Shown here: positions 1-64,000 of the stretch, piece after piece
How positions within the stretch are numbered: the stretch's first letter is position 1
Layout: every line of letters starts with the position of its first letter
From: Novosphingopyxis iocasae
GTDB taxonomy: Bacteria > Pseudomonadota > Alphaproteobacteria > Sphingomonadales > Sphingomonadaceae
DNA length: 64,000 bases
Assembly (NCBI RefSeq): GCF_014334095.1
Contig: NZ_CP060495.1
Span: forward strand, 1,945,001-2,009,000
Direction of reading: 5' to 3'
Program-made: the position numbers and the translations under genes
Notes under the pieces: model-generated
The model's input: only the letters and a program-made list of their open reading frames with translations
The model's database searches: none
Told to the model about the DNA's origin: nothing

Positions 1-402
1 TTCGGGCACCGTGACGAACAGCCTGCTGTTCGGATCATGAAAATCTTCGGTAGAGGCCCAGATGCAGGCGATTGCCTGTCCATCCGCCAGCGCGAACATC
101 CCAATTCGTCCGTCTTCCAGCAGGCCTGCGAAATCGGCACATCGATGAGCCAGCCATCCGCTGAGGGGAGGAACGGCATCACCGCGCGTCAGCTCGACCA
201 GCTTCACGCCGTCCGGCACCGGCGTTGCGTCGGCAGGCGGCAGATCGTCGGTGCGGCGGGCCAGGATGAACGACAGCTCCTGCCGGAAAACATGGTCGCG
301 AATTGCCTTTGCCGCCATACCGCGCAGACCCAGCTTGCGCAGATTGGCGGCCATATGCTGCAACCGGCCGCTCCGTTCGGGCAAGGCGCCGTTCTCGCTC
401 AT
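1..402 (-). CDS. GNAT-like acyltransferase, C-terminus cut by window edge
   Basis: The reading frame is open from an ATG at 402 to the left edge (134 codons), so the C-terminus is missing. The ATG overlaps the stop of the FemAB-like gene upstream (ATGA), which indicates translational coupling. The N-terminus is basic and amphipathic. Around residues 95-125 a stretch MFALADGQAIACIWAS resembles the central beta strands of acetyltransferase folds that recognise glycan or lipid substrates. The coupling and the neighbours suggest an exopolysaccharide-modifying acyltransferase. This is an inference from fold-like sequence and context; no catalytic motif can be pinned down in the visible part. Confidence 0.6.
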   Translation of the reverse strand, partial: MSENGALPERSGRLQHMAANLRKLGLRGMAAKAIRDHVFRQELSFILARRTDDLPPADATPVPDGVKLVELTRGDAVPPLSGWLAHRCADFAGLLEDGRIGMFALADGQAIACIWASTEDFHDPNSRLFVTVPE

Positions 403-1442
403 TTCAGGACCGAGCGGACGAGCTGGCGCGATGTAAAGAGCAGACTGTGTGCCACCGGCTTCAGCGCGATGCTGTGCATCGGCAGCATTACCCGCCGGTG
501 CGGGCGGAACGCATTCTTGAACTGCATCCGGCCCTTTTCGCCCGGATCGGACGGCTCGTCGATCGGCACGCCGGCCAGATCATATCCCACGCATCCCGAT
601 GCCCGCGCACGCCGCATCGCTTCCCACAGGAGGAGGTAATTGCTGGGGATCTTCGGTTCGGCATCGGTGCTCGCCAGGGTCAACCAGATCGCCTCGCCGC
701 CCTGATGGACATAGGATGCCGCGCCCAGAAGCACGCCGTCCTTTTCGGCCAGCAGCATGGCCCCGCCAAGCTCCTCGATCAGCCCCGCCTGCGCCTTTGC
801 ATCCGGCGTCGACGACATTTCATAAGCCGGGCGATTTGCATCAAAGATATCGAGCGCGCGCTGGAAAGCGGCGATATCGGCCTCGCTTTCCACCGCACGC
901 ACCTGAACCCCGGCCTTGGCGGCCGCCTTCAGCTTGCGCCGTCCGCTCTGGCCGAAGCCTGCAAGAATGTCGTCCTCCGGCTTGTCCAGCCAGACGATAC
1001 CGGTCGCGACGTGGAGCGATTGCTGTGATGCGGGCAGCGGGGTGGCTCCGGCGGCGCGCATCGCCTCCGCCTTCACTGGAAGATCGCGGCCACGCACGCG
1101 CGGTGCCAGCTGCCACGTGGCGGCCCCCGCATCGCGCAGGACATCGCCGATCGCGCGAATCACCTCACCCAGATCGGCGGGATCGCGTACCAGCGGCCCG
1201 CGCGCGGAACTTGCCAGCCAGTAAGGGCCCGCCAGCTTGGAGCGGCGCACAACCGCGCTGCCGATGATGGCATCGTCGCGGCGGCAGATTACTGCCAGAT
1301 AATGATGGCGCGGATGCGCGGGCACCGCTGCCAGCCAGCCGGGCGTCTGCTGATAGGACCAGAACGGGCAGCTATCCACGAAGGCGGCGAACGACTGGCG
1401 CGTCCCCCCATCAAACTCATCGATGATTTCAGCAACGGTCAC
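399..1442 (-). CDS. FemAB/CelD-like GNAT-superfamily acyltransferase
   Basis: A 347-residue cytoplasmic protein with the two-half GNAT architecture of FemAB/CelD proteins. The basic linker at residues 167-181 (GRRKLKAAAKAGVQV) is typical of the family, followed by a second acetyltransferase-like half (SYVHQGGEAIWLTL around 245-258, then GYDLAGVP near 290). Known relatives transfer aminoacyl or acyl groups to glycans, peptidoglycan precursors or exopolysaccharides. It is transcribed divergently from the deacetylase/glycosyltransferase operon and is coupled (ATGA) to the next gene on the left. The likely role is decoration of a surface polysaccharide; substrate and donor are unknown. Confidence 0.75.
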   Translation of the reverse strand: MTVAEIIDEFDGGTRQSFAAFVDSCPFWSYQQTPGWLAAVPAHPRHHYLAVICRRDDAIIGSAVVRRSKLAGPYWLASSARGPLVRDPADLGEVIRAIGDVLRDAGAATWQLAPRVRGRDLPVKAEAMRAAGATPLPASQQSLHVATGIVWLDKPEDDILAGFGQSGRRKLKAAAKAGVQVRAVESEADIAAFQRALDIFDANRPAYEMSSTPDAKAQAGLIEELGGAMLLAEKDGVLLGAASYVHQGGEAIWLTLASTDAEPKIPSNYLLLWEAMRRARASGCVGYDLAGVPIDEPSDPGEKGRMQFKNAFRPHRRVMLPMHSIALKPVAHSLLFTSRQLVRSVLK

Positions 1443-1561
1443 CCGTTACTCCTTCGGTTGCTACGCACATATAGGGCATGCTTTTGATAAGGCAGCGGGA
1501 CACCCTCATCCAAGCGCGTTCACCTTAAAATCAGGCGCTTGTCCCCGTTTGAGGCGCTTTA

Positions 1562-1587
1562 CTACCGAAACTTTGACAATTCGGTAG
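1562..1587. promoter_or_regulatory. Inverted repeat over a -35-like element, candidate operator
   Basis: The arms CTACCGAA (1562-1569) and TTCGGTAG (1580-1587) are perfect 8-bp reverse complements. They flank a 10-bp centre that contains TTGACA (1573-1578). The site lies in the 193-bp divergent gap between the FemAB-like gene and the EPS operon, about 50 bp upstream of the plus-strand start. The layout fits a repressor or activator site on the EPS promoter. No -10 box with ideal 17-bp spacing is obvious. Confidence 0.5.
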
Positions 1588-1635
1588 GGAAAGGTGCTTA
1601 GGATCATTTAAATTCCGTCCTCGGAGAAGCATGCC

Positions 1636-2631
1636 TTGTCCACAACGCTCCAACAGTCGCCCGAGCTGGCCGCGTCGCGTGCGCCGGACTGGTGGATGGA
1701 TGCGTGGCGCATGGCCTATTGCGATGAGGCGAAGGCGCGGGCTCCTGTAGCCGGCCTACCGCTCCACGGCGCCAAGGGCGCGGCCCGTCTGCAAACACAG
1801 ACGAACCTGCAATCAAGCTATCTGGATGTGGAACCCGGCGTCAGCGATGCCGATGCGCTGGCGCAGGCGCTCTTCGCCGATCCGGCAACGGCGATGGTTT
1901 CGCTCGATTATCTGTCGGAGCATTCGCGTGCGCTTGCCTTGTTGCGGAAGGTGAAGGATTTTCACCGGCTGGAGCGACGCCATGCCTCGCGCGCGCTGAC
2001 CGATACGTCGCGGCCCTATGAGGAATGGCTCGCGGGCCGCCCCACCAAACGCCGCAAGCGGCTCCGCGCGCTCGATCGCGGCATGCCCGGTGCGATTGCC
2101 GCAAGCTTCACCGTCCACGCCCGTGCGGACGACGCGCTGCTCGAAGCGATTTTCGCACTGGAGGCGAAGGGCTGGAAGGGCCGCGGCGGCACGGCCATCA
2201 GCCAGAACCGCGCCGATCTTGTGTTCTACACCGAACTCGCGCGCGCCGCGGAGCGAGAGGGCGCGTTGCGCATCATCACGATTCATGACGGTGCGCAGCT
2301 TGTCGCCTTCGAATATGATGTCCTGCTTCAGGGCCGTCTCCTCAGCGCCAAGGTGGGATATGATGAGGAATATGCCGCATTGCAGCCGGGCAGTTGGCTG
2401 GCGCTACGGACGATATGCTGGGCGTGCGCGGAACCGGATATCCGGCTGATCGATATGCTCGGCAACAGCGCGCATATCAGCGAGAACAAGGCGCGCTTCG
2501 GGGATTTGCGGGAAGATCTTTGGCGGGTTCGCCTGTACCGTCCCGGTCCGCGCGGAACGTTGCTCTATGCCTGCCACACCGCGCGGCAGCGACTGAGCGG
2601 ACTGAAAGCACGGCTGAGGCGGGCACGGTGA
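1636..2631 (+). CDS. CelD/BcsL-type acetyltransferase of the EPS locus
   Basis: A 331-residue GNAT-superfamily protein (Acetyltransf_6/CelD type). A basic segment at 136-149 (RPTKRRKRLRALDRG) matches the linker of this class, followed by an acetyltransferase half with ALRIITIHDGAQLVAFEYDV near 215-235. The TTG start at 1636 is chosen because GGAGAAG ends about 7 bp upstream; the ATG at 1631 is in another frame. It is the first gene of a four-gene plus-strand operon whose members overlap by 4 bp. CelD homologues are found in cellulose and exopolysaccharide loci. It may acylate the sugar that the downstream deacetylase processes, which is an inference. Confidence 0.75.
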   Translation: MSTTLQQSPELAASRAPDWWMDAWRMAYCDEAKARAPVAGLPLHGAKGAARLQTQTNLQSSYLDVEPGVSDADALAQALFADPATAMVSLDYLSEHSRALALLRKVKDFHRLERRHASRALTDTSRPYEEWLAGRPTKRRKRLRALDRGMPGAIAASFTVHARADDALLEAIFALEAKGWKGRGGTAISQNRADLVFYTELARAAEREGALRIITIHDGAQLVAFEYDVLLQGRLLSAKVGYDEEYAALQPGSWLALRTICWACAEPDIRLIDMLGNSAHISENKARFGDLREDLWRVRLYRPGPRGTLLYACHTARQRLSGLKARLRRAR

Positions 2632-3824
2632 CGCGCAAGCAGGAACGAAAGCGGCGCTTCGGTGCCGGAATCCTCGCGCTGCTGGCCGCGCTCGGCTGTC
2701 TGTGGGCGGCGAGCGCGGGCGGCGCTGCGCTGTGGTGGCTGGCCGGAGTGGCCGCAGCGCTGATCCTGATGCATAAGGCGATGATCGGGCCGCCGGGCGT
2801 TGCCGTGCTCACCTATCATTCGGTCAGCCCAGATCCGGGCTGGCTCCCCTGGTCGCAGGAAACCGCCGTTTCGCCCGAAACCTTCGCCGCGCATTGCAGC
2901 ATGATCGGTGCGCCGGGGCTTCTGGCGATCACGACCGATGAGCTGGTGCGCATGCGCGCCGCTGGAGAACAACCGCGCGGCGACGAGATCGTGCTGCATT
3001 TCGACGACGGCTATCTCGACAATTGGCTCTACGCCGCGCCGATCCTGGAGCGCCACGGCATTCCTGCTAGCTTCTTCGTTTCGCTCGATTTCGTCGAGCC
3101 GGGCGCGCTCATCCGCACCGCCCCTGATGCGCGCGACGTCTCCGGCTATATGAACTGGGCCGAGATCGCGGCGATGCAAAAGGTCCGCGGGCTGGAGATC
3201 GAGCCGCACGGTGTGGACCATGCCCGCATTCCGGTGAGCGAGCGCGCCATCGACCGGCTGACCGAGGCGAACTGGCGCAAACATGCCTGGCTGCAATGGC
3301 ACGGCACGAACGGCCCCAAACATGACTGGTATCGCAGCGACGCCCCGCCCGCCGTGCCGATCGGATCGCCTGTCCCTGAATCGGGCCTCGCGCTGGCTGT
3401 GCGCGGCTGGGTGAACGGACGGCGCGAGGACGTATCCGAACTGGAAGAGCGCCTGCGCGAACAGCTGACGCTATGCCAGACGGTGTTCGCGCAGCGGCTA
3501 GGCAAGATGCCGCGCATCTTCTGTTGGCCGGAAAACAAGGTCGGGGCCGAGGGCCGCCGCATCGCACGCGAGCTTGGTTTCGCGGCCACCACCGGGGGCA
3601 AGGGCCGCAACCGCGCGGATGAGCCGGCGGACGTCATCTCCCGCCTGCACATGGGAGACCGCGCGCTGGGATTCCGCTGGCTGGCCGCCGAGCGGCTGCA
3701 TTTCCGCGCCGCGGTGCGCCTCGCCCAAGGCAATCATTATTATTACGCGCTCATCGCGCCGATGAACCTGTGCCGCAAGCTGGTCTTCGCCTGGCGCAGG
3801 CGTTTCGGCAAACCATTCGCGTGA
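2628..3824 (+). CDS. Membrane-anchored polysaccharide deacetylase (CE4/NodB)
   Basis: The GTG start at 2628 overlaps the upstream TGA (GTGA); the in-frame extension further upstream lies inside the previous gene. It encodes 398 residues. Residues 11-48 form one or two membrane segments, then AVLTYHSV at 59-66, the CE4 motif-1 equivalent HFDDGYLDN at 124-132 and the motif-2 metal site HGVDH at 194-198. The family removes N- or O-acetyl groups from polysaccharides using a bound divalent metal. It is coupled to the CelD-like acetyltransferase before it and the glycosyltransferase after it. The long insert between about 200 and 300 is unusual for a minimal NodB domain. Confidence 0.85.
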   Translation: MTRKQERKRRFGAGILALLAALGCLWAASAGGAALWWLAGVAAALILMHKAMIGPPGVAVLTYHSVSPDPGWLPWSQETAVSPETFAAHCSMIGAPGLLAITTDELVRMRAAGEQPRGDEIVLHFDDGYLDNWLYAAPILERHGIPASFFVSLDFVEPGALIRTAPDARDVSGYMNWAEIAAMQKVRGLEIEPHGVDHARIPVSERAIDRLTEANWRKHAWLQWHGTNGPKHDWYRSDAPPAVPIGSPVPESGLALAVRGWVNGRREDVSELEERLREQLTLCQTVFAQRLGKMPRIFCWPENKVGAEGRRIARELGFAATTGGKGRNRADEPADVISRLHMGDRALGFRWLAAERLHFRAAVRLAQGNHYYYALIAPMNLCRKLVFAWRRRFGKPFA

Positions 3825-4966
3825 TCGAGGGTTTGGCCTGGACGCTGATTGCGCTGATTGCGATCACCTTTGCGGGCTATCCGCTCGCGGTGCTGGCGCT
3901 TTCCCGCTTCGCTCCGGCAAGGCCTTGGCACCATGCCGGCACTGCCCCGGCCCATGTACCCGATATCGCAGTCCTGATCTGCGCCTATAATGAGGCCGCA
4001 CATCTGGGCGCGAAGCTGGAAAGCGTGCTCGCCGAAACCGCGCGCTGGCCCCGCAAAGCGGCGATCTGGGTGGCCGACGACGGATCGAGCGATGCTACCG
4101 CCGCCATTGCCGAAGGGTTCGGCGTGCATGTGCTGCGCCTGCCGCGCGGCGGAAAGGCGGCGGCGCTGAACGCGCTCAGCGCGCGCGTGGAGGGCGACAT
4201 CCTGGTGCTGAGCGATGCCGATCCGCTGCTCGCACCCGGCAGCCTTAACGCCTTGATCGCGCCGTTCGACGATCCGCGCGTCGGTGCGGTCGCGGGCGAG
4301 GTCGAAAGCGCGAAAGGCGCCGGCGGCGGGCGGTTCGACCGGCTCTACCGCGCCTATGAAAGCGGCCTGCGCGAAGCCGAGGACCGGTTGTTCGGCTGCG
4401 TTTCCGCCGATGGCGGCCTGCTCGCCATCCGCCGCGAGCTTATGCCGCATGTCCCGCCCGACGGCACCGACGATTTCCACATTAGCACCGCCGCCGTTGC
4501 CGCGGGCAAGCGCATCGCCTTTGCACGTCATGCTGTGGCGATCGAGCAGCCGATTGCGGGCGGCAGGAAAACCATGCGGCGGCGCGTTCGCATTACCGTG
4601 CGCGGCCTCACCGCGCTCTGGCGGCGGCGCGGGCTGATGAACCCCGCGCGCACCGGCGGCTATGCGCTCGGCCTGTTCTTCCACAAATTCGCCCGCCGCT
4701 TCGCGCCCGTGCTCGTCCTGCCGCTGGCTTTGTGCGCCTTCGCGCTCGCGCTCACGGGCAGCGCGTTCTGGACGCTCGCCAGCCTCGCCATCCTAGCCGC
4801 CGCAGCGCTCGGCTTCATCGGCTGGTTCGCCGAACGTCGCCTGCCGAAAATCTTGCGCGTGCCCTATTTGCTCGGCCTGCATCTGACCGGACTGATCGCG
4901 GGCGTGGCGCTGTTCTGCTGGGGCACGCGTTATGCGCAATGGACCCCGCAAAAGAGCCTCTCATGA
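3821..4966 (+). CDS. GT2 family glycosyltransferase, membrane-bound
   Basis: A GTG at 3821 overlaps the deacetylase stop (GTGA) and gives 381 residues. An N-terminal membrane segment (about 5-27) is followed by a GT-A domain: VLICAYNEA at 51-59, the nucleotide-binding VADDGSSDAT at 84-93, the DXD-like DAD at 132-134, a TDD acceptor-base region near 220 and a basic RRRVRITVRGL segment. Two or three C-terminal membrane helices follow. This layout matches processive or polyprenyl-linked synthases that build exopolysaccharide at the inner membrane. It is coupled to the downstream lipoprotein gene by ATGA. The sugar transferred cannot be read from sequence. Confidence 0.88.
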   Translation: MIEGLAWTLIALIAITFAGYPLAVLALSRFAPARPWHHAGTAPAHVPDIAVLICAYNEAAHLGAKLESVLAETARWPRKAAIWVADDGSSDATAAIAEGFGVHVLRLPRGGKAAALNALSARVEGDILVLSDADPLLAPGSLNALIAPFDDPRVGAVAGEVESAKGAGGGRFDRLYRAYESGLREAEDRLFGCVSADGGLLAIRRELMPHVPPDGTDDFHISTAAVAAGKRIAFARHAVAIEQPIAGGRKTMRRRVRITVRGLTALWRRRGLMNPARTGGYALGLFFHKFARRFAPVLVLPLALCAFALALTGSAFWTLASLAILAAAALGFIGWFAERRLPKILRVPYLLGLHLTGLIAGVALFCWGTRYAQWTPQKSLS

Positions 4967-5718
4967 TCCTAAGAGCCGCCCTCCCTCTGCTCGCTTGCGC
5001 CATAGCCGGCTGTTCCTCGCCCGAGCCTGATATGTCCGGCTGGACCGCTGAGGCCGCCGAACGCCCGCGCCCGCTCGCTCTCTCCGATAATTTCGATGAA
5101 GGCCTGTGCACCGGCGATTGCCCCGGCGCGATATGGTATTTCCGGCAGGAGGTGGAGGGGCACCTGTCTGTGGTGCCCGATCCGCGCGCGCGCGGCGGCG
5201 TGCTGCTGGCAGAGGCAGGGCCGCGCACGGGCCGCGTCCCGAAGGCGGCGCTGGTGGCGCGCTTCCCGCGGATCGGCGACGGCCAGAAACTCGCGATCGC
5301 ATTCGATGTCATGATCCCGCGCGGCAGACCGCTGAATTCGGTTCATCTGCTCGATCTGGAATGCGCGGACTGCGGCATGCGTGGCAATCCCGGCATTCGC
5401 CTTTATCTGCGCCGCGGGCGACTGCGGATCGACCGCGCCAAGATCGGCATTGAACATGCCTGGACCGATGACGCCGCACCGCAATTGGAGCAGGGCCGCT
5501 GGCACCGGATCGAAGCGGTGGTCGACCTGGCACCCGATGATCGCGGCGGCGCGCGGGTGCTGTTGGATGGGCGGCCGGTGCTGGAGGCAAGCGGACGCAC
5601 GCTGCTGCCGCGCCGCGATGCGGGGATCGACCGCATCCAGCTCGGCATCACGGCGACGAGCAACGACGTGCCTGCAGCAGCCCTTTTCGACAATTTCAGC
5701 GCGCGGACGCTGCGTTAG
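4963..5718 (+). CDS. Lipoprotein with a lectin/polysaccharide-lyase-like domain
   Basis: A 251-residue lipoprotein. The signal peptide ends in a lipobox (LLACAIAGC, lipidated Cys 17). The mature part has the flavour of a concanavalin-type beta sandwich as found in polysaccharide lyases and LamG-like domains: AIAFDVMIPRG, WHRIEAVVDLAPDD, VLLDGRPVLEA and a final FDNFSARTLR strand. A pair of cysteines in LECADCGM may form a disulfide. It is the last gene of the EPS operon and starts on the stop of the glycosyltransferase (ATGA). It could bind, trim or guide the polymer in the periplasm or outer membrane. Fold assignment is by pattern only. Confidence 0.65.
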   Translation: MILRAALPLLACAIAGCSSPEPDMSGWTAEAAERPRPLALSDNFDEGLCTGDCPGAIWYFRQEVEGHLSVVPDPRARGGVLLAEAGPRTGRVPKAALVARFPRIGDGQKLAIAFDVMIPRGRPLNSVHLLDLECADCGMRGNPGIRLYLRRGRLRIDRAKIGIEHAWTDDAAPQLEQGRWHRIEAVVDLAPDDRGGARVLLDGRPVLEASGRTLLPRRDAGIDRIQLGITATSNDVPAAALFDNFSARTLR

Positions 5719-5748
5719 AGCCGCGCGTTTCCCCCGCCGATATGCGCT

Positions 5749-6534
5749 TCAGTGCGCGCCGTCTCCGCGCCGCACCGCGCCGACTGTGCGGAACATCAGA
5801 CGCGTATCGTTGGCGAAGGACATGGAGCGGATATAGTCCACATCCAGCTCGGTCCGCTCGTCGAAATCCACATTCGCACGGCCCGAAACCTGCCACAGCC
5901 CGGTGATGCCGGGGCGCGCGGCCAGGCGCGGCAGATGGTGCATCTTGTAGGTACCGACATCGAAGGAGGTCGGCCGCGGACCGACCAGCGCCATCTCCCC
6001 GCGCAGTACGTTGATCAGGTTCGGCAGTTCATCGATGCTGGTCTTGCGCAGAAACTTGCCGACGCGGGTGATGCGCGGATCTTCGATAAGTTTGAAATCG
6101 GGCGAGTCGGCTGCATGATGATTTTGGGCGCGAAGCGATGCCTTCAGCGCCTCCGCTTCAGGCACCATGGTGCGAAACTTCACCAGCCGAAACGGGCGGC
6201 CGAGATAGCCCGTGCGGTTCTGGCGGAAGAAGATGGGGCCCTTGCCGTCCAGCCGGATCGCAATCGCCGCAGCCAGGAAGACCGGAGCCAGAAGCACCAG
6301 CAGCATAGCAGCCACAAATCGCTCGACCATCGGCTTCACACGGCGCGCATAGAAAGCCTGCCGATATTCCAGAGGCAGCGGAACGCCGCGCATGTCGCAT
6401 TCGAAGCGCACGCGGCGTTGCCAATCCTGCCGGCGCTCCGCCTGGGGCCGAGCCGTCGTAACCGCCGGTTTGCCGGCAGCTACGCTCTCCAGTTCTTGAA
6501 TTTCCAGGCCGATTCCGTGACCAAATCTGTGCAT
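5749..6534 (-). CDS. Undecaprenyl-phosphate sugar phosphotransferase
   Basis: A 261-residue bacterial sugar transferase of the short, ExoY-like form. One hydrophobic segment (about 72-92) is followed by the conserved catalytic region: FRLVKFRTMVPEAE, LRKTSIDELPNLINVLRGEMALVGPRP and RPGITGLWQVSGR. These enzymes move a hexose-1-phosphate from a nucleotide sugar to undecaprenyl phosphate, the first step of exopolysaccharide repeat-unit assembly. It is convergent with the deacetylase/GT2 operon and probably initiates the same polymer. About the first 45 residues are poorly conserved, so a later start (for example the ATG encoding MRGVPLPL) is possible. Confidence 0.9.
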   Translation of the reverse strand: MHRFGHGIGLEIQELESVAAGKPAVTTARPQAERRQDWQRRVRFECDMRGVPLPLEYRQAFYARRVKPMVERFVAAMLLVLLAPVFLAAAIAIRLDGKGPIFFRQNRTGYLGRPFRLVKFRTMVPEAEALKASLRAQNHHAADSPDFKLIEDPRITRVGKFLRKTSIDELPNLINVLRGEMALVGPRPTSFDVGTYKMHHLPRLAARPGITGLWQVSGRANVDFDERTELDVDYIRSMSFANDTRLMFRTVGAVRRGDGAH

Positions 6535-6812
6535 GACACTGCCCCGCTTCTGACTGGAGCGACTACGCTGCCGACCCTCGTCGCGGCTTCACATATGATT
6601 AAAAATGTCTTTAGAGAAGGGCGCGGCGGAGACCGCTTTTGCCCTGCCCCGTAATGCGACAACCGCGCGCCCCCACGTTAACATCCCCTGTTGACAGCTT
6701 TTGCCCGCCAGACAGTTGCCGCTCGCATATTACTATTGCCAAGGGGCGGCGAAGCGATAGATATTTGCGCTCTGCTGTCTGGGGGGACAGCATTGGGGGG
6801 AAATCGAAAAAG
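6535..6812. other. Divergent intergenic region, no gene seen
   Basis: This is 278 bp between the sugar phosphotransferase (minus) and the exported protein gene (plus). It must hold both promoters. A TTGACA sits near 6691, but no convincing -10 hexamer is at 17 bp. G-rich runs precede the plus-strand start. I see no RNA gene or open frame with a ribosome binding site. Confidence 0.4.
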
Positions 6813-7568
6813 ATGATGTTCATACGTCGCATAGCCTTGGCGATCTGTCTTGCGCTGTCGCTCAGCGTGCCCGCCATGGCGCAGGAGCGCTCGGCAACCA
6901 GGCAAGGGTTCGAACTGGCGCCCGGCGAGGGCAAGAAGATCCTCGTCTTCCGCCCCGCCGTCAGCGTTGGCGGCCAATCCACCGCCGGAATGTTCGAACC
7001 CAATGGCGAATGGACCGAAGCCGCGCGGCGTAACATCGAAGCATCGCTCGCGCGGCTCCAGGCGCAGCTCGGCAATCAGGTGATCGCGGCGCCCGAAGCC
7101 TATGGCGAGGATGCGCAGAACCTGCAGGAACATTTGGCGCTGTTTGCCGCGGTGTCTCAGGCGGTGATCGAATATCAGTTCTTCGTCGGCAACCGCCTGC
7201 CCACGAAGAAGAAAGACAACAAAGAGGACGTGTTCGACTGGTCGCTCGGCAGCGGCGTGGCCGACCTTCCCGGCGCGAAGGATGCCGATTACGGCCTCTT
7301 CATCTGGAACCGCGATGCCTATGGCTCCACAGGGCGCAAGGTGCTGCAGGTGCTGGCGCTGCTCGGCCCCGGCGTCGCCGTGAAATCGGGCGAGCATCGG
7401 GGCTATGCCGGCCTGGTCGATCTGAAGACCGGCGATCTTCTCTGGCTGAACGCCGACGGCGCGATGGGCGGCGATGTGCGAAAGGAAGACGGCTCCGATA
7501 AGCGCGTGCGCCAGCTGCTGGAGGATTTTCCGGGCAGCAGCATCGCTGCCGAGGAACCGGCCGCGTGA
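6813..7568 (+). CDS. Exported protein of unknown function, first gene of M48 trio
   Basis: The start is the first of two adjacent ATGs, giving 251 residues with a clear Sec signal peptide cleaved after AMA (about residue 22). The mature protein has FELAPGEGKKILVFRPAV near its start and, towards the end, YGLFIWNRDAYGSTGRK and HRGYAGLVDLKTGDLLWLN. The last pattern (Y-x-x-L-V-D-L-x-T-G-x-x-x-W) recalls periplasmic nucleotide-fold lipoproteins of the GNA1162/curli-assembly type, but the match is weak and no lipobox is present. Its TGA overlaps the ATG of the M48 protease. The tight three-gene order suggests an envelope function linked to proteolysis. Confidence 0.7.
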   Translation: MMFIRRIALAICLALSLSVPAMAQERSATRQGFELAPGEGKKILVFRPAVSVGGQSTAGMFEPNGEWTEAARRNIEASLARLQAQLGNQVIAAPEAYGEDAQNLQEHLALFAAVSQAVIEYQFFVGNRLPTKKKDNKEDVFDWSLGSGVADLPGAKDADYGLFIWNRDAYGSTGRKVLQVLALLGPGVAVKSGEHRGYAGLVDLKTGDLLWLNADGAMGGDVRKEDGSDKRVRQLLEDFPGSSIAAEEPAA

Positions 7569-8764
7569 TGCGCCCATGGCTTGGTGGCGTGCTGGGCGCG
7601 CTTGCCATCGCCCAGCCGCTATCCGCTGAGGAGAGCCCCCTGCCGCCGCCCTATGAGGGCGTCTACCAGCCGCAAGGGGTGGATGAGATCGGTTTCTGGC
7701 GGGAGGATGACGAAAGCGAGCGTGCCCTTGCCGCCTCCCCGCTCGTTATTCGCGATGCGGCGCTCAACAGCTATGTCAAAGGCGTGCTGTGCGACACGGT
7801 CGGCCCGGATCGGTGCAACGCCGTGCGCGTCTATATCTTGCGCGAGCCGACCTTCAACGCCAGCATGTCGCCCAACGGCACCATGCGCGTGTTCAGCGGC
7901 CTGTTCCTGCGGGTGCGCAGCGAAGCGGAGCTGGGCGCGGTGCTGGGGCATGAGTTCGGCCATTTCGAACGGCGCCACTCGCTCGCAGGGTTCCGCCGGG
8001 CACGCAGCGGGACGGATCTTCTCGCCTGGACGTCGCTGCTCGTCAGCATGGCCCCCAGCTATGGCGCGGCGAGCAGCCAGCGGAGCCTGGAGATGGCGGT
8101 CTACGGCCAAATCTTTCGCCACGGCCGCGATCAGGAGCGCGAGGCGGACCGGCTGGGCGTGAGCTATCTGAATCAGGGACGGCTCAGACCGCAGGCCGCC
8201 TCAGAGGTTTGGAAGACCGTCATGACCGAAGCTGAATCCTCGGCGCGGTCGCGCGGCCTCAAAAAACCGAATTTCAAGGCCATTGCCTTTTTCGCCTCGC
8301 ACCCGCCCGAAGCGGAGCGCGCCGACAATCTCGCGGCGCTGGCGGTGCCCGACGGCGCCGCGCGGGACGACGGCGCGTTGCGCTACCGCGAAGCGCTGGC
8401 ACCCTTCATGCCGCAATTCCTGGACGATCAGATCAAGCTGAACGATTTCGGTGCCAGCGATTTCCTGATCGAGAACATGGCCGAAAGCGGCGGCTGGTCC
8501 GCTCCGCTCTGGTTTTCCCGCGGCGAACTGTATCGCCTGCGCGGCGCGCAGCGCGATTTCGTAAACGCCGCAGATTTCTACGCCCGGGCCATCGCGCTCG
8601 ATCCTTCCCTGGCGGAGGCGCATCGCGGCCTCGGCCTTGCCCTGTTCAAAACCGGGCGGCGCGAGGAAGGCATGACGGCGCTGAAAGAGTATCTCAACCT
8701 GAAGCCCGACGCCTCCGACGCGAAGATGATCGCGCTCATGCTGCCCCAGGACACCGGATCATGA
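7568..8764 (+). CDS. Periplasmic M48 zinc metalloprotease with TPR tail
   Basis: A 398-residue exported protease. The signal peptide is short (cleavage near residue 20, PLSA-EE). The zinc motif HEFGH lies at 128-132 and the third ligand region EREADRLG near 190-197. C-terminal residues about 320-395 hold TPR-like helices (RDFVNAADFYARAIALDPSLAEAHRGLGLAL). This is the BepA/YfgC arrangement; E. coli BepA degrades stalled outer-membrane beta-barrel and LPS-assembly proteins. The start ATG overlaps the previous stop by 1 bp, and a GTG 3 bp earlier is possible. The next gene starts on its stop (ATGA). Confidence 0.88.
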   Translation: MRPWLGGVLGALAIAQPLSAEESPLPPPYEGVYQPQGVDEIGFWREDDESERALAASPLVIRDAALNSYVKGVLCDTVGPDRCNAVRVYILREPTFNASMSPNGTMRVFSGLFLRVRSEAELGAVLGHEFGHFERRHSLAGFRRARSGTDLLAWTSLLVSMAPSYGAASSQRSLEMAVYGQIFRHGRDQEREADRLGVSYLNQGRLRPQAASEVWKTVMTEAESSARSRGLKKPNFKAIAFFASHPPEAERADNLAALAVPDGAARDDGALRYREALAPFMPQFLDDQIKLNDFGASDFLIENMAESGGWSAPLWFSRGELYRLRGAQRDFVNAADFYARAIALDPSLAEAHRGLGLALFKTGRREEGMTALKEYLNLKPDASDAKMIALMLPQDTGS

Positions 8765-9357
8765 CCCCTTCCCTGCCCGCCAAATGGACCCTCGCAGCCA
8801 CCGCGCTGCTGCTCGCCGCCGCGCCCCTTTCGGCGCACAAGCTGCGCGAAAAGGGCGCGAGCGTGACCGTAGCCAATTCGGCGATGACGGTGACGCCCGC
8901 GCGCGACTGGAACAGGCTGAGCGGATCGCCGGGCAAATTTGCTGAAAGCTGGACGCTGAATGGCGAGCAGCTGGACGACCTTACCTTCTACGGCGGCATC
9001 AAACCGGGCCAGCCTCTGGTGAAAGAGCGCAGCAAGAAGCGCGATCCCCTACCCAAGTTTAAGAAAAGCACACTCCTTATCGAAGTGCCCGAGCTGCTCG
9101 AAGGGACCTATCGGACGTACAAGACGCTTGGCACCTTTCAGTTGCTCTCGGCCGAGCCGGCCCCGTTCCTGCGGAAAGACGGCGTGCGGTGCACCTATGA
9201 ATATACCGATGATGACGGGCTCACCCGCAAGGGAGAAGCACGAGCCGCGATCGTGGACGGCCAGCTTTATATGGCCACCTTCGATGCGCCGCGTCTGCAT
9301 TATTTCGATCGCTCGATCGAAGACGCCCGCGCCATCATGGACAGCGCTAAGCTTTAA
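8761..9357 (+). CDS. Exported protein of unknown function, third gene of M48 trio
   Basis: A 198-residue protein with a signal peptide (cleavage after PLSA, about residue 25). I do not recognise the family. The mature part begins with a beta-rich region (ASVTVANSAMTVTPARDWNRL), has a lysine-rich central segment (KERSKKRDPLPKFKK) and ends with a beta-rich ADGQ/RLHYFDRS region. It has no lipobox or transmembrane helix. It is coupled to the M48 protease by ATGA, so the two should be made together, for example as a protease and its adaptor or substrate. That role is inference from context only. Confidence 0.65.
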   Translation: MTPSLPAKWTLAATALLLAAAPLSAHKLREKGASVTVANSAMTVTPARDWNRLSGSPGKFAESWTLNGEQLDDLTFYGGIKPGQPLVKERSKKRDPLPKFKKSTLLIEVPELLEGTYRTYKTLGTFQLLSAEPAPFLRKDGVRCTYEYTDDDGLTRKGEARAAIVDGQLYMATFDAPRLHYFDRSIEDARAIMDSAKL

Positions 9358-9422
9358 GCTACGGTAATTTCGGTAGGATTATCGGCTGGAGCAATCCCCC
9401 GGATCGCTCACGATTGCCGAAA

Positions 9423-9497
9423 TGGTGGGCGCGGCAAGGATTGAACTTGCGACCCCACCCGTGTGAAGGGTGTGCTCTACCACTGAGCTACGCGCCC
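9423..9497 (-). tRNA. tRNA-Val (anticodon CAC)
   Basis: The complement folds as a complete cloverleaf with acceptor GGGCGCG/CGCGCCC, a D-arm AGCTCAGTGGTAGAGC, an anticodon stem CACCC/GGGTG with loop TTCACAC (anticodon CAC, reads GTG), a T-arm with GTTCAATCC and an encoded 3' CCA (9423-9425). Confidence 0.95.
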
Positions 9498-9569
9498 GGA
9501 TCGGCGATCCGAAGGGCGCGCCAATGCCAGAGAGCGCGCGGGATTGCAAGCGCGTGGTTGAAGCGCCGC

Positions 9570-10358
9570 TCAGGAAAGCGGTGCGCCGTCGGCGACCTTG
9601 GGGTCCATCGCCTCGATGCCGGCGCGCTGCCAATCCGGCAGATCGAGCGCTTCCATATCCTCGACGCGGCGATGCTCCACCGAGTAACCGAGTTCCGGAT
9701 AGGCGATGCGCTGGCGCTTCTCGTCCGCCTGATCCAGCGGCACCACGGCCAGTCGTCGGTTGACCTTCTGCCGCCAATTCATGCGCGCGGTGTTTTCCTG
9801 CCCGACATAGCAGCCCTTGTCGAAGGCGACGCCGTTCAGTTCGATCGCGTTGCATTCGAGCCATAAGGTGGCTTCCTGGCCCAACTCTGCCTCGCCCTCC
9901 GTTACGCCACACGCCAGCCGGTGGGCGCGGAAACCGGCGGAGACGTCCGCATCGTCATCGGCGATCGGCGCGATCCAGCGGCGGCCGAGTTCGGGAAGGC
10001 GCGGATCGGGGCTGCCTTCGCCGCCATCGGCGCTCCAGAATACGCCCCGGTCCTCGTCCCGTTCGAACGCGATCTTGCGCCGGAGGCGGTAGATCGAGAG
10101 GCGGCGGATCAGGCCGTCTGCATGGGCTGCCTCACAATCGATCAGCACATCGTCGCCGTCCGCCCAGAGCAGGAAATCGAACAGCACCTTGCCCTGCGCG
10201 GTGAGCAATGCTGCCCATATCGGGCCGTCTGCGGCATCGGGCTCCAGCCGCCGCGTGTCGTTGGTGACGAGCCCCTGCAGGAAGCCGCGTACATCCTCCT
10301 GTCCGTCGGTGGCGGAAACGCGGATGAGCAAGCGGTCGAAAAGTCTTGGGGAAGCCAT
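9570..10358 (-). CDS. ygfZ: Folate-binding YgfZ/GcvT-related protein
   Basis: A 262-residue protein. The start ATG at 10358 gives the family N-terminus (MASPRLFDRLLIRVSATD). The YgfZ signature K-G-C-Y-x-G-Q-E is at 181-188 (KGCYVGQE); the invariant cysteine is needed for function in homologues. YgfZ (IbaG/IscA pathway partner) uses tetrahydrofolate to support repair or assembly of iron-sulfur clusters, for example in MiaB. It is slightly shorter than E. coli YgfZ (326 residues), as usual in alphaproteobacteria. It is divergent from pyrC; the 115-bp gap holds a TTGTCGAAG repeat copy. Confidence 0.9.
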   Translation of the reverse strand: MASPRLFDRLLIRVSATDGQEDVRGFLQGLVTNDTRRLEPDAADGPIWAALLTAQGKVLFDFLLWADGDDVLIDCEAAHADGLIRRLSIYRLRRKIAFERDEDRGVFWSADGGEGSPDPRLPELGRRWIAPIADDDADVSAGFRAHRLACGVTEGEAELGQEATLWLECNAIELNGVAFDKGCYVGQENTARMNWRQKVNRRLAVVPLDQADEKRQRIAYPELGYSVEHRRVEDMEALDLPDWQRAGIEAMDPKVADGAPLS

Positions 10359-10400
10359 GGGCCTTAGGTAGGCACGCTCGACCTTGAAACAAACCCGTGA

Positions 10401-10421
10401 GTGCCGAGCTTGTCGAAGCAC
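10401..10421. repeat. TTGTCGAAG-type intergenic repeat, copy 1
   Basis: GTGCC-GAGCTTGTCGAA-GCAC is a short hairpin whose core GAGCTTGTCGAAG is shared with the copies at 44119 and 44159. It lies in the ygfZ-pyrC divergent gap. Confidence 0.65.
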
Positions 10422-10473
10422 GGCTCTCCGGCGAGAAACGTCCTTCGATAGGCGTAAGGCTTACGGAACCAGA

Positions 10474-11508
10474 ATGGCTGATAGCAAAAATTTCCTCACC
10501 ATCCGCCGCCCGGACGACTGGCACCTGCATCTGCGCGACGGGGACATGCTGCAGGCGGTGGTGCCTTACACCGCGCGCCAGTTCGGCCGCGCGATCGTGA
10601 TGCCGAACCTCTCACCGCCCATCACCAGCGTGGCCGCGGCGGAGAGCTATCGCAACCGCATCCGCCTGGCGCTGCCCGAGGGTGCCGATTTCGAGCCGTT
10701 GATGACCGCCTATCTGACCGACGAGATCGCGCCGGACGAGATCGAGCGCGGGCACGCGAAAGGCGTGTTCACCGCGGCCAAGCTGTATCCGGCCGGCGCC
10801 ACCACCAACAGCGCGGCAGGCGTCACCGATATCGCGAACATCCGCCCCGTGCTGGAGCGGATGGAGCGCATCGGCATGGTGCTGTGCATCCATGGCGAGG
10901 TAACCGATGGCGATGTCGATATCTTCGACCGCGAGGCGGTGTTTATCGATCGGATATTGGCGCCGCTGACGCGCGATTTTCCGGCGCTGAAGATCGTGCT
11001 GGAACATATCACCAGCGCGGACGCCGTGCAGTTCGTGGAAAGCGCGGGCGATAGGGTGGCGGCGACGATCACGCCGCATCACTGCATCATCAACCGCAAC
11101 GCCCTGTTCAAGGGCGGCATAAACCCGCACGCTTATTGCCTGCCGGTGGCCAAGCGCGAGCGGCACCGGGCAGCGGTGCGCGCGGCGGCCACCTCCGGAT
11201 CGGCGAAATTCTTCCTTGGCACCGACAGCGCGCCGCATGCCCGCCATGCGAAGGAAAGCGCCTGCGGCTGCGCAGGAATTTTCAACGCGCCTTATGCACT
11301 GGAAAGCTATGCGCGCGTGTTCGATGAGGATGGCGCGCTGGACAAGCTGGAAGCGTTCGCCAGCGAAAACGGCCCCCGCTTCTACGGACTGCCGCTGAAC
11401 GAGGGCACGGTGACGCTTCGCCGCGAGGCACAGAGCGTGCCGGATCAGCTGGAGGGCGAGCTGGTGCCGTTCCTGGCGGGCGAAACGCTGGAGTGGCGGC
11501 TGGACTGA
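10474..11508 (+). CDS. pyrC: Dihydroorotase
   Basis: A 344-residue dihydroorotase of the E. coli PyrC type, which cyclises N-carbamoyl-aspartate to dihydroorotate in pyrimidine synthesis. The zinc ligands HLH are at 17-19 ([10 protein letters not shown]), the carboxylated lysine is in [14 protein letters not shown], further histidines are in LCIHGEV and LEHITS, and the catalytic aspartate is in GTDSAPH. The ATG at 10474 gives the normal short N-terminus; an upstream in-frame start at 10384 would run through the repeat and is rejected. A 7-bp hairpin follows the stop. Confidence 0.95.
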
Positions 11509-11511
11509 ACC

Positions 11512-11532
11512 GGCTGGCTCAGATCGCCAGCC
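11512..11532. terminator. Hairpin between convergent pyrC and rarD
   Basis: GGCTGGC (11512-11518) and GCCAGCC (11526-11532) are perfect arms around a 7-nt loop. It fills the gap between the two convergent stops. There is no T-run on either strand, so termination strength is uncertain. Confidence 0.5.
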
Positions 11533-12474
11533 CTAGATCGCTAACCCGCGCCGCGCCCGGCGAAAGCTGTCGACCGAGAAGATGACGAGCGCCGCCCAGA
11601 TCAGCGCGAAGCAGGCAAGGCGCGGTGTGGTGAGCGGCTCGTCATAGAGGAACACGCCGAGCGCGAACTGGATGGTCGGCCCGATATAGCTGATGAAGCC
11701 CAAAGTGGTGAGCCGCATGCGCCGCGCCGCGCCCGCGAACAGCAACAACGGAAAGGCGGTGACCGCGCCGCCCGCGATGAGGAACAGATCGGTCCGCAGC
11801 GAGCTCCCGAAACCGCCCGCCCCGCCATAGAGCCAGAACCAGACCACCGCGCCCAGCGCCACCGGAGACAGGATCACCGTTTCCGCCGCAAGGCCCGGCA
11901 TCGATCCGACCGGCGCGAGCTTGCGCACCAGGCCGTAGCTGCCGAAGCTGACTGCCAGCGCCAGGCTGACCCACAGGGTCTCCAGCGCGCCGGCAGCCAG
12001 AATGGCCACGCCAATGAAGGCCAGAACGACCGAGACCGCAGTGGCCTTCGTCATCCCCTCCTTCAGGAAGAAATAGCCGAGCAGGACATTGAGCAACGGT
12101 GTGAGATAATAGCCGAGGCTCGCCGCCAGAATGTGATCGGAGAAGACGGCAAAGACGTAGATCAGCCAGTTGGCCGCGATCAGCGAGCTGGACAGCAGCA
12201 TCAGCCAGCGCGTCTTGGGCGTCTTCAGCACGCCCCAGAAGACGGCAAGCTGCTTGCGGAAGGCAAGGATCGCCAGCAGCAGCGGCACCGACCAGATGAC
12301 GCGGTGCGCCACCACCTCCACCGCGGGCACCGTGGTCAACTGTTTGAAAAACACGGGCATGAAGCCCCAAATCACATAGGCGCCAAGCCCTTGAATAAGG
12401 CCATTGCCCTGCTCGGTCGGCGGCACATCGGCGCGGGCCGCCTCTACCGGGGCGGCGGGTGGATCGTCGCTCAT
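11533..12474 (-). CDS. rarD: RarD-like EamA-family permease
   Basis: A 313-residue inner-membrane protein with about ten hydrophobic helices in the two-repeat EamA/DMT layout. The segment GLGAYVIWGFMPVFFKQL near residues 28-45 and EVVAHRVIWS are characteristic of RarD, as is GYFFLKEGMT. The first 25 residues are a proline-rich cytoplasmic extension. RarD was named for chloramphenicol sensitivity in other bacteria, but its substrate is unknown. It is transcribed after the small membrane protein gene just upstream. Confidence 0.88.
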   Translation of the reverse strand: MSDDPPAAPVEAARADVPPTEQGNGLIQGLGAYVIWGFMPVFFKQLTTVPAVEVVAHRVIWSVPLLLAILAFRKQLAVFWGVLKTPKTRWLMLLSSSLIAANWLIYVFAVFSDHILAASLGYYLTPLLNVLLGYFFLKEGMTKATAVSVVLAFIGVAILAAGALETLWVSLALAVSFGSYGLVRKLAPVGSMPGLAAETVILSPVALGAVVWFWLYGGAGGFGSSLRTDLFLIAGGAVTAFPLLLFAGAARRMRLTTLGFISYIGPTIQFALGVFLYDEPLTTPRLACFALIWAALVIFSVDSFRRARRGLAI

Positions 12475-12487
12475 ACCGCGGGGCCGC

Positions 12488-12703
12488 TCAGAAAGTGATC
12501 AGCAGCCTAAGGAAGCAGAGCACGAATACCAGGATGCAGAAGTTCCGCCCGCTCTTGCGGCGCGAAAAGGTGCCGATGACGATACCGATGAGCGGCAGCG
12601 GCAGCAGGATCAGCGCCAGCAGCCAGCCCACGATCGGCAGGACCGAGGGGATGGCGATGACCGCCGAGACGATGCCGATGGCCCATGCGATGATGTTTCC
12701 CAT
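12488..12703 (-). CDS. Small two-to-three-helix membrane protein
   Basis: A 71-residue protein starting MGNIIAWAIGIVSAV. Hydrophobic stretches at about 3-22, 24-45 and 55-70 are separated by a short RRKSGRN loop. I recognise no family. It sits 13 bp upstream of rarD on the same strand and probably shares its transcript. The start at 12703 has only a weak GGGG ribosome site; the same frame runs up to 12970 without membrane-like or conserved sequence, so the short form is preferred. Confidence 0.6.
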   Translation of the reverse strand: MGNIIAWAIGIVSAVIAIPSVLPIVGWLLALILLPLPLIGIVIGTFSRRKSGRNFCILVFVLCFLRLLITF

Positions 12704-12929
12704 GCCCCAGCACTGCCGATCCGTATCGAAGCTGGCAAGCGGTTTCTGGGGGCGAGTCGGACGCTTCCGCAGACGCGGGTGAAAGCCGCCGTTCATCCCT
12801 GCGGCATTTCGTCGATGGCCCGGAACGCCTGGGCTTGTCGTCAAATGTTCAGGAAACCGCGGGTAAACATGAACTGTTCTGACAAGAAATGGTCGCCTCA
12901 CCCGGACGGCCCCAGCAAGGAGATAGAGG

Positions 12930-13355
12930 ATGAAAACTGCAATTCTTGCCGCAGCCGCTGCGCTGACCATGGCCGTCCCCGCGCCCGATCTGGGCCCGGT
13001 TACCCAGGGTGCCGCACTGCATGCCGATCAGGGCCGCCATCTCGGCCACTACAAGAAGCATCGCAAGTGGCAGCGCGAGCGCGCCCGCGAACAGCGCCGT
13101 TATTACGCCCAGCAGGACCGCGCCTATGAGCGTCAGCTGAGCCGCAACGATCGCATCTGGCGCGGCGACGATGGCCGTTATCGCTGCCGCCGTGCGGACG
13201 GCACCGCAGGTCTCGTCATCGGCGGCGCGCTGGGCGCGATTGCCGGCTCCGAAGTCGCGGGCAGGCAGAACCGCACCATAGGCGCGATTATCGGCGCAGT
13301 GGGCGGCGGCCTTCTGGGTCGTCAGATCGACCGCGGGGGCTTGCGCTGCCGCTAA
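12930..13355 (+). CDS. Exported glycine-zipper 2TM-domain protein
   Basis: A 141-residue protein with a signal peptide (MKTAILAAAAALTMAVPA), a strongly basic, Tyr/Arg-rich middle (YKKHRKWQRERAREQRRYYAQQDRAYERQ) and a C-terminal glycine zipper (GLVIGGALGAIAGSEVAG, then TIGAIIGAVGGGLLGRQID) of the SlyB/Rick_17kDa 2TM type. Such domains insert in or associate with the outer membrane. There is no lipobox. The ribosome site AAGGAGATAGAGG is strong. A rho-independent terminator follows 25 bp after the stop, so it is a single-gene unit. Confidence 0.85.
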   Translation: MKTAILAAAAALTMAVPAPDLGPVTQGAALHADQGRHLGHYKKHRKWQRERAREQRRYYAQQDRAYERQLSRNDRIWRGDDGRYRCRRADGTAGLVIGGALGAIAGSEVAGRQNRTIGAIIGAVGGGLLGRQIDRGGLRCR

Positions 13356-13380
13356 ACCAAATAACCTGACGTCACGCGAG

Positions 13381-13411
13381 AGGGCGCTCCCATATTGGGG
13401 GCGCCCTTTTT
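13381..13411 (+). terminator. Rho-independent terminator
   Basis: AGGGCGCTCC and GGGGCGCCCT pair around a short CATATT-type loop and are followed by TTTTT. It terminates the glycine-zipper gene. Confidence 0.85.
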
Positions 13412-13463
13412 CGCGCCTGCAATCCGGTCTATGGCTGGTCCTTTCCCACGAAAGGCGCTGCCC

Positions 13464-14003
13464 ATGTTGAACGGTCCCCTGCTCGTTACCCAGCGGCTGA
13501 TCCTGCGCCCGCCCGCAGCGGAGGATTTCGAGGCGGTGGTCGGCTTCTATTCCGAGCCCGAGACGATGGAACATCTGGGCGGCGTGAAGCCGCGTTCCGA
13601 GGTCTGGCGCGCCTGGTGCTGTATGGCGGGCAGCTGGCATATCAATGGCTTTGGCATGTTCTCCCTGATCGAGCGCGCCACCGGCCGCTGGATCGGCCGC
13701 GCGGGCCCCTGGCGCCCCGCAGACTGGCCGGTCGACGAGGTGGGCTGGGGCGTCGCGCGCGATTTCGCGGGCAAGGGTTATGCGCGCGAGGCCGCGGTGG
13801 CGGCGATCGATTACGCCTTCGACGTGCTCGGCTGGGACGCGGTGCACCATGTCATCGCGCCGAAAAACGCGGCTTCGATCAAGCTTGCCGAAAGGCTCGG
13901 ATCGCGCCTCGAAGGCCCGACGCGCATGCCCGCGCCCTTTGGCGACAAAGAGGTGCAGAGCTGGGGTCAGACCCGCGAGGAGTGGCGCACGCGCAAAAAC
14001 TAG
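13464..14003 (+). CDS. RimJ/RimL-type GNAT acetyltransferase
   Basis: A 179-residue GNAT protein. Features are TQRLILRPPAAEDFEAVV at the N-terminus, the acetyl-CoA loop region ARDFAGKGYAREA and the typical helix NAASIKLAERLG (asparagine followed by a leucine-rich helix). This subgroup acetylates protein N-termini or small molecules; the substrate is not predictable. The ATG at 13464 has GAAAGG about 9 bp upstream; an in-frame ATG at 13431 would add 11 residues. It is convergent with the EamA permease gene 8 bp away. Confidence 0.85.
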   Translation: MLNGPLLVTQRLILRPPAAEDFEAVVGFYSEPETMEHLGGVKPRSEVWRAWCCMAGSWHINGFGMFSLIERATGRWIGRAGPWRPADWPVDEVGWGVARDFAGKGYAREAAVAAIDYAFDVLGWDAVHHVIAPKNAASIKLAERLGSRLEGPTRMPAPFGDKEVQSWGQTREEWRTRKN

Positions 14004-14011
14004 GCGCCGCC

Positions 14012-14908
14012 TCAGACCGCGTCGATCTCCACCGTCTGCACCAGCTTCGGCTTCGCCCGCGCAGCGATGAGGCTGCCGGTAACGATCAGCACCGCGCCCG
14101 CCAGCACGGGCCAGCCGGGCGCTTCGGCGAAGAACAGCCAGCCGAACAGGCTCGCCCACAGAAACGCGGTATATTCCACCGGGATCAGTACCTGCGCCTC
14201 GGCCCGCGCATAGGCCCAGCTGAGCAGCAGGAGGGACACCGAGGATAGCGCCGCCGCGCCCAGGATCGCGGGCCAAGCCGGTGCATCCGGAACGGAGGCG
14301 AGCCATGGCGCGGCGAGTGCATAATAGCCCGCGATCAGCGCGCCCATCACGAACGCGATCTCCATCGGCCCCGCAATCTGCGCCTGCCGCCGGGCGAGGA
14401 TGAGGTTGTAGGCGAACAGGCAGGCCGAAAAGAGCACCGCCCCCGCGCCCAGCAGCGCGTCCGCGTTATAATCTCCGCTCAGCCGTCCGCCGACGATCAC
14501 CGCCACGCCCAGAAGGCCCAGTGCGGATGCGATGATCGCGCTGCGCCCGATCGTCTCGCCCAACAGCAACGCCGCTAGGTACAGCGCTATCACCGGCGCG
14601 ATGAAGCTGAGCGCGATCGCCTCCGCCAGAGGCAGGCGCCCCAGCGCCCAAAAGAAACTGAGTGCCATGGGCAGGAGGACGAGCGAGCGGCGCAGATGCA
14701 GCCGCATCGCCGCGCGCGTGGGCCGCTGTCGGCGGCGCAGGATTAGGTATAGCGGCAACAGCATCGCCAGCGCGGCGAGCGAGCGCCATAGCATCGCGTC
14801 GTATACTCCGATGGTCAGCACCAGCTGCTTCATCAGCGCGTCCATCAGCGAGAAGCAGCCGATACCAAGGCAGGCGGCGAGAAAGGGCAGGATCGGACGC
14901 TCGGCCAT
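14012..14908 (-). CDS. EamA/DMT-family permease
   Basis: A 298-residue inner-membrane protein with ten predicted helices in two EamA repeats. Markers include CFSLMDALMKQL and LWRSLAALAMLLPLYL in the first repeat, and SWAYARAEAQVLIPVEYTAFLWASLFGWLFFAE in the second. It belongs to the SAM/metabolite transporter side of the family rather than RarD. Substrate unknown. It is convergent with the GNAT gene. Confidence 0.88.
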   Translation of the reverse strand: MAERPILPFLAACLGIGCFSLMDALMKQLVLTIGVYDAMLWRSLAALAMLLPLYLILRRRQRPTRAAMRLHLRRSLVLLPMALSFFWALGRLPLAEAIALSFIAPVIALYLAALLLGETIGRSAIIASALGLLGVAVIVGGRLSGDYNADALLGAGAVLFSACLFAYNLILARRQAQIAGPMEIAFVMGALIAGYYALAAPWLASVPDAPAWPAILGAAALSSVSLLLLSWAYARAEAQVLIPVEYTAFLWASLFGWLFFAEAPGWPVLAGAVLIVTGSLIAARAKPKLVQTVEIDAV

Positions 14909-15071
14909 GATGGGCGCTATCGGTTGGCGGACGGGGTGTGTCTACAGCAATGCTGCTCGATCCGTTCGCCCTGAGCTCAAACGGGAGGGGTCGGGAAGGA
15001 AGCAATTCGGAACTCCCCACGCCCCCGGCGCGTCGGTTTGGCAGAGCCTTACCGATTCGGAGACCCGCCGC

Positions 15072-15596
15072 ATGATGCGCACCATCACCCTTTTCGCCCT
15101 GTTGCCGCTTGCCGCCTGCGCCTCGCAGGACATTGCCGGGCCAAAATCGCCTTATGAGGTGCAGCAGAAAGTGCGTGCGGATTCGCCCGCGGGCGCGCTC
15201 GATATGGAGCAGACCAATGGCACCGTGGTGGCGAGCGAGGAAGCGCTCGACCGGTTGCGGAACAATAGCGGCATCACGCTCCAATGGATCGGCTGGCAGA
15301 AGCGCGGAGAACTGGAGGTGACGCAGCCGGATGATGTGGTGATGCTGAAAGGGCTCCAGCAGGGCAACGATGAGCGTCCCGGCACGCTCAGCATCGACGG
15401 GAAGGTGACCGCGATCAAGAAGGACCGCTTCACGTTTGACGGTACGATCCGCATCGCGGACGCGCCGGATCCGGGCCGCGATTGCGTGCGGAGCGGGCCG
15501 ATGGAATTTCTCGTGACGCAGGACCGCAAATATTGGCGGCTGCAGGACATGGTCGCCTGCGACGGGCTGACCGACTATGTCGATATCTACTTCTGA
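15072..15596 (+). CDS. Lipoprotein of unknown function
   Basis: A 174-residue protein with a short signal peptide and lipobox LPLAAC (Cys 16). The mature part is mostly beta and includes [18 protein letters not shown], a [21 protein letters not shown] segment and two late cysteines ([14 protein letters not shown]) that could pair. The pattern resembles periplasmic lipoproteins that measure or bind cell-wall products, but I cannot name a family. Two tandem ATGs (15072, 15075) could both start it. Its last 10 bp overlap the convergent deacetylase gene. Confidence 0.75.
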
Positions 15597-16525
15597 AGCG
15601 CAGCCCGCTGCTCGGGCGGCGGCGCGAACTTCGCATTTTCATCGGCCATCGCCAGCATCGCATTGGCGTGACGCTGCGCGACGGCGCGCTGGTCCTGCCC
15701 GTAGCCGCCGCCCATGGCGCTCGCGATCGGCAGACCGCGGCGGCGCACCTCTCCGATTACGAACCGGTCCCGCCGTTCCAGCCCGGCATCGGTGAGCGCC
15801 AGCCGCCCGAGCTTGTCCTCCCCATGCGGATCTACCCCCGCCTGATAAAGCACCAGATCGGGTCGCACCTCGTCCAGCAGGCGCGGCAGATGCGTGGACA
15901 GCGCTTCCAGATAGGCTTCGTCCCCGGTGCCGTCGGGCAGGCCGATATCGAGATCGGACCGCGCCTTACGCGTCGGGAAATTCTTCTCGGCATGCATCGA
16001 GAAGGTGACGATGTCGTCGCGCCCCGCGGTGAGCGAGGCGGTGCCGTCGCCCTGATGCACGTCGCAATCGACTATCAGGATACGCGCCGCATCGCCCTGC
16101 GCGATCAGCCGGTTGGCAGACACGGCGAGATCGTTGAACACGCAGTAGCCCGCGCCGGTATCATGCAGCGAATGATGGCTGCCGCCCGCGCTGTTCGCGG
16201 CAAAGCCGTGCTCCATGGCAAGATGCGCGGCGCGCCAGGTGCCGCCATTGGTATGCTGTACGCGCTGCGCGATATGCGGCGTCACCGGAAAGCCGATGCG
16301 CCGTTCCTTCTCGCGCGGTACATCGGCGGCCAGCACGCTGTCGACATAATCGGGATCGTGAACCGCCGCGAGCCAATCGCGCGGCATGGGCGGCGGCGCA
16401 TGCTCGGTCATCGCTGCCCCGCTTTCGCGCAGGCAGATCATGACGAGCTGATATTTGTCGAACTTGAACGTGCCGCGCTCCGGCGGCGGCGCCATGTAAT
16501 CGCGATGGTGGACCACGTGCAGCAT
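15587..16525 (-). CDS. Histone-deacetylase-fold amidohydrolase
   Basis: A 312-residue class of bacterial HDAC-like enzymes. Visible motifs are [22 protein letters not shown] (active-site His-His pair and substrate tunnel), [15 protein letters not shown] (zinc ligands Asp and His) and [14 protein letters not shown] (third zinc Asp). Known relatives deacetylate acetylpolyamines, acetoin pathway proteins or small amides. It is followed in the same direction by no close gene; a GNAT and ispG precede it, which could pair acetylation with deacetylation, an inference only. Confidence 0.9.
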
Positions 16526-16591
16526 CGGGAGAATGTGGCGATTGGGGACAACGGATCAACCGATCCGAGTATAAGCGAGCAACCGAACCCT

Positions 16592-17080
16592 TTATCGGGC
16601 GGTGCCCGCAAACCCCGTCAGCGCATCGCCTTCCATGCGCATGACGCGCCATTCGGGCTGCATCTTCGCGCCGATATGTTCGTAGACGCGGATCGCGCTC
16701 TCATTCCAATCGAGCACCACCCATTCAAAGCGCGCGCAATCGCGCTCGACCGCGATTTCCGCCAGCCGCTTCAGCAGCGCGCTACCGATGCCGTGGCCAC
16801 GCTTCGCCTCGCCGACATAGAGGTCCTCCAGATAGAGGCCCTTGCGGCCCTCCCAGGTCGAGAAATTGTGGAAGAACAGCGCGAAGGCCGCAGGCTCGCC
16901 CTCCCACTCCGCGATCAGCGCCTCAGCGACCGCATGCTCGCCGAACAGCGCGTCGTGCAGCCGCTCCGACGTCGCCTTCACCGCGCCCGCCGGTGCTTTC
17001 TCGAACGCGGCCAGTTCCTCGACGAAACGCTGGATGGTGGAAACGTCGTTCCGAGTGGCGCTGCGGATCGAAAGGCTCAT
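16592..17080 (-). CDS. Diamine/thialysine-type GNAT acetyltransferase
   Basis: A 162-residue GNAT close to the spermidine/spermine acetyltransferase subgroup: [24 protein letters not shown] at the N-terminus, [24 protein letters not shown] in the middle, the acetyl-CoA loop [15 protein letters not shown] and the closing [14 protein letters not shown]. Its ATG overlaps the stop of ispG (ATGA). The [17 protein letters not shown] stretch is diagnostic for this subgroup. The natural amine substrate is unknown. Confidence 0.88.
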
Positions 17081-18219
17081 TCCGCGGGCACCGGTTGGGC
17101 GTCCGCGTTCGCCGCCTCGATCTCGGCCGCCTTGGCCTCGACCAGCGAGACGATGTGATCGAGCATGTCGCCGTCCGCCACATGATGGTCGGTCACACCG
17201 CTCAGATATACCATATGTTTGCCCTTGCCGCCGCCCGTCAGGCCGATGTCGGTCTCACGCGCCTCGCCAGGCCCGTTGACGACGCAGCCAAGAACGGAGA
17301 GCGAGAGCGGCGTGTTGATGTGCCGCAGCCGGTCTTCCAGCGCCTGCACCGTGCGGATGACGTCGAAGCCTTGGCGCGCGCAGCTAGGGCAGGAAACGAT
17401 CCGAACGCCGCGCGTGCGCAGGCCCAGCGTCTTCAGAATTTCATAGCCGACGCGCACCTCTTCCTCCGGCTCGGCAGAGAGCGACACGCGCAGCGTATCG
17501 CCGATACCGGCCCAGAGCAGATTGCCGATGCCGAGCGCGGATTTCACCGTGCCGCCGATAAGCCCGCCCGCCTCGGTAATGCCGAGGTGCAATGGGCAAT
17601 CGACGGCGTCGGCCAGCTGCATATAGGCGGCGACCGCCAGGAACACGTCGGAGGCTTTGACCGCAACCTTATATTCGTGGAAATCCTGATCCTGCAGCGA
17701 CTTGATATGATCGAGCGCGCTTTCCACGAGCGCTTCCGGGCAGGGCTCGCCATATTTTTCCAGAAGATCGCGCTCCAGCGAACCGGCGTTCACGCCGATG
17801 CGAATGGCGCAATTGTTAGCCTTGGCCGCATCCACCACTTCCTTCACGCGCGCTTCGGACCCGATATTGCCGGGGTTAATACGCAGGCAGGCCGCGCCTG
17901 CATCGGCCGCTTCCAGCGCGCGTTTGTAGTGAAAGTGGATGTCCGCGACGATCGGCACCCGCGCCGCGCGCACGATCTGCTTCAGCGCGGCGGTGGACGC
18001 TTCGTCCGGGCAGGAAACGCGGATGATGTCCACGCCCGCTTCCTCGCAGCGGCGGATCTGGTCGATCGTCGCCTTCGCGTCCTCGGTCGGCGTGTTCGTC
18101 ATCGTCTGCACGGTGATGGGCGCGTCGCCGCCCACGGGCACATCGCCCACCATGATCTGCCGGCTCTTGCGGCGTTCGATGTCGCGCCAGGGGCGAAGGG
18201 AAGGATTGTCGGCGGTCAT
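17077..18219 (-). CDS. ispG: 4-hydroxy-3-methylbut-2-enyl diphosphate synthase
   Basis: A 380-residue IspG (GcpE), which converts MEcPP to HMBPP in the MEP isoprenoid pathway using a [4Fe-4S] cluster. The TIM-barrel part has [23 protein letters not shown] and [15 protein letters not shown]. The cluster cysteines lie in [13 protein letters not shown] and [12 protein letters not shown]. The start ATG at 18219 gives the family N-terminus; the frame stays open to 18840 but that part lies antisense to the SDR gene. dxs, the first MEP enzyme, is also in this window at 54577. Confidence 0.96.
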
Positions 18220-18321
18220 GGGAACGGGCCTCGATGCTCGGTGGTTTCCCCCATATAGCCGCTCGATCTTACAGTTGCGAGTGGTGCCTTGCCCCTTCCC
18301 CTTACGCAAAGGAACTCTCCC

Positions 18322-18990
18322 ATGCCCACCATCCTCATCACCGGCGGCAGCCGCGGCATCGGCGCCGAACTTGTGCAGCAATATGCCGCAGACGGCTGGG
18401 ACGTGATCGCCACCGCCCGTTCGGACAGCGACCTCAAGGAACTGGACGGCATGGACAATGTGACGGCGATGGAGCTGGACGTGGCCAAGCCTGATAGCGT
18501 CGCCGCCTTTATCGACGGGATTGGCGACCGGCCCATCGACGTGTTCCTGAACAGTGCCGGCGTCTACGGCCCCCGAACGCCGGAGCGGGACGGCTGGATG
18601 GATGTGCTGGAAATCAACGTCGTCGTCGCGCCAACCCTGCTCGCCGAGAAGTTGAAGCCGAATGTCGCCGCATCGGAGAAGAAGGTCATGGCGGTGGTGA
18701 CCAGCCGCATGGGATCCATCGGCGACAATGGCGGTGGCGGATCGATCCCCTATCGCAGCAGCAAGGCAGCGGTGAATGCGGCCTGGAAAAGCCTGTCGAT
18801 CGATTGGAAGGATGACGGCATCGCCATCGTCATGCTGCACCCCGGCTGGGTGAAAACCGATATGGGCGGCGATAATGCACAGATCGATACGAAGACCAGC
18901 GTAGACGGTCTGCGCGATCGGATTGCGGAGACCGATCTGTCCAACACTGGCCGCTTCGTCGCTTATGATGGCGCGACGATCGAATGGTAA
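18322..18990 (+). CDS. Short-chain dehydrogenase/reductase
   Basis: A 222-residue SDR with the NAD(P) motif GGSRGIG at about 8-14, NSAGVYG (NNAG equivalent), a serine in SRMGSI and the catalytic YRSSK. The pattern [30 protein letters not shown] and the short C-terminus place it with the CsgA-like/C-factor group, which lacks long substrate loops. A clear AAAGGA ribosome site lies 9 bp before the ATG. It is divergent from ispG. Substrate unknown. Confidence 0.9.
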
Positions 18991-18997
18991 GTCGTTT

Positions 18998-19037
18998 GCG
19001 CCCGCCGCTCTCTGATGATGAAGAGAGCGGCGGGCGC
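18998..19037. terminator. 16-bp perfect hairpin between convergent genes
   Basis: The arms 18998-19013 and 19022-19037 are perfectly complementary over 16 bp (GCGCCCGCCGCTCTCT on the left) around the loop GATGATGA. It sits between the SDR gene and the convergent fadL gene. Neither side has a T-run. Confidence 0.6.
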
Positions 19038-19045
19038 ATGTTCAA

Positions 19046-20341
19046 TTAGAAGCGGGCGTTCAGCGCCAACCCGAACTGATCCACATCGCCGCGATTGGTG
19101 GACCGCAGCGTGGTGTTGATCTGCGCAGGCGTGCCCTCGTAGAAATTGTCCGACCGGTTCAGCGTCGCCGATGCCACGAAGACATGGGCATAGCTGAAGT
19201 CGATGTCGAACCGATCATTCAGACGATAAGTCGCGCCAACCGTTGCCCAGGTGCGGTCGCCATCGGGAACGCGGGTGCTGAGAAACGCATCGGGAACCGG
19301 CGTTGCATCATACATCGTGCCCGCGCGCAGCGTCAGGCGATCCGTGAAGTCATGCTCCGCACCCAGAGCCATCGACCAGCTGTCCTCGTAATTCTGTGGG
19401 CTGGACTGCGCCGGGCGGCCTTCGGGAAAGACGGTGATCGCATCGAAAGTGGACCAGTTGTACCAGTTCCAGCTGCCGTAGACCCGCGTGGCGCTATCGA
19501 CACCGAACATCGCGCTGACAGTGGCGATATCCGGCAAGGTTAGCGGCGCGGTGGCGGTGGTCGAACCGTTCTGGCCCGCCAGCGGACCGACCAGACCGGA
19601 CAGATCGAACGTGCCTTCCAGATTGTGCTTCATGCGCGAACGGTAATGCGCGCCGAGCCGTACCTTTTCGACTTCCAGCTGCGCGCCGACATTCCAGCCG
19701 ACCGACACATCGTCGCCCTGCACCCGCAGGAAGCCGTCGCCGCTTGCCGGGTTGAGATTGGGCAGCGCGTTGGTCAGCTCCACATCGATATATTGCACAT
19801 CGACGCCTGCACCGATCGAGAGGTTGTCGTTGATCTTGTAGGCAAGGCTGGGCTGCACATTCACCGTGAACACGTCGGAACGCAGCGAGTCGTAGCGGCC
19901 GAAGAAATCGTCATCATAGTCCACGACCACGCCGAAGGGACTGGAAACGCCCAGACCCGCCCACAGCCGATCGGTGATCTGCGCGGTGGCATAAGCCTGC
20001 GGCACGACGATCGGCTGGGAGAAGGGGTTTCCGCCGTCGCCGCCGGGCACGGGGATCGACACCGGGACGCCGGGAACGGTGCGGGTGGTGCCGCGATTTT
20101 CCTGGCGGGAGTTCACCAGAAGCAGCTCGCCGCCCAGCTGGAAGTTGATGCCCTCCAGCTCGGTCATGCCGGCCGGGTTGTAGTAAACGGTGGAGGCGTT
20201 GTCGGCCGATGCGGCCTCGCCCGAGAAAGCGCGGCCCAACTCGCGCGCAGACTGTTCCTGCAGATAAAAGCCGCCGGCCATGGCCGGGGCGGCGCTGCCG
20301 AGCAGCAAGGTGAAAGCGAGCATTTTGTAACGAAGGGACAT
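19046..20341 (-). CDS. fadL: FadL/OmpP1-type outer-membrane transport protein
   Basis: A 431-residue beta-barrel with a signal peptide (MSLRYKMLAFTLLLGSAAPAMA) followed by the FadL N-terminal hatch (GGFYLQEQSARELGRAFSGEAASADNASTVYYNPAGM with the NPAGM motif). Repeating amphipathic strands and a C-terminal Phe (LALNARF) match outer-membrane barrels recognised by Bam. FadL proteins pass long-chain fatty acids and other hydrophobic compounds through the outer membrane. The ATG at 20341 is preferred; an upstream in-frame start at 20470 would mask the signal peptide. Confidence 0.93.
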   Translation of the reverse strand: MSLRYKMLAFTLLLGSAAPAMAGGFYLQEQSARELGRAFSGEAASADNASTVYYNPAGMTELEGINFQLGGELLLVNSRQENRGTTRTVPGVPVSIPVPGGDGGNPFSQPIVVPQAYATAQITDRLWAGLGVSSPFGVVVDYDDDFFGRYDSLRSDVFTVNVQPSLAYKINDNLSIGAGVDVQYIDVELTNALPNLNPASGDGFLRVQGDDVSVGWNVGAQLEVEKVRLGAHYRSRMKHNLEGTFDLSGLVGPLAGQNGSTTATAPLTLPDIATVSAMFGVDSATRVYGSWNWYNWSTFDAITVFPEGRPAQSSPQNYEDSWSMALGAEHDFTDRLTLRAGTMYDATPVPDAFLSTRVPDGDRTWATVGATYRLNDRFDIDFSYAHVFVASATLNRSDNFYEGTPAQINTTLRSTNRGDVDQFGLALNARF

Positions 20342-20547
20342 GTTTGGATGGTCCTGGTTGGTTTGGGTAGCGGCCTGCCCCCTAATCGCCGATTGCGCGC
20401 AAAGCTCCTGCGAAAAACCGATTCCGGTGCAGCTGTGACATCGGCGCATCAGATTTCGCCTTCGCCGCACCCGATCCCGTCATGGCCGGGGCGATTGCGC
20501 GCGACCGGACACCGCCATAGGGTGCACGCCCGACAAAGGGGGTTCGA

Positions 20548-21675
20548 ATGAAACGATCGACGATGATGTGGGCGGCGGCTTTGGCACTGGGCCTAGGCTC
20601 TGCGGTGCAGGCGCAGGACGGCGGCATGGGGGCGCAGCAGGCGCCGGAATGGGCGCTTACCATCCATGGCGGAGCCGGGGTGATCGAGCGCGACAAGCTT
20701 TCGCCCGAAAAGGACGCGGAAATCCGCGCGGCGCTGAACCGGGCGCTCGCCGCTGGATCGAAGGTACTGGCCGACGGCGGCGCCGCAATGGATGCGATCA
20801 CGGCGACCATCACGGTGCTGGAGGACGATCCGAACTTCAATGCGGGCCGCGGCGCGGTTTTCACTTGGGACGGCGCGAACGAAATGGACGCCGCGATCAT
20901 GGACGGTCAGACGCTGGACGCCGGCGCCGTGACTGGCGTCACCCGTACCAAGAACCCGGTGCTGCTGGCGCGAAAGGTGCTGGAGGATAGTGAATTCGTG
21001 TTCCTGAGCCGCGAAGGCGCCGACCAATTCTCGCGCGAGAACGGGCTGGAGCAAGTCGACCCCGGCTATTTCGCCACCCCCGAACGGCGGCGGCAGCTCG
21101 ATCAGCTGAAGGCGGCAGAGGCGGCGGGTAGAACCATGTCGCAGCTCGATATCGATCATAAGTACGGCACGGTGGGTGCCGTCGCACTGGATCAGGCCGG
21201 CCATGTCGCCGCGGCCACCTCGACCGGCGGACTGACCGGCAAGCGCTGGGGCCGGATCGGCGATGCACCGGTGATCGGCGCTGGCACCTATGCCGACGAT
21301 CGCTCCTGCGCGATTTCCGCCACCGGTGCGGGCGAATATTTCATCCGCCTGGGCGTCGCGCATGAAATCTGCGCGCGGTTGCGATTCGCTGCGATCGACA
21401 AAGCTGCCGAGGAACAGGCTGCGCTGCCGCTGGGGCCGGACGGCGCGCCGCCGCGCGTGGTGACGCCGGACGAGGTTTCGCTGTCGGACGGCGAGGTGCA
21501 GGACATCGTCGCCGGCGTGATCGACGAGTTGGGCGATCTGGGCGGCACCGGCGGTGTGATTTACGTCACCCCCTGGGGCAATCAGGGCTGGAGCTTCAAC
21601 ACGCCTGGCATGTACCGCGGCAAGGCGGCTGCGGACGCCGAGCCGATGGTCGCGATCTATGGCGACGAGGAGTAG
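20548..21675 (+). CDS. Exported isoaspartyl peptidase/L-asparaginase
   Basis: A 375-residue Ntn-hydrolase of the asparaginase_2 (EcAIII/IaaA) family. A signal peptide ends near residue 22 (SAVQA-QD). The N-terminal subunit begins ALTIHGGAGVI and has NFNAGRGAVFTWDG. The autocleavage site is before Thr 208 in DHKYGTVGAVALD, which becomes the nucleophile. The TGGLTGKRWGRIGDAPVIGAGTYAD region matches the substrate pocket. Family members hydrolyse isoaspartyl dipeptides and asparagine. Export is common in Sphingomonadales and fits a role in peptide scavenging. Confidence 0.93.
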   Translation: MKRSTMMWAAALALGLGSAVQAQDGGMGAQQAPEWALTIHGGAGVIERDKLSPEKDAEIRAALNRALAAGSKVLADGGAAMDAITATITVLEDDPNFNAGRGAVFTWDGANEMDAAIMDGQTLDAGAVTGVTRTKNPVLLARKVLEDSEFVFLSREGADQFSRENGLEQVDPGYFATPERRRQLDQLKAAEAAGRTMSQLDIDHKYGTVGAVALDQAGHVAAATSTGGLTGKRWGRIGDAPVIGAGTYADDRSCAISATGAGEYFIRLGVAHEICARLRFAAIDKAAEEQAALPLGPDGAPPRVVTPDEVSLSDGEVQDIVAGVIDELGDLGGTGGVIYVTPWGNQGWSFNTPGMYRGKAAADAEPMVAIYGDEE

Positions 21676-21720
21676 GACGCCGTCTTTCCCTTGCCATAAA
21701 TCGGGATTAGGGCGCGCGGC

Positions 21721-22560
21721 ATGATCCGTATTCTTCTGGCGCTTTCTGCAGCAGCCGCGTTCCTGCTCCCCTCCCCCGCTTTCGCATGGGGCGAATATGG
21801 GCACCGCACCGTCGCCGCCATCGCGATGGATAATATCAGCCCGCACAGCCGCACCGTGATCCGCCGCCTGCTGAAGGCCGCGCCGCTGCTCGGTACACCC
21901 GATTGCGCGCTGAAGTCGATCGGCGATGCCAGCGTCTGGCCGGACTGCATCCGCCGCGACCGGGACCGCTGGGGCTATACCTCCCCCTGGCATTACCAGA
22001 ATGTCGATATCTGCGAGCCATTCGCGCTGGAACCCAATTGCCCGAACGGCAACTGCGCCTATGCGCAGGTGGAGCGGAACATGAAAATCCTCTCCGACAA
22101 GTCCCTGCCCGACAATGTGCGGCTGGAGGCGCTGGCATTCCTCGTCCATTTCACGGGCGATCTACACCAGCCGATGCATGCGGGAGATCGGCACGATCGC
22201 GGCGGTAACGACGTGGATGCCGATTACGGCATCATCCCCGGCCTCAATCTGCACTGGATCTGGGACGGCCCGCTGGCGGAACGCGCCATCTCCACGCCCC
22301 CTGCGCTTGTGCGGCGCTATAGCGCGGCGGAAAAGGCCGCGATCGATCAGGGCACGCCCGAGGATTGGAGCCGCGAGGCTTGGGAGGCGAGCCGCGATAT
22401 CGCCTACGCCCGCGCTCTGGATGGAGACCCTTGCGGTCCGAAACCGGGAGAAGCTGTGGTAATCGATGAGGCCGATGTCGCCGCCTCCGCCGATACGCTG
22501 CGGCTGCAGATCGAGCGGGCGGGGCTACGTCTGGCCGATATCCTCGACAAAGCCCTGTAA
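21721..22560 (+). CDS. Secreted S1/P1-type nuclease
   Basis: A 279-residue zinc-dependent nuclease of the S1-P1 family, which degrades single-stranded DNA and RNA. The signal peptide is predicted to end at AFA, leaving Trp 23 as the mature N-terminus (WGEYGHRTVA); in this family that N-terminal Trp and the next His are zinc ligands. Other zinc-site motifs are WHYQNVDIC, LVHFTGDLHQPMHAGDRHDRGGNDV and NLHWIWD. Cysteine pairs suggest disulfides, consistent with secretion. It follows the exported peptidase by 45 bp and may share its transcript. Confidence 0.94.
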   Translation: MIRILLALSAAAAFLLPSPAFAWGEYGHRTVAAIAMDNISPHSRTVIRRLLKAAPLLGTPDCALKSIGDASVWPDCIRRDRDRWGYTSPWHYQNVDICEPFALEPNCPNGNCAYAQVERNMKILSDKSLPDNVRLEALAFLVHFTGDLHQPMHAGDRHDRGGNDVDADYGIIPGLNLHWIWDGPLAERAISTPPALVRRYSAAEKAAIDQGTPEDWSREAWEASRDIAYARALDGDPCGPKPGEAVVIDEADVAASADTLRLQIERAGLRLADILDKAL

Positions 22561-22690
22561 TCCAAGAAACCATGTAACCGGCAAATTTTGAGAGAGCGCG
22601 GTTGCTCCAAACGACCGCTTCTGCGCGCGCGGCTATGACCAGTGCGTAATTGCCACTTCCGTCAGAACCCGCGCGTCCCCTGCCCTTTGA

Positions 22691-22708
22691 TGTGACCGAT
22701 ATGTCACA
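22691..22708. promoter_or_regulatory. TGTGAC-N6-GTCACA palindrome, candidate operator
   Basis: Perfect 6-bp arms separated by 6 bp resemble a CRP/FNR-family half-site pair, though the inner spacing differs from E. coli CRP by 2 bp. It lies about 80 bp upstream of the zinc-ribbon gene in the 225-bp gap after the nuclease. Confidence 0.4.
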
Positions 22709-22785
22709 AACACCCATCGGTTCAACGCTCGTGGAAACCTTTTCGCCGCGCCGCGTTGATTGGTGCAGTGCGAAAGGACAGTATT

Positions 22786-23028
22786 ATGACAATCCAGACC
22801 ACGGCCACGAGTTTTGGCATCCATGGCGCGATGGAGCGTTATTCCTTCATGTATCATGATGGAGAGGCCAATCATTGCCCGGGATGTGGACAGAGCCACT
22901 GGCATATCGGCCGCGCGACTGCCGAATGCGCGCATTGCGGCACGGCCATGCCGCTGTCCGAGGTGTCTTCCACTCCGGCGCGTCCGCTTTTCTACGTTCG
23001 CAACAGCAAGACGGCGATGGCGGCCTGA
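22786..23028 (+). CDS. Small zinc-ribbon protein
   Basis: An 80-residue protein with two CxxC knuckles (HCPGCGQ near residue 31 and CAHCG near 48) spaced by HWHIGRATAE, a classical zinc ribbon. It has no signal peptide or membrane segment. The ATG at 22786 is preceded by AAAGGA at good spacing; an in-frame ATG 30 bp upstream lacks a ribosome site. It stands alone between a nuclease gene and the convergent M3 peptidase. Function unknown; a nucleic-acid-binding or metal-sensing role is possible. Confidence 0.75.
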   Translation: MTIQTTATSFGIHGAMERYSFMYHDGEANHCPGCGQSHWHIGRATAECAHCGTAMPLSEVSSTPARPLFYVRNSKTAMAA

Positions 23029-23183
23029 ACCATTGCGGCAGGGTAAGCTCCCTTCCGCTGATCTATGAACGCGGGCGCGCGATGTGTCGCAGTGTCCGGC
23101 GTGATCATTGCTTTGCATCACAGGCAGTACGAAAAAGGGCGAGCCGTAAGGTCCGTCCTTTTCAATTCCGGTCTTCTGATTTC

Positions 23184-23223
23184 GTGCGGGAGGGCTTGAG
23201 GCTCTTGCCTCGGGCCCTCCCAC
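23184..23223. terminator. Imperfect hairpin after the M3 peptidase gene
   Basis: GTGCGGGAGGGCTTGAGG pairs with CCTCGGGCCCTCCCAC across a short CTCTTG loop. It lies just past the M3 peptidase stop (minus strand) and could serve both convergent genes. T-richness is only seen on the plus side (TATTTTC). Confidence 0.5.
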
Positions 23224-23233
23224 TGATATTTTC

Positions 23234-25441
23234 TTATTCGCTGACCGAATCGGTCGGGAAACCACGCTTTTCCAGGATGAAGCGAACGTCCGGATCGCGG
23301 CCACGGAAGGCGCGATAGGCGTCGATCCGATCGGTCTCGTTGCCGGTGGACAGCAGGATCTCGCGGAAGCGATCCGCGGTTTCCTTGTCCCACGGGCTGC
23401 CGGCCTCTTCGAACGCGGCCCAGGTATCTGCATCCATCGTTTCGGACCACAGATAGCTGTAATAGCCCGCCGAGTAGGCGTCCGAAGAGAACAGGTGGTT
23501 GAACTGCGGCAAACGGTGCCGCATCACGATCTCCTTCGGCATGCCGATCTCGGCCAGCGTCTCACGCTCGAACGCGTCGACGTCCGTCACCGGTTCGGTG
23601 CGATCGTGCAGCTTCATGTCGACGATCGCGCTCGACAGATATTCCACCGTTGAGAAGCCTTCGTTGAACTTGGAAGACGCTTCGATCTTGTCGACCAGTT
23701 CCTGCGGGATCGGCTCGCCGGTTTCATAATGCACGGCATAGTTGTTCAGGATGTAGGGCGTCAGCAGCCAGTTTTCGTTCACCTGGCTGGGATACTCCAC
23801 GAAGTCACGCGGCGTGCCGCGGAGGCCCGGATAGGTGACGTCGGTCATCAGCGCGTGCAGCGCATGGCCGAATTCGTGGAACAGCGTGCTGGCATCATCG
23901 ACGCTGATCAGCGCCGCCTCGCCCTCCGCGGGCTTCACGAAATTGTTGTTGTTGGAGGACAGCACATTGCGCTCCCCGCCCAGCGACTGCTGCGAACGAT
24001 AGGTGGTCGCCCAAGCGCCCGAGCGCTTTCCGGTGCGCGCATAGGGGTCCATGTAGAACACGCCGACATTGCTGCCGTCGCGCGCATCGGTGACGACCCA
24101 GGTGCGCACATCCGGGTGGAACACCGGAATCTCGCCGGTATTCTCGGTGAACTTCAGATCATAGAGGCGCCCGGCGGCATCCATCATGCCGTCGATCATC
24201 TTGGAGAGCTGGAAGTAGGGTTTGATCTCGTTCTGATCGAGATCATACTTATCCTTGCGCACCTTCTCCGCGTAGAAGCGATAGTCCCAAGGCTGGATCG
24301 TGATGTCCGCCCCTTCCTTGTCGGCGATCGCCTGCATATCGGCGACTTCTTCCTTCACGCGCGCGACCGCGGCGGGCCAGACCTTCATCATCAGGTCCAT
24401 CGCCCGTTCCGGCTCCTTCGCCATGGTATCGGCCATGCGATAATCGGCATGGGTGTCGAAACCGAGCAGCTCGGCGCGCTGCTGGCGCAGTTTCAGAATG
24501 TTGGCGATGGTCTGGTTGGTGTCGTTCTCCCCACCATTGTCACCGCGATTGGCGTAAGCAGTGAACACCTTTTCGCGCAGGTCCCGGCGCGTGGAGTTTT
24601 CCAGGAAGGGCTGCATGAAGCTGCGCGTGTTGACCACGGCCCAACCCTGCTCGCCATTTTCCTCGGCCGCGCTCTTCATCGACGCGATCAGGCTGTCCGG
24701 CAGGCCGGTCAGATCCGCCTCGTCGGTGAGGAGGATGTAGCTTTCTTCATCCGCCAGCACCTTGTTCGAGAAATCGGAGAACTGGCTGGCCAGTTCGGTC
24801 TCGATCCCGATGACCTGCTGCTTCTGCTCGGGCGTCAGCAACGCGCCGCCGCGAACCAGATCTTCATATTGGCGGGTGAGAAGGCGCATCTGCTCGGCAT
24901 CGAGGCCGAGCGAATCGCGCTGGTCATAGAGCGACTTCACGCGGGCAAACAGGCGCGGATCGAACTGCAGCTCGTTGAAGAAGGCGCTGAGCTTCGGGCT
25001 CCATTCGGCCTGAATCGCGCGGACCTCGGGGCTGGAAAGGTTGGAGGTGTAGACGCCCCAATAGCTGAACAGGCGGCCAACCTCCTCGCCGGCCAGCTCT
25101 AGCGGCACCATCGTGTTCTCGAAGGTGGGCTCGGCCGGATTGGCGAGGATCTGCTCATATTCGGCCTTGGTGTCGGCCATCGCGGCCTCGAACGCGCCGG
25201 GGAAATGGGACACGCTGACGGCATCCCATTGCGGCACGCCGCCATAGGGGCCGGTCCAGTCACGCAGCAACGGATTGGCATTGGGCATGGCAGTGCTTTC
25301 ATCATCGGCGCCGACATCGGGCGCTTCGCCGGCTGCTGTTCCGGCCGCCGGACCGGTGGAGCCTTCGGCCTGCGCGAATGCGGGCGCACCAAGGGCGAGC
25401 GTGGAAACGGAAAGAGCGAGAGTCGCGAGGGTCTTGGTCAA
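23234..25441 (-). CDS. dcp: Exported M3 peptidyl-dipeptidase (Dcp-like)
   Basis: A 735-residue zinc peptidase of family M3 (thimet oligopeptidase/Dcp). The signal peptide ends near residue 24 (PAFAQA). The zinc motif HEFGH is at 522-526 and the third ligand Glu 556 lies in SQVNENW. The substrate loop GERNVLSSNNNNF precedes it and the closing region FSSDAYSAGYYSYLWSETMDADTW is conserved in Dcp. It removes C-terminal dipeptides from short peptides. The export signal suggests a periplasmic location and peptide scavenging together with the nearby isoaspartyl peptidase. Confidence 0.93.
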   Translation of the reverse strand: MTKTLATLALSVSTLALGAPAFAQAEGSTGPAAGTAAGEAPDVGADDESTAMPNANPLLRDWTGPYGGVPQWDAVSVSHFPGAFEAAMADTKAEYEQILANPAEPTFENTMVPLELAGEEVGRLFSYWGVYTSNLSSPEVRAIQAEWSPKLSAFFNELQFDPRLFARVKSLYDQRDSLGLDAEQMRLLTRQYEDLVRGGALLTPEQKQQVIGIETELASQFSDFSNKVLADEESYILLTDEADLTGLPDSLIASMKSAAEENGEQGWAVVNTRSFMQPFLENSTRRDLREKVFTAYANRGDNGGENDTNQTIANILKLRQQRAELLGFDTHADYRMADTMAKEPERAMDLMMKVWPAAVARVKEEVADMQAIADKEGADITIQPWDYRFYAEKVRKDKYDLDQNEIKPYFQLSKMIDGMMDAAGRLYDLKFTENTGEIPVFHPDVRTWVVTDARDGSNVGVFYMDPYARTGKRSGAWATTYRSQQSLGGERNVLSSNNNNFVKPAEGEAALISVDDASTLFHEFGHALHALMTDVTYPGLRGTPRDFVEYPSQVNENWLLTPYILNNYAVHYETGEPIPQELVDKIEASSKFNEGFSTVEYLSSAIVDMKLHDRTEPVTDVDAFERETLAEIGMPKEIVMRHRLPQFNHLFSSDAYSAGYYSYLWSETMDADTWAAFEEAGSPWDKETADRFREILLSTGNETDRIDAYRAFRGRDPDVRFILEKRGFPTDSVSE

Positions 25442-25652
25442 GAAAATACCTTTCGGGCGTCTGTTCTATGGGGCTGTTGTGGCTCAGCGTCCCGATGCCT
25501 GCAAGGGCACGCCGGACGGGGTTGCAGGTCCGATCGATTGGCGGCGGCGGCCCACCCCCGCAAAAAGTCTCAACCGAAATGGACCAAATCAGAACGCTAG
25601 TGTAATCCATGCCGCCTGAACACGCGGTTACGGTCTTGGGGGAGGCATTCGG

Positions 25653-26582
25653 GTGGAAGATTACAGCAATAGCAGTCCCTTACTGTGGATTGTCACAGCG
25701 GACGCCGCACTGGAAAGCACCGTCGCCGAAATCGCGGCGCTAGCCGGGTGGCGGGCGGCGCCGCGGCTCTCAGCCATCGATGAGGCATCGACAAGCATGC
25801 CCGCCACGCCGCCCCGCGCGATCCTTGCCGATATTCGCTCCGGATCGGAGACAGAGCCACGCGAAATCGCGAAGGCAGCGGAATATGCGGGGCGGCATGA
25901 CATCGCCTTCATTGTCTGGACCGATATGCGGCGTCTCGATGAGGCGGACGCGCTTGCCGATGGAAGCGATGCCGCGCTGCTCGTCGATCCAGAGCCGGCC
26001 GAGGCGGTCTACGCCTTGACGCGGGCACGCAGCCGCCAGGGCAGCCGCGCGCGCGAAAAGCGCGGCGAAAGTCGTGAACTGATGCGCCTCAGCGATGAAC
26101 TGGTGGAGATGGCGCGGCGGGTTGCCGCGCTCACCCGCAACGACGAAGGCGGCGGCGTGCGCGCCGATCCGCTAAGCTATCGCGGCGCGCCGCCCGGCCA
26201 CGACGGTGCTTTGGGCGCGGCTGGCGCGGCACCCACCATCGCGCCCGAACGCATTCGCGAAATGATTCGTCTGCGCCGGATGCGCGAAGATGAATTTGCC
26301 AGTGATCTGTTCGCAGACCCCGCCTGGGACATGCTGCTCGATCTCACCGCCTCGCGGATCGAGGACAAGCCCGTCTCTGTCTCCAGCCTGTGCATCGCCT
26401 CCGCCGTTCCGGCAACGACGGCGCTGCGCTGGATCAAGTTGATGACCGATCGTGGCATGCTGGAACGGCGCGCCGATTCGGCGGACGCGCGGCGTATCTT
26501 CATCGATTTGAGCGATGAGACCTATGTTCGCATGCAGCGCCTGCTCGGCCAGATGCTCGCCGGACAAACCCCACCCGTTTAA
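25653..26582 (+). CDS. Pseudo-receiver fused to a MarR-like winged-helix domain
   Basis: A 309-residue protein from a GTG with a strong GGGGGAGG ribosome site 8 bp upstream. Residues about 8-130 look like a Rossmann/receiver-like domain (LLWIVTADAALESTVAEIAALAGW, ILADIRSGSE, IAFIVWTDMRRLDEADALADGSDAALL) without an obvious phospho-acceptor Asp in the usual context. A basic Arg-rich linker (130-165) leads to a C-terminal winged helix (FADPAWDMLLDLTASRIEDKPVSVSSLCIASAVPATTALRWIKLMTDRGML, then wing RRADSADARRIFIDLSD), as in MarR-type regulators. Targets unknown; it is divergent from the M3 peptidase. Confidence 0.75.
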   Translation: MEDYSNSSPLLWIVTADAALESTVAEIAALAGWRAAPRLSAIDEASTSMPATPPRAILADIRSGSETEPREIAKAAEYAGRHDIAFIVWTDMRRLDEADALADGSDAALLVDPEPAEAVYALTRARSRQGSRAREKRGESRELMRLSDELVEMARRVAALTRNDEGGGVRADPLSYRGAPPGHDGALGAAGAAPTIAPERIREMIRLRRMREDEFASDLFADPAWDMLLDLTASRIEDKPVSVSSLCIASAVPATTALRWIKLMTDRGMLERRADSADARRIFIDLSDETYVRMQRLLGQMLAGQTPPV

Positions 26583-26609
26583 GGGGACCGGTGTAAATGA
26601 TCGCGGAAA

Positions 26610-26685
26610 TGGTGGGCGATGACAGGCTCGAACTGCCGACCCTCTCGGTGTAAACGAGATGCTCTACCAACTGAGCTAATCGCCC
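26610..26685 (-). tRNA. tRNA-Val (anticodon TAC)
   Basis: The complement forms a full cloverleaf: acceptor GGGCGAT/ATCGCCC, D-arm AGCTCAGTTGGTAGAGC, anticodon stem TCTCG/CGAGA with loop TTTACAC (anticodon TAC), T-loop GTTCGAGCC, and an encoded CCA at 26610-26612. Confidence 0.95.
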
Positions 26686-26718
26686 GCGCCCTCGGCTCTA
26701 CTCAAGCCGCCGGGCAGG

Positions 26719-27345
26719 TCAAGTGGCTTCGGGCTCACCTGCCTCTGCCAACATGTCGGCAACGGCGGGATCGGTCCATTCGGTCGGCCCGATCAGGCGC
26801 CAGACCTCCTGCCCCTTAGCGTTATAAAGGATGGTAGTGGGCAGTTGCGCATTGCCGCCCAGCGCGGTGAGCAGGTTGTTGTTGGTGTCTGTATAAGGCT
26901 GGATCGTCGTGAACCCGTTCATCACCCAGAACGGATCGACCGCCTGTCTTCCGTCGAGATCCTGCGAGACGGTGAGCACCTGAAGCTTATCATTGCCGGC
27001 GGCCAGCGCATCCAGCGTCGGCATTTCCTTGACGCATGGCGCGCACCAGGTTGCCCACAGGTTCACGAGCAGCGGCCGCCCCTTGAAATTCGCCAGATCG
27101 ATCGTCTCGCCATCGGGATCGGTGAAGGTGCCCGCCAGATAGGGACTGCCCTGATGATCGTAGGTAAGCTGCGCTTTCATGCCGTCCGCGGTTTCGATCT
27201 GTGCGCCCTCGCCGCGCTTGGCGGCCTGGCTTTCGTCGCCGGCCTGATCCTGCGCCCCTTGCGGCTGTTCGGGCGTACCACTATCGCAGGCGGCCAACGC
27301 CGGTAAGGCGGCAAGAGCAAGGGCGATGGGAAAGAGTGCGCGCAT
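26719..27345 (-). CDS. TlpA-like thioredoxin-fold lipoprotein
   Basis: A 208-residue lipoprotein (lipobox LAAC, Cys 20) with an acidic, Gln-rich spacer and a TlpA/ResA-type thioredoxin domain. The redox motif is WCAPC at 100-104 ([17 protein letters not shown]), and the cis-proline loop is AQLPTTILY. Such proteins reduce periplasmic disulfides, for example on apocytochrome c or Sco/CuA proteins. Its ATG (27345-27343) overlaps the divergent argH ATG within one CATG, so no leader separates the two genes. Confidence 0.88.
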
Positions 27346-28732
27346 GAGCGATTCCAACAGCATGTGGGGCGGGCGCTTTTCGGGCGGCCCTTCGGCGGTG
27401 ATGCGCGAGATAAACGCCTCCATCCCCTTCGACAAGCGCCTGTGGCGACAGGACATCCGCGCGAGCAAGGTCCATGTCGCCATGCTGGCGGCTCAGGGCA
27501 TCGTGAGCGAAGAGGATGCCGCCACGATCCGCGAGGGTCTGGGTCGCATCGCTGCGGAATATGAAGCGGACGGGGTCCCGGAGAATTTCGACCTCGAGGA
27601 TATTCACATGACCGTCGAGGCGCGGCTGACCGAGCTTATCGGCCCCGTCGCCGGACGCCTGCACACAGCGCGCTCACGCAATGATCAGGTCGCGACGGAC
27701 TTTCGGCTCTGGGTGCGCGAGGCGTGCGAAGAGATGGAGGCCGGCCTTGCCGCTTTTCAGCGTGCGCTGCTTGCCCGTGCCGAAGAGCATACCGATACGG
27801 TGATGCCGGGCTTCACCCATTTGCAGGCCGCCCAGCCGGTGACGCTGGGCCACCATATGATGGCCTATTATGAGATGGCGAAGCGTGATCGGAGCCGCTT
27901 TGCCGATGCCCGCGCGCGCGCTGCCGAATGCCCGCTCGGCTCTGCCGCTTTGGCCGGCACCAGTTTCGATCTGGACCGCGATCGGACCGCGGGCGAGCTG
28001 GGTTTCGCACACCCCACCGCCAATTCGCTCGACGCCGTATCGGACCGCGATTTCGCGCTCGACTATCTGATGGCGGCGACCACCGCCTCGCTGCACCTTT
28101 CGCGCTTGGCCGAAGAATTCGTAATCTGGGCGAGCCAGCCCTTCGGTTTCGTGAAGCTTTCGGACGCCTACAGTACCGGCAGCTCGATCATGCCGCAGAA
28201 GCGCAACCCCGATGCCGCCGAACTGGTGCGCGGCCACGCAGGACGCATCGCGGGCTGCATGCAGGCGCTCGTCATGGTGATGAAGGGCCTGCCGCTGGCT
28301 TATGCCAAGGACACTCAGGACGACAAACCGCCGGTGTTCGAAGCGCATGACCTGCTCGCGCTGTCGATCGCGGCGATGACGGGCATGGTGGAAACCAGCG
28401 ATTTCCGGCGCGAGCGGATGCGCGATTTGGCCGCTGGCGGCCATAGCACCGCGACCGATTTCGCGGACTGGCTGGTGCGCGCCATCGGCCTGCCCTTCCG
28501 CGAGGCGCATCATCTGACCGGCGCCGCCGTGAAACTGGCCGAGGAAAAGGGCTGCGATATATCCGAACTGGACGATGCCTCGCTGCGCGGTCTCGATCCG
28601 CGACTGGCCGAGGCGCAGCTGCCCGATCTCAGCGTCGAGGGCTCGGTCGCCAGCCGGATGAGCTATGGCGGCACCGCACCTGCGCGGGTAAGGGAAGCCA
28701 TCGCCCGCGCGCGCAAGGAACTGGACCAATGA
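27344..28732 (+). CDS. argH: Argininosuccinate lyase
   Basis: A 462-residue member of the fumarase/aspartase superfamily that releases arginine and fumarate from argininosuccinate. Diagnostic segments are [11 protein letters not shown] at the N-terminus, [15 protein letters not shown]-type sequence ([14 protein letters not shown]), the catalytic histidine in [16 protein letters not shown] and the signature [12 protein letters not shown]. Candidate starts are 27326, 27344 and 27362; 27344 is preferred for its GGGAAAGAG site. It heads an operon argH-lptM-lysA. Confidence 0.96.
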
Positions 28733-29019
28733 AGACCGCCGCCGCCCTGCTGGTCGCCACCGCCGCGCTTTGCGCTTGCGGCAAGGTGGGTCCGCTGGAA
28801 CCCGCACCCGGTGCCAGCATGCCGCCCAAAACCTATGGCCAGACGAGCGCGGTGGACCCGCAGGCGCTGATCGAACCCTCCCCGCAGGCGCGGCCCGCGC
28901 GCAGCGATGAGCTCTTACAGCGCTCTCAGGTGCGCGAGCCCGATCCGTTCGATCTGCCGCCCGCAGGCCGCCAGTCCACCAACGACGCCGACGTGGCGCC
29001 CCCGCCCCCGACCAGCTGA
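28729..29019 (+). CDS. lptM: LptM-like (YifL) small lipoprotein
   Basis: A 96-residue lipoprotein with lipobox ALCAC and the start of the mature part CGKVGPLEP, matching the LptM/YifL signature (CGxxGPL). E. coli LptM helps LptD form its native disulfides in the LPS translocon. The rest is low-complexity and proline-rich, longer than in E. coli. Its ATG overlaps the argH stop (ATGA) and lysA begins 5 bp after its stop. The position just before lysA matches the yifL-dapF neighbourhood in enterobacteria, another diaminopimelate gene. Confidence 0.8.
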
Positions 29020-29024
29020 GACCT

Positions 29025-30287
29025 ATGGACCATTTTTCCTATCGCGACGGCATTCTTCATGCCGAGGACGTCCCGCTGCCCGCCATTGCGGAGGCCGTCG
29101 GCACACCCGTCTACATCTATTCGCGCGCCACGTTCGAACGGCATGCCCGCGTGTTCCGCGAGGGGCTGTCGGGTATAAAGGACAAGCGGATCGCTTTTGC
29201 GATCAAGTCCAACCCCAATCTCGCCGTGCTCAACGTGCTGGCCCGCGAAGGCTATGGCGCCGACGTGGTGTCGGGCGGCGAAATGGCCCGCGCGCTGGCG
29301 GCGGGCGTCCCGGCAGACGGCATCGTTTTTTCCGGTGTCGGCAAAACGCGCACAGAACTTGCCATGGGCCTCGACCAAGGCATCGGCCAGTTCAATATCG
29401 AGCATGAGCCGGAAGGTGCCGCGCTCGCCAAGATCGCGCATGAGAAGGGCCTGCGCGCCCCCGCCACGCTGCGCGTCAATCCGGATGTGGATGCGCGCAC
29501 CCATGCCAAAATCTCGACCGGCAAGGCGGAGAACAAATTCGGTGTCGGCATCGATATCGCGCCGGAAATCTACGCCCGCTTGGCCGCGCTGCCGGGCCTG
29601 GACCTGCGCGGTATCGCGGTTCACATCGGCAGTCAGCTGTTCGATCTGGAACCCATGGAAGCTGCGTTCGAGCGGGTCGGCTCGCTGGTGCGCGATCTGC
29701 GCGCATCGGGACTTTCGGTTACCCATGTCGATCTCGGCGGCGGGCTCGGCATCCCTTACAAAGCGGGGGAGGCGCTGCCCCCCAGCCCGGCCGATTACGG
29801 CGCGATGGTTGCGCGCGTGACCAAGGACTGGGACGTGCATCTGACATTTGAGCCGGGCCGCGTGATCGCGGGCAACGCCGGCGTGCTGCTGACCGAAGTG
29901 CTCTGGGTAAAACCGGGCGCCGCCGCGCCGTTCGTGGTGGTGGATGCCGCGATGAACGATCTTGCCCGGCCCGCCATGTACGACGCCTGGCACGATTTTC
30001 AGCCGGTGCGCGAGACCGCCGAGCGCATGACCGCCTCCATCGTCGGCCCGGTCTGCGAGAGCGGCGACACCTTTGCCTTGTCGCGCGATATCGGCGTGGT
30101 GGGCGAAGGCGATCTAGCCGTGTTTCGCACCGCGGGCGCTTATGGCGCGACCATGGCGAGCACTTATAACAGCCGATCGCTGGTGCCCGAAGTGCTGGTG
30201 GATGGAGACAAGTTCGCGGTCGTCGCGGATCGCATCGCCGCGGGCACCATCATGGCTGCCGAGCGCGTGCCCGACTGGCTGGACTGA
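29025..30287 (+). CDS. lysA: Diaminopimelate decarboxylase
   Basis: A 420-residue PLP enzyme of the fold-III (alanine-racemase-like) class that makes lysine from meso-diaminopimelate. The PLP lysine is Lys 61 in RIAFAIKSNPN. The glycine loop LDLGGGLGIPY-like sequence (VDLGGGLGIPYKAG) binds phosphate, and GPVCESGDTFA carries the active-site cysteine of the other subunit. The length fits the family. It is the third gene of the argH operon and is followed 7 bp later by the siroheme synthase. Confidence 0.96.
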   Translation: MDHFSYRDGILHAEDVPLPAIAEAVGTPVYIYSRATFERHARVFREGLSGIKDKRIAFAIKSNPNLAVLNVLAREGYGADVVSGGEMARALAAGVPADGIVFSGVGKTRTELAMGLDQGIGQFNIEHEPEGAALAKIAHEKGLRAPATLRVNPDVDARTHAKISTGKAENKFGVGIDIAPEIYARLAALPGLDLRGIAVHIGSQLFDLEPMEAAFERVGSLVRDLRASGLSVTHVDLGGGLGIPYKAGEALPPSPADYGAMVARVTKDWDVHLTFEPGRVIAGNAGVLLTEVLWVKPGAAAPFVVVDAAMNDLARPAMYDAWHDFQPVRETAERMTASIVGPVCESGDTFALSRDIGVVGEGDLAVFRTAGAYGATMASTYNSRSLVPEVLVDGDKFAVVADRIAAGTIMAAERVPDWLD

Positions 30288-30294
30288 GGCCGCC

Positions 30295-31062
30295 ATGCGC
30301 CAGTTTCCGCTGTTCGCGAACCTGGCGGGCCGCACCGTCATCCTGCTGGGAAGCGGCGAGGCGGCCGATGCGAAGCGGCGGCTGTACGAACGCGCGGGTG
30401 CCGTCATCTCGGACAATCCGAATGCCGAAGGCGCCGCGCTGGGCATCGTCGCGCATGAGGATGACGAACTGGCGGCGCTGGACGCCGCGCGGCTGAAGCG
30501 GCGCGGTCTTCTGGTCAACGTCGTCGACCGGCCCGAGCTGTGCGATTTCACCACCCCTGCGATCGTGGACCGCGATCCGGTGACGGTAGCGATCGGCACC
30601 GCCGGCGCCTCCGCAGGGCTTGCAAAAGCGCTGCGCCAGCGGATCGAGGCGCTGCTGGCCCCGCAGCTGGGCACGTTGGCGAGCGACCTGTTCGCCGCGC
30701 GCAATGCGATCCGCGCCCGCTGGCCGCAGCCCGCAGACCGTCGCCGCGCGATAGACGCCGCGCTGGCCGAAGGCGGCCCGCTCGATCCAGGCGGCACCGG
30801 CGCGTTCGATGTCTCAGCCTGGCTCACGGGCGAAGAAACGCGCATCGAAAGCGGCCTTCACATCTTCGATTTGATGAGTGACGATCCGGACGACCTTACG
30901 CTGCGCGCCGCCCGCCTGCTGGGCCAGGCGGATCGCGTCTATCATGACGCTGCCGTACCAGCCGTCATCCTGGAACGCGCCCGCGCCGACGCCGAACGAA
31001 TCGCCGGCGCACCGCCCGAAGACCTTCCGGAAGGCCTAAGCCTCCATCTCCGCCGTCGATAG
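30295..31062 (+). CDS. Siroheme synthase (precorrin-2 dehydrogenase) with a truncated tail
   Basis: A 255-residue protein. Residues 1-115 are a CysG-N/Met8p-like NAD-binding domain (FPLFANLAGRTVILLGSGEAADAKRRLYERAGA, LVNVVDRPELCDFTTPAIVDRDPVTVAIGTAGASAGLAKALRQRIE), which makes precorrin-2 into sirohydrochlorin. Residues 115-180 follow the CysG dimerisation region. The C-terminus then starts like the uroporphyrinogen methyltransferase domain (DDLTLRAARLLGQADRVYHD) but lacks its glycine-rich loop and stops after about 65 residues. So the methyltransferase half is a remnant and that activity must come from another gene. It probably belongs to the argH-lysA transcript. Confidence 0.85.
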   Translation: MRQFPLFANLAGRTVILLGSGEAADAKRRLYERAGAVISDNPNAEGAALGIVAHEDDELAALDAARLKRRGLLVNVVDRPELCDFTTPAIVDRDPVTVAIGTAGASAGLAKALRQRIEALLAPQLGTLASDLFAARNAIRARWPQPADRRRAIDAALAEGGPLDPGGTGAFDVSAWLTGEETRIESGLHIFDLMSDDPDDLTLRAARLLGQADRVYHDAAVPAVILERARADAERIAGAPPEDLPEGLSLHLRRR

Positions 31063-31073
31063 GCGCAACGAAA

Positions 31074-31110
31074 AACGGCGCCGGCTCCTACTGGAACCGA
31101 CGCCGCCGTT
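31074..31110. terminator. Hairpin between convergent genes
   Basis: AACGGCG and CGCCGTT close an imperfect GC-rich stem. It lies between the siroheme synthase and the convergent outer-membrane protein gene and is likely a bidirectional terminator; no long T-run is present. Confidence 0.5.
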
Positions 31111-31141
31111 CATCGAACCGGAGCGTGCCCCGGCTACTCGA

Positions 31142-31759
31142 TCAGAAGTGGAACACCGCCGCCGCGCTCGGGCGGAAGGATTCGAAATCCTTGAACGTGT
31201 CCACGCCGAAGCGCAGGCGCACGCCGCTATTGCCGGTGATGCCGCCGAGGCCGATGTCCTTGGGGCCGACTTCGGCGCCGATGCCGTAGATCACGCCGTC
31301 GCGATCGCGGATGCTGCCTTCATATTGCAGCGGGTTGCCATTGGCGTCGAGCAGCAGCGGATCGTGCGATTCGCGGCCTTCGACCCACATGTAACCGACG
31401 CGGCCGTAGAACAGGCCGCTGTCGCCCACGCGCACACCGAAACGACCGGCCGCACCATATTCCCAATCGATGTCGTTGAAGCCCTTCGATCCGAAGCCTT
31501 CCGCACCCACGAAGACGGGGCCGAGCGGCACGTTCGCACCGATGATCCCGTTGATCACCGCACCTTCGGTCGAATTGACGCCGAATTCTGCGGGTTCGTT
31601 CGGCGTATCGTAAATATCATAGCCCCCACCGATTGCCACATAGGGCTCGATGCCGAAAGCGGGCGTGCCGTCGGGCGCATCGGCGTCGGTGTTCTGCGCC
31701 ATCAGCGGCGCGGGAGCGAGGGAGAGGGCAGCTGCGCCCAAAAGGAGACGTGCGTTCAT
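31142..31759 (-). CDS. Outer-membrane beta-barrel protein
   Basis: A 205-residue protein with a signal peptide (MNARLLLGAAALSLAPAPLMA-QN) and a small eight-strand-type barrel: FGIEPYVAIGGGYDIYD, EGAVINGIIGANVPLGPVFVGAEGFGS, FGVRVGDSGLFYGRVGYMWVEG, IGAEVG and the C-terminal aromatic AAAVFHF. It resembles OmpA-barrel/opacity porins of sphingomonads. The ATG at 31759 is chosen over an in-frame start at 31828 because it exposes the signal peptide and has GGACAAG upstream. The function of such barrels is mostly unknown. Confidence 0.85.
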   Translation of the reverse strand: MNARLLLGAAALSLAPAPLMAQNTDADAPDGTPAFGIEPYVAIGGGYDIYDTPNEPAEFGVNSTEGAVINGIIGANVPLGPVFVGAEGFGSKGFNDIDWEYGAAGRFGVRVGDSGLFYGRVGYMWVEGRESHDPLLLDANGNPLQYEGSIRDRDGVIYGIGAEVGPKDIGLGGITGNSGVRLRFGVDTFKDFESFRPSAAAVFHF

Positions 31760-31821
31760 GTTCTTGTCCTTGGTCTTGGTATTCACCGGCCCCTGAGACC
31801 GGACCGCACCAATGGACCGCC

Positions 31822-31835
31822 GGAACATGCGTTCC
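31822..31835. promoter_or_regulatory. GGAAC-N4-GTTCC palindrome
   Basis: A 14-bp palindrome with perfect 5-bp arms about 65 bp upstream of the outer-membrane protein start, next to an AT-rich tract (31836-31860). It could be an operator for that gene; no regulator is assigned. Confidence 0.35.
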
Positions 31836-31888
31836 CAAAATTGTCATAAAAATGCGACGAACCGTTAAAAGGTTCCATTCATGGCTAA

Positions 31889-32302
31889 TTAATTTTCTGC
31901 GCTGCGCAATAAATAGTGCATTTGGGCCGATGCGATCAGCCGGTTGCGGTCGTCCTGCCAGGCCACCGCTTCGACATTGGCCAACGTGCGACCAAGCCGC
32001 GTAATGCGGCCGATCGCGAAGGTATCCTGATCGATGCCGCCGCGCATGAAATCCACCGTCACATTGATCGGCTTGATGCGCACTCTGGTCTCGCTCTCCG
32101 CCAAAGCCGCGCGCAGAGCTGCGATCGAAGCGATCTCGAGCAAGCCTGAGATTGCGCCGCCGTGCAGAAAACCGGGGCGCCCGACCACGTCTTCACTGAA
32201 CGGCATGACGAGCACGGGAACGCCGTCCTCTTCGCCTGCGCCGCGCAGCTTCAGCGCGCGGGCATAAGGCGACACCGCCTGCGCGATATCGAGCCCGCTC
32301 AC
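31889..32302 (-). CDS. PaaI-type hotdog thioesterase
   Basis: A 137-residue hotdog-fold protein with the active-site stretch GFLHGGAISGLLEIASIAAL typical of PaaI thioesterases and FMRGGIDQDTFAIGRITRLGRTLANVEAVAWQ in the second half. These hydrolyse acyl-CoA or aryl-CoA esters. The start ATG overlaps the stop of the second thioesterase gene (ATGA), so the two hotdog proteins are co-translated and may form a hetero-oligomer. Confidence 0.88.
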   Translation of the reverse strand: MSGLDIAQAVSPYARALKLRGAGEEDGVPVLVMPFSEDVVGRPGFLHGGAISGLLEIASIAALRAALAESETRVRIKPINVTVDFMRGGIDQDTFAIGRITRLGRTLANVEAVAWQDDRNRLIASAQMHYLLRSAEN

Positions 32303-32760
32303 CGCCCAAATCCTTTGGTGCGGATGAAGGTGCCGGTGACATGCGCCACCGGATCGTCCGGATCACCATTATGCGCAGTGCCATGCACGAATCCGATCGA
32401 GCGGGTGACATGATAGCATTGGCCGCGCCCGATCACCGCCTGCCCCGGTGGGGACGGACGCATATAATCCACGCGCAAATCCATCGTGGCATGCGGGCGG
32501 AACTTACCGAGTTTGGTCCAGATGGCGAGGCTGGTGGCCATGTCCATCAACGAGATGATCGGGCCCGACGCCAGGATCTGCGTCTCCTCGTCCCCCACCA
32601 GATCCTCGCGCCAATCGAGCTTCAGCTCGACCCAGTCCTGCCCGTGATCGTGATAGCCGATGCCCAGCATGCCGCCATGGCCAAGCTTTCCCATGAACGC
32701 GATGATCTGCGCCGGATCGAACCGCTCGCCATCCTTCATTTGTGCCGGTGCCTTGCTCAT
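32299..32760 (-). CDS. PaaI-like hotdog protein with altered active site
   Basis: A 153-residue hotdog protein. The expected HGGxxxxLLD segment reads ASGPIISLMDMATSLAIW, so the histidine-glycine pair is missing, while LRVDYMRPSPPGQAVIGRGQCYHVTRSIGFVHGTAHN keeps the rest of the fold. It may use a different catalytic residue or act as a partner of the downstream enzyme. Three starts are possible (32793, 32772, 32760); 32760 gives the most family-like N-terminus. Confidence 0.82.
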   Translation of the reverse strand: MSKAPAQMKDGERFDPAQIIAFMGKLGHGGMLGIGYHDHGQDWVELKLDWREDLVGDEETQILASGPIISLMDMATSLAIWTKLGKFRPHATMDLRVDYMRPSPPGQAVIGRGQCYHVTRSIGFVHGTAHNGDPDDPVAHVTGTFIRTKGFGR

Positions 32761-32854
32761 GCCCCCGCCCATAGCGGTTTTTGGCGGTCGCACAAATGTC
32801 GCACCGCGTAAGCCTACTTGCGCGGGGTGCCCCCGTGGCTACATCGCCGGTGAA

Positions 32855-33340
32855 ATGGAAGATTTACTGAGCCAAGGCCCCGGCACCGCCACGGTGCTTG
32901 AGGTGCTTCAAACCGCGCTGACGCCGGCCTTTTTGCTGGTGGCGCTGGGCAGCATGCTCAATCTGTTCACCGGCCGCCTGACCCGCATCATAGATCGCGC
33001 GCGCGACCGCGAGGCCCTCTATGACCAGACGACAGGCCCCGAGCATGAGCGACTGGTCTACGAATTGCGGATGCTGGAGCGGCGCATGACGGTGACTGGC
33101 CGCGCAATCTGGTTCGGCGTCGCCGCCGCGGTGGTGGTATGCGTGATGATCGGGATGTTGTTCCTGATCGGCCTTGCCGATGCGGAGCTTTCCGTCGCGA
33201 TCGTCGCGACCTTCCTTTTAGCCCTGACGCTGATGGCCACCGCGCTCGCCCATTTCATGTTCGAGGTGCAGCTGTCCACGCGCGTCCTGCATGTGCGCGC
33301 GGAATATCTGGAATATGAGGAGGGGCGCTCCCGGTCCTGA
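32855..33340 (+). CDS. DUF2721 membrane protein
   Basis: A 161-residue inner-membrane protein of the DUF2721 family. Hydrophobic segments lie at about 15-40, 85-110 and 115-140, with the family motif FLLVALGSMLNLFTGRLTRIIDRARD near residues 28-53 and a cytoplasmic helix containing ERLVYELRMLERRM. Function is unknown. It is divergent from the thioesterase pair and convergent with the amidase gene. The ATG at 32855 has only a weak ribosome site. Confidence 0.85.
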   Translation: MEDLLSQGPGTATVLEVLQTALTPAFLLVALGSMLNLFTGRLTRIIDRARDREALYDQTTGPEHERLVYELRMLERRMTVTGRAIWFGVAAAVVVCVMIGMLFLIGLADAELSVAIVATFLLALTLMATALAHFMFEVQLSTRVLHVRAEYLEYEEGRSRS

Positions 33341-33377
33341 GCGCCTTCCTGCGCCCGCGCTACGTGCGGGAGGGCGC
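33341..33377. terminator. 12-bp hairpin with two G-U pairs
   Basis: GCGCCTTCCTGC pairs with GCGGGAGGGCGC across a 13-nt loop, starting immediately after the DUF2721 stop. It separates this gene from the convergent amidase. There is no T-run. Confidence 0.5.
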
Positions 33378-33400
33378 GCGAATTCCCTCCCTCTAAGGCG

Positions 33401-34984
33401 CTACTGCCCCACCGTCGGCAGATAACGGGGCGGGACGCGGGCTTTGCTTGCGCGCTCATAGGCATCGCCGACTTGTAACAGGAAGTCGTCGGTCCAGGCG
33501 GTGCCGATGAAGCTGATGCCGACGGGCAGACCGTCGATCAGACCCATCGGCACGGTGAGGTGCGGATAACCGGCCTGGGCGGGAAGCCCGCTGGCGCTGG
33601 GGCCGGAAAAGTTGTCGCCTTCTCCCAGCGTACTGAGCCACACGGGACTGCGCGTCGGCAGCGCGAGCACGGTGACTTTGGCATCGGCGAGCATCTTGTC
33701 GATGCCCATCTGACCGGCCAGGCGCGTGGCCGTCTCACGCGCCTTCAGATATTTGGGATCGCTCAGATCGCCCTGCTTTTGCGCTTCCAGAAACAGCGAT
33801 TGGTCGAAATATCGCAGCTCACGCGCCTTGTCCGCCTCGTTGAAGGCAATGAGGTCCGCCAGCGTCTTTGCCGTCACGTCATTATCGGGCAGGCCCTGCA
33901 GATAGTCCGCCATGTCGGCCTTGAATTCGCTCAGCAGGACCTGAAACTCGGCCTCGCCCACGCCCTCGGTGGCCTCGCGGCTCTCGTCGATGTCCACGAT
34001 CGTCGCGCCCTGCGCGCGCAGCACATCGAGCGCTTCCTCGAACTTGGCGGTCAGCGCGGCGTCATCACCCACGCGGTCGCGCGGCACGCCGATCTGAAGG
34101 CCCTTCAGAACATCACGGCCGAGCAGTCCCGCATAATCGGACACCCGGCCCACCGCGGCGGCGGTAGCCGGATCGCCCGAATCCACGCCCGCCATCGCGC
34201 CTAGCATAATCGCGGCATCGCGCACCGTGCGCGTCATCGGCCCTGCGGTATCCTGACTATGGCTGATCGGCACGATGAAGCGCCGCGAAACAAGGCCCAG
34301 CGTCGGCTTCAGTCCGACGATCCCGTTGGAACTGGCCGGGCAAGTGATCGAGCCGTCAGTCTCGGTGCCGACGGTGCCCGCAGCCAGGCTGGCGGCCGCA
34401 GCCACCGCGCTACCGCTCGACGAGCCGCAAGTGTTGCGGTCCAGCGCATAGGGGTTTCGGGTCAGACCGCCCACTGCGCTCCAGCCGCTGGTGGAATCAT
34501 TGGAGCGGAAATTGGCCCATTCGCTGAGATTGGCCTTGCCGAGGATCACTGCCCCGGCCTCACGCAGTTTCGCGACCAGCGGGGCATCGCGGTCCGTGAC
34601 GTTGCTTTCGAGCGCGTAAGAGCCCGCCGTGGTCGGCACCGGGCCCTTCGTCTCGATATTATCCTTCACGATAACGGGAATGCCCAGCATCGGACCGCTG
34701 CGTCCTGCCGCCCGCTCCGTATCGCGGCGGCGCGCCTCTTCCAGCGCGCCGGGGAGAACAGCAATCACGGCGTTCAGCTCAGGCCCCGCATGGTTCATCG
34801 CCGCGATGCGATCGATATAGCCCTGCGTGATGGCGGCACTGGTCGTCTCGCCCGACTGCATGGCCGCTTCCAGCTCGGAAATCGACTTTTCCTCGACCGG
34901 ATAATCGCCGTTCGGGGGCGCGTCCTGTGCGGCCAGCGGGGCCGCCAGAAGCGCGAGCGGGGCGAGCAGCCGGACCGCGCGCAT
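33401..34984 (-). CDS. Exported amidase-signature enzyme
   Basis: A 527-residue amidase with an N-terminal signal peptide ([21 protein letters not shown]). The Ser-cisSer-Lys triad is visible: Lys in [12 protein letters not shown], the cis-Ser and nucleophile Ser in [28 protein letters not shown]. The family hydrolyses amide bonds in small molecules or peptides; the export signal points to periplasmic substrates. The stop of proC overlaps its ATG by 1 bp (TGATG), so it is made together with proC at the end of a long minus-strand gene train. Confidence 0.92.
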
Positions 34985-35796
34985 CAGGCGTCGACCATCT
35001 TGGCAAGCTCGCCATTGCGATCACGCGCGGCCTCGAGCACCTCGGTGAGCAGTTTCACCAAGCGGTCGTCCGCATCGAGTACATTCATGCCCTCGCGCGT
35101 CGAGCCACCGGGGCTCGCCACCTTGTCAGCGAGCGCGCCGGGATCATCATCCGCCTGCACCGCCAGCGCCGCGGCACCTTCGACTGTCGCCAGCGCCATG
35201 CGTGCAGCCTGGTCTTCCGGCAGCCCCAGCTTGTGTGCAGCCGTCGCCAGCGCATCGGTGAAGCGGTAGACATAGGCCGGACCGGAGCCTGCGAGCGCAG
35301 CGACGAGGTCCATCTTGCCTTCCTCGTCGATCCATTCGGCGGTGCCGGTGGCATCCATCCAGCGGGTGATAGCGGCCTTTTCACCGTCGGTGAGCGCATC
35401 GGAATACAGGCCCAGTGGTGATTTGCCGAGCGCTACGCCGAGATTGGGCATCAGGCGGACGTTCTTGGCATCCGGAAACAACCGGTCCAAAGTCGCGATC
35501 TCGATACCGGCGAGAATGGAGATGACCACGGTGCCGGGCTTGATCGTCTTGCCGATCTGATCTGCCAGATCGCCCAGCATCTGCGGCTTCACGCCCAGAA
35601 GAACCATGTCATAGGGTTCGGTGGGCGGTTCGCTGACATGCTTCACACCGTCGGGAACGCCGCCCGGATGCGGATCGAACGCGGTGAAGTTCGCGGGATC
35701 GGCGCCTGCGCGAATCCAGCCTTTGAGAATGGAGCCCGCCATGTTGCCGCAGCCATAAGCGAGCAGGTTCGTCGGAAAATCAGTCTGTTCGTTCAT
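34984..35796 (-). CDS. proC: Pyrroline-5-carboxylate reductase
   Basis: A 270-residue ProC, which makes proline from pyrroline-5-carboxylate with NAD(P)H. The N-terminal dinucleotide loop is LLAYGCGNMAGSILKGWI, MPNLGVALGKSPLGLY marks the domain boundary, and the C-terminal dimer/substrate segment reads LAGSGPAYVYRFTDAL and SPGGSTREGMNVLD. The ATG has no visible Shine-Dalgarno sequence; a GTCAC-GAT-GTGAC palindrome sits in its place. A YbjN gene precedes it and the amidase gene follows with overlap. Confidence 0.94.
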   Translation of the reverse strand: MNEQTDFPTNLLAYGCGNMAGSILKGWIRAGADPANFTAFDPHPGGVPDGVKHVSEPPTEPYDMVLLGVKPQMLGDLADQIGKTIKPGTVVISILAGIEIATLDRLFPDAKNVRLMPNLGVALGKSPLGLYSDALTDGEKAAITRWMDATGTAEWIDEEGKMDLVAALAGSGPAYVYRFTDALATAAHKLGLPEDQAARMALATVEGAAALAVQADDDPGALADKVASPGGSTREGMNVLDADDRLVKLLTEVLEAARDRNGELAKMVDA

Positions 35797-35798
35797 GC

Positions 35799-35811
35799 GT
35801 CACGATGTGAC
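35799..35811. promoter_or_regulatory. GTCAC-N3-GTGAC palindrome at the proC start
   Basis: A perfect 5-bp inverted repeat begins 3 bp upstream of the proC ATG, where a ribosome site would be expected. It may be an operator or a small hairpin limiting initiation. Confidence 0.35.
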
Positions 35812-35890
35812 ATGTGCCGGGGGCAGGTTCAAGCGCGGTGCCAACGACCTATGGCAATCCGTTCGGGCGAACGGGGGTGGCACATATGCC

Positions 35891-36403
35891 CTAAGCCTCT
35901 CCCGCCGTATCGATCAACGCGGCATCGATCGCCTCGCGCGGAGTCTTGCCGCCCCAGATGATGAATTGGAACACCGGATAAAAGCGCTCGCACTCATCGA
36001 TCGCGGCGTCGACGAGCACCTGTGCCTGATCCAGGCCGAGCATGCCGCCCGGCCCCAGCAGCGCGCCGTGGCGCATCAACAGGATGCCGTTCGCAGACCA
36101 CAGATCGAAATGGCCGAGCCAGAGCTGTTCGTTGATAAGACCGACCGCCTCATACATGCGCGCGCGCAAATCTTCCGGCACGGTGATGTCCGGCAGCACC
36201 AGAATCTGGACGACATTGTCGTCTTCACGCGCAATCACGCGCAGCTGATAGCTGGTCCAGCTGCCCTTCACTTCGGCGGCAAGCTCGTCCTCGCCAGCCA
36301 GCTCGCAAGGCCAGCCGCGCGCCTCGAAGAGGGCGGCGAACATGTCGACGGCGGGGGCATCGCCCTCGTCCAGTTCGCTCATGTCCTCGTCATGCCCTTG
36401 CAC
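35891..36403 (-). CDS. YbjN-domain protein
   Basis: A 170-residue soluble acidic protein with the YbjN fold: FAALFEARGWPCELAGEDELAAEVKGSWTSYQLRVIAREDDNVVQILVLPDITVPEDLRARMYEAVGLINEQLWLGHFDL. YbjN proteins resemble type III secretion chaperones; in E. coli YbjN affects motility and stress responses. The gene is conserved next to proC in alphaproteobacteria as I recall. A shorter start at 36382 (MSELDEGD) is also possible. It lies in the same orientation as ubiK upstream. Confidence 0.85.
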   Translation of the reverse strand: MQGHDEDMSELDEGDAPAVDMFAALFEARGWPCELAGEDELAAEVKGSWTSYQLRVIAREDDNVVQILVLPDITVPEDLRARMYEAVGLINEQLWLGHFDLWSANGILLMRHGALLGPGGMLGLDQAQVLVDAAIDECERFYPVFQFIIWGGKTPREAIDAALIDTAGEA

Positions 36404-36533
36404 GGTCCGTCCCCGATCGATCGTTCAGCGCGTCCGAATCTGATCGGCGACCGGCCTTTGGGCAAGGTTTTTCGGGGCTTGGCCCGATTGCTCTGGGGAG
36501 CTGTTGTGGAAAAGCGCGGCCCGGAAAGCGAGC

Positions 36534-36872
36534 TCAGAGAGCGCCGGGACCTTCCTTTTTCGGCGGCGCCTTGTGCGGACCGTCCGGCGCGGCGGGGCCG
36601 CCCTGGACCGGAGCGCTCTGCTTCGGGCTCGGATCCTTGCCTTCCAGCGCATCGAGCCGGGCCTTCAGCGTCTCCACCTCTTCTCGGGCCTTGGCGGCCA
36701 TTGCCTTCACCGCATCGAACTCCTCGCGGCTCACGAAATCCATGCCGCCTACAAACTGGCGGGTGCGCTCCTTGAAGCCAGCCTCCGCCTCGCGGCCCAT
36801 GCCGGCGACGGTGCCGGCCATGCCGTTCACGAATTTAACGATATCGTCGACGATGCGGTTTTCGCTCTGCAT
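36534..36872 (-). CDS. ubiK: UbiK/YqiC accessory factor
   Basis: A 112-residue BMFP-family protein. The N-terminal amphipathic helix (NRIVDDIVKFVNGMAGTVAGMGREAEAGFKERTRQFVGGMDFVSREEFDAVKAMAAKAREEVETLKARLDALEG) matches UbiK, with a trimeric coiled-coil end at about 48-78. UbiK supports aerobic ubiquinone synthesis through UbiJ in E. coli. The last 35 residues are a Pro/Lys-rich tail. It is flanked by tspO and the YbjN gene on the same strand. Confidence 0.87.
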   Translation of the reverse strand: MQSENRIVDDIVKFVNGMAGTVAGMGREAEAGFKERTRQFVGGMDFVSREEFDAVKAMAAKAREEVETLKARLDALEGKDPSPKQSAPVQGGPAAPDGPHKAPPKKEGPGAL

Positions 36873-36897
36873 GACGGGTCCTTTTGCTGCCGTTCGC

Positions 36898-37446
36898 TTA
36901 TATCTGGGTTCTGGCGGCGGGCGCGTAAAGGGTTTCCGCGTCCGGGTTCAGCCGGTCGATCTGAAAATTCAGGATCGCGGCGAAGCACAGCCACGCCAGA
37001 TAGGGCACCATCAGCCAAGCGGCGAGCGGGCGAATGCGCCCGAAAAGAAGCGTCGCGCCGATTGCCAGAAGCAGGATCAGAAGGATCAGGAAAAACGCGC
37101 TCGACACCTGATGCATGCCGAAGAACAGCGGGCTCCAGACCATATTGGCCAGAAATTGGAGCGCGAACATGCCAACCGCCGTCCAGCGCAGACGCGCGCT
37201 GCGCGCGTTCAGCACCATGGCGAGCGCCAGGCCCTGCAGGAAATAAAGGGTCGGCCAGACGATTCCGAAAACATAGCCGGGCGGCTGCGCAGCCGGCTGC
37301 CTGAGCGCCTGATACCAGGCATTGGTATCGCTCGATCCCGCGATCTGCCCCGAAAGCCATCCCAGCACCATCAGCAAGGGCACGGTAAACAGCGCCCAGC
37401 GTATAAAGGACATGCGCAGCTGCGATCGGGATGCCAGTTCGCTCAT
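36898..37446 (-). CDS. tspO: TspO/MBR family protein
   Basis: A 182-residue membrane protein with five helices and the aromatic signatures of TspO: AAQPPGYVFGIVWPTLYFLQGLAL in helix 2 and QFLANMVWSPLFFGMH in helix 3, followed by PLAAWLMVPYLAWLCFAAILNFQIDRLN. TspO binds tetrapyrroles and sterol-like ligands and affects stress and pigment gene expression in Rhodobacter. A later start at 37413 (MSFIRW) is possible. It sits between tlyA and ubiK; the siroheme gene is 6 kb away. Confidence 0.92.
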   Translation of the reverse strand: MSELASRSQLRMSFIRWALFTVPLLMVLGWLSGQIAGSSDTNAWYQALRQPAAQPPGYVFGIVWPTLYFLQGLALAMVLNARSARLRWTAVGMFALQFLANMVWSPLFFGMHQVSSAFFLILLILLLAIGATLLFGRIRPLAAWLMVPYLAWLCFAAILNFQIDRLNPDAETLYAPAARTQI

Positions 37447-37504
37447 TTTCCGTCGCCTCTTTCCAGGTCGAACAAGGGGGCGGAACGCGCCTTAACCGGG
37501 GGTT

Positions 37505-38290
37505 TCAAGATTTTCCACAGGACGTTGGTTCCCCATTGTCCCGTATAGGGCCGCCCAGTTGCGCCCCGATAAGAAACTCGACATTGCCGCTCGGCCCGGT
37601 GATCGGGCTGCGATCGATGCCGAGGACATGCCAGCCCTTTGTTTCAAGCCAGTGTCGCACCTCTTCGCACACCCTGGCATGCACCGCAGCGTCGCGCACC
37701 ACGCCGCCTTTGCCCACTTCGCCGCGCGCGGCCTCGAACTGCGGCTTGATCAGCGCCACCAGCGCTGCGCCATGTTCGGCGAATGTAAGCGGCACTTCCA
37801 GCACCTTGGCCAGCGCGATGAAGCTGGCATCGCATACGATCAGGCTGACCGGTTCGGGAATATGCTCGGCCGTCAGAATGCGGGCGCTGGTCTGTTCGTG
37901 CACGATCACGCGCTCGTCCTGCCGGATTTTCCAGGCGAGCTGGTTGGTGCCGCTGTCTACCGCGTAGACACGGGCCGCGCCGCGGCTGAGCATCACATCG
38001 GTAAAGCCGCCAGTGGAGCTGCCGACATCGATCGCCACCGCGTCTGCCGCATCGATCCCGAACGCATCGAGCCCGTGCGCCAACTTGATGCCGCCGCGCG
38101 AAACCCAGGGATGATCGCGCCCGCGCACATCGACGACGGCGTCCTCGGCCACCTGCTGACCGGGCTTGGCCGCTTTGGTCTCCCCGATATAAACGAGGCC
38201 CGCCATGATGAGCGCCTGCGCCCGCGTGCGGCTCTCCACCTCGCCGCGGTCGACGAGAAGCTGGTCGAGGCGTGTCTTTTTTCCGGCCAT
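37505..38290 (-). CDS. tlyA: TlyA-family rRNA 2'-O-methyltransferase
   Basis: A 261-residue protein. Residues 3-65 form an S4 RNA-binding domain (RLDQLLVDRGEVESRTRAQALIMAGLVYI), followed by the FtsJ-like SAM domain (HPWVSRGGIKLAHGL, VAIDVGSSTGGFTDVMLSRGAARVYAVDSG). The catalytic Lys-Asp-Lys-Glu set typical of 2'-O-methylation is plausible (SRGGIKL, CDASF, LIKPQFE). In mycobacteria TlyA methylates 16S and 23S rRNA and makes cells sensitive to capreomycin. It starts a minus-strand run and is divergent from a lipoprotein gene 51 bp away. Confidence 0.92.
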   Translation of the reverse strand: MAGKKTRLDQLLVDRGEVESRTRAQALIMAGLVYIGETKAAKPGQQVAEDAVVDVRGRDHPWVSRGGIKLAHGLDAFGIDAADAVAIDVGSSTGGFTDVMLSRGAARVYAVDSGTNQLAWKIRQDERVIVHEQTSARILTAEHIPEPVSLIVCDASFIALAKVLEVPLTFAEHGAALVALIKPQFEAARGEVGKGGVVRDAAVHARVCEEVRHWLETKGWHVLGIDRSPITGPSGNVEFLIGAQLGGPIRDNGEPTSCGKS

Positions 38291-38341
38291 TGCGGCGATA
38301 CGCCTAGCCGCCCTCGGGCCGCGATGCCATAAGCTGTAACG

Positions 38342-38914
38342 ATGACGCGTTCCGTTACCCGCTCCGCTTTCCTGCTGGCCCCTCTTCTGGCCGCCACGCT
38401 GACCCTATCCTGCTGCGTCGCGCCGGAGCGCGAACAGGCACCGGAAACCACCCCCGTGGCGGTGCGTGCCGCGCCCACGCCTCAGCCCACCCCCACGCCC
38501 ACCCCGACGGTGGAGCTATCGGGCGAGTGGACCGAATGGCCCGCTAGTGCGGGTGAATGGATCTATCGTCAGGATGGGCGCGGCAGCATTGCGCTGTTCG
38601 GCATGGCCAACGAAGACGCTGAGCTGACGCTGCGATGCGACCGGAATGCGCGCCGGATCTTCCTGACGCGCGCGGGCGCGGCGAACACGCCGGTGCCGCT
38701 CACTATCCGCACCACGTCTGGCGCGCAAAGCTTCACCGCCCAGCCGACGGGGGGAGAGCTGCCCTATCTCGGCATTGCGCTGGCGCCGACGGACATGATT
38801 CTGGACCGGATGATCTACAGCCGCGGGCGCTTCCTGGTGGATGGCGGCGGCGCACCACTGGTGGTGCCGAGCTGGCCGGAAATCGCGCGCGTCGTGGAGG
38901 ATTGCCGCGCCTGA
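38342..38914 (+). CDS. Lipoprotein with Pro-Thr linker, unknown function
   Basis: A 190-residue lipoprotein (LTLSC lipobox, Cys about 24-25). A Pro/Thr repeat linker (PTPQPTPTPTPTVELSG) leads to a beta-rich domain with GSIALFGMANEDAELTLRCDRNARRIFLTRAGA, which resembles domains found in many sphingomonad exported proteins, and a C-terminal IARVVEDCRA whose cysteine may pair with the one in LRCD. No enzyme motif is visible. It is divergent from tlyA. Confidence 0.72.
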   Translation: MTRSVTRSAFLLAPLLAATLTLSCCVAPEREQAPETTPVAVRAAPTPQPTPTPTPTVELSGEWTEWPASAGEWIYRQDGRGSIALFGMANEDAELTLRCDRNARRIFLTRAGAANTPVPLTIRTTSGAQSFTAQPTGGELPYLGIALAPTDMILDRMIYSRGRFLVDGGGAPLVVPSWPEIARVVEDCRA

Positions 38915-39102
38915 AGCGCTGGAATGCGGCCTGACGTAACAGACACGCAATGAAAAAGCGCCGGAGTTACCCGACGCGACACAGACTGCGTGTTCTGACG
39001 CCAAAAAAAGAAAATTCAAGACTTGCATCGAAAGTGCATCTGACTCACCTTGCCGATGTGGAGGGCAAAATGATGCACACCATATTTGAGTTTCAACAAG
39101 CG

Positions 39103-39116
39103 AAAGGAGGTGATCC
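39103..39116 (+). promoter_or_regulatory. Shine-Dalgarno sequence complementary to 14 nt of the 16S 3' end
   Basis: AAAGGAGGTGATCC is fully complementary to the conserved 3' terminal GGATCACCTCCTTT of 16S rRNA, far longer than other ribosome sites in this window (typically 4-7 nt). It precedes the ATG at 39118 with 7 bp between GGAGG and ATG. Confidence 0.85.
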
Positions 39117-39117
39117 G

Positions 39118-39174
39118 ATGTCTCATGGTTCAGCTAAGGGGTCGGATAATTCCGTTCGGGAGACTGCCCGCTGA
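39118..39174 (+). CDS. 18-codon micro-ORF with extreme ribosome binding site
   Basis: The peptide would be MSHGSAKGSDNSVRETAR, polar and basic, with no signal or membrane character. The initiation site is the strongest possible match to anti-SD. The frame is also open upstream (in-frame ATGs at 38950, 39071 and 39074), so a longer N-terminus is conceivable but is not needed given the SD. A rho-independent terminator ends the unit 130 bp downstream (39265-39306), so the RNA would be about 250-350 nt. It may encode a micro-peptide, a leader, or a regulatory RNA with a decoy ribosome site. I do not recognise a described family. Confidence 0.55.
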   Translation: MSHGSAKGSDNSVRETAR

Positions 39175-39490
39175 CGCGCCGGCGTTCACGCCAAGAACAA
39201 TAAAGCGTTAGCCGATAAGGCCTATCTTCCGGCAGCGGACACTTCCGACCGCTGACCATGTTCTGGGGCCGCCCCGTTGCCGATGAGGCGCGAGGTGGCC
39301 CCTTTTCATGTCCGGCATCCGCATTTCGCCTTTGCCTGCTCCGCCCCGCGCTTAGCGCTTGCCGGGAAACGCTTTTGTCCGTCGTCGCTGATCGGCCGCT
39401 GATCGAAAGCGGCATGGACCCGCCGGACCATCGCGTTAAAGCCCAGCCTGCGCAATTTTCTATCATCATAACTACCAAGGTCTCCCCCTC
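39175..39490. other. Intergenic region before sppA
   Basis: 316 bp hold the 3' part of the micro-ORF transcript, its terminator at 39265-39306 and then about 180 bp upstream of sppA. An AT-rich stretch (TTTTCTATCATCATAAC, 39456-39472) just before the sppA start could carry the promoter -10. An open frame at 39258-39494 has no ribosome site or family features. Confidence 0.4.
39265..39306 (+). terminator. Rho-independent terminator of the micro-ORF unit
   Basis: GGGGCC (39265-39270) and GGCCCC (39297-39302) close a stem that is followed by TTTT. The 26-nt interior can form further GC pairs. Confidence 0.75.
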
Positions 39491-41365
39491 ATGAGCTTCG
39501 TCAAAGGCGCCTGGAAAATCCTTGTCGGCATCAAGGATGCGCTGGCCCTTCTCCTGCTGCTGATGTTCTTCGCGCTTCTGTTCGCGATCCTGAGCGCGCG
39601 TCCCAATGCAGCCGATATCAAGGACGGCGCACTGATGCTGAAGCTGCAGGGCACGATCGTCGAACAGCCGGCCACGCCGGATCCGTTCGGGGCGCTGCTG
39701 GGCGACGGGCCGGTGGTGCGGGAATATGCGGTGCGCGATCTTATCCGGGCGATCGAGACGGCCAAGGACGATGCGCGCGTAAAGGCCATCGTGCTCGATC
39801 TCGACGGATTTGCAGGCGGCGGCCAGGTGTCAATCTCCGCGGTCGGGCGCGCGCTCGACAATGCGAAAAAGGCAGGTAAGCCGGTTTACGCTTATGCCAC
39901 CGCTTATGCGAATGACGGTTATCAGCTAGCGTCCCACGCCAGCGAGATCTGGGTGGACCCGATGGGCGGCGCCATGGTTGCCGGGCCGGGCGGATCGAGC
40001 CTCTATTTCGGCAACGCGCTCGACAAGTTTGGCGTGAAGGCAAATGTCTACCGCGTCGGCACCTATAAGAGCGCAGTGGAACCCTTCACCGGCAGCAAGG
40101 CGTCTGAACCGGCCAAAGAGGCCCTTTCCGCGCTGCTAGAGGAAATCTGGGGCGACTGGCTGGCCGGCGTAAAGAGCGTCCGGCCAAAGGCGAACCTTCA
40201 GCCGATCATCATGCAGCCCGCCGAGATGGTGGAAGCGGCCAATGGCAATCTGGCGCAGCTCGCGCTGAATGCCGGGATGGTGGACAAGCTCGGCTCGCGG
40301 CAGGCCTTTGGCGATTATGTAGCCAAGAAGGCGGGCAAAGGTCTGGACGAGACCCCCGGCAGCTTCGCGCAGATCGATTATGACGATTGGCTGGGCGAGA
40401 ACGAGCCGGAGGATGAGGGCGACGCGATCGGCCTGATCACCATTGCCGGCACGATTACCGATGGCGAAGCCGGACCCGGCACCGCGGGCGGAGAAACCGT
40501 CTCCAAACTGATCTACGACGCGCTGGCGGAGGACGATCTGAAGGCGCTGGTGGTGCGGGTCGATTCGCCGGGTGGCTCTGTGCTGGCATCCGAACAGATC
40601 CGCCTCGCCATCCAGGCCGCCAAGGACAAGGGGCTGCCGGTCGTCGTCTCGATGGCCAATCTGGCGGCCAGCGGCGGCTACTGGATTTCCACCCCGGCCG
40701 ACGCGATCTTCGCCGAGCCGGACACGATCACCGGATCGATCGGCATCTTCGGGATCATCCCGAGCTTCAATGAAGCGCTGAACAAGATCGGCGTCACCAC
40801 CGACGGCGTAACCACCACGCCGCTGTCCGGTCAGCCGGATATCTTTGCCGGACCGAATGCGGCGTTCAACCGCGTCGCCCAGTCGTCGATCGAAAATGGC
40901 TATCGCGACTTCCTGACCCGCGTTGCCAAATCTCGCAACATGACGCTGCAACAGGTCGATGCTATCGGCCAGGGCCGCGTCTGGGCGGGCGGCACGGCGC
41001 GTCAGCTGGGCTTGGTCGACCGGTTGGGCGGCCTTGACGAAGCCCTTGCCGATGCCGCGCAGCGCGCCAAGCTGAAGACGGGCGGTTATCATGTGAAGAC
41101 GATCGAGGAAGAGCCGGACGCCTTTGCCAAGTTCCTGATGGACGCGACGCGGAGCGACGACCCGAAAACGGTTCGGCTGGATCTGTTCGGCCATGCATCG
41201 CTGCGCCAGCAGCAGATGATGTGGCAAGCCGCGGCGACCGCTCAGGAACTTGTCGGCACCACCGGTGTGCAGGCTCGCTGCATCGAGTGCGAGTTGATGG
41301 TGCCGGGCGGCAACGTCTCCGCGGCGCGCAGCGGCTGGGCGGCGCTTCTGGCGAAATGGCTGTAG
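39491..41365 (+). CDS. sppA: Signal peptide peptidase SppA, 67K type
   Basis: A 624-residue double-domain serine protease of the S49 family. One N-terminal membrane helix (about 15-36) anchors it. The catalytic Lys 193 lies in GTYKSAVEPF of the first half and Ser 394 in NLAASGGYW of the second half, matching the Lys-Ser dyad of E. coli SppA (K209/S409). The second half also has VRVDSPGGSVLASEQI and ITGSIGIFG. SppA cuts remnant signal peptides in the inner membrane. A C-terminal extension after about 560 contains two cysteines (ARCIECEL). Confidence 0.95.
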   Translation: MSFVKGAWKILVGIKDALALLLLLMFFALLFAILSARPNAADIKDGALMLKLQGTIVEQPATPDPFGALLGDGPVVREYAVRDLIRAIETAKDDARVKAIVLDLDGFAGGGQVSISAVGRALDNAKKAGKPVYAYATAYANDGYQLASHASEIWVDPMGGAMVAGPGGSSLYFGNALDKFGVKANVYRVGTYKSAVEPFTGSKASEPAKEALSALLEEIWGDWLAGVKSVRPKANLQPIIMQPAEMVEAANGNLAQLALNAGMVDKLGSRQAFGDYVAKKAGKGLDETPGSFAQIDYDDWLGENEPEDEGDAIGLITIAGTITDGEAGPGTAGGETVSKLIYDALAEDDLKALVVRVDSPGGSVLASEQIRLAIQAAKDKGLPVVVSMANLAASGGYWISTPADAIFAEPDTITGSIGIFGIIPSFNEALNKIGVTTDGVTTTPLSGQPDIFAGPNAAFNRVAQSSIENGYRDFLTRVAKSRNMTLQQVDAIGQGRVWAGGTARQLGLVDRLGGLDEALADAAQRAKLKTGGYHVKTIEEEPDAFAKFLMDATRSDDPKTVRLDLFGHASLRQQQMMWQAAATAQELVGTTGVQARCIECELMVPGGNVSAARSGWAALLAKWL

Positions 41366-41372
41366 CCGCCGT

Positions 41373-42065
41373 CTAGGCCTCTGCCCGCGGCGTCCCTTCG
41401 GTGCGGGGCCTGGCCTTTCGCCGGCGAAACATGAGGATCGATCCGATCAGCATGCCGCCAAAAGCCAGCGCGGCGAAGACGACGAGCAAGGGATTGTTGA
41501 CATCCTCGCGGGTCTGCAGGTCCATGATATGCAGGCCCCAGAGAAAATCGAACCAGCGCCAAAGCCGTGTGCGCACCGCCATCAATTCACCGGTATCGGC
41601 ATCAATGTAGAAACGCGCGCCATCGGCGAACTGCACCGCCCAGGCGGGGCGTTCGCGGCGCAGGTCCAGCGGCGGATGCTGGGCATCGCTACGGGTGACC
41701 GAGACGATCGCTCCATCGCCCTTTCGCGCGGCGCGGGCAATGGCCGAGGCTTCGGACGCGCCGACCGCCGGTAGCAGTGCGCCATCCGCCGGATCGGCCC
41801 GGCGCCGTCCGCCGTCCTTATAGGCCACCACCCAGACCGCCTTGCCGCCGATGGTGAGCAGCTGCAATTGGTCTGCCGCGCGCCCTTCCAGCATCGGCGC
41901 GATCGGCGTGATCGGGGGAAGCGCGGGCGCTTCTGCGCGGAGATGCGCGCCGCGCACTCGCTCGATCGGCGCTGCGGCCATGAAGAGACCGCTTCCGGTC
42001 CACAGGATCAGCGGCACGCCGATCAACCAGCCAAGCCGCACATGCCATTTGCGCAAGGCCATCAT
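41373..42065 (-). CDS. PepSY-domain membrane protein
   Basis: A 230-residue protein with an N-terminal helix (RKWHVRLGWLIGVPLILWTGSGLFMAAAP), a periplasmic PepSY-like region (ADGARFYIDADTGELMAVRTRLWRWFDFLWGLHIMDL) and a C-terminal helix (NNPLLVVFAALAFGGMLIGSILMF). The HWHVRLGW and RxRLWRWFDFLWGLHxMD patterns are those of PepSY-TM proteins linked to iron uptake or reductase systems. The start is uncertain (42065, 42062 or an upstream GTG); GAGGAAGG is 13 bp upstream. It follows ruvC by 37 bp on the same strand. Confidence 0.83.
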   Translation of the reverse strand: MMALRKWHVRLGWLIGVPLILWTGSGLFMAAAPIERVRGAHLRAEAPALPPITPIAPMLEGRAADQLQLLTIGGKAVWVVAYKDGGRRRADPADGALLPAVGASEASAIARAARKGDGAIVSVTRSDAQHPPLDLRRERPAWAVQFADGARFYIDADTGELMAVRTRLWRWFDFLWGLHIMDLQTREDVNNPLLVVFAALAFGGMLIGSILMFRRRKARPRTEGTPRAEA

Positions 42066-42102
42066 GCGCGGCGTGCGCCCCTTCCTCACGATCCGGCTTC
42101 CA

Positions 42103-42567
42103 TCAGCGATGGTGCGCGTGGGTGATCGCCACGGCCAGCGCGTCGGCGGCGTCCGCCCCCGCCGGCTTCGCGCCCGGCAGCAGGATCTTGAGCATCGCCT
42201 GCACCTGAGACTTGTCCGCGCCGCCCGTCCCAACGACCGATTTCTTGACAAGACGGGCGGCATATTCGTGCACCGGCAACCCCGCCTTGGCCGCGGCAAG
42301 CAGCACGACGCCGCGTGCTTGCCCCAGCTTCAGCGTCGATTGCGGGTTGGCGTTGACGAACACATCCTCCACCGCCGCCGCCTGCGGACGGTGTGCGGCA
42401 ATCACCTCCGCCAGCGCGGCATCGATCTGCACCAGCCGTTCTGCAAGCGAGGCCTTGGCGTCGGTCTTCACCTGGCCATTCGCAATATGCGTCAGCCGGT
42501 TGCCCTCGGCCCGGATCACACCCCAGCCGGTGCAGGAGAGCGAGGGATCGAGACCGAGAATCAGCAC
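42103..42567 (-). CDS. ruvC: Holliday junction resolvase RuvC
   Basis: A 154-residue RuvC. The first catalytic Asp is in [16 protein letters not shown], Glu in [24 protein letters not shown], and the closing acidic pair in [17 protein letters not shown]. It resolves Holliday junctions in recombination. A GTG start at 42567 gives the compact family N-terminus, because the usual position of Met is occupied by Val; the longer frame to 42654 runs into yebC. It follows yebC by 10 bp, but ruvA and ruvB are not adjacent. Confidence 0.92.
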
Positions 42568-42577
42568 CGGGACGCGC

Positions 42578-43330
42578 TCAGGCGTCCTGGCCGAGCTTCT
42601 CCATAATGGCGTCGGAAACTTCGTAATTGCCCCAGACGGTCTGCACATCGTCATCGTCGTCCAGCGCGTCGATCAGACGGAACAACGTATCGGCATCGCC
42701 TTCGGCGACATCGACCGTCAAATTGGGCTTCCAGGCAAGCTTCACCGTCTCCGCCTCACCCAGCGACTTTTCGAGCGCGCTTGCAACTTCGTGCAGATCA
42801 TCGCCAGCGGTCCAGATCTCGTGCTCGTCCTCGCCAGACTGAATGTCTTCGGCGCCCGCCTCGAGCGCGGCTTCCAGCACCTTTTCCTCCCCGCCGACCG
42901 AGGCCGGATAGACGATCAGGCCCAGCCGCTCGAACCCGTGCGAGACGGAGCCGGACGCGCCCAGATTGCCGCCGTTTTTCGAAAACGCGGTGCGCACATT
43001 GGTGGCGGTGCGGTTACGGTTGTCGGTCAGCGCCTCGACGATCAGCGCAACGCCGCCGGGGCCATAGCCTTCGTAGCGGATTTCTTCATAATCATCGCCT
43101 TCATTGGCGGACGCCTTGTCGATGGCACGCTGGATATTGTCCTTCGGCATCGACTGCGCCTTGGCGTTATTCACCGCCAGGCGCAGACGCGGGTTCATGT
43201 CCGGATCGGGCATGCCGGACTTGGCCGCCACGGTGATCTCTCGGCTGAGCTTCGAAAACTGGGCGGAGCGCTTCTTGTCCTGCGCGCCCTTGCGATGCAT
43301 GATGTTCTTGAATTTGCTATGGCCTGCCAT
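42578..43330 (-). CDS. yebC: YebC/PmpR family protein
   Basis: A 250-residue YebC protein starting [39 protein letters not shown], the invariant family N-terminus. Later motifs are [24 protein letters not shown] and [19 protein letters not shown]. Family members act as transcription regulators or help ribosomes through stalling motifs. It directly precedes ruvC, the usual order in bacteria. Confidence 0.95.
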
Positions 43331-43433
43331 GGCCTTATTCCTTCGATCTAAGGTTGTGCTGTCCCTTTAGGACAGGGCGCGCGCGGCGTGCAAGCGGGAG
43401 CGAGGCCCGCCGATACGCCGCCGTCAAGCGCTG

Positions 43434-43751
43434 TCAGATCCGCACTGCCGTGCCGCTGACGCTGACCATCAGCATGGATCCGTTCTGGCCGATCACTTCA
43501 TAATCGATGTCCACGCCGACAACGGCGTTGCCGCCGCGCTTGGCCGCCTTCTCTTCCATCTCCGAAAAGGCCTCTTCGCGCGCCTTCCCCAGCGCCCGCT
43601 CATAGCTGCCCGAGCGCCCGCCGACGATATCGCTGATATTGGCGAACAGATCGCGGAAGATATTAGCGCCGATAATCACCTCTCCGGTGACGACGCCATA
43701 ATATTCGGCGACCGGCCTGCCTTCGACGGTGGGGGTGGTGGTGACGATCAT
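43434..43751 (-). CDS. YbjQ/UPF0145 heavy-metal-binding-domain protein
   Basis: A 105-residue protein of the YbjQ family: [85 protein letters not shown]. It forms a pentameric ring in known structures, function unclear. The ATG at 43751 has GAGGAGAG upstream, a good ribosome site. It lies downstream of gapR with a repeat hairpin between. Confidence 0.93.
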
Positions 43752-43807
43752 GAAGCGCTCTCCTCGTTGAATTATGCCGAGAAGATAGCACTGCGATCGG
43801 AAGCTCG

Positions 43808-43836
43808 CCATCCTCCCCCGGTAAGGGGGAGGATGG
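43808..43836. repeat. Perfect 12-bp hairpin repeat, CCATCCTCCCCC type
   Basis: Arms CCATCCTCCCCC (43808-43819) and GGGGGAGGATGG (43825-43836) flank GGTAA. It lies just past the gapR stop. There is no T-run, so it looks like a dispersed palindromic element rather than a standard terminator. Confidence 0.6.
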
Positions 43837-43843
43837 GTACTAT

Positions 43844-44092
43844 TTAGCCGATGCCTAAGGCGGCTTTGTAGGTTTCGATCAGCAGTTCCATTTCCTTGCG
43901 CTCTTCCGGCTTCAGCTTCCGCAGACGCACGATCTGGCGCATGATCTTGACGTCGTAACCCTGGCTCTTCGCTTCGGAATAGACGTCGCGGATATCGTCG
44001 CTGATGCCCTTCTTTTCTTCTTCGAGGCGCTCGACGCGCTCGATGAACAGGCGCAGCTGCTGATCGGTGGTGGTGGCTTCTTCTTCGGCCAT
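43844..44092 (-). CDS. gapR: GapR-family nucleoid-associated protein (DUF2312)
   Basis: An 82-residue helical protein, DUF2312. The sequence [67 protein letters not shown] is the whole domain. In Caulobacter GapR clamps overtwisted AT-rich DNA ahead of forks and transcription and stimulates topoisomerases. The family is essentially alphaproteobacterial, which supports the taxonomic call. A strong AGGAGATGAGTC-type ribosome site precedes the start. Confidence 0.95.
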
Positions 44093-44118
44093 GACTCATC
44101 TCCTGATAAATGCCGTGA

Positions 44119-44139
44119 GCCCTGAGCTTGTCGAAGGGC
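44119..44139. repeat. TTGTCGAAG-type intergenic repeat, copy 2
   Basis: GCCCT-GAGCTTGTCGA-AGGGC, a 5-bp-stem hairpin that shares its core with 10401-10421. Confidence 0.7.
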
Positions 44140-44158
44140 GTCTTTCGTCACGGACAGA

Positions 44159-44181
44159 AGGGCTTCGACACGCTCGGCCCT
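44159..44181. repeat. TTGTCGAAG-type repeat, inverted copy 3
   Basis: Read on the minus strand it is AGGGCC-GAGCGTGTCGAAG-CCCT, an inverted, slightly diverged copy of the element 20 bp away. The two copies form a BIME-like pair upstream of gapR. Confidence 0.7.
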
Positions 44182-44249
44182 GATGGATTGTGGAATGGAC
44201 CCGGCCGTTCAATTCGGCCCGAATCGCGAACGGGCCGTGACTAGCCAGC

Positions 44250-44561
44250 CTAAGCGTTCTTCGCCACGCTTTCCTTCATGCGCTGGAGCTGCTCCTCGCT
44301 CGCGGGCGTCTGATGGCGGTCCTTATAGTCGCCATAGGGCATGCCGTAGACATATTCGCGCGCCTCTTCCTTACTGAGCGACCCGTCCGCTTCCATCAGC
44401 CAGTCGGCCAGGCAATTGCGGCAGAAGCCGGCGGTGCCCATCACATCGACATTCTGCACGTCGGTGCGGTGGCGCAAATGCGCGAGCAGCCGTTCGAAAG
44501 TGGCGGCGATGGCGGCGTCACTGGGCTGCGGACGGGCGGATTGTTCGGTGCTCTCGGTCAT
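44250..44561 (-). CDS. DUF1244 protein
   Basis: A 103-residue protein with the DUF1244 core AATFERLLAHLRHRTDVQNVDVMGTAGFCRNCLADWLMEADGSLSKEEAREYVYGMPYGDYKDRHQTPAS. The CRNC cysteines could hold a metal. The function is unknown; the family is typical of alphaproteobacteria. The start is uncertain (44561 or 44576), as no strong ribosome site is seen. It is divergent from pyruvate kinase. Confidence 0.88.
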   Translation of the reverse strand: MTESTEQSARPQPSDAAIAATFERLLAHLRHRTDVQNVDVMGTAGFCRNCLADWLMEADGSLSKEEAREYVYGMPYGDYKDRHQTPASEEQLQRMKESVAKNA

Positions 44562-44682
44562 TTCATACCTATTCATCGGCTTTGGGGAAGGCGCGGAAGC
44601 ATCTTGCCCCCGCAATAGTCTTGGGTCCTTCAAACTATGCCGCTAAGCCTTGCCCCGCAAGCACAGCGCCCGAGGAGCCCGC

Positions 44683-46134
44683 ATGTCCGATCATACCCAG
44701 CCCCGCACCCGCAAGATCCGCATCCTCGCCACGCTCGGCCCGGCCAGCGAAAGTGCCGAGGCGATCGAAGCGCTCCACCGCGCGGGCGCCGATGCCTTCC
44801 GGATCAATATGAGCCACGGCGCGCAGGAAGATAAGAAAAAGCTGTTCGATCACATCCGCGCGCTGGAGGAAAAGACCGGGCGGCCGACCACTATCCTCGC
44901 CGATCTGCAGGGCCCGAAGTTGCGCATCGGCACCTTTGCGGACGGCAAGATCGTGCTGAAAGAAGGCGAGCCCTTCACGCTGGACCGGCTGGATGAAGCG
45001 GGCACGCAGACGCGGGTGAAGCTGCCGCACAAGGAAATCTTCGAAGCGCTGGCCAAAGGCGACCGGCTGCTGCTGGACGACGGCAAGATCGCGCTGCGGA
45101 TCACCGAGGCCGGGCCGGACCGGATCGATACGACGGTGGAAGTCGGCGGGCCGCTGTCCAACCGCAAGGGCGTGAACGTGCCCGATGTGGCGATCCCGAT
45201 GAGCGCGCTGACCGACAAGGATCGTTCGGACCTGGCTTATGCGCTGGATCAGGGCGCGGACTGGATCGCGCTCAGCTTCGTGCAGCGGCCCGAGGACGTG
45301 GCCGAGGCGCGCCGCCTGATCGGCAAGCGCGCCGCACTGCTGGCCAAGATCGAAAAGCCTTCGGCCATCGGACGGCTGGAGGAAATCCTGGAGCTGTCCG
45401 ACGGTGTGATGGTGGCGCGCGGCGATCTGGGTGTGGAACTGCCGCCCGAAGCCGTGCCTACGCTGCAGAAGCGCATCGTCGCCACCGCGCGCGCCATGGG
45501 CAAGCCGGTGGTGGTCGCCACGCAGATGCTCGAATCGATGATCCAGGCGCCTACCCCGACGCGGGCCGAAGTCTCGGACGTCGCCACCGCGGTCTATGAC
45601 GGCGCGGACGCGATCATGCTTTCGGCCGAAACCGCGGTGGGCGATTTTGCCATCGAGGCGGTTTCGATCATGGACCGCATCGCCACCAGCGTGGAGAGCG
45701 ATCCGGGCTATGCCGATCGCGTGCACTTCACTGAAACGCGGCCCGATTCGACGACGTCGGACGCCATTGCCGCCTCATCCAGCTCGATCGCGGACACCAT
45801 TTCGGTTTCCTGCATCGCCTGCTTCACCAATTCCGGCTCCAGCGCGCGGCGCATCTCGCGCGAGCGCCCGTCCGCCCCGCTGATGGTGCTGACCCCGCAG
45901 CGCGAAACCGCGCGGCGCGTCGGCCTGCTCTGGGGCGCCTATGCCGTCGTCACCCGTGACGTTTCCAGCTTCGAGGAGATGATCGCGAAATCCAAGCGCA
46001 TGGCTCTGCGCCATGGCTTCGGCGGGGCGGGCGAGCGGTTGATCGTGATTGCCGGCGTTCCCTTCGGCACGCCGGGCAGCACGAACCTGCTGCACGTTGT
46101 GACGCTGAAGGGCGATGAGCTGAAGGGGCGGTGA
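44683..46134 (+). CDS. pyk: Pyruvate kinase
   Basis: A 483-residue pyruvate kinase, which makes ATP and pyruvate from phosphoenolpyruvate. Domain A has KIRILATLGPAS, FRINMSHG, the catalytic lysine in AALLAKIEKPSAI and the magnesium site VARGDLGVELP, with the signature ATQMLESMIQAPTPTRAEVSDVA. The C-terminal regulatory domain is normal in length. The ATG at 44683 lies 33 bp inside a longer frame and gives the standard N-terminus. A hairpin separates it from the convergent HAD gene. Confidence 0.96.
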   Translation: MSDHTQPRTRKIRILATLGPASESAEAIEALHRAGADAFRINMSHGAQEDKKKLFDHIRALEEKTGRPTTILADLQGPKLRIGTFADGKIVLKEGEPFTLDRLDEAGTQTRVKLPHKEIFEALAKGDRLLLDDGKIALRITEAGPDRIDTTVEVGGPLSNRKGVNVPDVAIPMSALTDKDRSDLAYALDQGADWIALSFVQRPEDVAEARRLIGKRAALLAKIEKPSAIGRLEEILELSDGVMVARGDLGVELPPEAVPTLQKRIVATARAMGKPVVVATQMLESMIQAPTPTRAEVSDVATAVYDGADAIMLSAETAVGDFAIEAVSIMDRIATSVESDPGYADRVHFTETRPDSTTSDAIAASSSSIADTISVSCIACFTNSGSSARRISRERPSAPLMVLTPQRETARRVGLLWGAYAVVTRDVSSFEEMIAKSKRMALRHGFGGAGERLIVIAGVPFGTPGSTNLLHVVTLKGDELKGR

Positions 46135-46148
46135 AGGGGGGGGCACAT

Positions 46149-46176
46149 CTGAAGCCCTATTCAAGGCAGGCTTCAG
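46149..46176. terminator. 8-bp hairpin between convergent pyk and HAD gene
   Basis: CTGAAGCC and GGCTTCAG are perfect arms around a 12-nt loop. The right arm covers the HAD stop codon. No T-run. Confidence 0.45.
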
Positions 46177-46781
46177 AGCAGCTCCACCCGCTCCAGTTCC
46201 GCGCGCAGCGTTTCGGCGTCCTGGAAGACATGGCCGTGCATGCCCGCCGCCTCGGCCGCGCGGACGTTTTCGATGCGATCATCGATGAACAGGCTCGCCG
46301 CAGGATCGACCCCGAATCGTTCGATCGCCAGCGCGTAGATTGCGGCGTCCGGCTTCATCAGCTTCTCGGTGCCCGAAACCAGGATGTCCGCGAACAGATC
46401 GAAGATCGGTTGTTCCGGCCGGAAGCCCGCCCAGAATTCATGCCCGAAATTGGTGATCGCATAGAGCGGGACGCCTCGCCCTGACAGTTCGCGGACGATT
46501 TCATGGCTGCCGGAAATGGGGCCGGGCACCGTTTCGTTCCAGCGTTCCGCATAAGCGCGAATCAGTTTCTCATGGTCGGGAAATTCGGCGATCCGCTCTT
46601 TCAGCATCTGCGCCAGCGGGCGGCCGGCATCCGCCTGGAAATGCCAGTCTTTCGTGACGACATTATCGAGAAACCAGTCCAGCTCCTCGGGATCGTCGAT
46701 CAGCTTTTCGAAAAGGAACCGCGGGTCCCACTGGAACAGCACATGGCCGATGTCGAAGATGGCGGTGGTGATGGGCGGCAT
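46173..46781 (-). CDS. HAD-like hydrolase
   Basis: A 202-residue HAD-superfamily protein of the YihX/HAD-IA type. Motif I is AIFDIGHVLFQWDP; it reads DIG instead of the usual DxD, so the second Asp is a Gly as in YihX-like proteins (DLGNVLF type). Motif II is YAITNF, motif III the lysine in KLMKPDAAIY, and motif IV SLFIDDRIENV. Members remove phosphate from sugar phosphates or dehalogenate; the substrate is unknown. It is followed by the rpmJ terminator on its upstream side. Confidence 0.88.
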   Translation of the reverse strand: MPPITTAIFDIGHVLFQWDPRFLFEKLIDDPEELDWFLDNVVTKDWHFQADAGRPLAQMLKERIAEFPDHEKLIRAYAERWNETVPGPISGSHEIVRELSGRGVPLYAITNFGHEFWAGFRPEQPIFDLFADILVSGTEKLMKPDAAIYALAIERFGVDPAASLFIDDRIENVRAAEAAGMHGHVFQDAETLRAELERVELL

Positions 46782-46849
46782 GGGGTCGGTCGCACCGACG
46801 CGGGCCGGTGCCCTCTCAATGGTTTCGAAAGCGCGCGGGCTGCAGGCCG

Positions 46850-46891
46850 AAAAAGCTACGGCGCGAAGTCGCCTGTGCAACTTCGCGCCGT
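46850..46891 (-). terminator. Rho-independent terminator of rpmJ
   Basis: Perfect 12-bp arms ACGGCGCGAAGT (46858-46869) and ACTTCGCGCCGT (46880-46891) surround a 10-nt loop. On the minus strand the stem is followed after AGC by TTTTT. Confidence 0.85.
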
Positions 46892-46941
46892 GCTCAATCG
46901 ATTGGCACCAGCCTGAAGGCTGGCGTGACCTGTCGGCCGAA

Positions 46942-47067
46942 TCAGCCCTGGCGGGCCTTGAAGCGACGGTTGGTCTTGTTGATGACGTACACGCGCCCAC
47001 GGCGACGGATCACGCGATTGTCGCGATGACGGCCCTTGAGCGACTTCAGCGAATTGCGGATCTTCAT
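46942..47067 (-). CDS. rpmJ: 50S ribosomal protein L36
   Basis: A 41-residue basic protein, [18 protein letters not shown] at the N-terminus, then [23 protein letters not shown]. This is the zinc-free L36 form (YkgO-like) used in alphaproteobacteria, with the four zinc-binding cysteines and histidine of the classical form absent. The gene stands alone, as is common for this form. Its ribosome site reads AAGAAGCTCC before ATG and a strong terminator follows. Confidence 0.95.
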
Positions 47068-47214
47068 GGCTGGAGCTTCTTTGTTGGGGTGGAAATGTCG
47101 AAATTCGAAGGCGCGCACCTAAGAGGCGGTCAGCGCAAAGTCAAGCGCGGCAACCGCAAAGAGCGCCCGCGCGTTGATGCGGCTGACTGTATCATTTTTC
47201 AAGGAGACTATTCC

Positions 47215-47835
47215 ATGCCGCGTATCCTGGCCCCCGTCCTCCTCGCCGCCGCCGCAACCGTAACCCTTTCCGCCTGCGCCTCCACGCAGGCCGGCCCGGT
47301 AGAGGTTACTCGTTTCCACCGCGCCGAGGCGACGCCCATAGCACGCGGCACCATTTCCGTGGGCGCCCTGCCCGCCAGCCAGATCGACCCGCAGAGCATC
47401 GAGGCGCGCACTTATTATCAGGCGGTGGGCGCCGAATTGAACCGGCTTGGCTATACCGTGGTCGAATCGGGCGGGGACTACCGCGCACAGGTGGATGCGC
47501 AGCGCGGCACCGCCGCACAGTTCGCCCGCCGCGGATCGGGCGTATCGGTGGGGGCTGGCGGATCGACGGGCAGTTTCGGCAGCGGCGTAGGGCTCGGCGT
47601 CGGCCTCGACCTCACCCGCCTGCTCGGCGGCGATCCGGGGCCGCGCATCGTGACCGAGCTCGACGCGCGTATCCTGCGCAATTCCGACGATCTGGTGATT
47701 TGGGAAGGACGCGCGCAGCAGGAAACCTTTGCCCGGACGGAAGCCTCGCAGCTCGACGTTATCTCAGCCAAATTGGCCGCCGCTTTGTTCCAGGGGTTTC
47801 CCGGAAACAGTGGTGAGACTATCAGAGTGAAATGA
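47215..47835 (+). CDS. DUF4136-type lipoprotein
   Basis: A 206-residue lipoprotein (lipobox LSAC, Cys about 21). It has [11 protein letters not shown] after the anchor, a Tyr-rich [32 protein letters not shown] segment, a glycine/serine-rich stretch ([25 protein letters not shown]) and a final [25 protein letters not shown], all typical of DUF4136 proteins. A clear AAGGAG is 8 bp before the ATG. Its stop overlaps the start of the M14 peptidase gene (ATGA). Confidence 0.82.
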
Positions 47836-48956
47836 CCTTACAGATCACGTCCGCGTTCGACAGCGGCAACATCATCGTCGAATCCATCAATGGCGACAGC
47901 GCGAGCCTTCGCATCGCCAAGGACCATCAGTCCGATTTCTACCAGTGGTTTCATTTCCGCGTGACCTGCGAGCCGGGCACCACACTGAAACTCGCGATCA
48001 CCGATCTGGCCGACAGCGCCTATCCGGGCGGGTGGCAGAATTACGACGCGGCGGTGACCGAAGACCGCATGGAGTGGCTGCGTGCGCCCAGCAGCTGGGA
48101 CAAGGACGCCGGCACGCTCACCATCCAGTGGGAATGCGAAAGCGGCAGCGCCTGGTTCGCCTATTTTGCGCCCTATAGCTATGAGCGGCACCAGAATCTC
48201 GTCGCCGACGCGGCCTCCTGCGAAGGCGTGACCTATCGCCAGCTCGGCACCACCGGCGACGGTCGCCCGGTCGATTGCCTGGAAATGGGCGAAGGGGAAA
48301 AGCAGGTCTGGCTTTATGCGCGCCAGCACCCGGGCGAATCGATGGCGGAATGGTGGATGGAAGGCGCGCTTGCTAAATTGACCGACCCCGCAGATCCTCA
48401 CGCGCGGCTGCTGCGCCAGAAGTGCCGCATCCATGTCGTACCGAACATGAACCCGGACGGCAGCGTGCGCGGCCATTTGCGCACCAACGGTAAGGGCGTG
48501 AACCTGAACCGCGAATGGCATGAGCCGAGCGAGGAGCGGAGCCCGGAAATTCTGTGCGTCCGGAACGCGATGGACGAAAGCGGCGTCGATTTCGCGATGG
48601 ACGTTCACGGCGACGAAGCGATTGCCGCCGTATTTCTGGCCGGGTTCGAAGGCATCGAAAACTGGACCGACGAGCTTGGCGACAAATTCTATCGCTATCA
48701 GGATCTGCTTAGCCAGCGCACGCCCGATTTCCAGAAGGAACTCGGCTACCCCAAATCGAAGCCCGGCACCGCCAATCTGACGATCAGCACCAACCAGATC
48801 GCCCAGCGCTTCGGCGCGGTGTCGATGACGCTGGAAATGCCGTTCAAGGACAACCAGTTCCTGCCCGACAAGCAGCGCGGCTGGAGCCCGGAACGCTGCA
48901 TCCGCCTGGCCGACGATTGTCTCGCCGTGCTGGCGGAAATGATCGACGAGATTTGA
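47832..48956 (+). CDS. M14 cytosolic-carboxypeptidase-like (CCP) peptidase
   Basis: A 374-residue zinc carboxypeptidase of the CCP/AGBL group. Residues 1-125 form the CCP-specific N-terminal beta domain ([38 protein letters not shown]). Zinc ligands are His 166 and Glu 169 in [18 protein letters not shown] and His 259 in DVHGDE. The substrate motif is [25 protein letters not shown] and the general base Glu is in TLEMPF. Eukaryotic CCPs remove glutamate from tubulin; bacterial roles are unknown. There is no signal peptide. The gene is coupled to the lipoprotein before it. Confidence 0.92.
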
Positions 48957-49100
48957 TGACGCGTATGAAGTCGGCAATGACGGGGAAAAGGCTTTGCCAT
49001 CGCGTTCTGCCTGATTGCCATTGTCGGCTATCAAGTCGGTAAGGACATGGCGCTGCGCGACAATGCGAGCGATCGGATAGCCGAGCGTCAGGCAAGCTGA
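48956..49100 (+). pseudogene. Frameshifted small membrane protein gene
   Basis: An ATG overlaps the M14 peptidase stop (TGATG), but the frame ends after 28 codons. In the next frame the segment FAIAFCLIAIVGYQVGK, a typical membrane helix, continues to a stop at 49098-49100. Removing one base of the AAAA run at 48986-48989 joins the two parts into a 47-residue protein (N-terminus [17 protein letters not shown]). This is a recent frameshift, a slippery-site gene or a sequencing error. Confidence 0.5.
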
Positions 49101-49190
49101 TGGAAATACGCGACTGACGCCCGCAGGTCCTTCGACAAGGCCGGTCCAAGCGGTTAAGCGGTCGCAATCGCCACGGAAAAGGAGCTCTTC

Positions 49191-49877
49191 ATGCCCAAAC
49201 TCATCCTGCTGCGCCACGGCCAGTCCGAATGGAATTTGCAGAACCGCTTCACCGGATGGTGGGACGTGGATGTGACCGACAAGGGCGTCGAGGAAGCGCG
49301 CGCGGCCGGACGGTTGATGCGCGACAAGGGCATCGATCCGGACATCTGCTTCACCTCGCTCCAGACCCGCGCGATCAAAACACTGCATCTGGCGCTGGAA
49401 GAGATGGACCGCCTGTGGCTGCCGGAAATCAAGGACTGGCGCCTGAACGAGCGGCATTATGGCGGCCTGACCGGCCTCGACAAGGACGAGATGCGCGAAC
49501 GCCATGGCGAAGAGCAGGTGCATATCTGGCGCCGCAGCTTCGATACGCCGCCGCCCGAGCTGGAGGCGGGCAGCGAATATGATCTGTCCGCCGATCCGCG
49601 CTATGCGGACATCACGGTGCCGACGACGGAAAGCCTGAAGCTGACCATCGAGCGCGTGCTGCCTTACTGGAACGAGACCATCGTACCGGAACTCAAGGCC
49701 GGCCGCATCGTGCTGATCAGCGCCCACGGCAATTCGCTGCGCGCGCTGGTGAAGCATCTCTCCAACATCCCGGACGATGAGATCACGAGCCTCGAAATCC
49801 CGACCGGTCAACCGATCGTCTACGAACTCGACGACCAACTGGCCGAGGTGGAGCGCTATTATCTGAAAGACCGGTAA
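49191..49877 (+). CDS. gpmA: 2,3-bisphosphoglycerate-dependent phosphoglycerate mutase
   Basis: A 228-residue dPGM of the histidine phosphatase superfamily, converting 3- to 2-phosphoglycerate. The phospho-histidine motif is [10 protein letters not shown] (His about 9), followed by [15 protein letters not shown], the [14 protein letters not shown] loop and the second histidine in [17 protein letters not shown]. Length matches the family. The ribosome site AAGGAG is 8 bp before ATG. Confidence 0.95.
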
Positions 49878-49976
49878 GCCCAGCCATCTCCAACGGGACG
49901 GCGCGCTAACCCATTGCCCTTGCGCGCGCCCTTCCCTATCGCAAGGCGCTTCAGGAAGGGCAGCACGGGGCGGAAA

Positions 49977-50462
49977 ATGAGCCAGGAACCGGCGATCGGA
50001 ATCATCATGGGCAGCCAGTCTGACTGGCCGACCATGCAGGCAGCCTCCCGCATTCTGGATGAGCTCGGTATTCCCTACGAAGCGCGCATCGTTTCGGCCC
50101 ATCGCACGCCGGACCGGCTCTATGACTATGCAAAGTCCGCCGAGGGGCGCGGTCTCAGGGCGATCATCGCGGGCGCGGGCGGCGCGGCGCATCTGCCTGG
50201 CATGGCTGCAGCGATGACGCGGGTGCCGGTGTTGGGCGTTCCGGTACAATCGCGCGCCCTGGACGGCATGGATAGCCTTTTGTCGATCGTGCAGATGCCC
50301 GGCGGCGTGCCCGTCGCCACCTTCGCGATCGGTGAGGCAGGCGCGAAGAACGCGGCGTTGTTTGCCGCCGCCATGCTCGCCACCACGGACGAGGCGCTGG
50401 CCGCACGGCTTGACGATTTCCGCGAGAAGCAGACCCAGAGCGTAACCGAGGTACCCAAGTGA
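49977..50462 (+). CDS. purE: N5-CAIR mutase
   Basis: A 161-residue class I PurE. Motifs are [30 protein letters not shown] with the active-site His, [26 protein letters not shown] and [20 protein letters not shown]. It rearranges N5-CAIR to CAIR in purine synthesis. The ATG at 49977 is preferred to an upstream in-frame start at 49914. purK starts on its stop (GTGA). Confidence 0.96.
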
Positions 50463-51532
50463 ACACACCATTGGCGCCGGGCGCGACGATCGGAATTCTG
50501 GGTGGCGGTCAGCTTGGCCGGATGCTTGCGGTAGCTGCGGCGCAGCTCGGCTATCGCTGCCATGTCTATGCGCCGGAAGGTCGCGCCGTGGCCGCCGATG
50601 TCGCGGCGCAGCGCACCACCGCCTCTTTCGAGGACCAGGATGCGCTATCTCGTTTTACGGATGTGTGCGACATCGTTACCTATGAGTTCGAGAATGTACC
50701 GACCGCGCCGCTCGCCGCGCTGAACCTTGGCGACAAGGTGCGTCCCGGCATCAAGGCACTCGACATCGCACAGAGCCGCATCGCGGAGAAAACTTTCTTC
50801 CGCGATCTTGGGGCGCGCACTGCGCCTTTCGCTTTTGTCGACAGCGCTGAGTCCCTCCAAGCCGCGATCGCGGACATCGGCGCCCCTGCGATCTTGAAGA
50901 CGGACCGTTTCGGTTATGACGGCAAGGGTCAGGCGCGGATCATGGCGCCCGGCGAAGCAGGCCATGCTTGGAAATCGATTGGCGAGCGGCCCGCGGTTCT
51001 GGAGGGCTTCGTCGATTTCCAGGCGGAATTTTCGGTGGTCACGGTGCGCAGCGCGGACGGCGAAGTGCGCTTCTGGGACTCCACCCGCAACGAACATGAA
51101 GACGGCATCCTGCGCCGCTCGCTCTGGCCGGCGGGCGATGCCGTGACAACGCAAATCGACGCCGCCCGCGACATCGCGCGCAAGGCGATCGAGGCGATGG
51201 ACGCAGTGGGCGTGCTCACCTTCGAATTCTTCGCCACGAAGGATGGACCGGTCGTCAACGAATGCGCGCCGCGCGTCCACAATAGCGGCCATTGGACGAT
51301 AGAGGGCGCGGTGACGAGCCAGTTCGAAAATCATATCCGCGCGATCACCGGCCTGCCGCTCGGCGACTGCGGCGTGGTCGGCACCCGCATCGAAATGGCG
51401 AACCTGATCGGCGATGAAATTGAAGACGGCAATGCCATCCTCTCCGATCCGGCAGCGCATCTGCACCATTACGGCAAGGTCGAAGCGCGGCCCGGCCGGA
51501 AGATGGGCCATGTCACCAAGCTATATTTTTGA
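50459..51532 (+). CDS. purK: N5-CAIR synthetase
   Basis: A 357-residue ATP-grasp enzyme that carboxylates AIR with bicarbonate and ATP. The start is a GTG overlapping the purE stop. The N-terminus [22 protein letters not shown], the ATP loop [29 protein letters not shown] and the metal site [29 protein letters not shown] are diagnostic. purE-purK coupling ensures use of the unstable N5-CAIR. Confidence 0.96.
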
Positions 51533-51564
51533 ATATCGCTGGGTTAAGCGGCGAATCTAGCGAC

Positions 51565-52053
51565 ATGAACCATCCCGAAATCATCTTCGTCCTCGCCAGA
51601 GCCGACAATGGCGTGATCGGTGCCGATGGCGACATGCCTTGGCATCTGCCCGCGGATCTGCGTCACTTCAAACAGGTGACCGGCGAAAAGCCCATGATCA
51701 TGGGCCGCAAGACGTTCGACAGCCTGCCCGTCGCCCTGCCCGGCCGCCGTCACATCGTGATGACCCGCAACGAGGACTGGTCGGATGAGGACGCGGAGGT
51801 GGTGCACTCCCCGGAAGCGGCGCTTGCCGCCGCCAATGCGCCGCATGTGGCCGTTATTGGCGGCGCGGAAATTTTCGCGATCTTCCGCGACCGCGCCGAC
51901 AAGATCGAACTGACCGAAATTCATGCCGAGCCGGAGGGCGACACCTTCGTCCCTGCCTTCACAGCAGACGAATGGACCGAGACCGCGCGCGAACCGCACC
52001 CGGCCGAAGGGGGCCGCCCGGCATTTGATTTCGTCACGCTCGTTCGGAAATAG
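51565..52053 (+). CDS. folA: Dihydrofolate reductase
   Basis: A 162-residue type 1 DHFR, which regenerates tetrahydrofolate with NADPH. Visible features are IIFVLARADNGVIGADGDMPWHLPADLRHFKQVT with the substrate Asp in PADL, MIMGRKTFDSLP and VAVIGGAEIFAIF. The ATG at 51565 lacks a strong ribosome site; a TTG at 51529 overlapping the purK stop is an alternative that would add 12 residues. ribF follows after 1 bp. Confidence 0.94.
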   Translation: MNHPEIIFVLARADNGVIGADGDMPWHLPADLRHFKQVTGEKPMIMGRKTFDSLPVALPGRRHIVMTRNEDWSDEDAEVVHSPEAALAAANAPHVAVIGGAEIFAIFRDRADKIELTEIHAEPEGDTFVPAFTADEWTETAREPHPAEGGRPAFDFVTLVRK

Positions 52054-52054
52054 C

Positions 52055-52999
52055 ATGGCGATCCCGCGCTTTTACGCCGATGCGCCGTTGCCCGAGCATA
52101 TGCGCGGTGCCATCATCGCGCTCGGCAATTTCGATGGGTTTCATCAAGGCCATCAGGCAGTTGCCGGAGAGGCGATTCGCTGGGCGCGCGCAGAAGGCCG
52201 CCCTGCGATCATCGCCACGTTCGATCCGCATCCGGTGCGCCTCTTCAAACCGGACACGCCGCCCTTTCGCCTAACCACGCTCGACCAGCGCCAGCGTCTC
52301 TTCGGAGCGGCAGGCGCGGACGGCATGCTGGTATTCGCCTTCGACAAGACGCTGGCCGCGACCAGTGCGGAGGATTTTGCGCGCGCCCTTCTGGCGAACC
52401 ACCTTGGCGCATCGGGCATCGTGACGGGTGAGGACTTTACCTTCGGCAAGGGCCGTGAGGGTAAAGCGCCGATGCTGGGCACCCTCGCCAGTGATCTGGG
52501 CCTGCGCGGCCGCATTGTGCGTCCGGTGCAAAGCGGTGATGCGGTGGTATCTTCCAGCCGCATTCGCGAGGCGCTGAAATCCGGCAATCCGCAAATCGCC
52601 GCCAAACTGCTGACGCGCCCATTCACGATCGAGGGCGTGGTGCAGCACGGGGCGAAGGAAGGCCGCAAGCTCGGCTTTCCCACCGCCAATCTTGACCTCG
52701 GCAATTATCTGCGCCCCGCTTACGGGATTTACGCGGTCCGCGGGCGCCTTGCCGACGGGCGCGTGCTGGACGGCGCAGCCAATGTCGGCATTCGCCCGAG
52801 CTACGAACCGCCGGTGGAGCTACTGGAGCCCTATTTCTTTCAGTTCTCCGGCGACCTCTACGGCCAAACCATCGCGGTCGAGCTGCACGACTTCCTGCGC
52901 TCCGAACAAAAGTTCGACGATCTGGAGGCCCTGAAACGCCAGATGGCAGCGGATTGCGACGAAGCGCGCACGCGGCTGGCGGATGCACCGGCCGGTTAG
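52055..52999 (+). CDS. ribF: Bifunctional riboflavin kinase/FAD synthetase
   Basis: A 314-residue RibF. The N-terminal nucleotidyltransferase has ALGNFDGFHQGHQAV (HxGH-like site), TFDPHPVRLF, VTGEDFTFGKGREG and SSSRIREAL. The C-terminal kinase has GFPTANLDLGNYLRPAYGIYAV and NVGIRPSYEPPVELLEPYFF. It makes FMN and FAD from riboflavin. The start follows the folA stop by 1 bp. No FMN riboswitch is visible. The gene usually between ribF and lspA, ileS, is absent here. Confidence 0.95.
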   Translation: MAIPRFYADAPLPEHMRGAIIALGNFDGFHQGHQAVAGEAIRWARAEGRPAIIATFDPHPVRLFKPDTPPFRLTTLDQRQRLFGAAGADGMLVFAFDKTLAATSAEDFARALLANHLGASGIVTGEDFTFGKGREGKAPMLGTLASDLGLRGRIVRPVQSGDAVVSSSRIREALKSGNPQIAAKLLTRPFTIEGVVQHGAKEGRKLGFPTANLDLGNYLRPAYGIYAVRGRLADGRVLDGAANVGIRPSYEPPVELLEPYFFQFSGDLYGQTIAVELHDFLRSEQKFDDLEALKRQMAADCDEARTRLADAPAG

Positions 53000-53096
53000 G
53001 CATGCGTTCATGGCGAACCATGCAGGGCAGTGGACGCTGGGGCGCTTTCGTGCAATCGGGGCCCCTTCATTACAAGGGACGGAGCCTTAGAGCCGT

Positions 53097-53606
53097 ATGA
53101 CGCGAACCAAGATTTACGGGCTGGTACTGGCCGCGTTCGTCGTGCTGCTCGATCAGGCGGTGAAATATGCGATGATCGTGCCGCTCTCCTTGCAGAGCAA
53201 GGGCACCATCTATCTGTTGCCGGTGTTCAATCTCACCTGGGCGGAGAATCGCGGCGTTTCGATGGGCATGTTCCAGGCGGGCACCGATGCGCAGCGCTGG
53301 GGGCTCGTCGCGCTGACCGGAATTCTTGCGCTTGCGGTTCTGATCTGGATGTGGCGCGAGCGCCGCACGGGGGACATCCTGGCACTCGGCCTCGTCCTCG
53401 GCGGCGCGGTCGGCAATATTATCGATCGGGCCCGCTTCGGATTCGTCGTCGATTATGCCGATTTTCATATCGGCGGCATCCGTCCCTTCTTCATCTTCAA
53501 CCTGGCCGATGCGTGCATCACCATCGGCGTCCTGATACTGCTTGCCCGCGCGCTGCTCATGCGCGAGAAGCCAGCCCAGACAAATTCGGAGAATGTCCAT
53601 GCGTAA
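53097..53606 (+). CDS. lspA: Prolipoprotein signal peptidase
   Basis: A 169-residue signal peptidase II with four membrane helices. The aspartic dyad is in VGNIIDRARFGFVVDYADFHI and FIFNLADACITIG, and NLTWAENRGVSMGMF is the conserved loop. It cleaves lipid-modified signal peptides, needed for the many lipoproteins in this window. Its 3' end overlaps the next lipoprotein gene by 8 bp. Confidence 0.95.
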   Translation: MTRTKIYGLVLAAFVVLLDQAVKYAMIVPLSLQSKGTIYLLPVFNLTWAENRGVSMGMFQAGTDAQRWGLVALTGILALAVLIWMWRERRTGDILALGLVLGGAVGNIIDRARFGFVVDYADFHIGGIRPFFIFNLADACITIGVLILLARALLMREKPAQTNSENVHA

Positions 53607-54096
53607 ATCGCTCGCGATCCTTGGCGGCGCGCTTCTGGCCAGCGGCCTTTCGGCCTGCGGCGGCGGCGGCCTGTTCGACCGCGACCGGCCGGACGAGTTT
53701 GCCGTTTCGCGCAACGCCCCGCTGGTGATCCCGCCGGATTACGCGCTCGAGCCGCCGCAGCCCGGCGCCGCGCCGGTCCAGGGCAGCACGGATCAGGAGC
53801 AGGTTCTCGATGCGCTGTTCGGCGGCCCCGCGCCGCGCTCGCCGGTCGAGCGGGCGGTGAATCAGCAGGCAGGCGATGCCGAGCTGGGCATTCGCAGCGA
53901 AGTGGGCGATCCGCAGACCAATGTGGTGAAGAAGGGTTCGGTCACGCAGGACATCATTGCCGCGCCGGAAGGCGACGGCCAATATGCGCAGTCCGGCATC
54001 AACGCCACCACGGTTCCTGCGACCGCGGCGGAAACGAACGATGCCAGCGATCCGTCGGTACCCGAAGGTTACGAACCGGCCCCCTCACCCAATTGA
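53599..54096 (+). CDS. DUF3035 lipoprotein
   Basis: A 165-residue lipoprotein (lipobox LSAC, Cys about 21) with the DUF3035 core RPDEFAVSRNAPLVIPPDYALEPPQPGAAP, followed by a disordered acidic tail. DUF3035 lipoproteins follow lspA in many alphaproteobacteria. A BamF-like role in outer-membrane protein assembly has been proposed for some; I cannot confirm it here. The ATG at 53599 has GGAG 7 bp upstream; an ATG at 53593 is possible. Confidence 0.86.
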   Translation: MRKSLAILGGALLASGLSACGGGGLFDRDRPDEFAVSRNAPLVIPPDYALEPPQPGAAPVQGSTDQEQVLDALFGGPAPRSPVERAVNQQAGDAELGIRSEVGDPQTNVVKKGSVTQDIIAAPEGDGQYAQSGINATTVPATAAETNDASDPSVPEGYEPAPSPN

Positions 54097-54158
54097 GCTA
54101 ACGCCCGCGCGCTTGAAGAAACCCCGGCGCCTCGCGCAGCCGGGGAACACCGCACGAT

Positions 54159-54563
54159 TCAGGCGGCGCGGCGCGGCGTTTTCACGGTCAGATAGCGGAC
54201 GAACTGCGCCACCGTGGGATCCTCCGGCAAAACCTCCGGATCATCGGTGGTGGGCTGCGGAAGTGACCAGCGGTCGAAATGCTCTCGGCCGATCGCGCAA
54301 TAATCGTCCGGATCGATCGCGAGATCGGCGAAAATTCGGTCGGTGGGATGCGGCTTCAGATAATCCGGCAAATGCACATCGAGCTGGCGATAAACCCAGC
54401 CGCCGATTAACGGATCGCAGCCGGAACCCAGCGATCGTACGAACGGCTCAGCCTCCAGATTGGGTCGTCGCCGCGAGAGACGGCGCTGCTTCTGCCACAG
54501 GAAACCAAGGCTGCCCGCAAAGAACAGCATGGCCGCGGCGAAGGTGACCAGCATCTCCGCCAC
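54159..54563 (-). CDS. Membrane-anchored protein of unknown function
   Basis: A 134-residue protein with one N-terminal helix (MLVTFAAAMLFFAGSLGFLW), a basic stop-transfer (QKQRRLSRRRP) and a soluble, acidic domain (GWVYRQLDVHLPDYLKPHPTDRIFADLAIDPDDYCAIGREHFDRWSLPQPTTDDPEVLP). I recognise no family. The basic flank places the domain in the cytoplasm. It begins 13 bp after dxs on the same strand and is probably cotranscribed. Confidence 0.68.
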   Translation of the reverse strand: MAEMLVTFAAAMLFFAGSLGFLWQKQRRLSRRRPNLEAEPFVRSLGSGCDPLIGGWVYRQLDVHLPDYLKPHPTDRIFADLAIDPDDYCAIGREHFDRWSLPQPTTDDPEVLPEDPTVAQFVRYLTVKTPRRAA

Positions 54564-54576
54564 GGCGTGTCTACCG

Positions 54577-56523
<1,947 letters not shown>

Positions 56524-56572
56524 AACCGAACCTTATACGCGTTGCGGAGCCAAGTCGATTGCCGCCAACAGC

Positions 56573-57031
56573 TCAGTCGCAGGCAGCACATTTGCCATGC
56601 ACTTCAATTACCGGACGCTCCGGCGTGAAGCCGCTGGCGGTAGCCGTGTCGCGCACGCCATCGGCCAGCTTGTCATTATCGACATGCGTCACTTCGCCGC
56701 AGCTGTCGCAGATCATGAAGATGCAATCATGCACGCAGCCGGGATGGCTGTTCGCCACATAGGCGTTGGCGCTTTCCACGCGCTGCGCGAGATTGGTCTC
56801 AACGAAAAGATCCAGAATACGGTAGACGCTGTTGGGCGCAACACGCTTGCCGCGACGCTCCGACACCTTTTCGGCAATGTCATAGGCCGAGGCCGGCTTT
56901 CTGAAGGTTGCGAGCACGTCGAAGATCAGCGCGCGCATATCGGTCCACTGCTCGCCTGCGCCTTCCAGCGTAGCCTGCGCCTCGCGCTTCAGATCGGATC
57001 CGTGATGTTCGTGATGGGCATGGCCTGTCAT
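56573..57031 (-). CDS. zur: Fur-family regulator, probably Zur
   Basis: A 152-residue Fur-family repressor. The N-terminus is His-rich (GHAHHEHHGSD), the winged helix includes DVLATFRKPASAYDIAEKVSERRGKRVAPNSVYRILDLFVETNLAQRVESANAYVA, and two CxxC pairs (CDSCG and CAAC) hold structural zinc with HDCIFMIC. The HPGCVHDCIFMICDSCG sequence favours Zur over Fur. A near-palindrome of the right size lies 470 bp away in the divergent merC-ctaA gap. Confidence 0.85.
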   Translation of the reverse strand: MTGHAHHEHHGSDLKREAQATLEGAGEQWTDMRALIFDVLATFRKPASAYDIAEKVSERRGKRVAPNSVYRILDLFVETNLAQRVESANAYVANSHPGCVHDCIFMICDSCGEVTHVDNDKLADGVRDTATASGFTPERPVIEVHGKCAACD

Positions 57032-57101
57032 CGCGTGAATGTAGGCGCGGGCGATGCCAAGGGCAATCCTTCCCCGGCTCCCATACTAATCCCTAAACGG
57101 A

Positions 57102-57470
57102 TCAGTGCGTGGCGCGGAAATTCAGATCATGGCCGAGCGCCAGGATCGAAACGCCGAGGATGGTCGAGATCACTTCACCGCCCCCATGCGGCATGCTGAG
57201 CGCGCCCGCCATCACGCCAAGGCCAAACGAACCGATCGCGAGCGGGAGAATATAGCCATGCTGCAAGACGCCGCGACCTAGGCCGATCGCGCCGAGAACC
57301 ATGGCAATGACCAGCCCGGCCTGATGAATCCATTCGGCACCGAGAATCCCGCCAATCGACGCAGCTGCTGCAACGAGTGCAGCGGTGGCGATGCAATGCA
57401 CGACGCATAGCCCCGAGAGGCCCATTGCGGCCCTATCCCAGAAGCCTTCACGTTGCAGAAGCGTCGTCAT
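57102..57470 (-). CDS. MerC-domain membrane protein
   Basis: A 122-residue protein with four hydrophobic helices and the MerC-type motif GLSGLCVVHCIATAAL (paired cysteines in helix 1), plus ILPLAIGSFGLGVMAGALSMPHGGG and a final LALGHDLNFR. MerC proteins carry mercury, but such proteins without a mer operon often sit next to Zur genes and may handle zinc; here a Fur/Zur gene is 70 bp away. The ATG at 57470 is preferred over an in-frame start at 57512, which would overlap the candidate operator. Confidence 0.83.
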   Translation of the reverse strand: MTTLLQREGFWDRAAMGLSGLCVVHCIATAALVAAAASIGGILGAEWIHQAGLVIAMVLGAIGLGRGVLQHGYILPLAIGSFGLGVMAGALSMPHGGGEVISTILGVSILALGHDLNFRATH

Positions 57471-57500
57471 ATTCGAAGGTATAGAAGCGCCTTCACCAAG

Positions 57501-57519
57501 ATACAATATCACATTGCAT
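57501..57519. promoter_or_regulatory. Fur/Zur-like operator candidate
   Basis: ATACAATATCACATTGCAT is a 19-bp near-palindrome with two mismatched pairs, both compatible with purine-purine exchange (ATRCAATRTNAYATTGYAT). It lies 31 bp upstream of the merC-like start and about 80 bp upstream of ctaA, next to a Zur-family gene. Confidence 0.5.
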
Positions 57520-57601
57520 TATTTTGCGCAGGACCGTTCTCCGCGCTGCAGCCGCGCGAGCACGCTTGCGGGCATCGCGGCGGCGCGCCATATCGCGGGC
57601 C

Positions 57602-58672
57602 ATGACTTCGCTTGCCGCCCATGCCGCGCCAACCCCTGCGCGCACCCGTCCTATTGCGATCGCCAACTGGCTGCTTGCCGTCGGCTTTCTGGTTTTCTGC
57701 ATGGTCGTGGTCGGCGGGATCACGCGGCTGACCGAATCGGGCCTGTCGATCACTGAGTGGAAACCGATTACAGGCGCGATCCCGCCGCTGTCGCTGAGCG
57801 GTTGGGAAGCGGAATTCGCAAAATATAAGGCGACGCCGGAATATCAGGTAATCAACGGTCCGGCGGGCATGACGCTGGCGCAGTTCCAGTTCATCTTTTT
57901 CTGGGAGTGGCTGCACCGGCTGCTGGGCCGCCTGATCGGCATCGCCTTCGCCCTGCCGCTGGCCTATTTCTGGCTGCGCGGCGCTATTCCGCGGGAATAC
58001 AAGCTGCGTCTTGTCGCGCTGCTGGCGCTCGGCGGACTGCAGGGCGCGATCGGCTGGTGGATGGTCGTCTCCGGCCTCACGCTGCGCACCGATGTCAGCC
58101 ATTACCGGCTTGCCGTGCATCTTCTGACAGCGCTGTTCATCCTCTCCGGCCTCGTCTGGACCGCGCTGGATCTTCGCCAGCTGGCAAAGGGCAACGCGCG
58201 GCCCGCAAAACTCACCGGCAGGAACATCGCACTGCTCGCCATCATCGCGGTCCAGCTCCTGCTCGGCGCCTGGGTGGCCGGGATGGACGCAGGCTATATC
58301 GCCAGCGACTGGCCGCTCATGAACGGCCGTTTCTTCCCTGCTGGCGTCGACTGGAGCCATGGGCTGCTTTACGCCGCGTCCAACGATCCGTTCCTGGTCT
58401 ATTTCCTCCATCGTTGGTGGGCCTTCGTCGCATTGGCTGCGGTCATCTTGCTGGCGCGCGGTGCGCGGCGCGCGGGCGTTCGGCCGGCCTCGATCATCCT
58501 ATCCGCCGCCATCGGCCTGCAGATCCTGCTCGGCATCGCGACGGCGATGAGCGGAGTCGACCTCGCATTGGCTGCAGCGCACCAGGCCGTCGGTGCAATA
58601 TTGGTGGCGAGCGCGGTGTGGGCTGCCCATGCTGCGGGACGGCGCAACCTGATCGAAGGCGTACCGGCATGA
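57602..58672 (+). CDS. ctaA: Heme A synthase (COX15/CtaA)
   Basis: A 356-residue membrane protein with eight helices. Family motifs are MVVVGGITRLTESGLSITEWKPITGAIPPLS, FWEWLHRLLGRLIGIAFALPL, LQGAIGWWMVVSGL, VSHYRLAVHLL and FLHRWWAFVAL, which carry the heme-ligating histidines. It oxidises heme O to heme A for cytochrome c oxidase. The ATG at 57602 is chosen over a basic in-frame extension from 57524. The cutA gene begins on its stop (ATGA). Confidence 0.94.
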   Translation: MTSLAAHAAPTPARTRPIAIANWLLAVGFLVFCMVVVGGITRLTESGLSITEWKPITGAIPPLSLSGWEAEFAKYKATPEYQVINGPAGMTLAQFQFIFFWEWLHRLLGRLIGIAFALPLAYFWLRGAIPREYKLRLVALLALGGLQGAIGWWMVVSGLTLRTDVSHYRLAVHLLTALFILSGLVWTALDLRQLAKGNARPAKLTGRNIALLAIIAVQLLLGAWVAGMDAGYIASDWPLMNGRFFPAGVDWSHGLLYAASNDPFLVYFLHRWWAFVALAAVILLARGARRAGVRPASIILSAAIGLQILLGIATAMSGVDLALAAAHQAVGAILVASAVWAAHAAGRRNLIEGVPA

Positions 58673-58989
58673 GCGGCGTTCGCATCATCTACACTCTCTT
58701 CGGCAGCGAAGAGGCCGCGCGCAGCGCTTGCGGGACGCTGCTGGAGGAAGGCCTGATCGCTTGTGCCAATCGCCTTTCCCCGGCGACAAGCCAGTTCCGC
58801 TGGCAGGGCGAGCTACGCGAAGAGCGCGAGTGGCCCGTCATCCTGAAAACCGATGATGCCCGCGCGCCCGGCGCTGCCAATCGCCTGGCCGAACTGCACG
58901 ATTACGACGTCCCGCCGATCCTTCTGCTGCCGGTCGACACGGTGTTTCCGCCGTTCGAGCGATGGGTGGCAGAGCAGCTGCGTCGCTGA
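58669..58989 (+). CDS. cutA: CutA divalent-cation tolerance protein
   Basis: A 106-residue CutA1 trimer subunit. Conserved parts are IIYTLFGSEEAARSACGTLLEEGLIACANRLSPATSQFRWQGEL and LKTDDARAPGAANRLAELHDYDVPPILLLPVDTVFPPFERWVAEQL. CutA affects copper and other divalent metal tolerance in E. coli, mechanism unknown. It is coupled to ctaA (ATGA). Confidence 0.93.
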   Translation: MSGVRIIYTLFGSEEAARSACGTLLEEGLIACANRLSPATSQFRWQGELREEREWPVILKTDDARAPGAANRLAELHDYDVPPILLLPVDTVFPPFERWVAEQLRR

Positions 58990-59007
58990 GCCGCCAAATT
59001 TCCATAC

Positions 59008-59021
59008 GGTATCATTATACC
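59008..59021. promoter_or_regulatory. GGTAT-N4-ATACC palindrome upstream of the L13 operon
   Basis: GGTATCATTATACC, an AT-rich 14-bp palindrome with perfect 5-bp arms and an internal CATTATAC that resembles a -10 element. It lies 120 bp upstream of rplM. Confidence 0.4.
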
Positions 59022-59085
59022 CGCTCCAAAACGCCCGCTCAGCCTTGACTTGAAGCCCCTTTCGGGTCATTAGCCCGCCTTCACC

Positions 59086-59116
59086 GCCGTGGGGAAACCC
59101 GCGGCTTTTGCTTTTT
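59086..59116 (+). terminator. Terminator-like hairpin in the rplM leader
   Basis: GCCGTGGG and CCCGCGGC pair (one G-U) around GAAA, followed by TTTTGCTTTTT. It stands 24 bp before the rplM start, downstream of a possible promoter (TTGACT at 59046-59051), so it may be an attenuator rather than only the cutA terminator. Confidence 0.6.
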
Positions 59117-59139
59117 CAATCCTCCAAGGACGGCTCCAC

Positions 59140-59619
59140 ATGAAGTCCCTTACCAAGACCACCCAGTCGGTGCGTCCGCAGGATGTCGAGAAGAAGTGGC
59201 ACCTCATCGACGCCGAGGGTCTCGTCGTCGGCCGCGTTGCCACCATCATCGCCAATATCCTGCGCGGCAAGCACAAGCCCAGCTTCACCCCGCATGTCGA
59301 TTGCGGCGACCATGTCGTCGTTATCAACGCGGACAAGGTGCGCTTCACCGGCAACAAGACCAAGCAGAAGGTCTATTACAAGCACACCGGTTATCCGGGC
59401 GGCATCAAGGGCGTGACCGCCGAGAAGGTGCTCGAGGGTCGTTTCCCCGAGCGCGTTCTGGAGAAGGCCGTTGAGCGCATGGTCCCGCGCGGCCCGCTGG
59501 GTCGTCAGCAGATGAAGGCGCTGCACCTTTATGCCGGCACCGAGCATCCGCATGAGGGCCAGCAGCCCGAGACGCTCGACATCGCTGCGCGCAATCGCAA
59601 GAACAAGGTAGGTGCCTAA
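59140..59619 (+). CDS. rplM: 50S ribosomal protein L13
   Basis: A 159-residue L13. The ATG at 59140 gives the normal N-terminus; core motifs are [54 protein letters not shown] and [31 protein letters not shown]. Its stop overlaps the rpsI start (TAATG), the conserved L13-S9 operon. Confidence 0.97.
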
Positions 59620-60140
59620 TGGCCGATAATCGTCAGTCGCTTTCCGACATCAAGGACATCGCCGGCGACGCCGCCGAAGCCAATGCCGCCGGCGCCGAAA
59701 ACGGTGTCGACACCCGGCCCACCATGCCGCTGCGCGAGCAGGAGCTCGACAAGCATGGCCGCGCCTACGCCACCGGCCGCCGCAAGGACGCGGTTGCCCG
59801 CGTCTGGCTGAAGCCCGGCACCGGCCAGATCGTGGTCAACGGTCGCGATCAGAGCACTTACTTCGCACGCCCCTCGCTGCGCCTCGTCATCAATCAGCCG
59901 TTCGACGTTACGGAACGTCGCGGCCAGTATGATGTCATGGTCACCGTGAAGGGCGGCGGTCTCTCCGGCCAGGCCGGTGCGGTGAAGCACGGCATCAGCC
60001 AGGCGCTGACCCGTTACGAGCCTGCGCTGCGCAGCACCGTGAAGAGCGCCGGCTTCCTCACCCGCGACAGCCGCGTGGTCGAGCGTAAGAAGTACGGCCG
60101 GGCGAAGGCACGCCGGAGCTTCCAGTTCTCCAAGCGCTGA
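59619..60140 (+). CDS. rpsI: 30S ribosomal protein S9
   Basis: A 173-residue S9. The core is [28 protein letters not shown] and the C-terminal [24 protein letters not shown], whose KR end contacts P-site tRNA. An acidic N-terminal extension of about 45 residues ([25 protein letters not shown]...) is longer than E. coli S9 and, from memory, usual in sphingomonads. A strong terminator follows. Confidence 0.97.
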
Positions 60141-60167
60141 TCGCTTTTCCAAACGCAATCACGAAAG

Positions 60168-60196
60168 GGCGGCCTTCCTGGGAAGGCCGCCTTTTC
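60168..60196 (+). terminator. Rho-independent terminator of rplM-rpsI
   Basis: GGCGGCCTTC (60168-60177) and GAAGGCCGCC (60182-60191) form a 10-bp stem with CTGG loop, followed by TTTTCT. Confidence 0.93.
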
Positions 60197-60279
60197 TGCT
60201 TTTGCGCCAGTCGCTTCCAGGCAAGGTTTAGCCGCTGTTTACCTTTCGCGGTTACCTGGGCCGCTGGAAGGAAAGCGGC

Positions 60280-61908
60280 ATGCGCTACGCACTGACAAAC
60301 TTCGCTTGGAAGAAGCAGCTCAGCTTTTATGGGCGAGAATTGCTGCGCTTCGATGCGATGCCGGGCACCACCCGCGCCGCAGCCCTGGACGAGCAGATAT
60401 CCGCGTCGCTTAAATCGCTACGCAGTTTTTTGCCGTTTCTCACCTTCCTGGCGCTTGGCCTCCCTCTGTTTCTGACCGAATATGCCCTGTTCGGTTGGCT
60501 GATCGCCGGTTGCAGCGGTTTGCTGGTTGGCGCGATCATTGCCTATTTCCTCACTAATCAAACAATCCGCGCGCGGATACCGCATCGGCGGTTCATGCTC
60601 GCCCTGATCGCCAATACAGTCCTGCTGGGCATGTCTTGGACGATGGTTTTCATCAGCGTTCTGGATTCCGGCAACGAGGAGCTGATCCTCTTTGTCACCT
60701 CCGTCCATGCGGCGATGATTTTCGTCGGAGCCTTGGTTTTTATCAGCTTCCCGATTCTGTTCTGCTCCTTTTCGGCCCCCCTCTACCTGTTATTCATCAC
60801 TGAGACGTTCGCGCGGCCGAACATCCCCATCATCACGCCGCTAATGCTTGTGGTGCTGGCCTCCATTCTGATCAAAACCGTTGTGGACCAATCACAGCGT
60901 ATCGTTCAGTTGCAGATGCAGAGCGTTGAGCTGAAAAAGAAAAGTGAGGAGCTGCGTGCGGCACAGGTTGCCGAAGCCCTGTTGCGCGACCGGGAAACCG
61001 CACGCGAGCTGGACGAGGTCAACGCACGCGCCGCCGCGCGCGAAGCTGCTGAGACCGAACGACGCGCCCATCTGCTGACGCTCGGCAACCAGTTCGAAGC
61101 CACGGTGATGGAAACGGGGGACCGCGTCAGCGCCGCAGTTGATAATCTGACATCCTCCGCCGGCGCTCTTGCCGAGATTGCCGGATCGACCAGCCATGAA
61201 GCTGGCGACATGCAGACGCGGTCGAAAGCCTCCGCAGAAGCAGCCCAGCAGGTCGCGATTGCCGCCGAACAGCTCGATCAGGCCGTCGGCGAAGTCGCCT
61301 CCCAAATTCAGGCGAATCTCGGCCATATTCTGGAAGTGGGTGACGCTACGCGCGAGAGCGAGGTCTTGATGACCGAGCTTGTCAAACGCTCCGGCGGGAT
61401 CGGTGAGATCGTGACCACCATCTCGGACGTTGCGCGCCAGACAAATTTGCTTGCCTTGAATGCGACGATCGAAGCTGCGCGCGCCGGGGAAGCAGGCCGT
61501 GGGTTCGCGATCGTCGCGCAAGAAGTGAAAGCGCTTGCCGGCCAGACCGCACGCATGACCGAAGACATCGCCGAGCGGCTTGGCGACATCGACCGATTCG
61601 TGAAGGATGCCGCACAGGCGCTCGACAAGGCCGGGCTTGAGCTTAGCCACCTGGAAAATCGCGGCACTATGATCGCTACCGCAACGGAAGAACAACGCGC
61701 CGCCAGCCAGGAGATTCGCCGCCACAGCAGCCGCGCCGCCGACGAAAGCGAGCAGGTACAGGCGAGCGTAGGCCGTGTCGCCGCCGCCGCCGCACAGGCG
61801 CGCGCGCACAGCGACGGTGTACGCGAAATTGCAGAGCAGTTGAATCAGCGCTCCGCGGACTTGCGCGACGGCACCGCGGGCTTCCTGAAGGAGTTGCGCG
61901 CCTCCTGA
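60280..61908 (+). CDS. Methyl-accepting chemotaxis protein with polytopic membrane domain
   Basis: A 542-residue chemoreceptor. Residues about 48-201 form six membrane helices with very short loops and no large periplasmic sensor domain. A coiled coil (203-265) leads directly to the signalling domain, with the tip [45 protein letters not shown] at 376-420. No HAMP domain is evident. Such receptors sense membrane or intracellular cues. There are no other chemotaxis genes nearby, and the C-terminus lacks a CheR/CheB tether. It is 140 bp after rpsI with its own leader. Confidence 0.9.
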
Positions 61909-61957
61909 TCTGTCTAAACGCAGGCGTAATGAGACCTACTGCGGCAGCACGCGCCGC

Positions 61958-62686
61958 TCAGATCATATATTGCGCTTCGACGTCGATCGCGCGGCCGTCG
62001 ATGGCGACCCGATTATAGCTCGGCGGATTCTCGCGCACCCGTTCCGATAATGTGCCTGCGCCGATCAGACGAACCGAACCGCTCCCGGTCGGCCGCTCAA
62101 TATCAAACGGATCGTGGACGTGTCCCGTAAGCACCGCCGCGGCCCCTGCCTCCTGCAATGCCATGAGCGCTTTAAGCCCGCCCCGGGTCGATCCGCTGCT
62201 GCGTGTATCCGCATCGACCAGCGGATGATGCGCCGCGATCAGCTTGACTGTGTCCGCCGGCAAGCTTCGCAGCGTGCGCAGCGATTCGCGCAGCGCATCC
62301 CCGCTTACCTTACCTTTCGACCAGTTGAGACGCAGCTGCGCGCGCGCAGTGGTCTTCAGCGGCACCACCGATACGCCAGGCAGATTGATCTCCGCCTCCA
62401 CCTTGTCTTCGATCCTGGAATAGCGCCGATAAGGATGGCGGAACCGTTCGTAGAGATTGAAATAGGGCAGATCATGGTTGCCGACCTCAACCGTCACGGG
62501 CGCCTTCAAATTGTGAATCCATTCGCCGGCCGCCGCGAATTCCCTGTGCCGCGCGCGCATCGTCAGATCGCCGGTAATAATCACCGCGTCGGGCTTGTTC
62601 GCGCGGACTTCCTCCGCAAACCAATCAAGCGCAGCTCTGTCTTCCGCGCCGAAATGGATGTCGCTGCAATGAAAAAGGGTGGTCAT
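61958..62686 (-). CDS. Calcineurin-like metallophosphoesterase
   Basis: A 242-residue binuclear metallophosphoesterase. Motifs in order are FHCSDIHFG (DxH), VIITGDLTMRARHREF, EVGNHDLPY, LIAAHHPLV and LTGHVHDPF. The GDLT-x-x-A-R-x-x-E-F pattern belongs to the 3',5'-cyclic-nucleotide phosphodiesterase-like (CpdA) branch. It starts on the stop of the lipid kinase gene (ATGA), so the two are coexpressed. Confidence 0.92.
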   Translation of the reverse strand: MTTLFHCSDIHFGAEDRAALDWFAEEVRANKPDAVIITGDLTMRARHREFAAAGEWIHNLKAPVTVEVGNHDLPYFNLYERFRHPYRRYSRIEDKVEAEINLPGVSVVPLKTTARAQLRLNWSKGKVSGDALRESLRTLRSLPADTVKLIAAHHPLVDADTRSSGSTRGGLKALMALQEAGAAAVLTGHVHDPFDIERPTGSGSVRLIGAGTLSERVRENPPSYNRVAIDGRAIDVEAQYMI

Positions 62687-63534
62687 AGGTCTGGGTTAGC
62701 GAGGCATTCCTCGGCGGTATAGACGAAGTCAATCGGCGACAGTCCGTGGCGGAAACGGCAACGAGCCGATCCCTCCGCCTCTTCGCCGTCGATCAGCAGG
62801 CCCACCGGCTTGCCGTCTGCTGCGCTGACCTCCAGCGCCTCTCGCATGCCGAGATCCTCATGGGGCCCTTCGCGAAAGTCGCCCTTCAGCCAGGATAGCC
62901 CGTGGGCGAACATCTGCCCTGCCCCTTCCGCGGTAAACCCAGTGACGTGAAGCGCATCCATCTTGGGCTCGATGAATAGCGCAGGATAAGGCTCTCCCGT
63001 CCCGTCCAGCTGCACCTGCGCACCCCCGAACGTCTTGGTCCACGCATCCGCGATCGAGCCCGGCATTTCGGCCAGATTGAAGTGCCGCATATCTTCGCGC
63101 ACCTCGCCCCACGCGGTGGTGGGGCCGGCAATCACGCCGACCAGCGCGATCTCCCCTTCGCCCTCGGCCACCGGCATGCGCGCCAGCTTGATACGGCCCT
63201 GCGCATAGCGCTGCGCGATCGTCTCACTATCGACATCGCCGTGGAGCGAGCGGGAGAGGAGGTTCATCGTGCCGCCGGGCAGCACGAGCATGTGGCCGTC
63301 CCAACCCTTCGCCTGGCGCATCGCGCCGTTCACCGTGCCATCGCCGCCGAAAACAGCGAGCGCATCGACACCGGCCTGCCGAAGCGTGGCCGCATCGGGC
63401 AAGTCTTCATGCGGGCATTCGATCAGCCGCGCCATTTCATGCCCCTCGGCAGAAAGCGCCTGGCTTACCTCTTTGCAAAGGCCCTCATCATAACTGCCGC
63501 TATTGATATTAGCGGCCATCCATATCCTGCTCAT
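62683..63534 (-). CDS. Diacylglycerol/sphingosine-kinase-like lipid kinase
   Basis: A 283-residue DAGK-catalytic-domain protein. The nucleotide loop is [16 protein letters not shown] and the second motif [13 protein letters not shown], followed by a beta-sandwich C-terminal domain with [22 protein letters not shown]. These kinases phosphorylate diacylglycerol or sphingoid bases; in Sphingomonadales, whose membranes contain sphingolipids, a sphingosine-type substrate is plausible. The ATG at 63534 gives the family-like N-terminus. Coupled to the phosphoesterase. Confidence 0.88.
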
Positions 63535-63664
63535 ACCTATCGCAACGCCCCACCTCGATTTCAGTGCCGAAGCGAACAAGGTTGCACGGAAAAGCGCGGA
63601 TTGCCCGTTGATCCTGAGGGCTATCGGTTCTACCTCGAAACTGAATTTCAGCATCGGAGCGACC

Positions 63665-64000
63665 ATGGCCACCTTCACTCTGCCCAAGAACAGCAAGATC
63701 CGGAAGAAGGGCAAGGTTCACAAAGTCGAGGGCGCGGCGCGCACCAAGACCTTCAAGATCTATCGCTATGATCCCGATTCGGGCGAGAACCCGCGCTATG
63801 ATACGTTCGAGGTAAATCTCGACGAATGCGGGCCGATGGTGCTCGATGCGCTGATCAAGATGAAGAGCGAACAGGACAGCTCGCTCACTTTCCGCCGCTC
63901 CTGCCGCGAGGGTATCTGCGGCTCTTGCGCGATGAACATGGACGGCAAGAACGGCCTCGCCTGCACCACCGCGATCGAGGATGTGAAGGGCGATATCCGC
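63665..64000 (+). CDS. sdhB: Succinate dehydrogenase iron-sulfur subunit, 3' end cut
   Basis: The first 112 residues of SdhB. The [2Fe-2S] ligands are Cys 80, 85, 88 and 100 in [24 protein letters not shown]; the two [4Fe-4S]/[3Fe-4S] sites lie beyond the right edge. The N-terminal extension before [21 protein letters not shown] is typical of alphaproteobacteria and mitochondria. GGAG lies 7 bp before the ATG. The gene upstream is a divergent lipid kinase, so sdhCDA are not adjacent on this side. Confidence 0.96.

What the first reader, a model, noticed from the sequence alone, without database searches (positions are those of the whole stretch)
39060..39306. Terminator-ended micro-gene with a 14-nt perfect anti-SD match
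AAAGGAGGTGATCC at 39103-39116 is complementary to the whole 3' end of 16S rRNA, and 7 bp after its GGAGG an 18-codon frame starts (MSHGSAKGSDNSVRETAR). A rho-independent terminator follows at 39265-39306. So an RNA of about 250-350 nt seems dedicated to this micro-ORF. Such a long SD is rare: it may give very high initiation, stall ribosomes, or act as a decoy for 16S 3' ends. It could be a micro-peptide, a leader peptide or a dual-function sRNA.
Basis: partly seen in the sequence, partly recalled or inferred. Interest (0 to 1): 0.7.

Follow-up and report, generated by a model that had tools for sequence, protein, structure and literature searches.

The report
Tiny translated RNA of Alphaproteobacteria
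A roughly 200-letter RNA gene, found in many alphaproteobacteria, carries a perfect 15-letter docking site for the ribosome and a mini-gene of 14-31 codons whose length is kept by evolution but whose peptide is not, which suggests that ribosome traffic on the RNA, rather than the peptide, is what matters.

Summary
AAAGGAGGTGATCC sits at 39103-39116 (15 nt with G39102), is unique in the 3.19-Mb genome, and is followed by an 18-codon ORF (39118-39174) and a terminator (39265-39306). It is a divergent homologue of Rfam RF01867 (CC2171, a Caulobacter sRNA of unknown function): E 6e-7, full length, but below Rfam's cut-off. The gene is usually single-copy and recurs in 116 genomes of the window's family and in 124 of 387 sampled Alphaproteobacteria; none was found in other proteobacteria by exact pattern. 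Its parts recur too: the 15-mer (94 of 121 keep 15/15 pairs with the 16S 3' end), an RTG start one base later, a short ORF, a covarying long-range helix starting at codon 3, and a terminator; many lineages also show a sigma-70-like promoter. Neighbouring genes differ between lineages, so it is no leader. The stop falls in codons 14-33 in 62/62 sequence clusters (15.9 expected), yet pN/pS is about 1 or more: the ORF is kept, the peptide is not. Best reading: a small translated RNA in which ribosome loading, not the peptide, does the work (mechanism inferred, about 0.45). Rivals: micropeptide mRNA, 30S decoy. The output is unknown.

The parts
39102..39116 (+). Extended Shine-Dalgarno, GAAAGGAGGTGATCC, complementary over 15 nt to the 16S rRNA 3' end GGATCACCTCCTTTC
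39118..39174 (+). 18-codon ORF (MSHGSAKGSDNSVRETAR) with its stop codon; length and frame conserved, peptide not
39124..39134 (+). 5' arm of long-range helix P1 (CATGGTTCAGC, codons 3-6)
39251..39260 (+). 3' arm of P1 (GCTGACCATG); nearly invariant in the family, covaries with the 5' arm between lineages
39135..39250 (+). Region enclosed by P1 (ORF 3' half, stop codon, inner hairpins); some pairs covary in the family
39265..39306 (+). Rho-independent terminator (stem 39265-39302, T-run 39303-39306)
39094..39302 (+). Match to Rfam RF01867 (CC2171), model 1-159/159, 39.1 bits (cut-off 75), E 6e-7
39022..39051 (+). Tentative promoter (CTTGCA ... CACCTT); weak, read by eye from the sequence. Relatives show a sigma-70-like promoter upstream, about 63 nt from the SD in sphingomonads and about 14 nt in most other lineages
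   Evidence: not found by the stricter scan

Best explanation
The locus is a stand-alone small RNA gene, a divergent homologue of the Caulobacter sRNA CC2171, and it is in effect a minimal mRNA: short leader, maximal Shine-Dalgarno, a 14-31-codon ORF, and a structured body closed by helix P1 and a terminator. Proposed mechanism: the SD captures 30S subunits very tightly through up to 15 bp with the mature 16S 3' end. Initiation and elongation necessarily open P1, because its 5' arm is codons 3-6, and the inner hairpins. The RNA therefore has a folded, ribosome-free state and an opened, ribosome-loaded state. The act of translation over a fixed short distance is under selection, not the peptide, so the RNA would work as a ribosome-gated riboregulator whose activity or lifetime reports translation-initiation capacity. 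SHOWN: homology, conserved SD, ORF length, structure, terminator, absence of shared synteny, absence of detectable peptide selection. INFERRED: that it is translated, that translation gates the structure, and that the gated state has a regulatory output (the target is unknown).
For: Homology and spread. The extended SD is kept beyond what initiation needs: 94 of 121 matches keep 15/15 pairs and 117 at least 14; at the A of GATC all 17 changes are A to G, which keeps a G-U pair. Homologues found by BLAST or the Rfam model rather than by pattern also show this change. ORF: stop within codons 14-33 in 62/62 sequence clusters against 15.9 expected in shuffles and 19 and 14 in the other two frames; 55 of 60 sphingomonad copies stop at codon 19 although the codons after it are almost random. 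Peptide not selected: pN/pS 0.86-1.5 in five lineage groups, not consistently below the other frames (also 27). P1: own arms pair better than arms swapped between lineages; RNAalifold finds P1 in a broad set with changes on both sides; P1 is in the window's predicted fold. Own transcription unit: promoter-like sites in 96 of 194 against 23 shuffled, clustered about 14 nt before the SD; terminators in 186 of 194; no shared neighbours. Expression in a relative: RNA-seq gave a 215-nt product for the RF01867 candidate MH_s33 of Mesorhizobium huakuii (PMC5596092).
Against: No ribosome-profiling or proteomic evidence was seen for this locus or its homologues; the Caulobacter ribosome-profiling paper says two earlier ncRNAs are translated but does not name them in the passages read (PMC4117421). 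No target or output is identified. pN/pS on 14-25 codons with RNA-level constraint is a weak test, so modest peptide selection could be hidden. A 15-nt SD is not unique to this family: in viral contigs about ten of 16 pattern matches do not show the element and most of those head ordinary longer ORFs. Rhodobacteraceae deviate: the SD is predicted sequestered and P1 as defined is not formed, and the Bradyrhizobium set also lacks P1 in the ensemble, so the switch architecture is not uniform.
Confidence: 0.45

Rival explanations
1. Micropeptide mRNA: the RNA exists to make large amounts of an 18-residue peptide; the long SD gives maximal initiation and the structure protects a short mRNA.
For: ORF always present and short; strong SD; within lineages peptides look alike, e.g. 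MSHGSA, VSRVILERGVGT, VSxxKRCHLAGIAR. The Rhodobacteraceae group has a slightly positive in-frame substitution score.
Against: No amino-acid constraint detected in any lineage group (pN/pS about 1 or more). Peptides of different lineages share little beyond the second-codon Ser. Nucleotides are invariant at third positions too in codons 1-5.
Confidence: 0.27
2. 30S decoy or titrator: the 15-nt site clamps the 3' end of 16S rRNA so firmly that it holds free 30S subunits, lowering initiation elsewhere under some condition. With all 15 bp formed the start codon, one base away, may not reach the P site (inference).
For: Complementarity runs through the whole spacer up to 1 nt before the start codon and is kept by wobble changes; predicted -28 kcal/mol.
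Against: A decoy needs no ORF, yet ORF length is strongly conserved. One gene copy would need very high RNA levels to titrate ribosomes. Abundance is unknown.
Confidence: 0.13
3. Trans-acting base-pairing sRNA with incidental translation (dual-function sRNA in the classical sense), its seed lying in the P1 3' arm or inner loops.
For: Rfam class sRNA; strong terminator; nearly invariant GCTGACCATG in the family.
Against: The invariant segment is explained by pairing within P1; no targets were sought; ORF conservation would be unexplained unless translation regulates the sRNA.
Confidence: 0.12
4. Leader peptide/attenuator of the downstream gene (sppA in the window).
For: ORF followed by a terminator; sppA lies downstream on the same strand.
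Against: sppA follows in only 3 loci; others have ilvE, arfB, rnr or oppositely oriented genes; no run of one amino acid in the peptides.
Confidence: 0.03

Closest known systems
Rfam RF01867, CC2171 (Caulobacter sRNA; candidate MH_s33 in Mesorhizobium huakuii, PMC5596092)
   Same: Same order of parts: CAAC leader, GAAAGGAGGTGATCC, RTGTCTCAT, P1, inner hairpins, terminator; full-length match to the model
   Different: Window scores 39.1 bits, under the 75-bit cut-off; filed in Rfam as an sRNA, and no mention of an ORF or of the 16S complementarity was found in the papers searched here
Translated/dual-function sRNAs such as rnTrpL/peTrpL of Sinorhizobium and Pos19 of Rhodobacter (PMC10117765, PMC5036791)
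   Same: Short structured transcript carrying a short ORF, in Alphaproteobacteria
   Different: rnTrpL comes from an attenuator, is leaderless and its peptide has its own function; here own gene, extreme SD, no peptide conservation, no shared downstream gene
Extended SD motifs (Staphylococcus aureus, PMC13009471)
   Same: SD pairing extends beyond the canonical core
   Different: There two additional pairs are described at many start sites of ordinary genes; here 15 contiguous possible pairs in one conserved small RNA gene of another phylum

Membership tests
Rfam RF01867 (CC2171) | Score at or above the curated gathering cut-off (75 bits) | tested here: not met
   39.1 bits; only 9 of 289 sampled alphaproteobacteria exceed it. 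Hence called a homologue, not a formal member
Rfam RF01867 (CC2171) | Significant full-length alignment to sequence and structure model | tested here: met
   E 6e-7, model 1-159 of 159; Caulobacter control positive
Rfam RF01867 (CC2171) | Outer helix P1 (CAUnGUC/GACnAUG) before a terminator hairpin | tested here: met
   CATGGTTCAGC/GCTGACCATG in the window
Rfam RF01867 (CC2171) | Expressed as a discrete small RNA | not testable with these tools
   No RNA-seq for this genome; 215-nt product reported in M. huakuii
Dual-function sRNA | Contains a translated ORF | tested here: inconclusive
   Selection on ORF length and frame; translation itself not observed
Dual-function sRNA | Regulates target RNAs by base pairing | not tested
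   No target search was made
Leader peptide / attenuator | Conserved same-strand downstream gene | tested here: not met
   101 of 172 downstream genes on the opposite strand; neighbours differ by lineage
Leader peptide / attenuator | Run of codons for one amino acid or a conserved arrest peptide | tested here: not met
   No such run in the listed peptides and no conserved C-terminus across lineages

The most novel reading that the evidence does not exclude
A widespread alphaproteobacterial sensor of free, mature 30S subunits: the 15-nt clamp reads the finished 16S 3' end, and passage of a ribosome over a peptide-agnostic ORF toggles the P1 structure, so that the RNA's state reports ribosome supply.
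Probability: 0.15. Interest if true: 0.9.

Novelty: new variant of a known kind. Interest (0 to 1): 0.6.

Why it matters
An RNA filed in Rfam as an sRNA of unknown role turns out, over much of a bacterial class, to carry the strongest possible ribosome-binding site and an ORF whose length but not peptide is selected. If translation is the function, it would be a stand-alone RNA using ribosome loading as its signal, testable in Caulobacter or Sphingomonas. It also warns that conserved micro-ORFs need not encode functional micropeptides.

Tried and rejected
(1) Reverse strand of a 16S gene end: the 15-mer is the complement of the 16S 3' end, but it is not followed by the 16S sequence (CAGCC...) and no rRNA family matches the window. 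(2) Longer in-frame ORF 38950-39174 or an upstream start at 39070/39073: an in-frame upstream start with its own GGAGGG was seen only in the window, L002 and L093. (3) Class-wide sequestration of the SD by an internal anti-SD: tested with duplexes and ensemble folding; only Rhodobacteraceae show it clearly (0.87 paired against 0.68 shuffled, 14 of 14); elsewhere the SD is about as free as, or freer than, shuffles. (4) Stop codon in a hairpin loop: enriched in sphingomonads only (0.50 against 0.09), not in the window's own fold nor clearly in other lineages. (5) The window's MFE changes with the ends folded, so single-sequence folds were not relied on. (7) The primary paper on Caulobacter sRNAs (Landt 2008) is not held.

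Full report
OBSERVATION. The 15-mer is unique in the 3.19-Mb genome, and the next-best sites in the window have 3 mismatches. The genome's own 16S gene is not readable in the held assembly. In 19 of 142 alphaproteobacterial genomes with readable rRNA the 16S 3' end is GGATCACCTCCTTTC, the exact complement; G073 has both that end and the element.

IDENTITY. cmscan finds one credible relative, RF01867 (CC2171, a Caulobacter sRNA), full length, 39.1 bits, E 6e-7, under the 75-bit cut-off. BLAST finds the locus in 31 of 60 sampled relatives, and the Rfam model in 61 of 289 alphaproteobacteria, 9 above the cut-off, with Caulobacter as the only positive control genome. The pattern GAAAGGAGGTGATCNNRTGTC occurs in 60 of 398 proteobacterial genomes, all of them Alphaproteobacteria; nearly all carry one copy and G071 two. 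With two mismatches allowed it occurs in 124 of 387 alphaproteobacteria, a count that includes some chance matches. In the window's family 116 genomes have it, most with a 27-nt stretch unchanged although 3 mismatches were allowed; the other families of the order show none. Some sphingomonads carry a second, CC2171-like copy.

THE LONG SD. Among 121 matches that keep the GGAGGTG core and the start codon, 94 keep 15 of 15 pairs with the 16S 3' end and 117 keep at least 14. Rows that broke the core or the start were left out by me as likely chance, so the invariance of the core is by construction; only the flanking positions are informative. There, all 17 changes at the A of GATC are A to G, which keeps a G-U pair, and 18 of 29 changes at the last C are C to T, which also keep a pair. 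Transitions are expected to be commoner anyway, so this is supportive, not proof. Homologues found by BLAST or by the Rfam model, not by pattern, show the same A to G change. The predicted duplex is -28.0 kcal/mol. The same 15-mer also heads some ordinary genes on viral contigs, so it is a maximal SD, not a signature of this family alone.

THE ORF. Of 194 non-identical homologues, 193 have an ORF of 14-36 codons after the SD; the exception, L135 from Azospirillum, has a 59-codon ORF and lacks the P1 3' arm, so it is probably unrelated. After clustering into 62 sequence groups all 62 have the stop within codons 14-33; dinucleotide shuffles give 15.9, and the other two frames 19 and 14. The groups are not fully independent phylogenetically, so the printed p-value should not be taken literally. 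The peptide is different: codon-position variability, a substitution-score test and pooled pN/pS (0.86-1.5 in the frame, not consistently lower than out of frame) show no purifying selection on amino acids. The first five codons are invariant at third positions in sphingomonads, as expected for RNA constraint.

THE RNA. The P1 arms of a locus pair with each other better than with arms taken from other lineages, and RNAalifold on 26 broad homologues finds P1 with changes on both sides. In the family P1 is nearly invariant, while the terminator and some inner pairs covary. In the window P1 is part of the predicted minimum-energy fold. Terminator hairpins follow in 186 of 194. Promoter-like sites occur in 96 of 194 loci against 23 in shuffled sequence, and most predicted starts lie about 14 nt before the SD; sphingomonads seem to have a longer leader. 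In the window only a weak promoter candidate can be seen. RNA-seq gave a 215-nt product for the RF01867 candidate of Mesorhizobium huakuii (PMC5596092).

CONTEXT. Downstream genes differ: sppA in three loci including the window, ilvE in 30 sphingomonads, arfB in Rhodobacteraceae, rnr in three VSHC-type loci; in my ORF of 172 downstream genes run the other way. These ORF calls are mechanical and in GC-rich DNA can pick the wrong strand, but the marker searches do not depend on them. The element is therefore its own gene and not a leader.

MECHANISM. What is conserved is a maximal ribosome-binding site, a fixed short track of translation, and a structure whose 5' arm lies inside the ORF. The simplest reading is a small RNA whose state is set by ribosome loading; the peptide is a by-product. 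That it is translated and that P1 opens are inferred, and no output is known. Rivals are a micropeptide mRNA, a 30S decoy, or a base-pairing sRNA with incidental translation. Lineage variation argues for caution: in Rhodobacteraceae the SD itself is predicted to be sequestered by a 3' anti-SD-like segment, and P1 is not seen in the Rhodobacteraceae and Bradyrhizobium ensembles.

COMPARISON. It works like a translated regulatory sRNA and is homologous to CC2171 without meeting Rfam's formal threshold. In the papers searched here I found no description of the ORF, of the 16S complementarity, or of the spread. Most subscription papers, including Landt 2008, are not held, so prior description cannot be excluded.

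Noticed in passing
window 39060-39120: In-frame upstream starts (ATG 39070 and 39073) behind GGAGGG would extend the ORF to 33-34 residues; the same arrangement is seen in L002 and L093 but not in other sphingomonad loci looked at.
   Followed up: partly
window 38342-38914: A 190-residue ORF without Pfam match whose homologue lies upstream, same strand, in 53 sphingomonad loci; tlyA (S4 + FtsJ domains) lies beyond it on the opposite strand in 31.
   Followed up: partly
Rhodobacteraceae loci such as L062, L069, L072, L081: 3' part carries CACCTCCT-like anti-SD segments predicted to sequester the SD (0.87 paired against 0.68 shuffled), and the downstream gene is usually arfB, a ribosome-rescue factor.
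   Followed up: partly
G071, G904, G911, G949, G965, G982: These sphingomonad genomes carry two copies: the family type (CATGG) and a CC2171-like type (CATTG).
   Followed up: no
L245-L247, L249-L251, L253-L255 (viral contigs): The same 15-nt SD heads ordinary longer ORFs on viral contigs, several of them closely related copies.
   Followed up: no
L241, L242, L248, L252 (viral contigs): Bradyrhizobium-type copies of the element lie on contigs classed as viral, some near the contig end; they could be host flanks or an integration site.
   Followed up: no
G000, whole genome: No 16S rRNA match in a 3.19-Mb single-contig genome rated 100% complete; probably withheld or masked in the held copy.
   Followed up: partly
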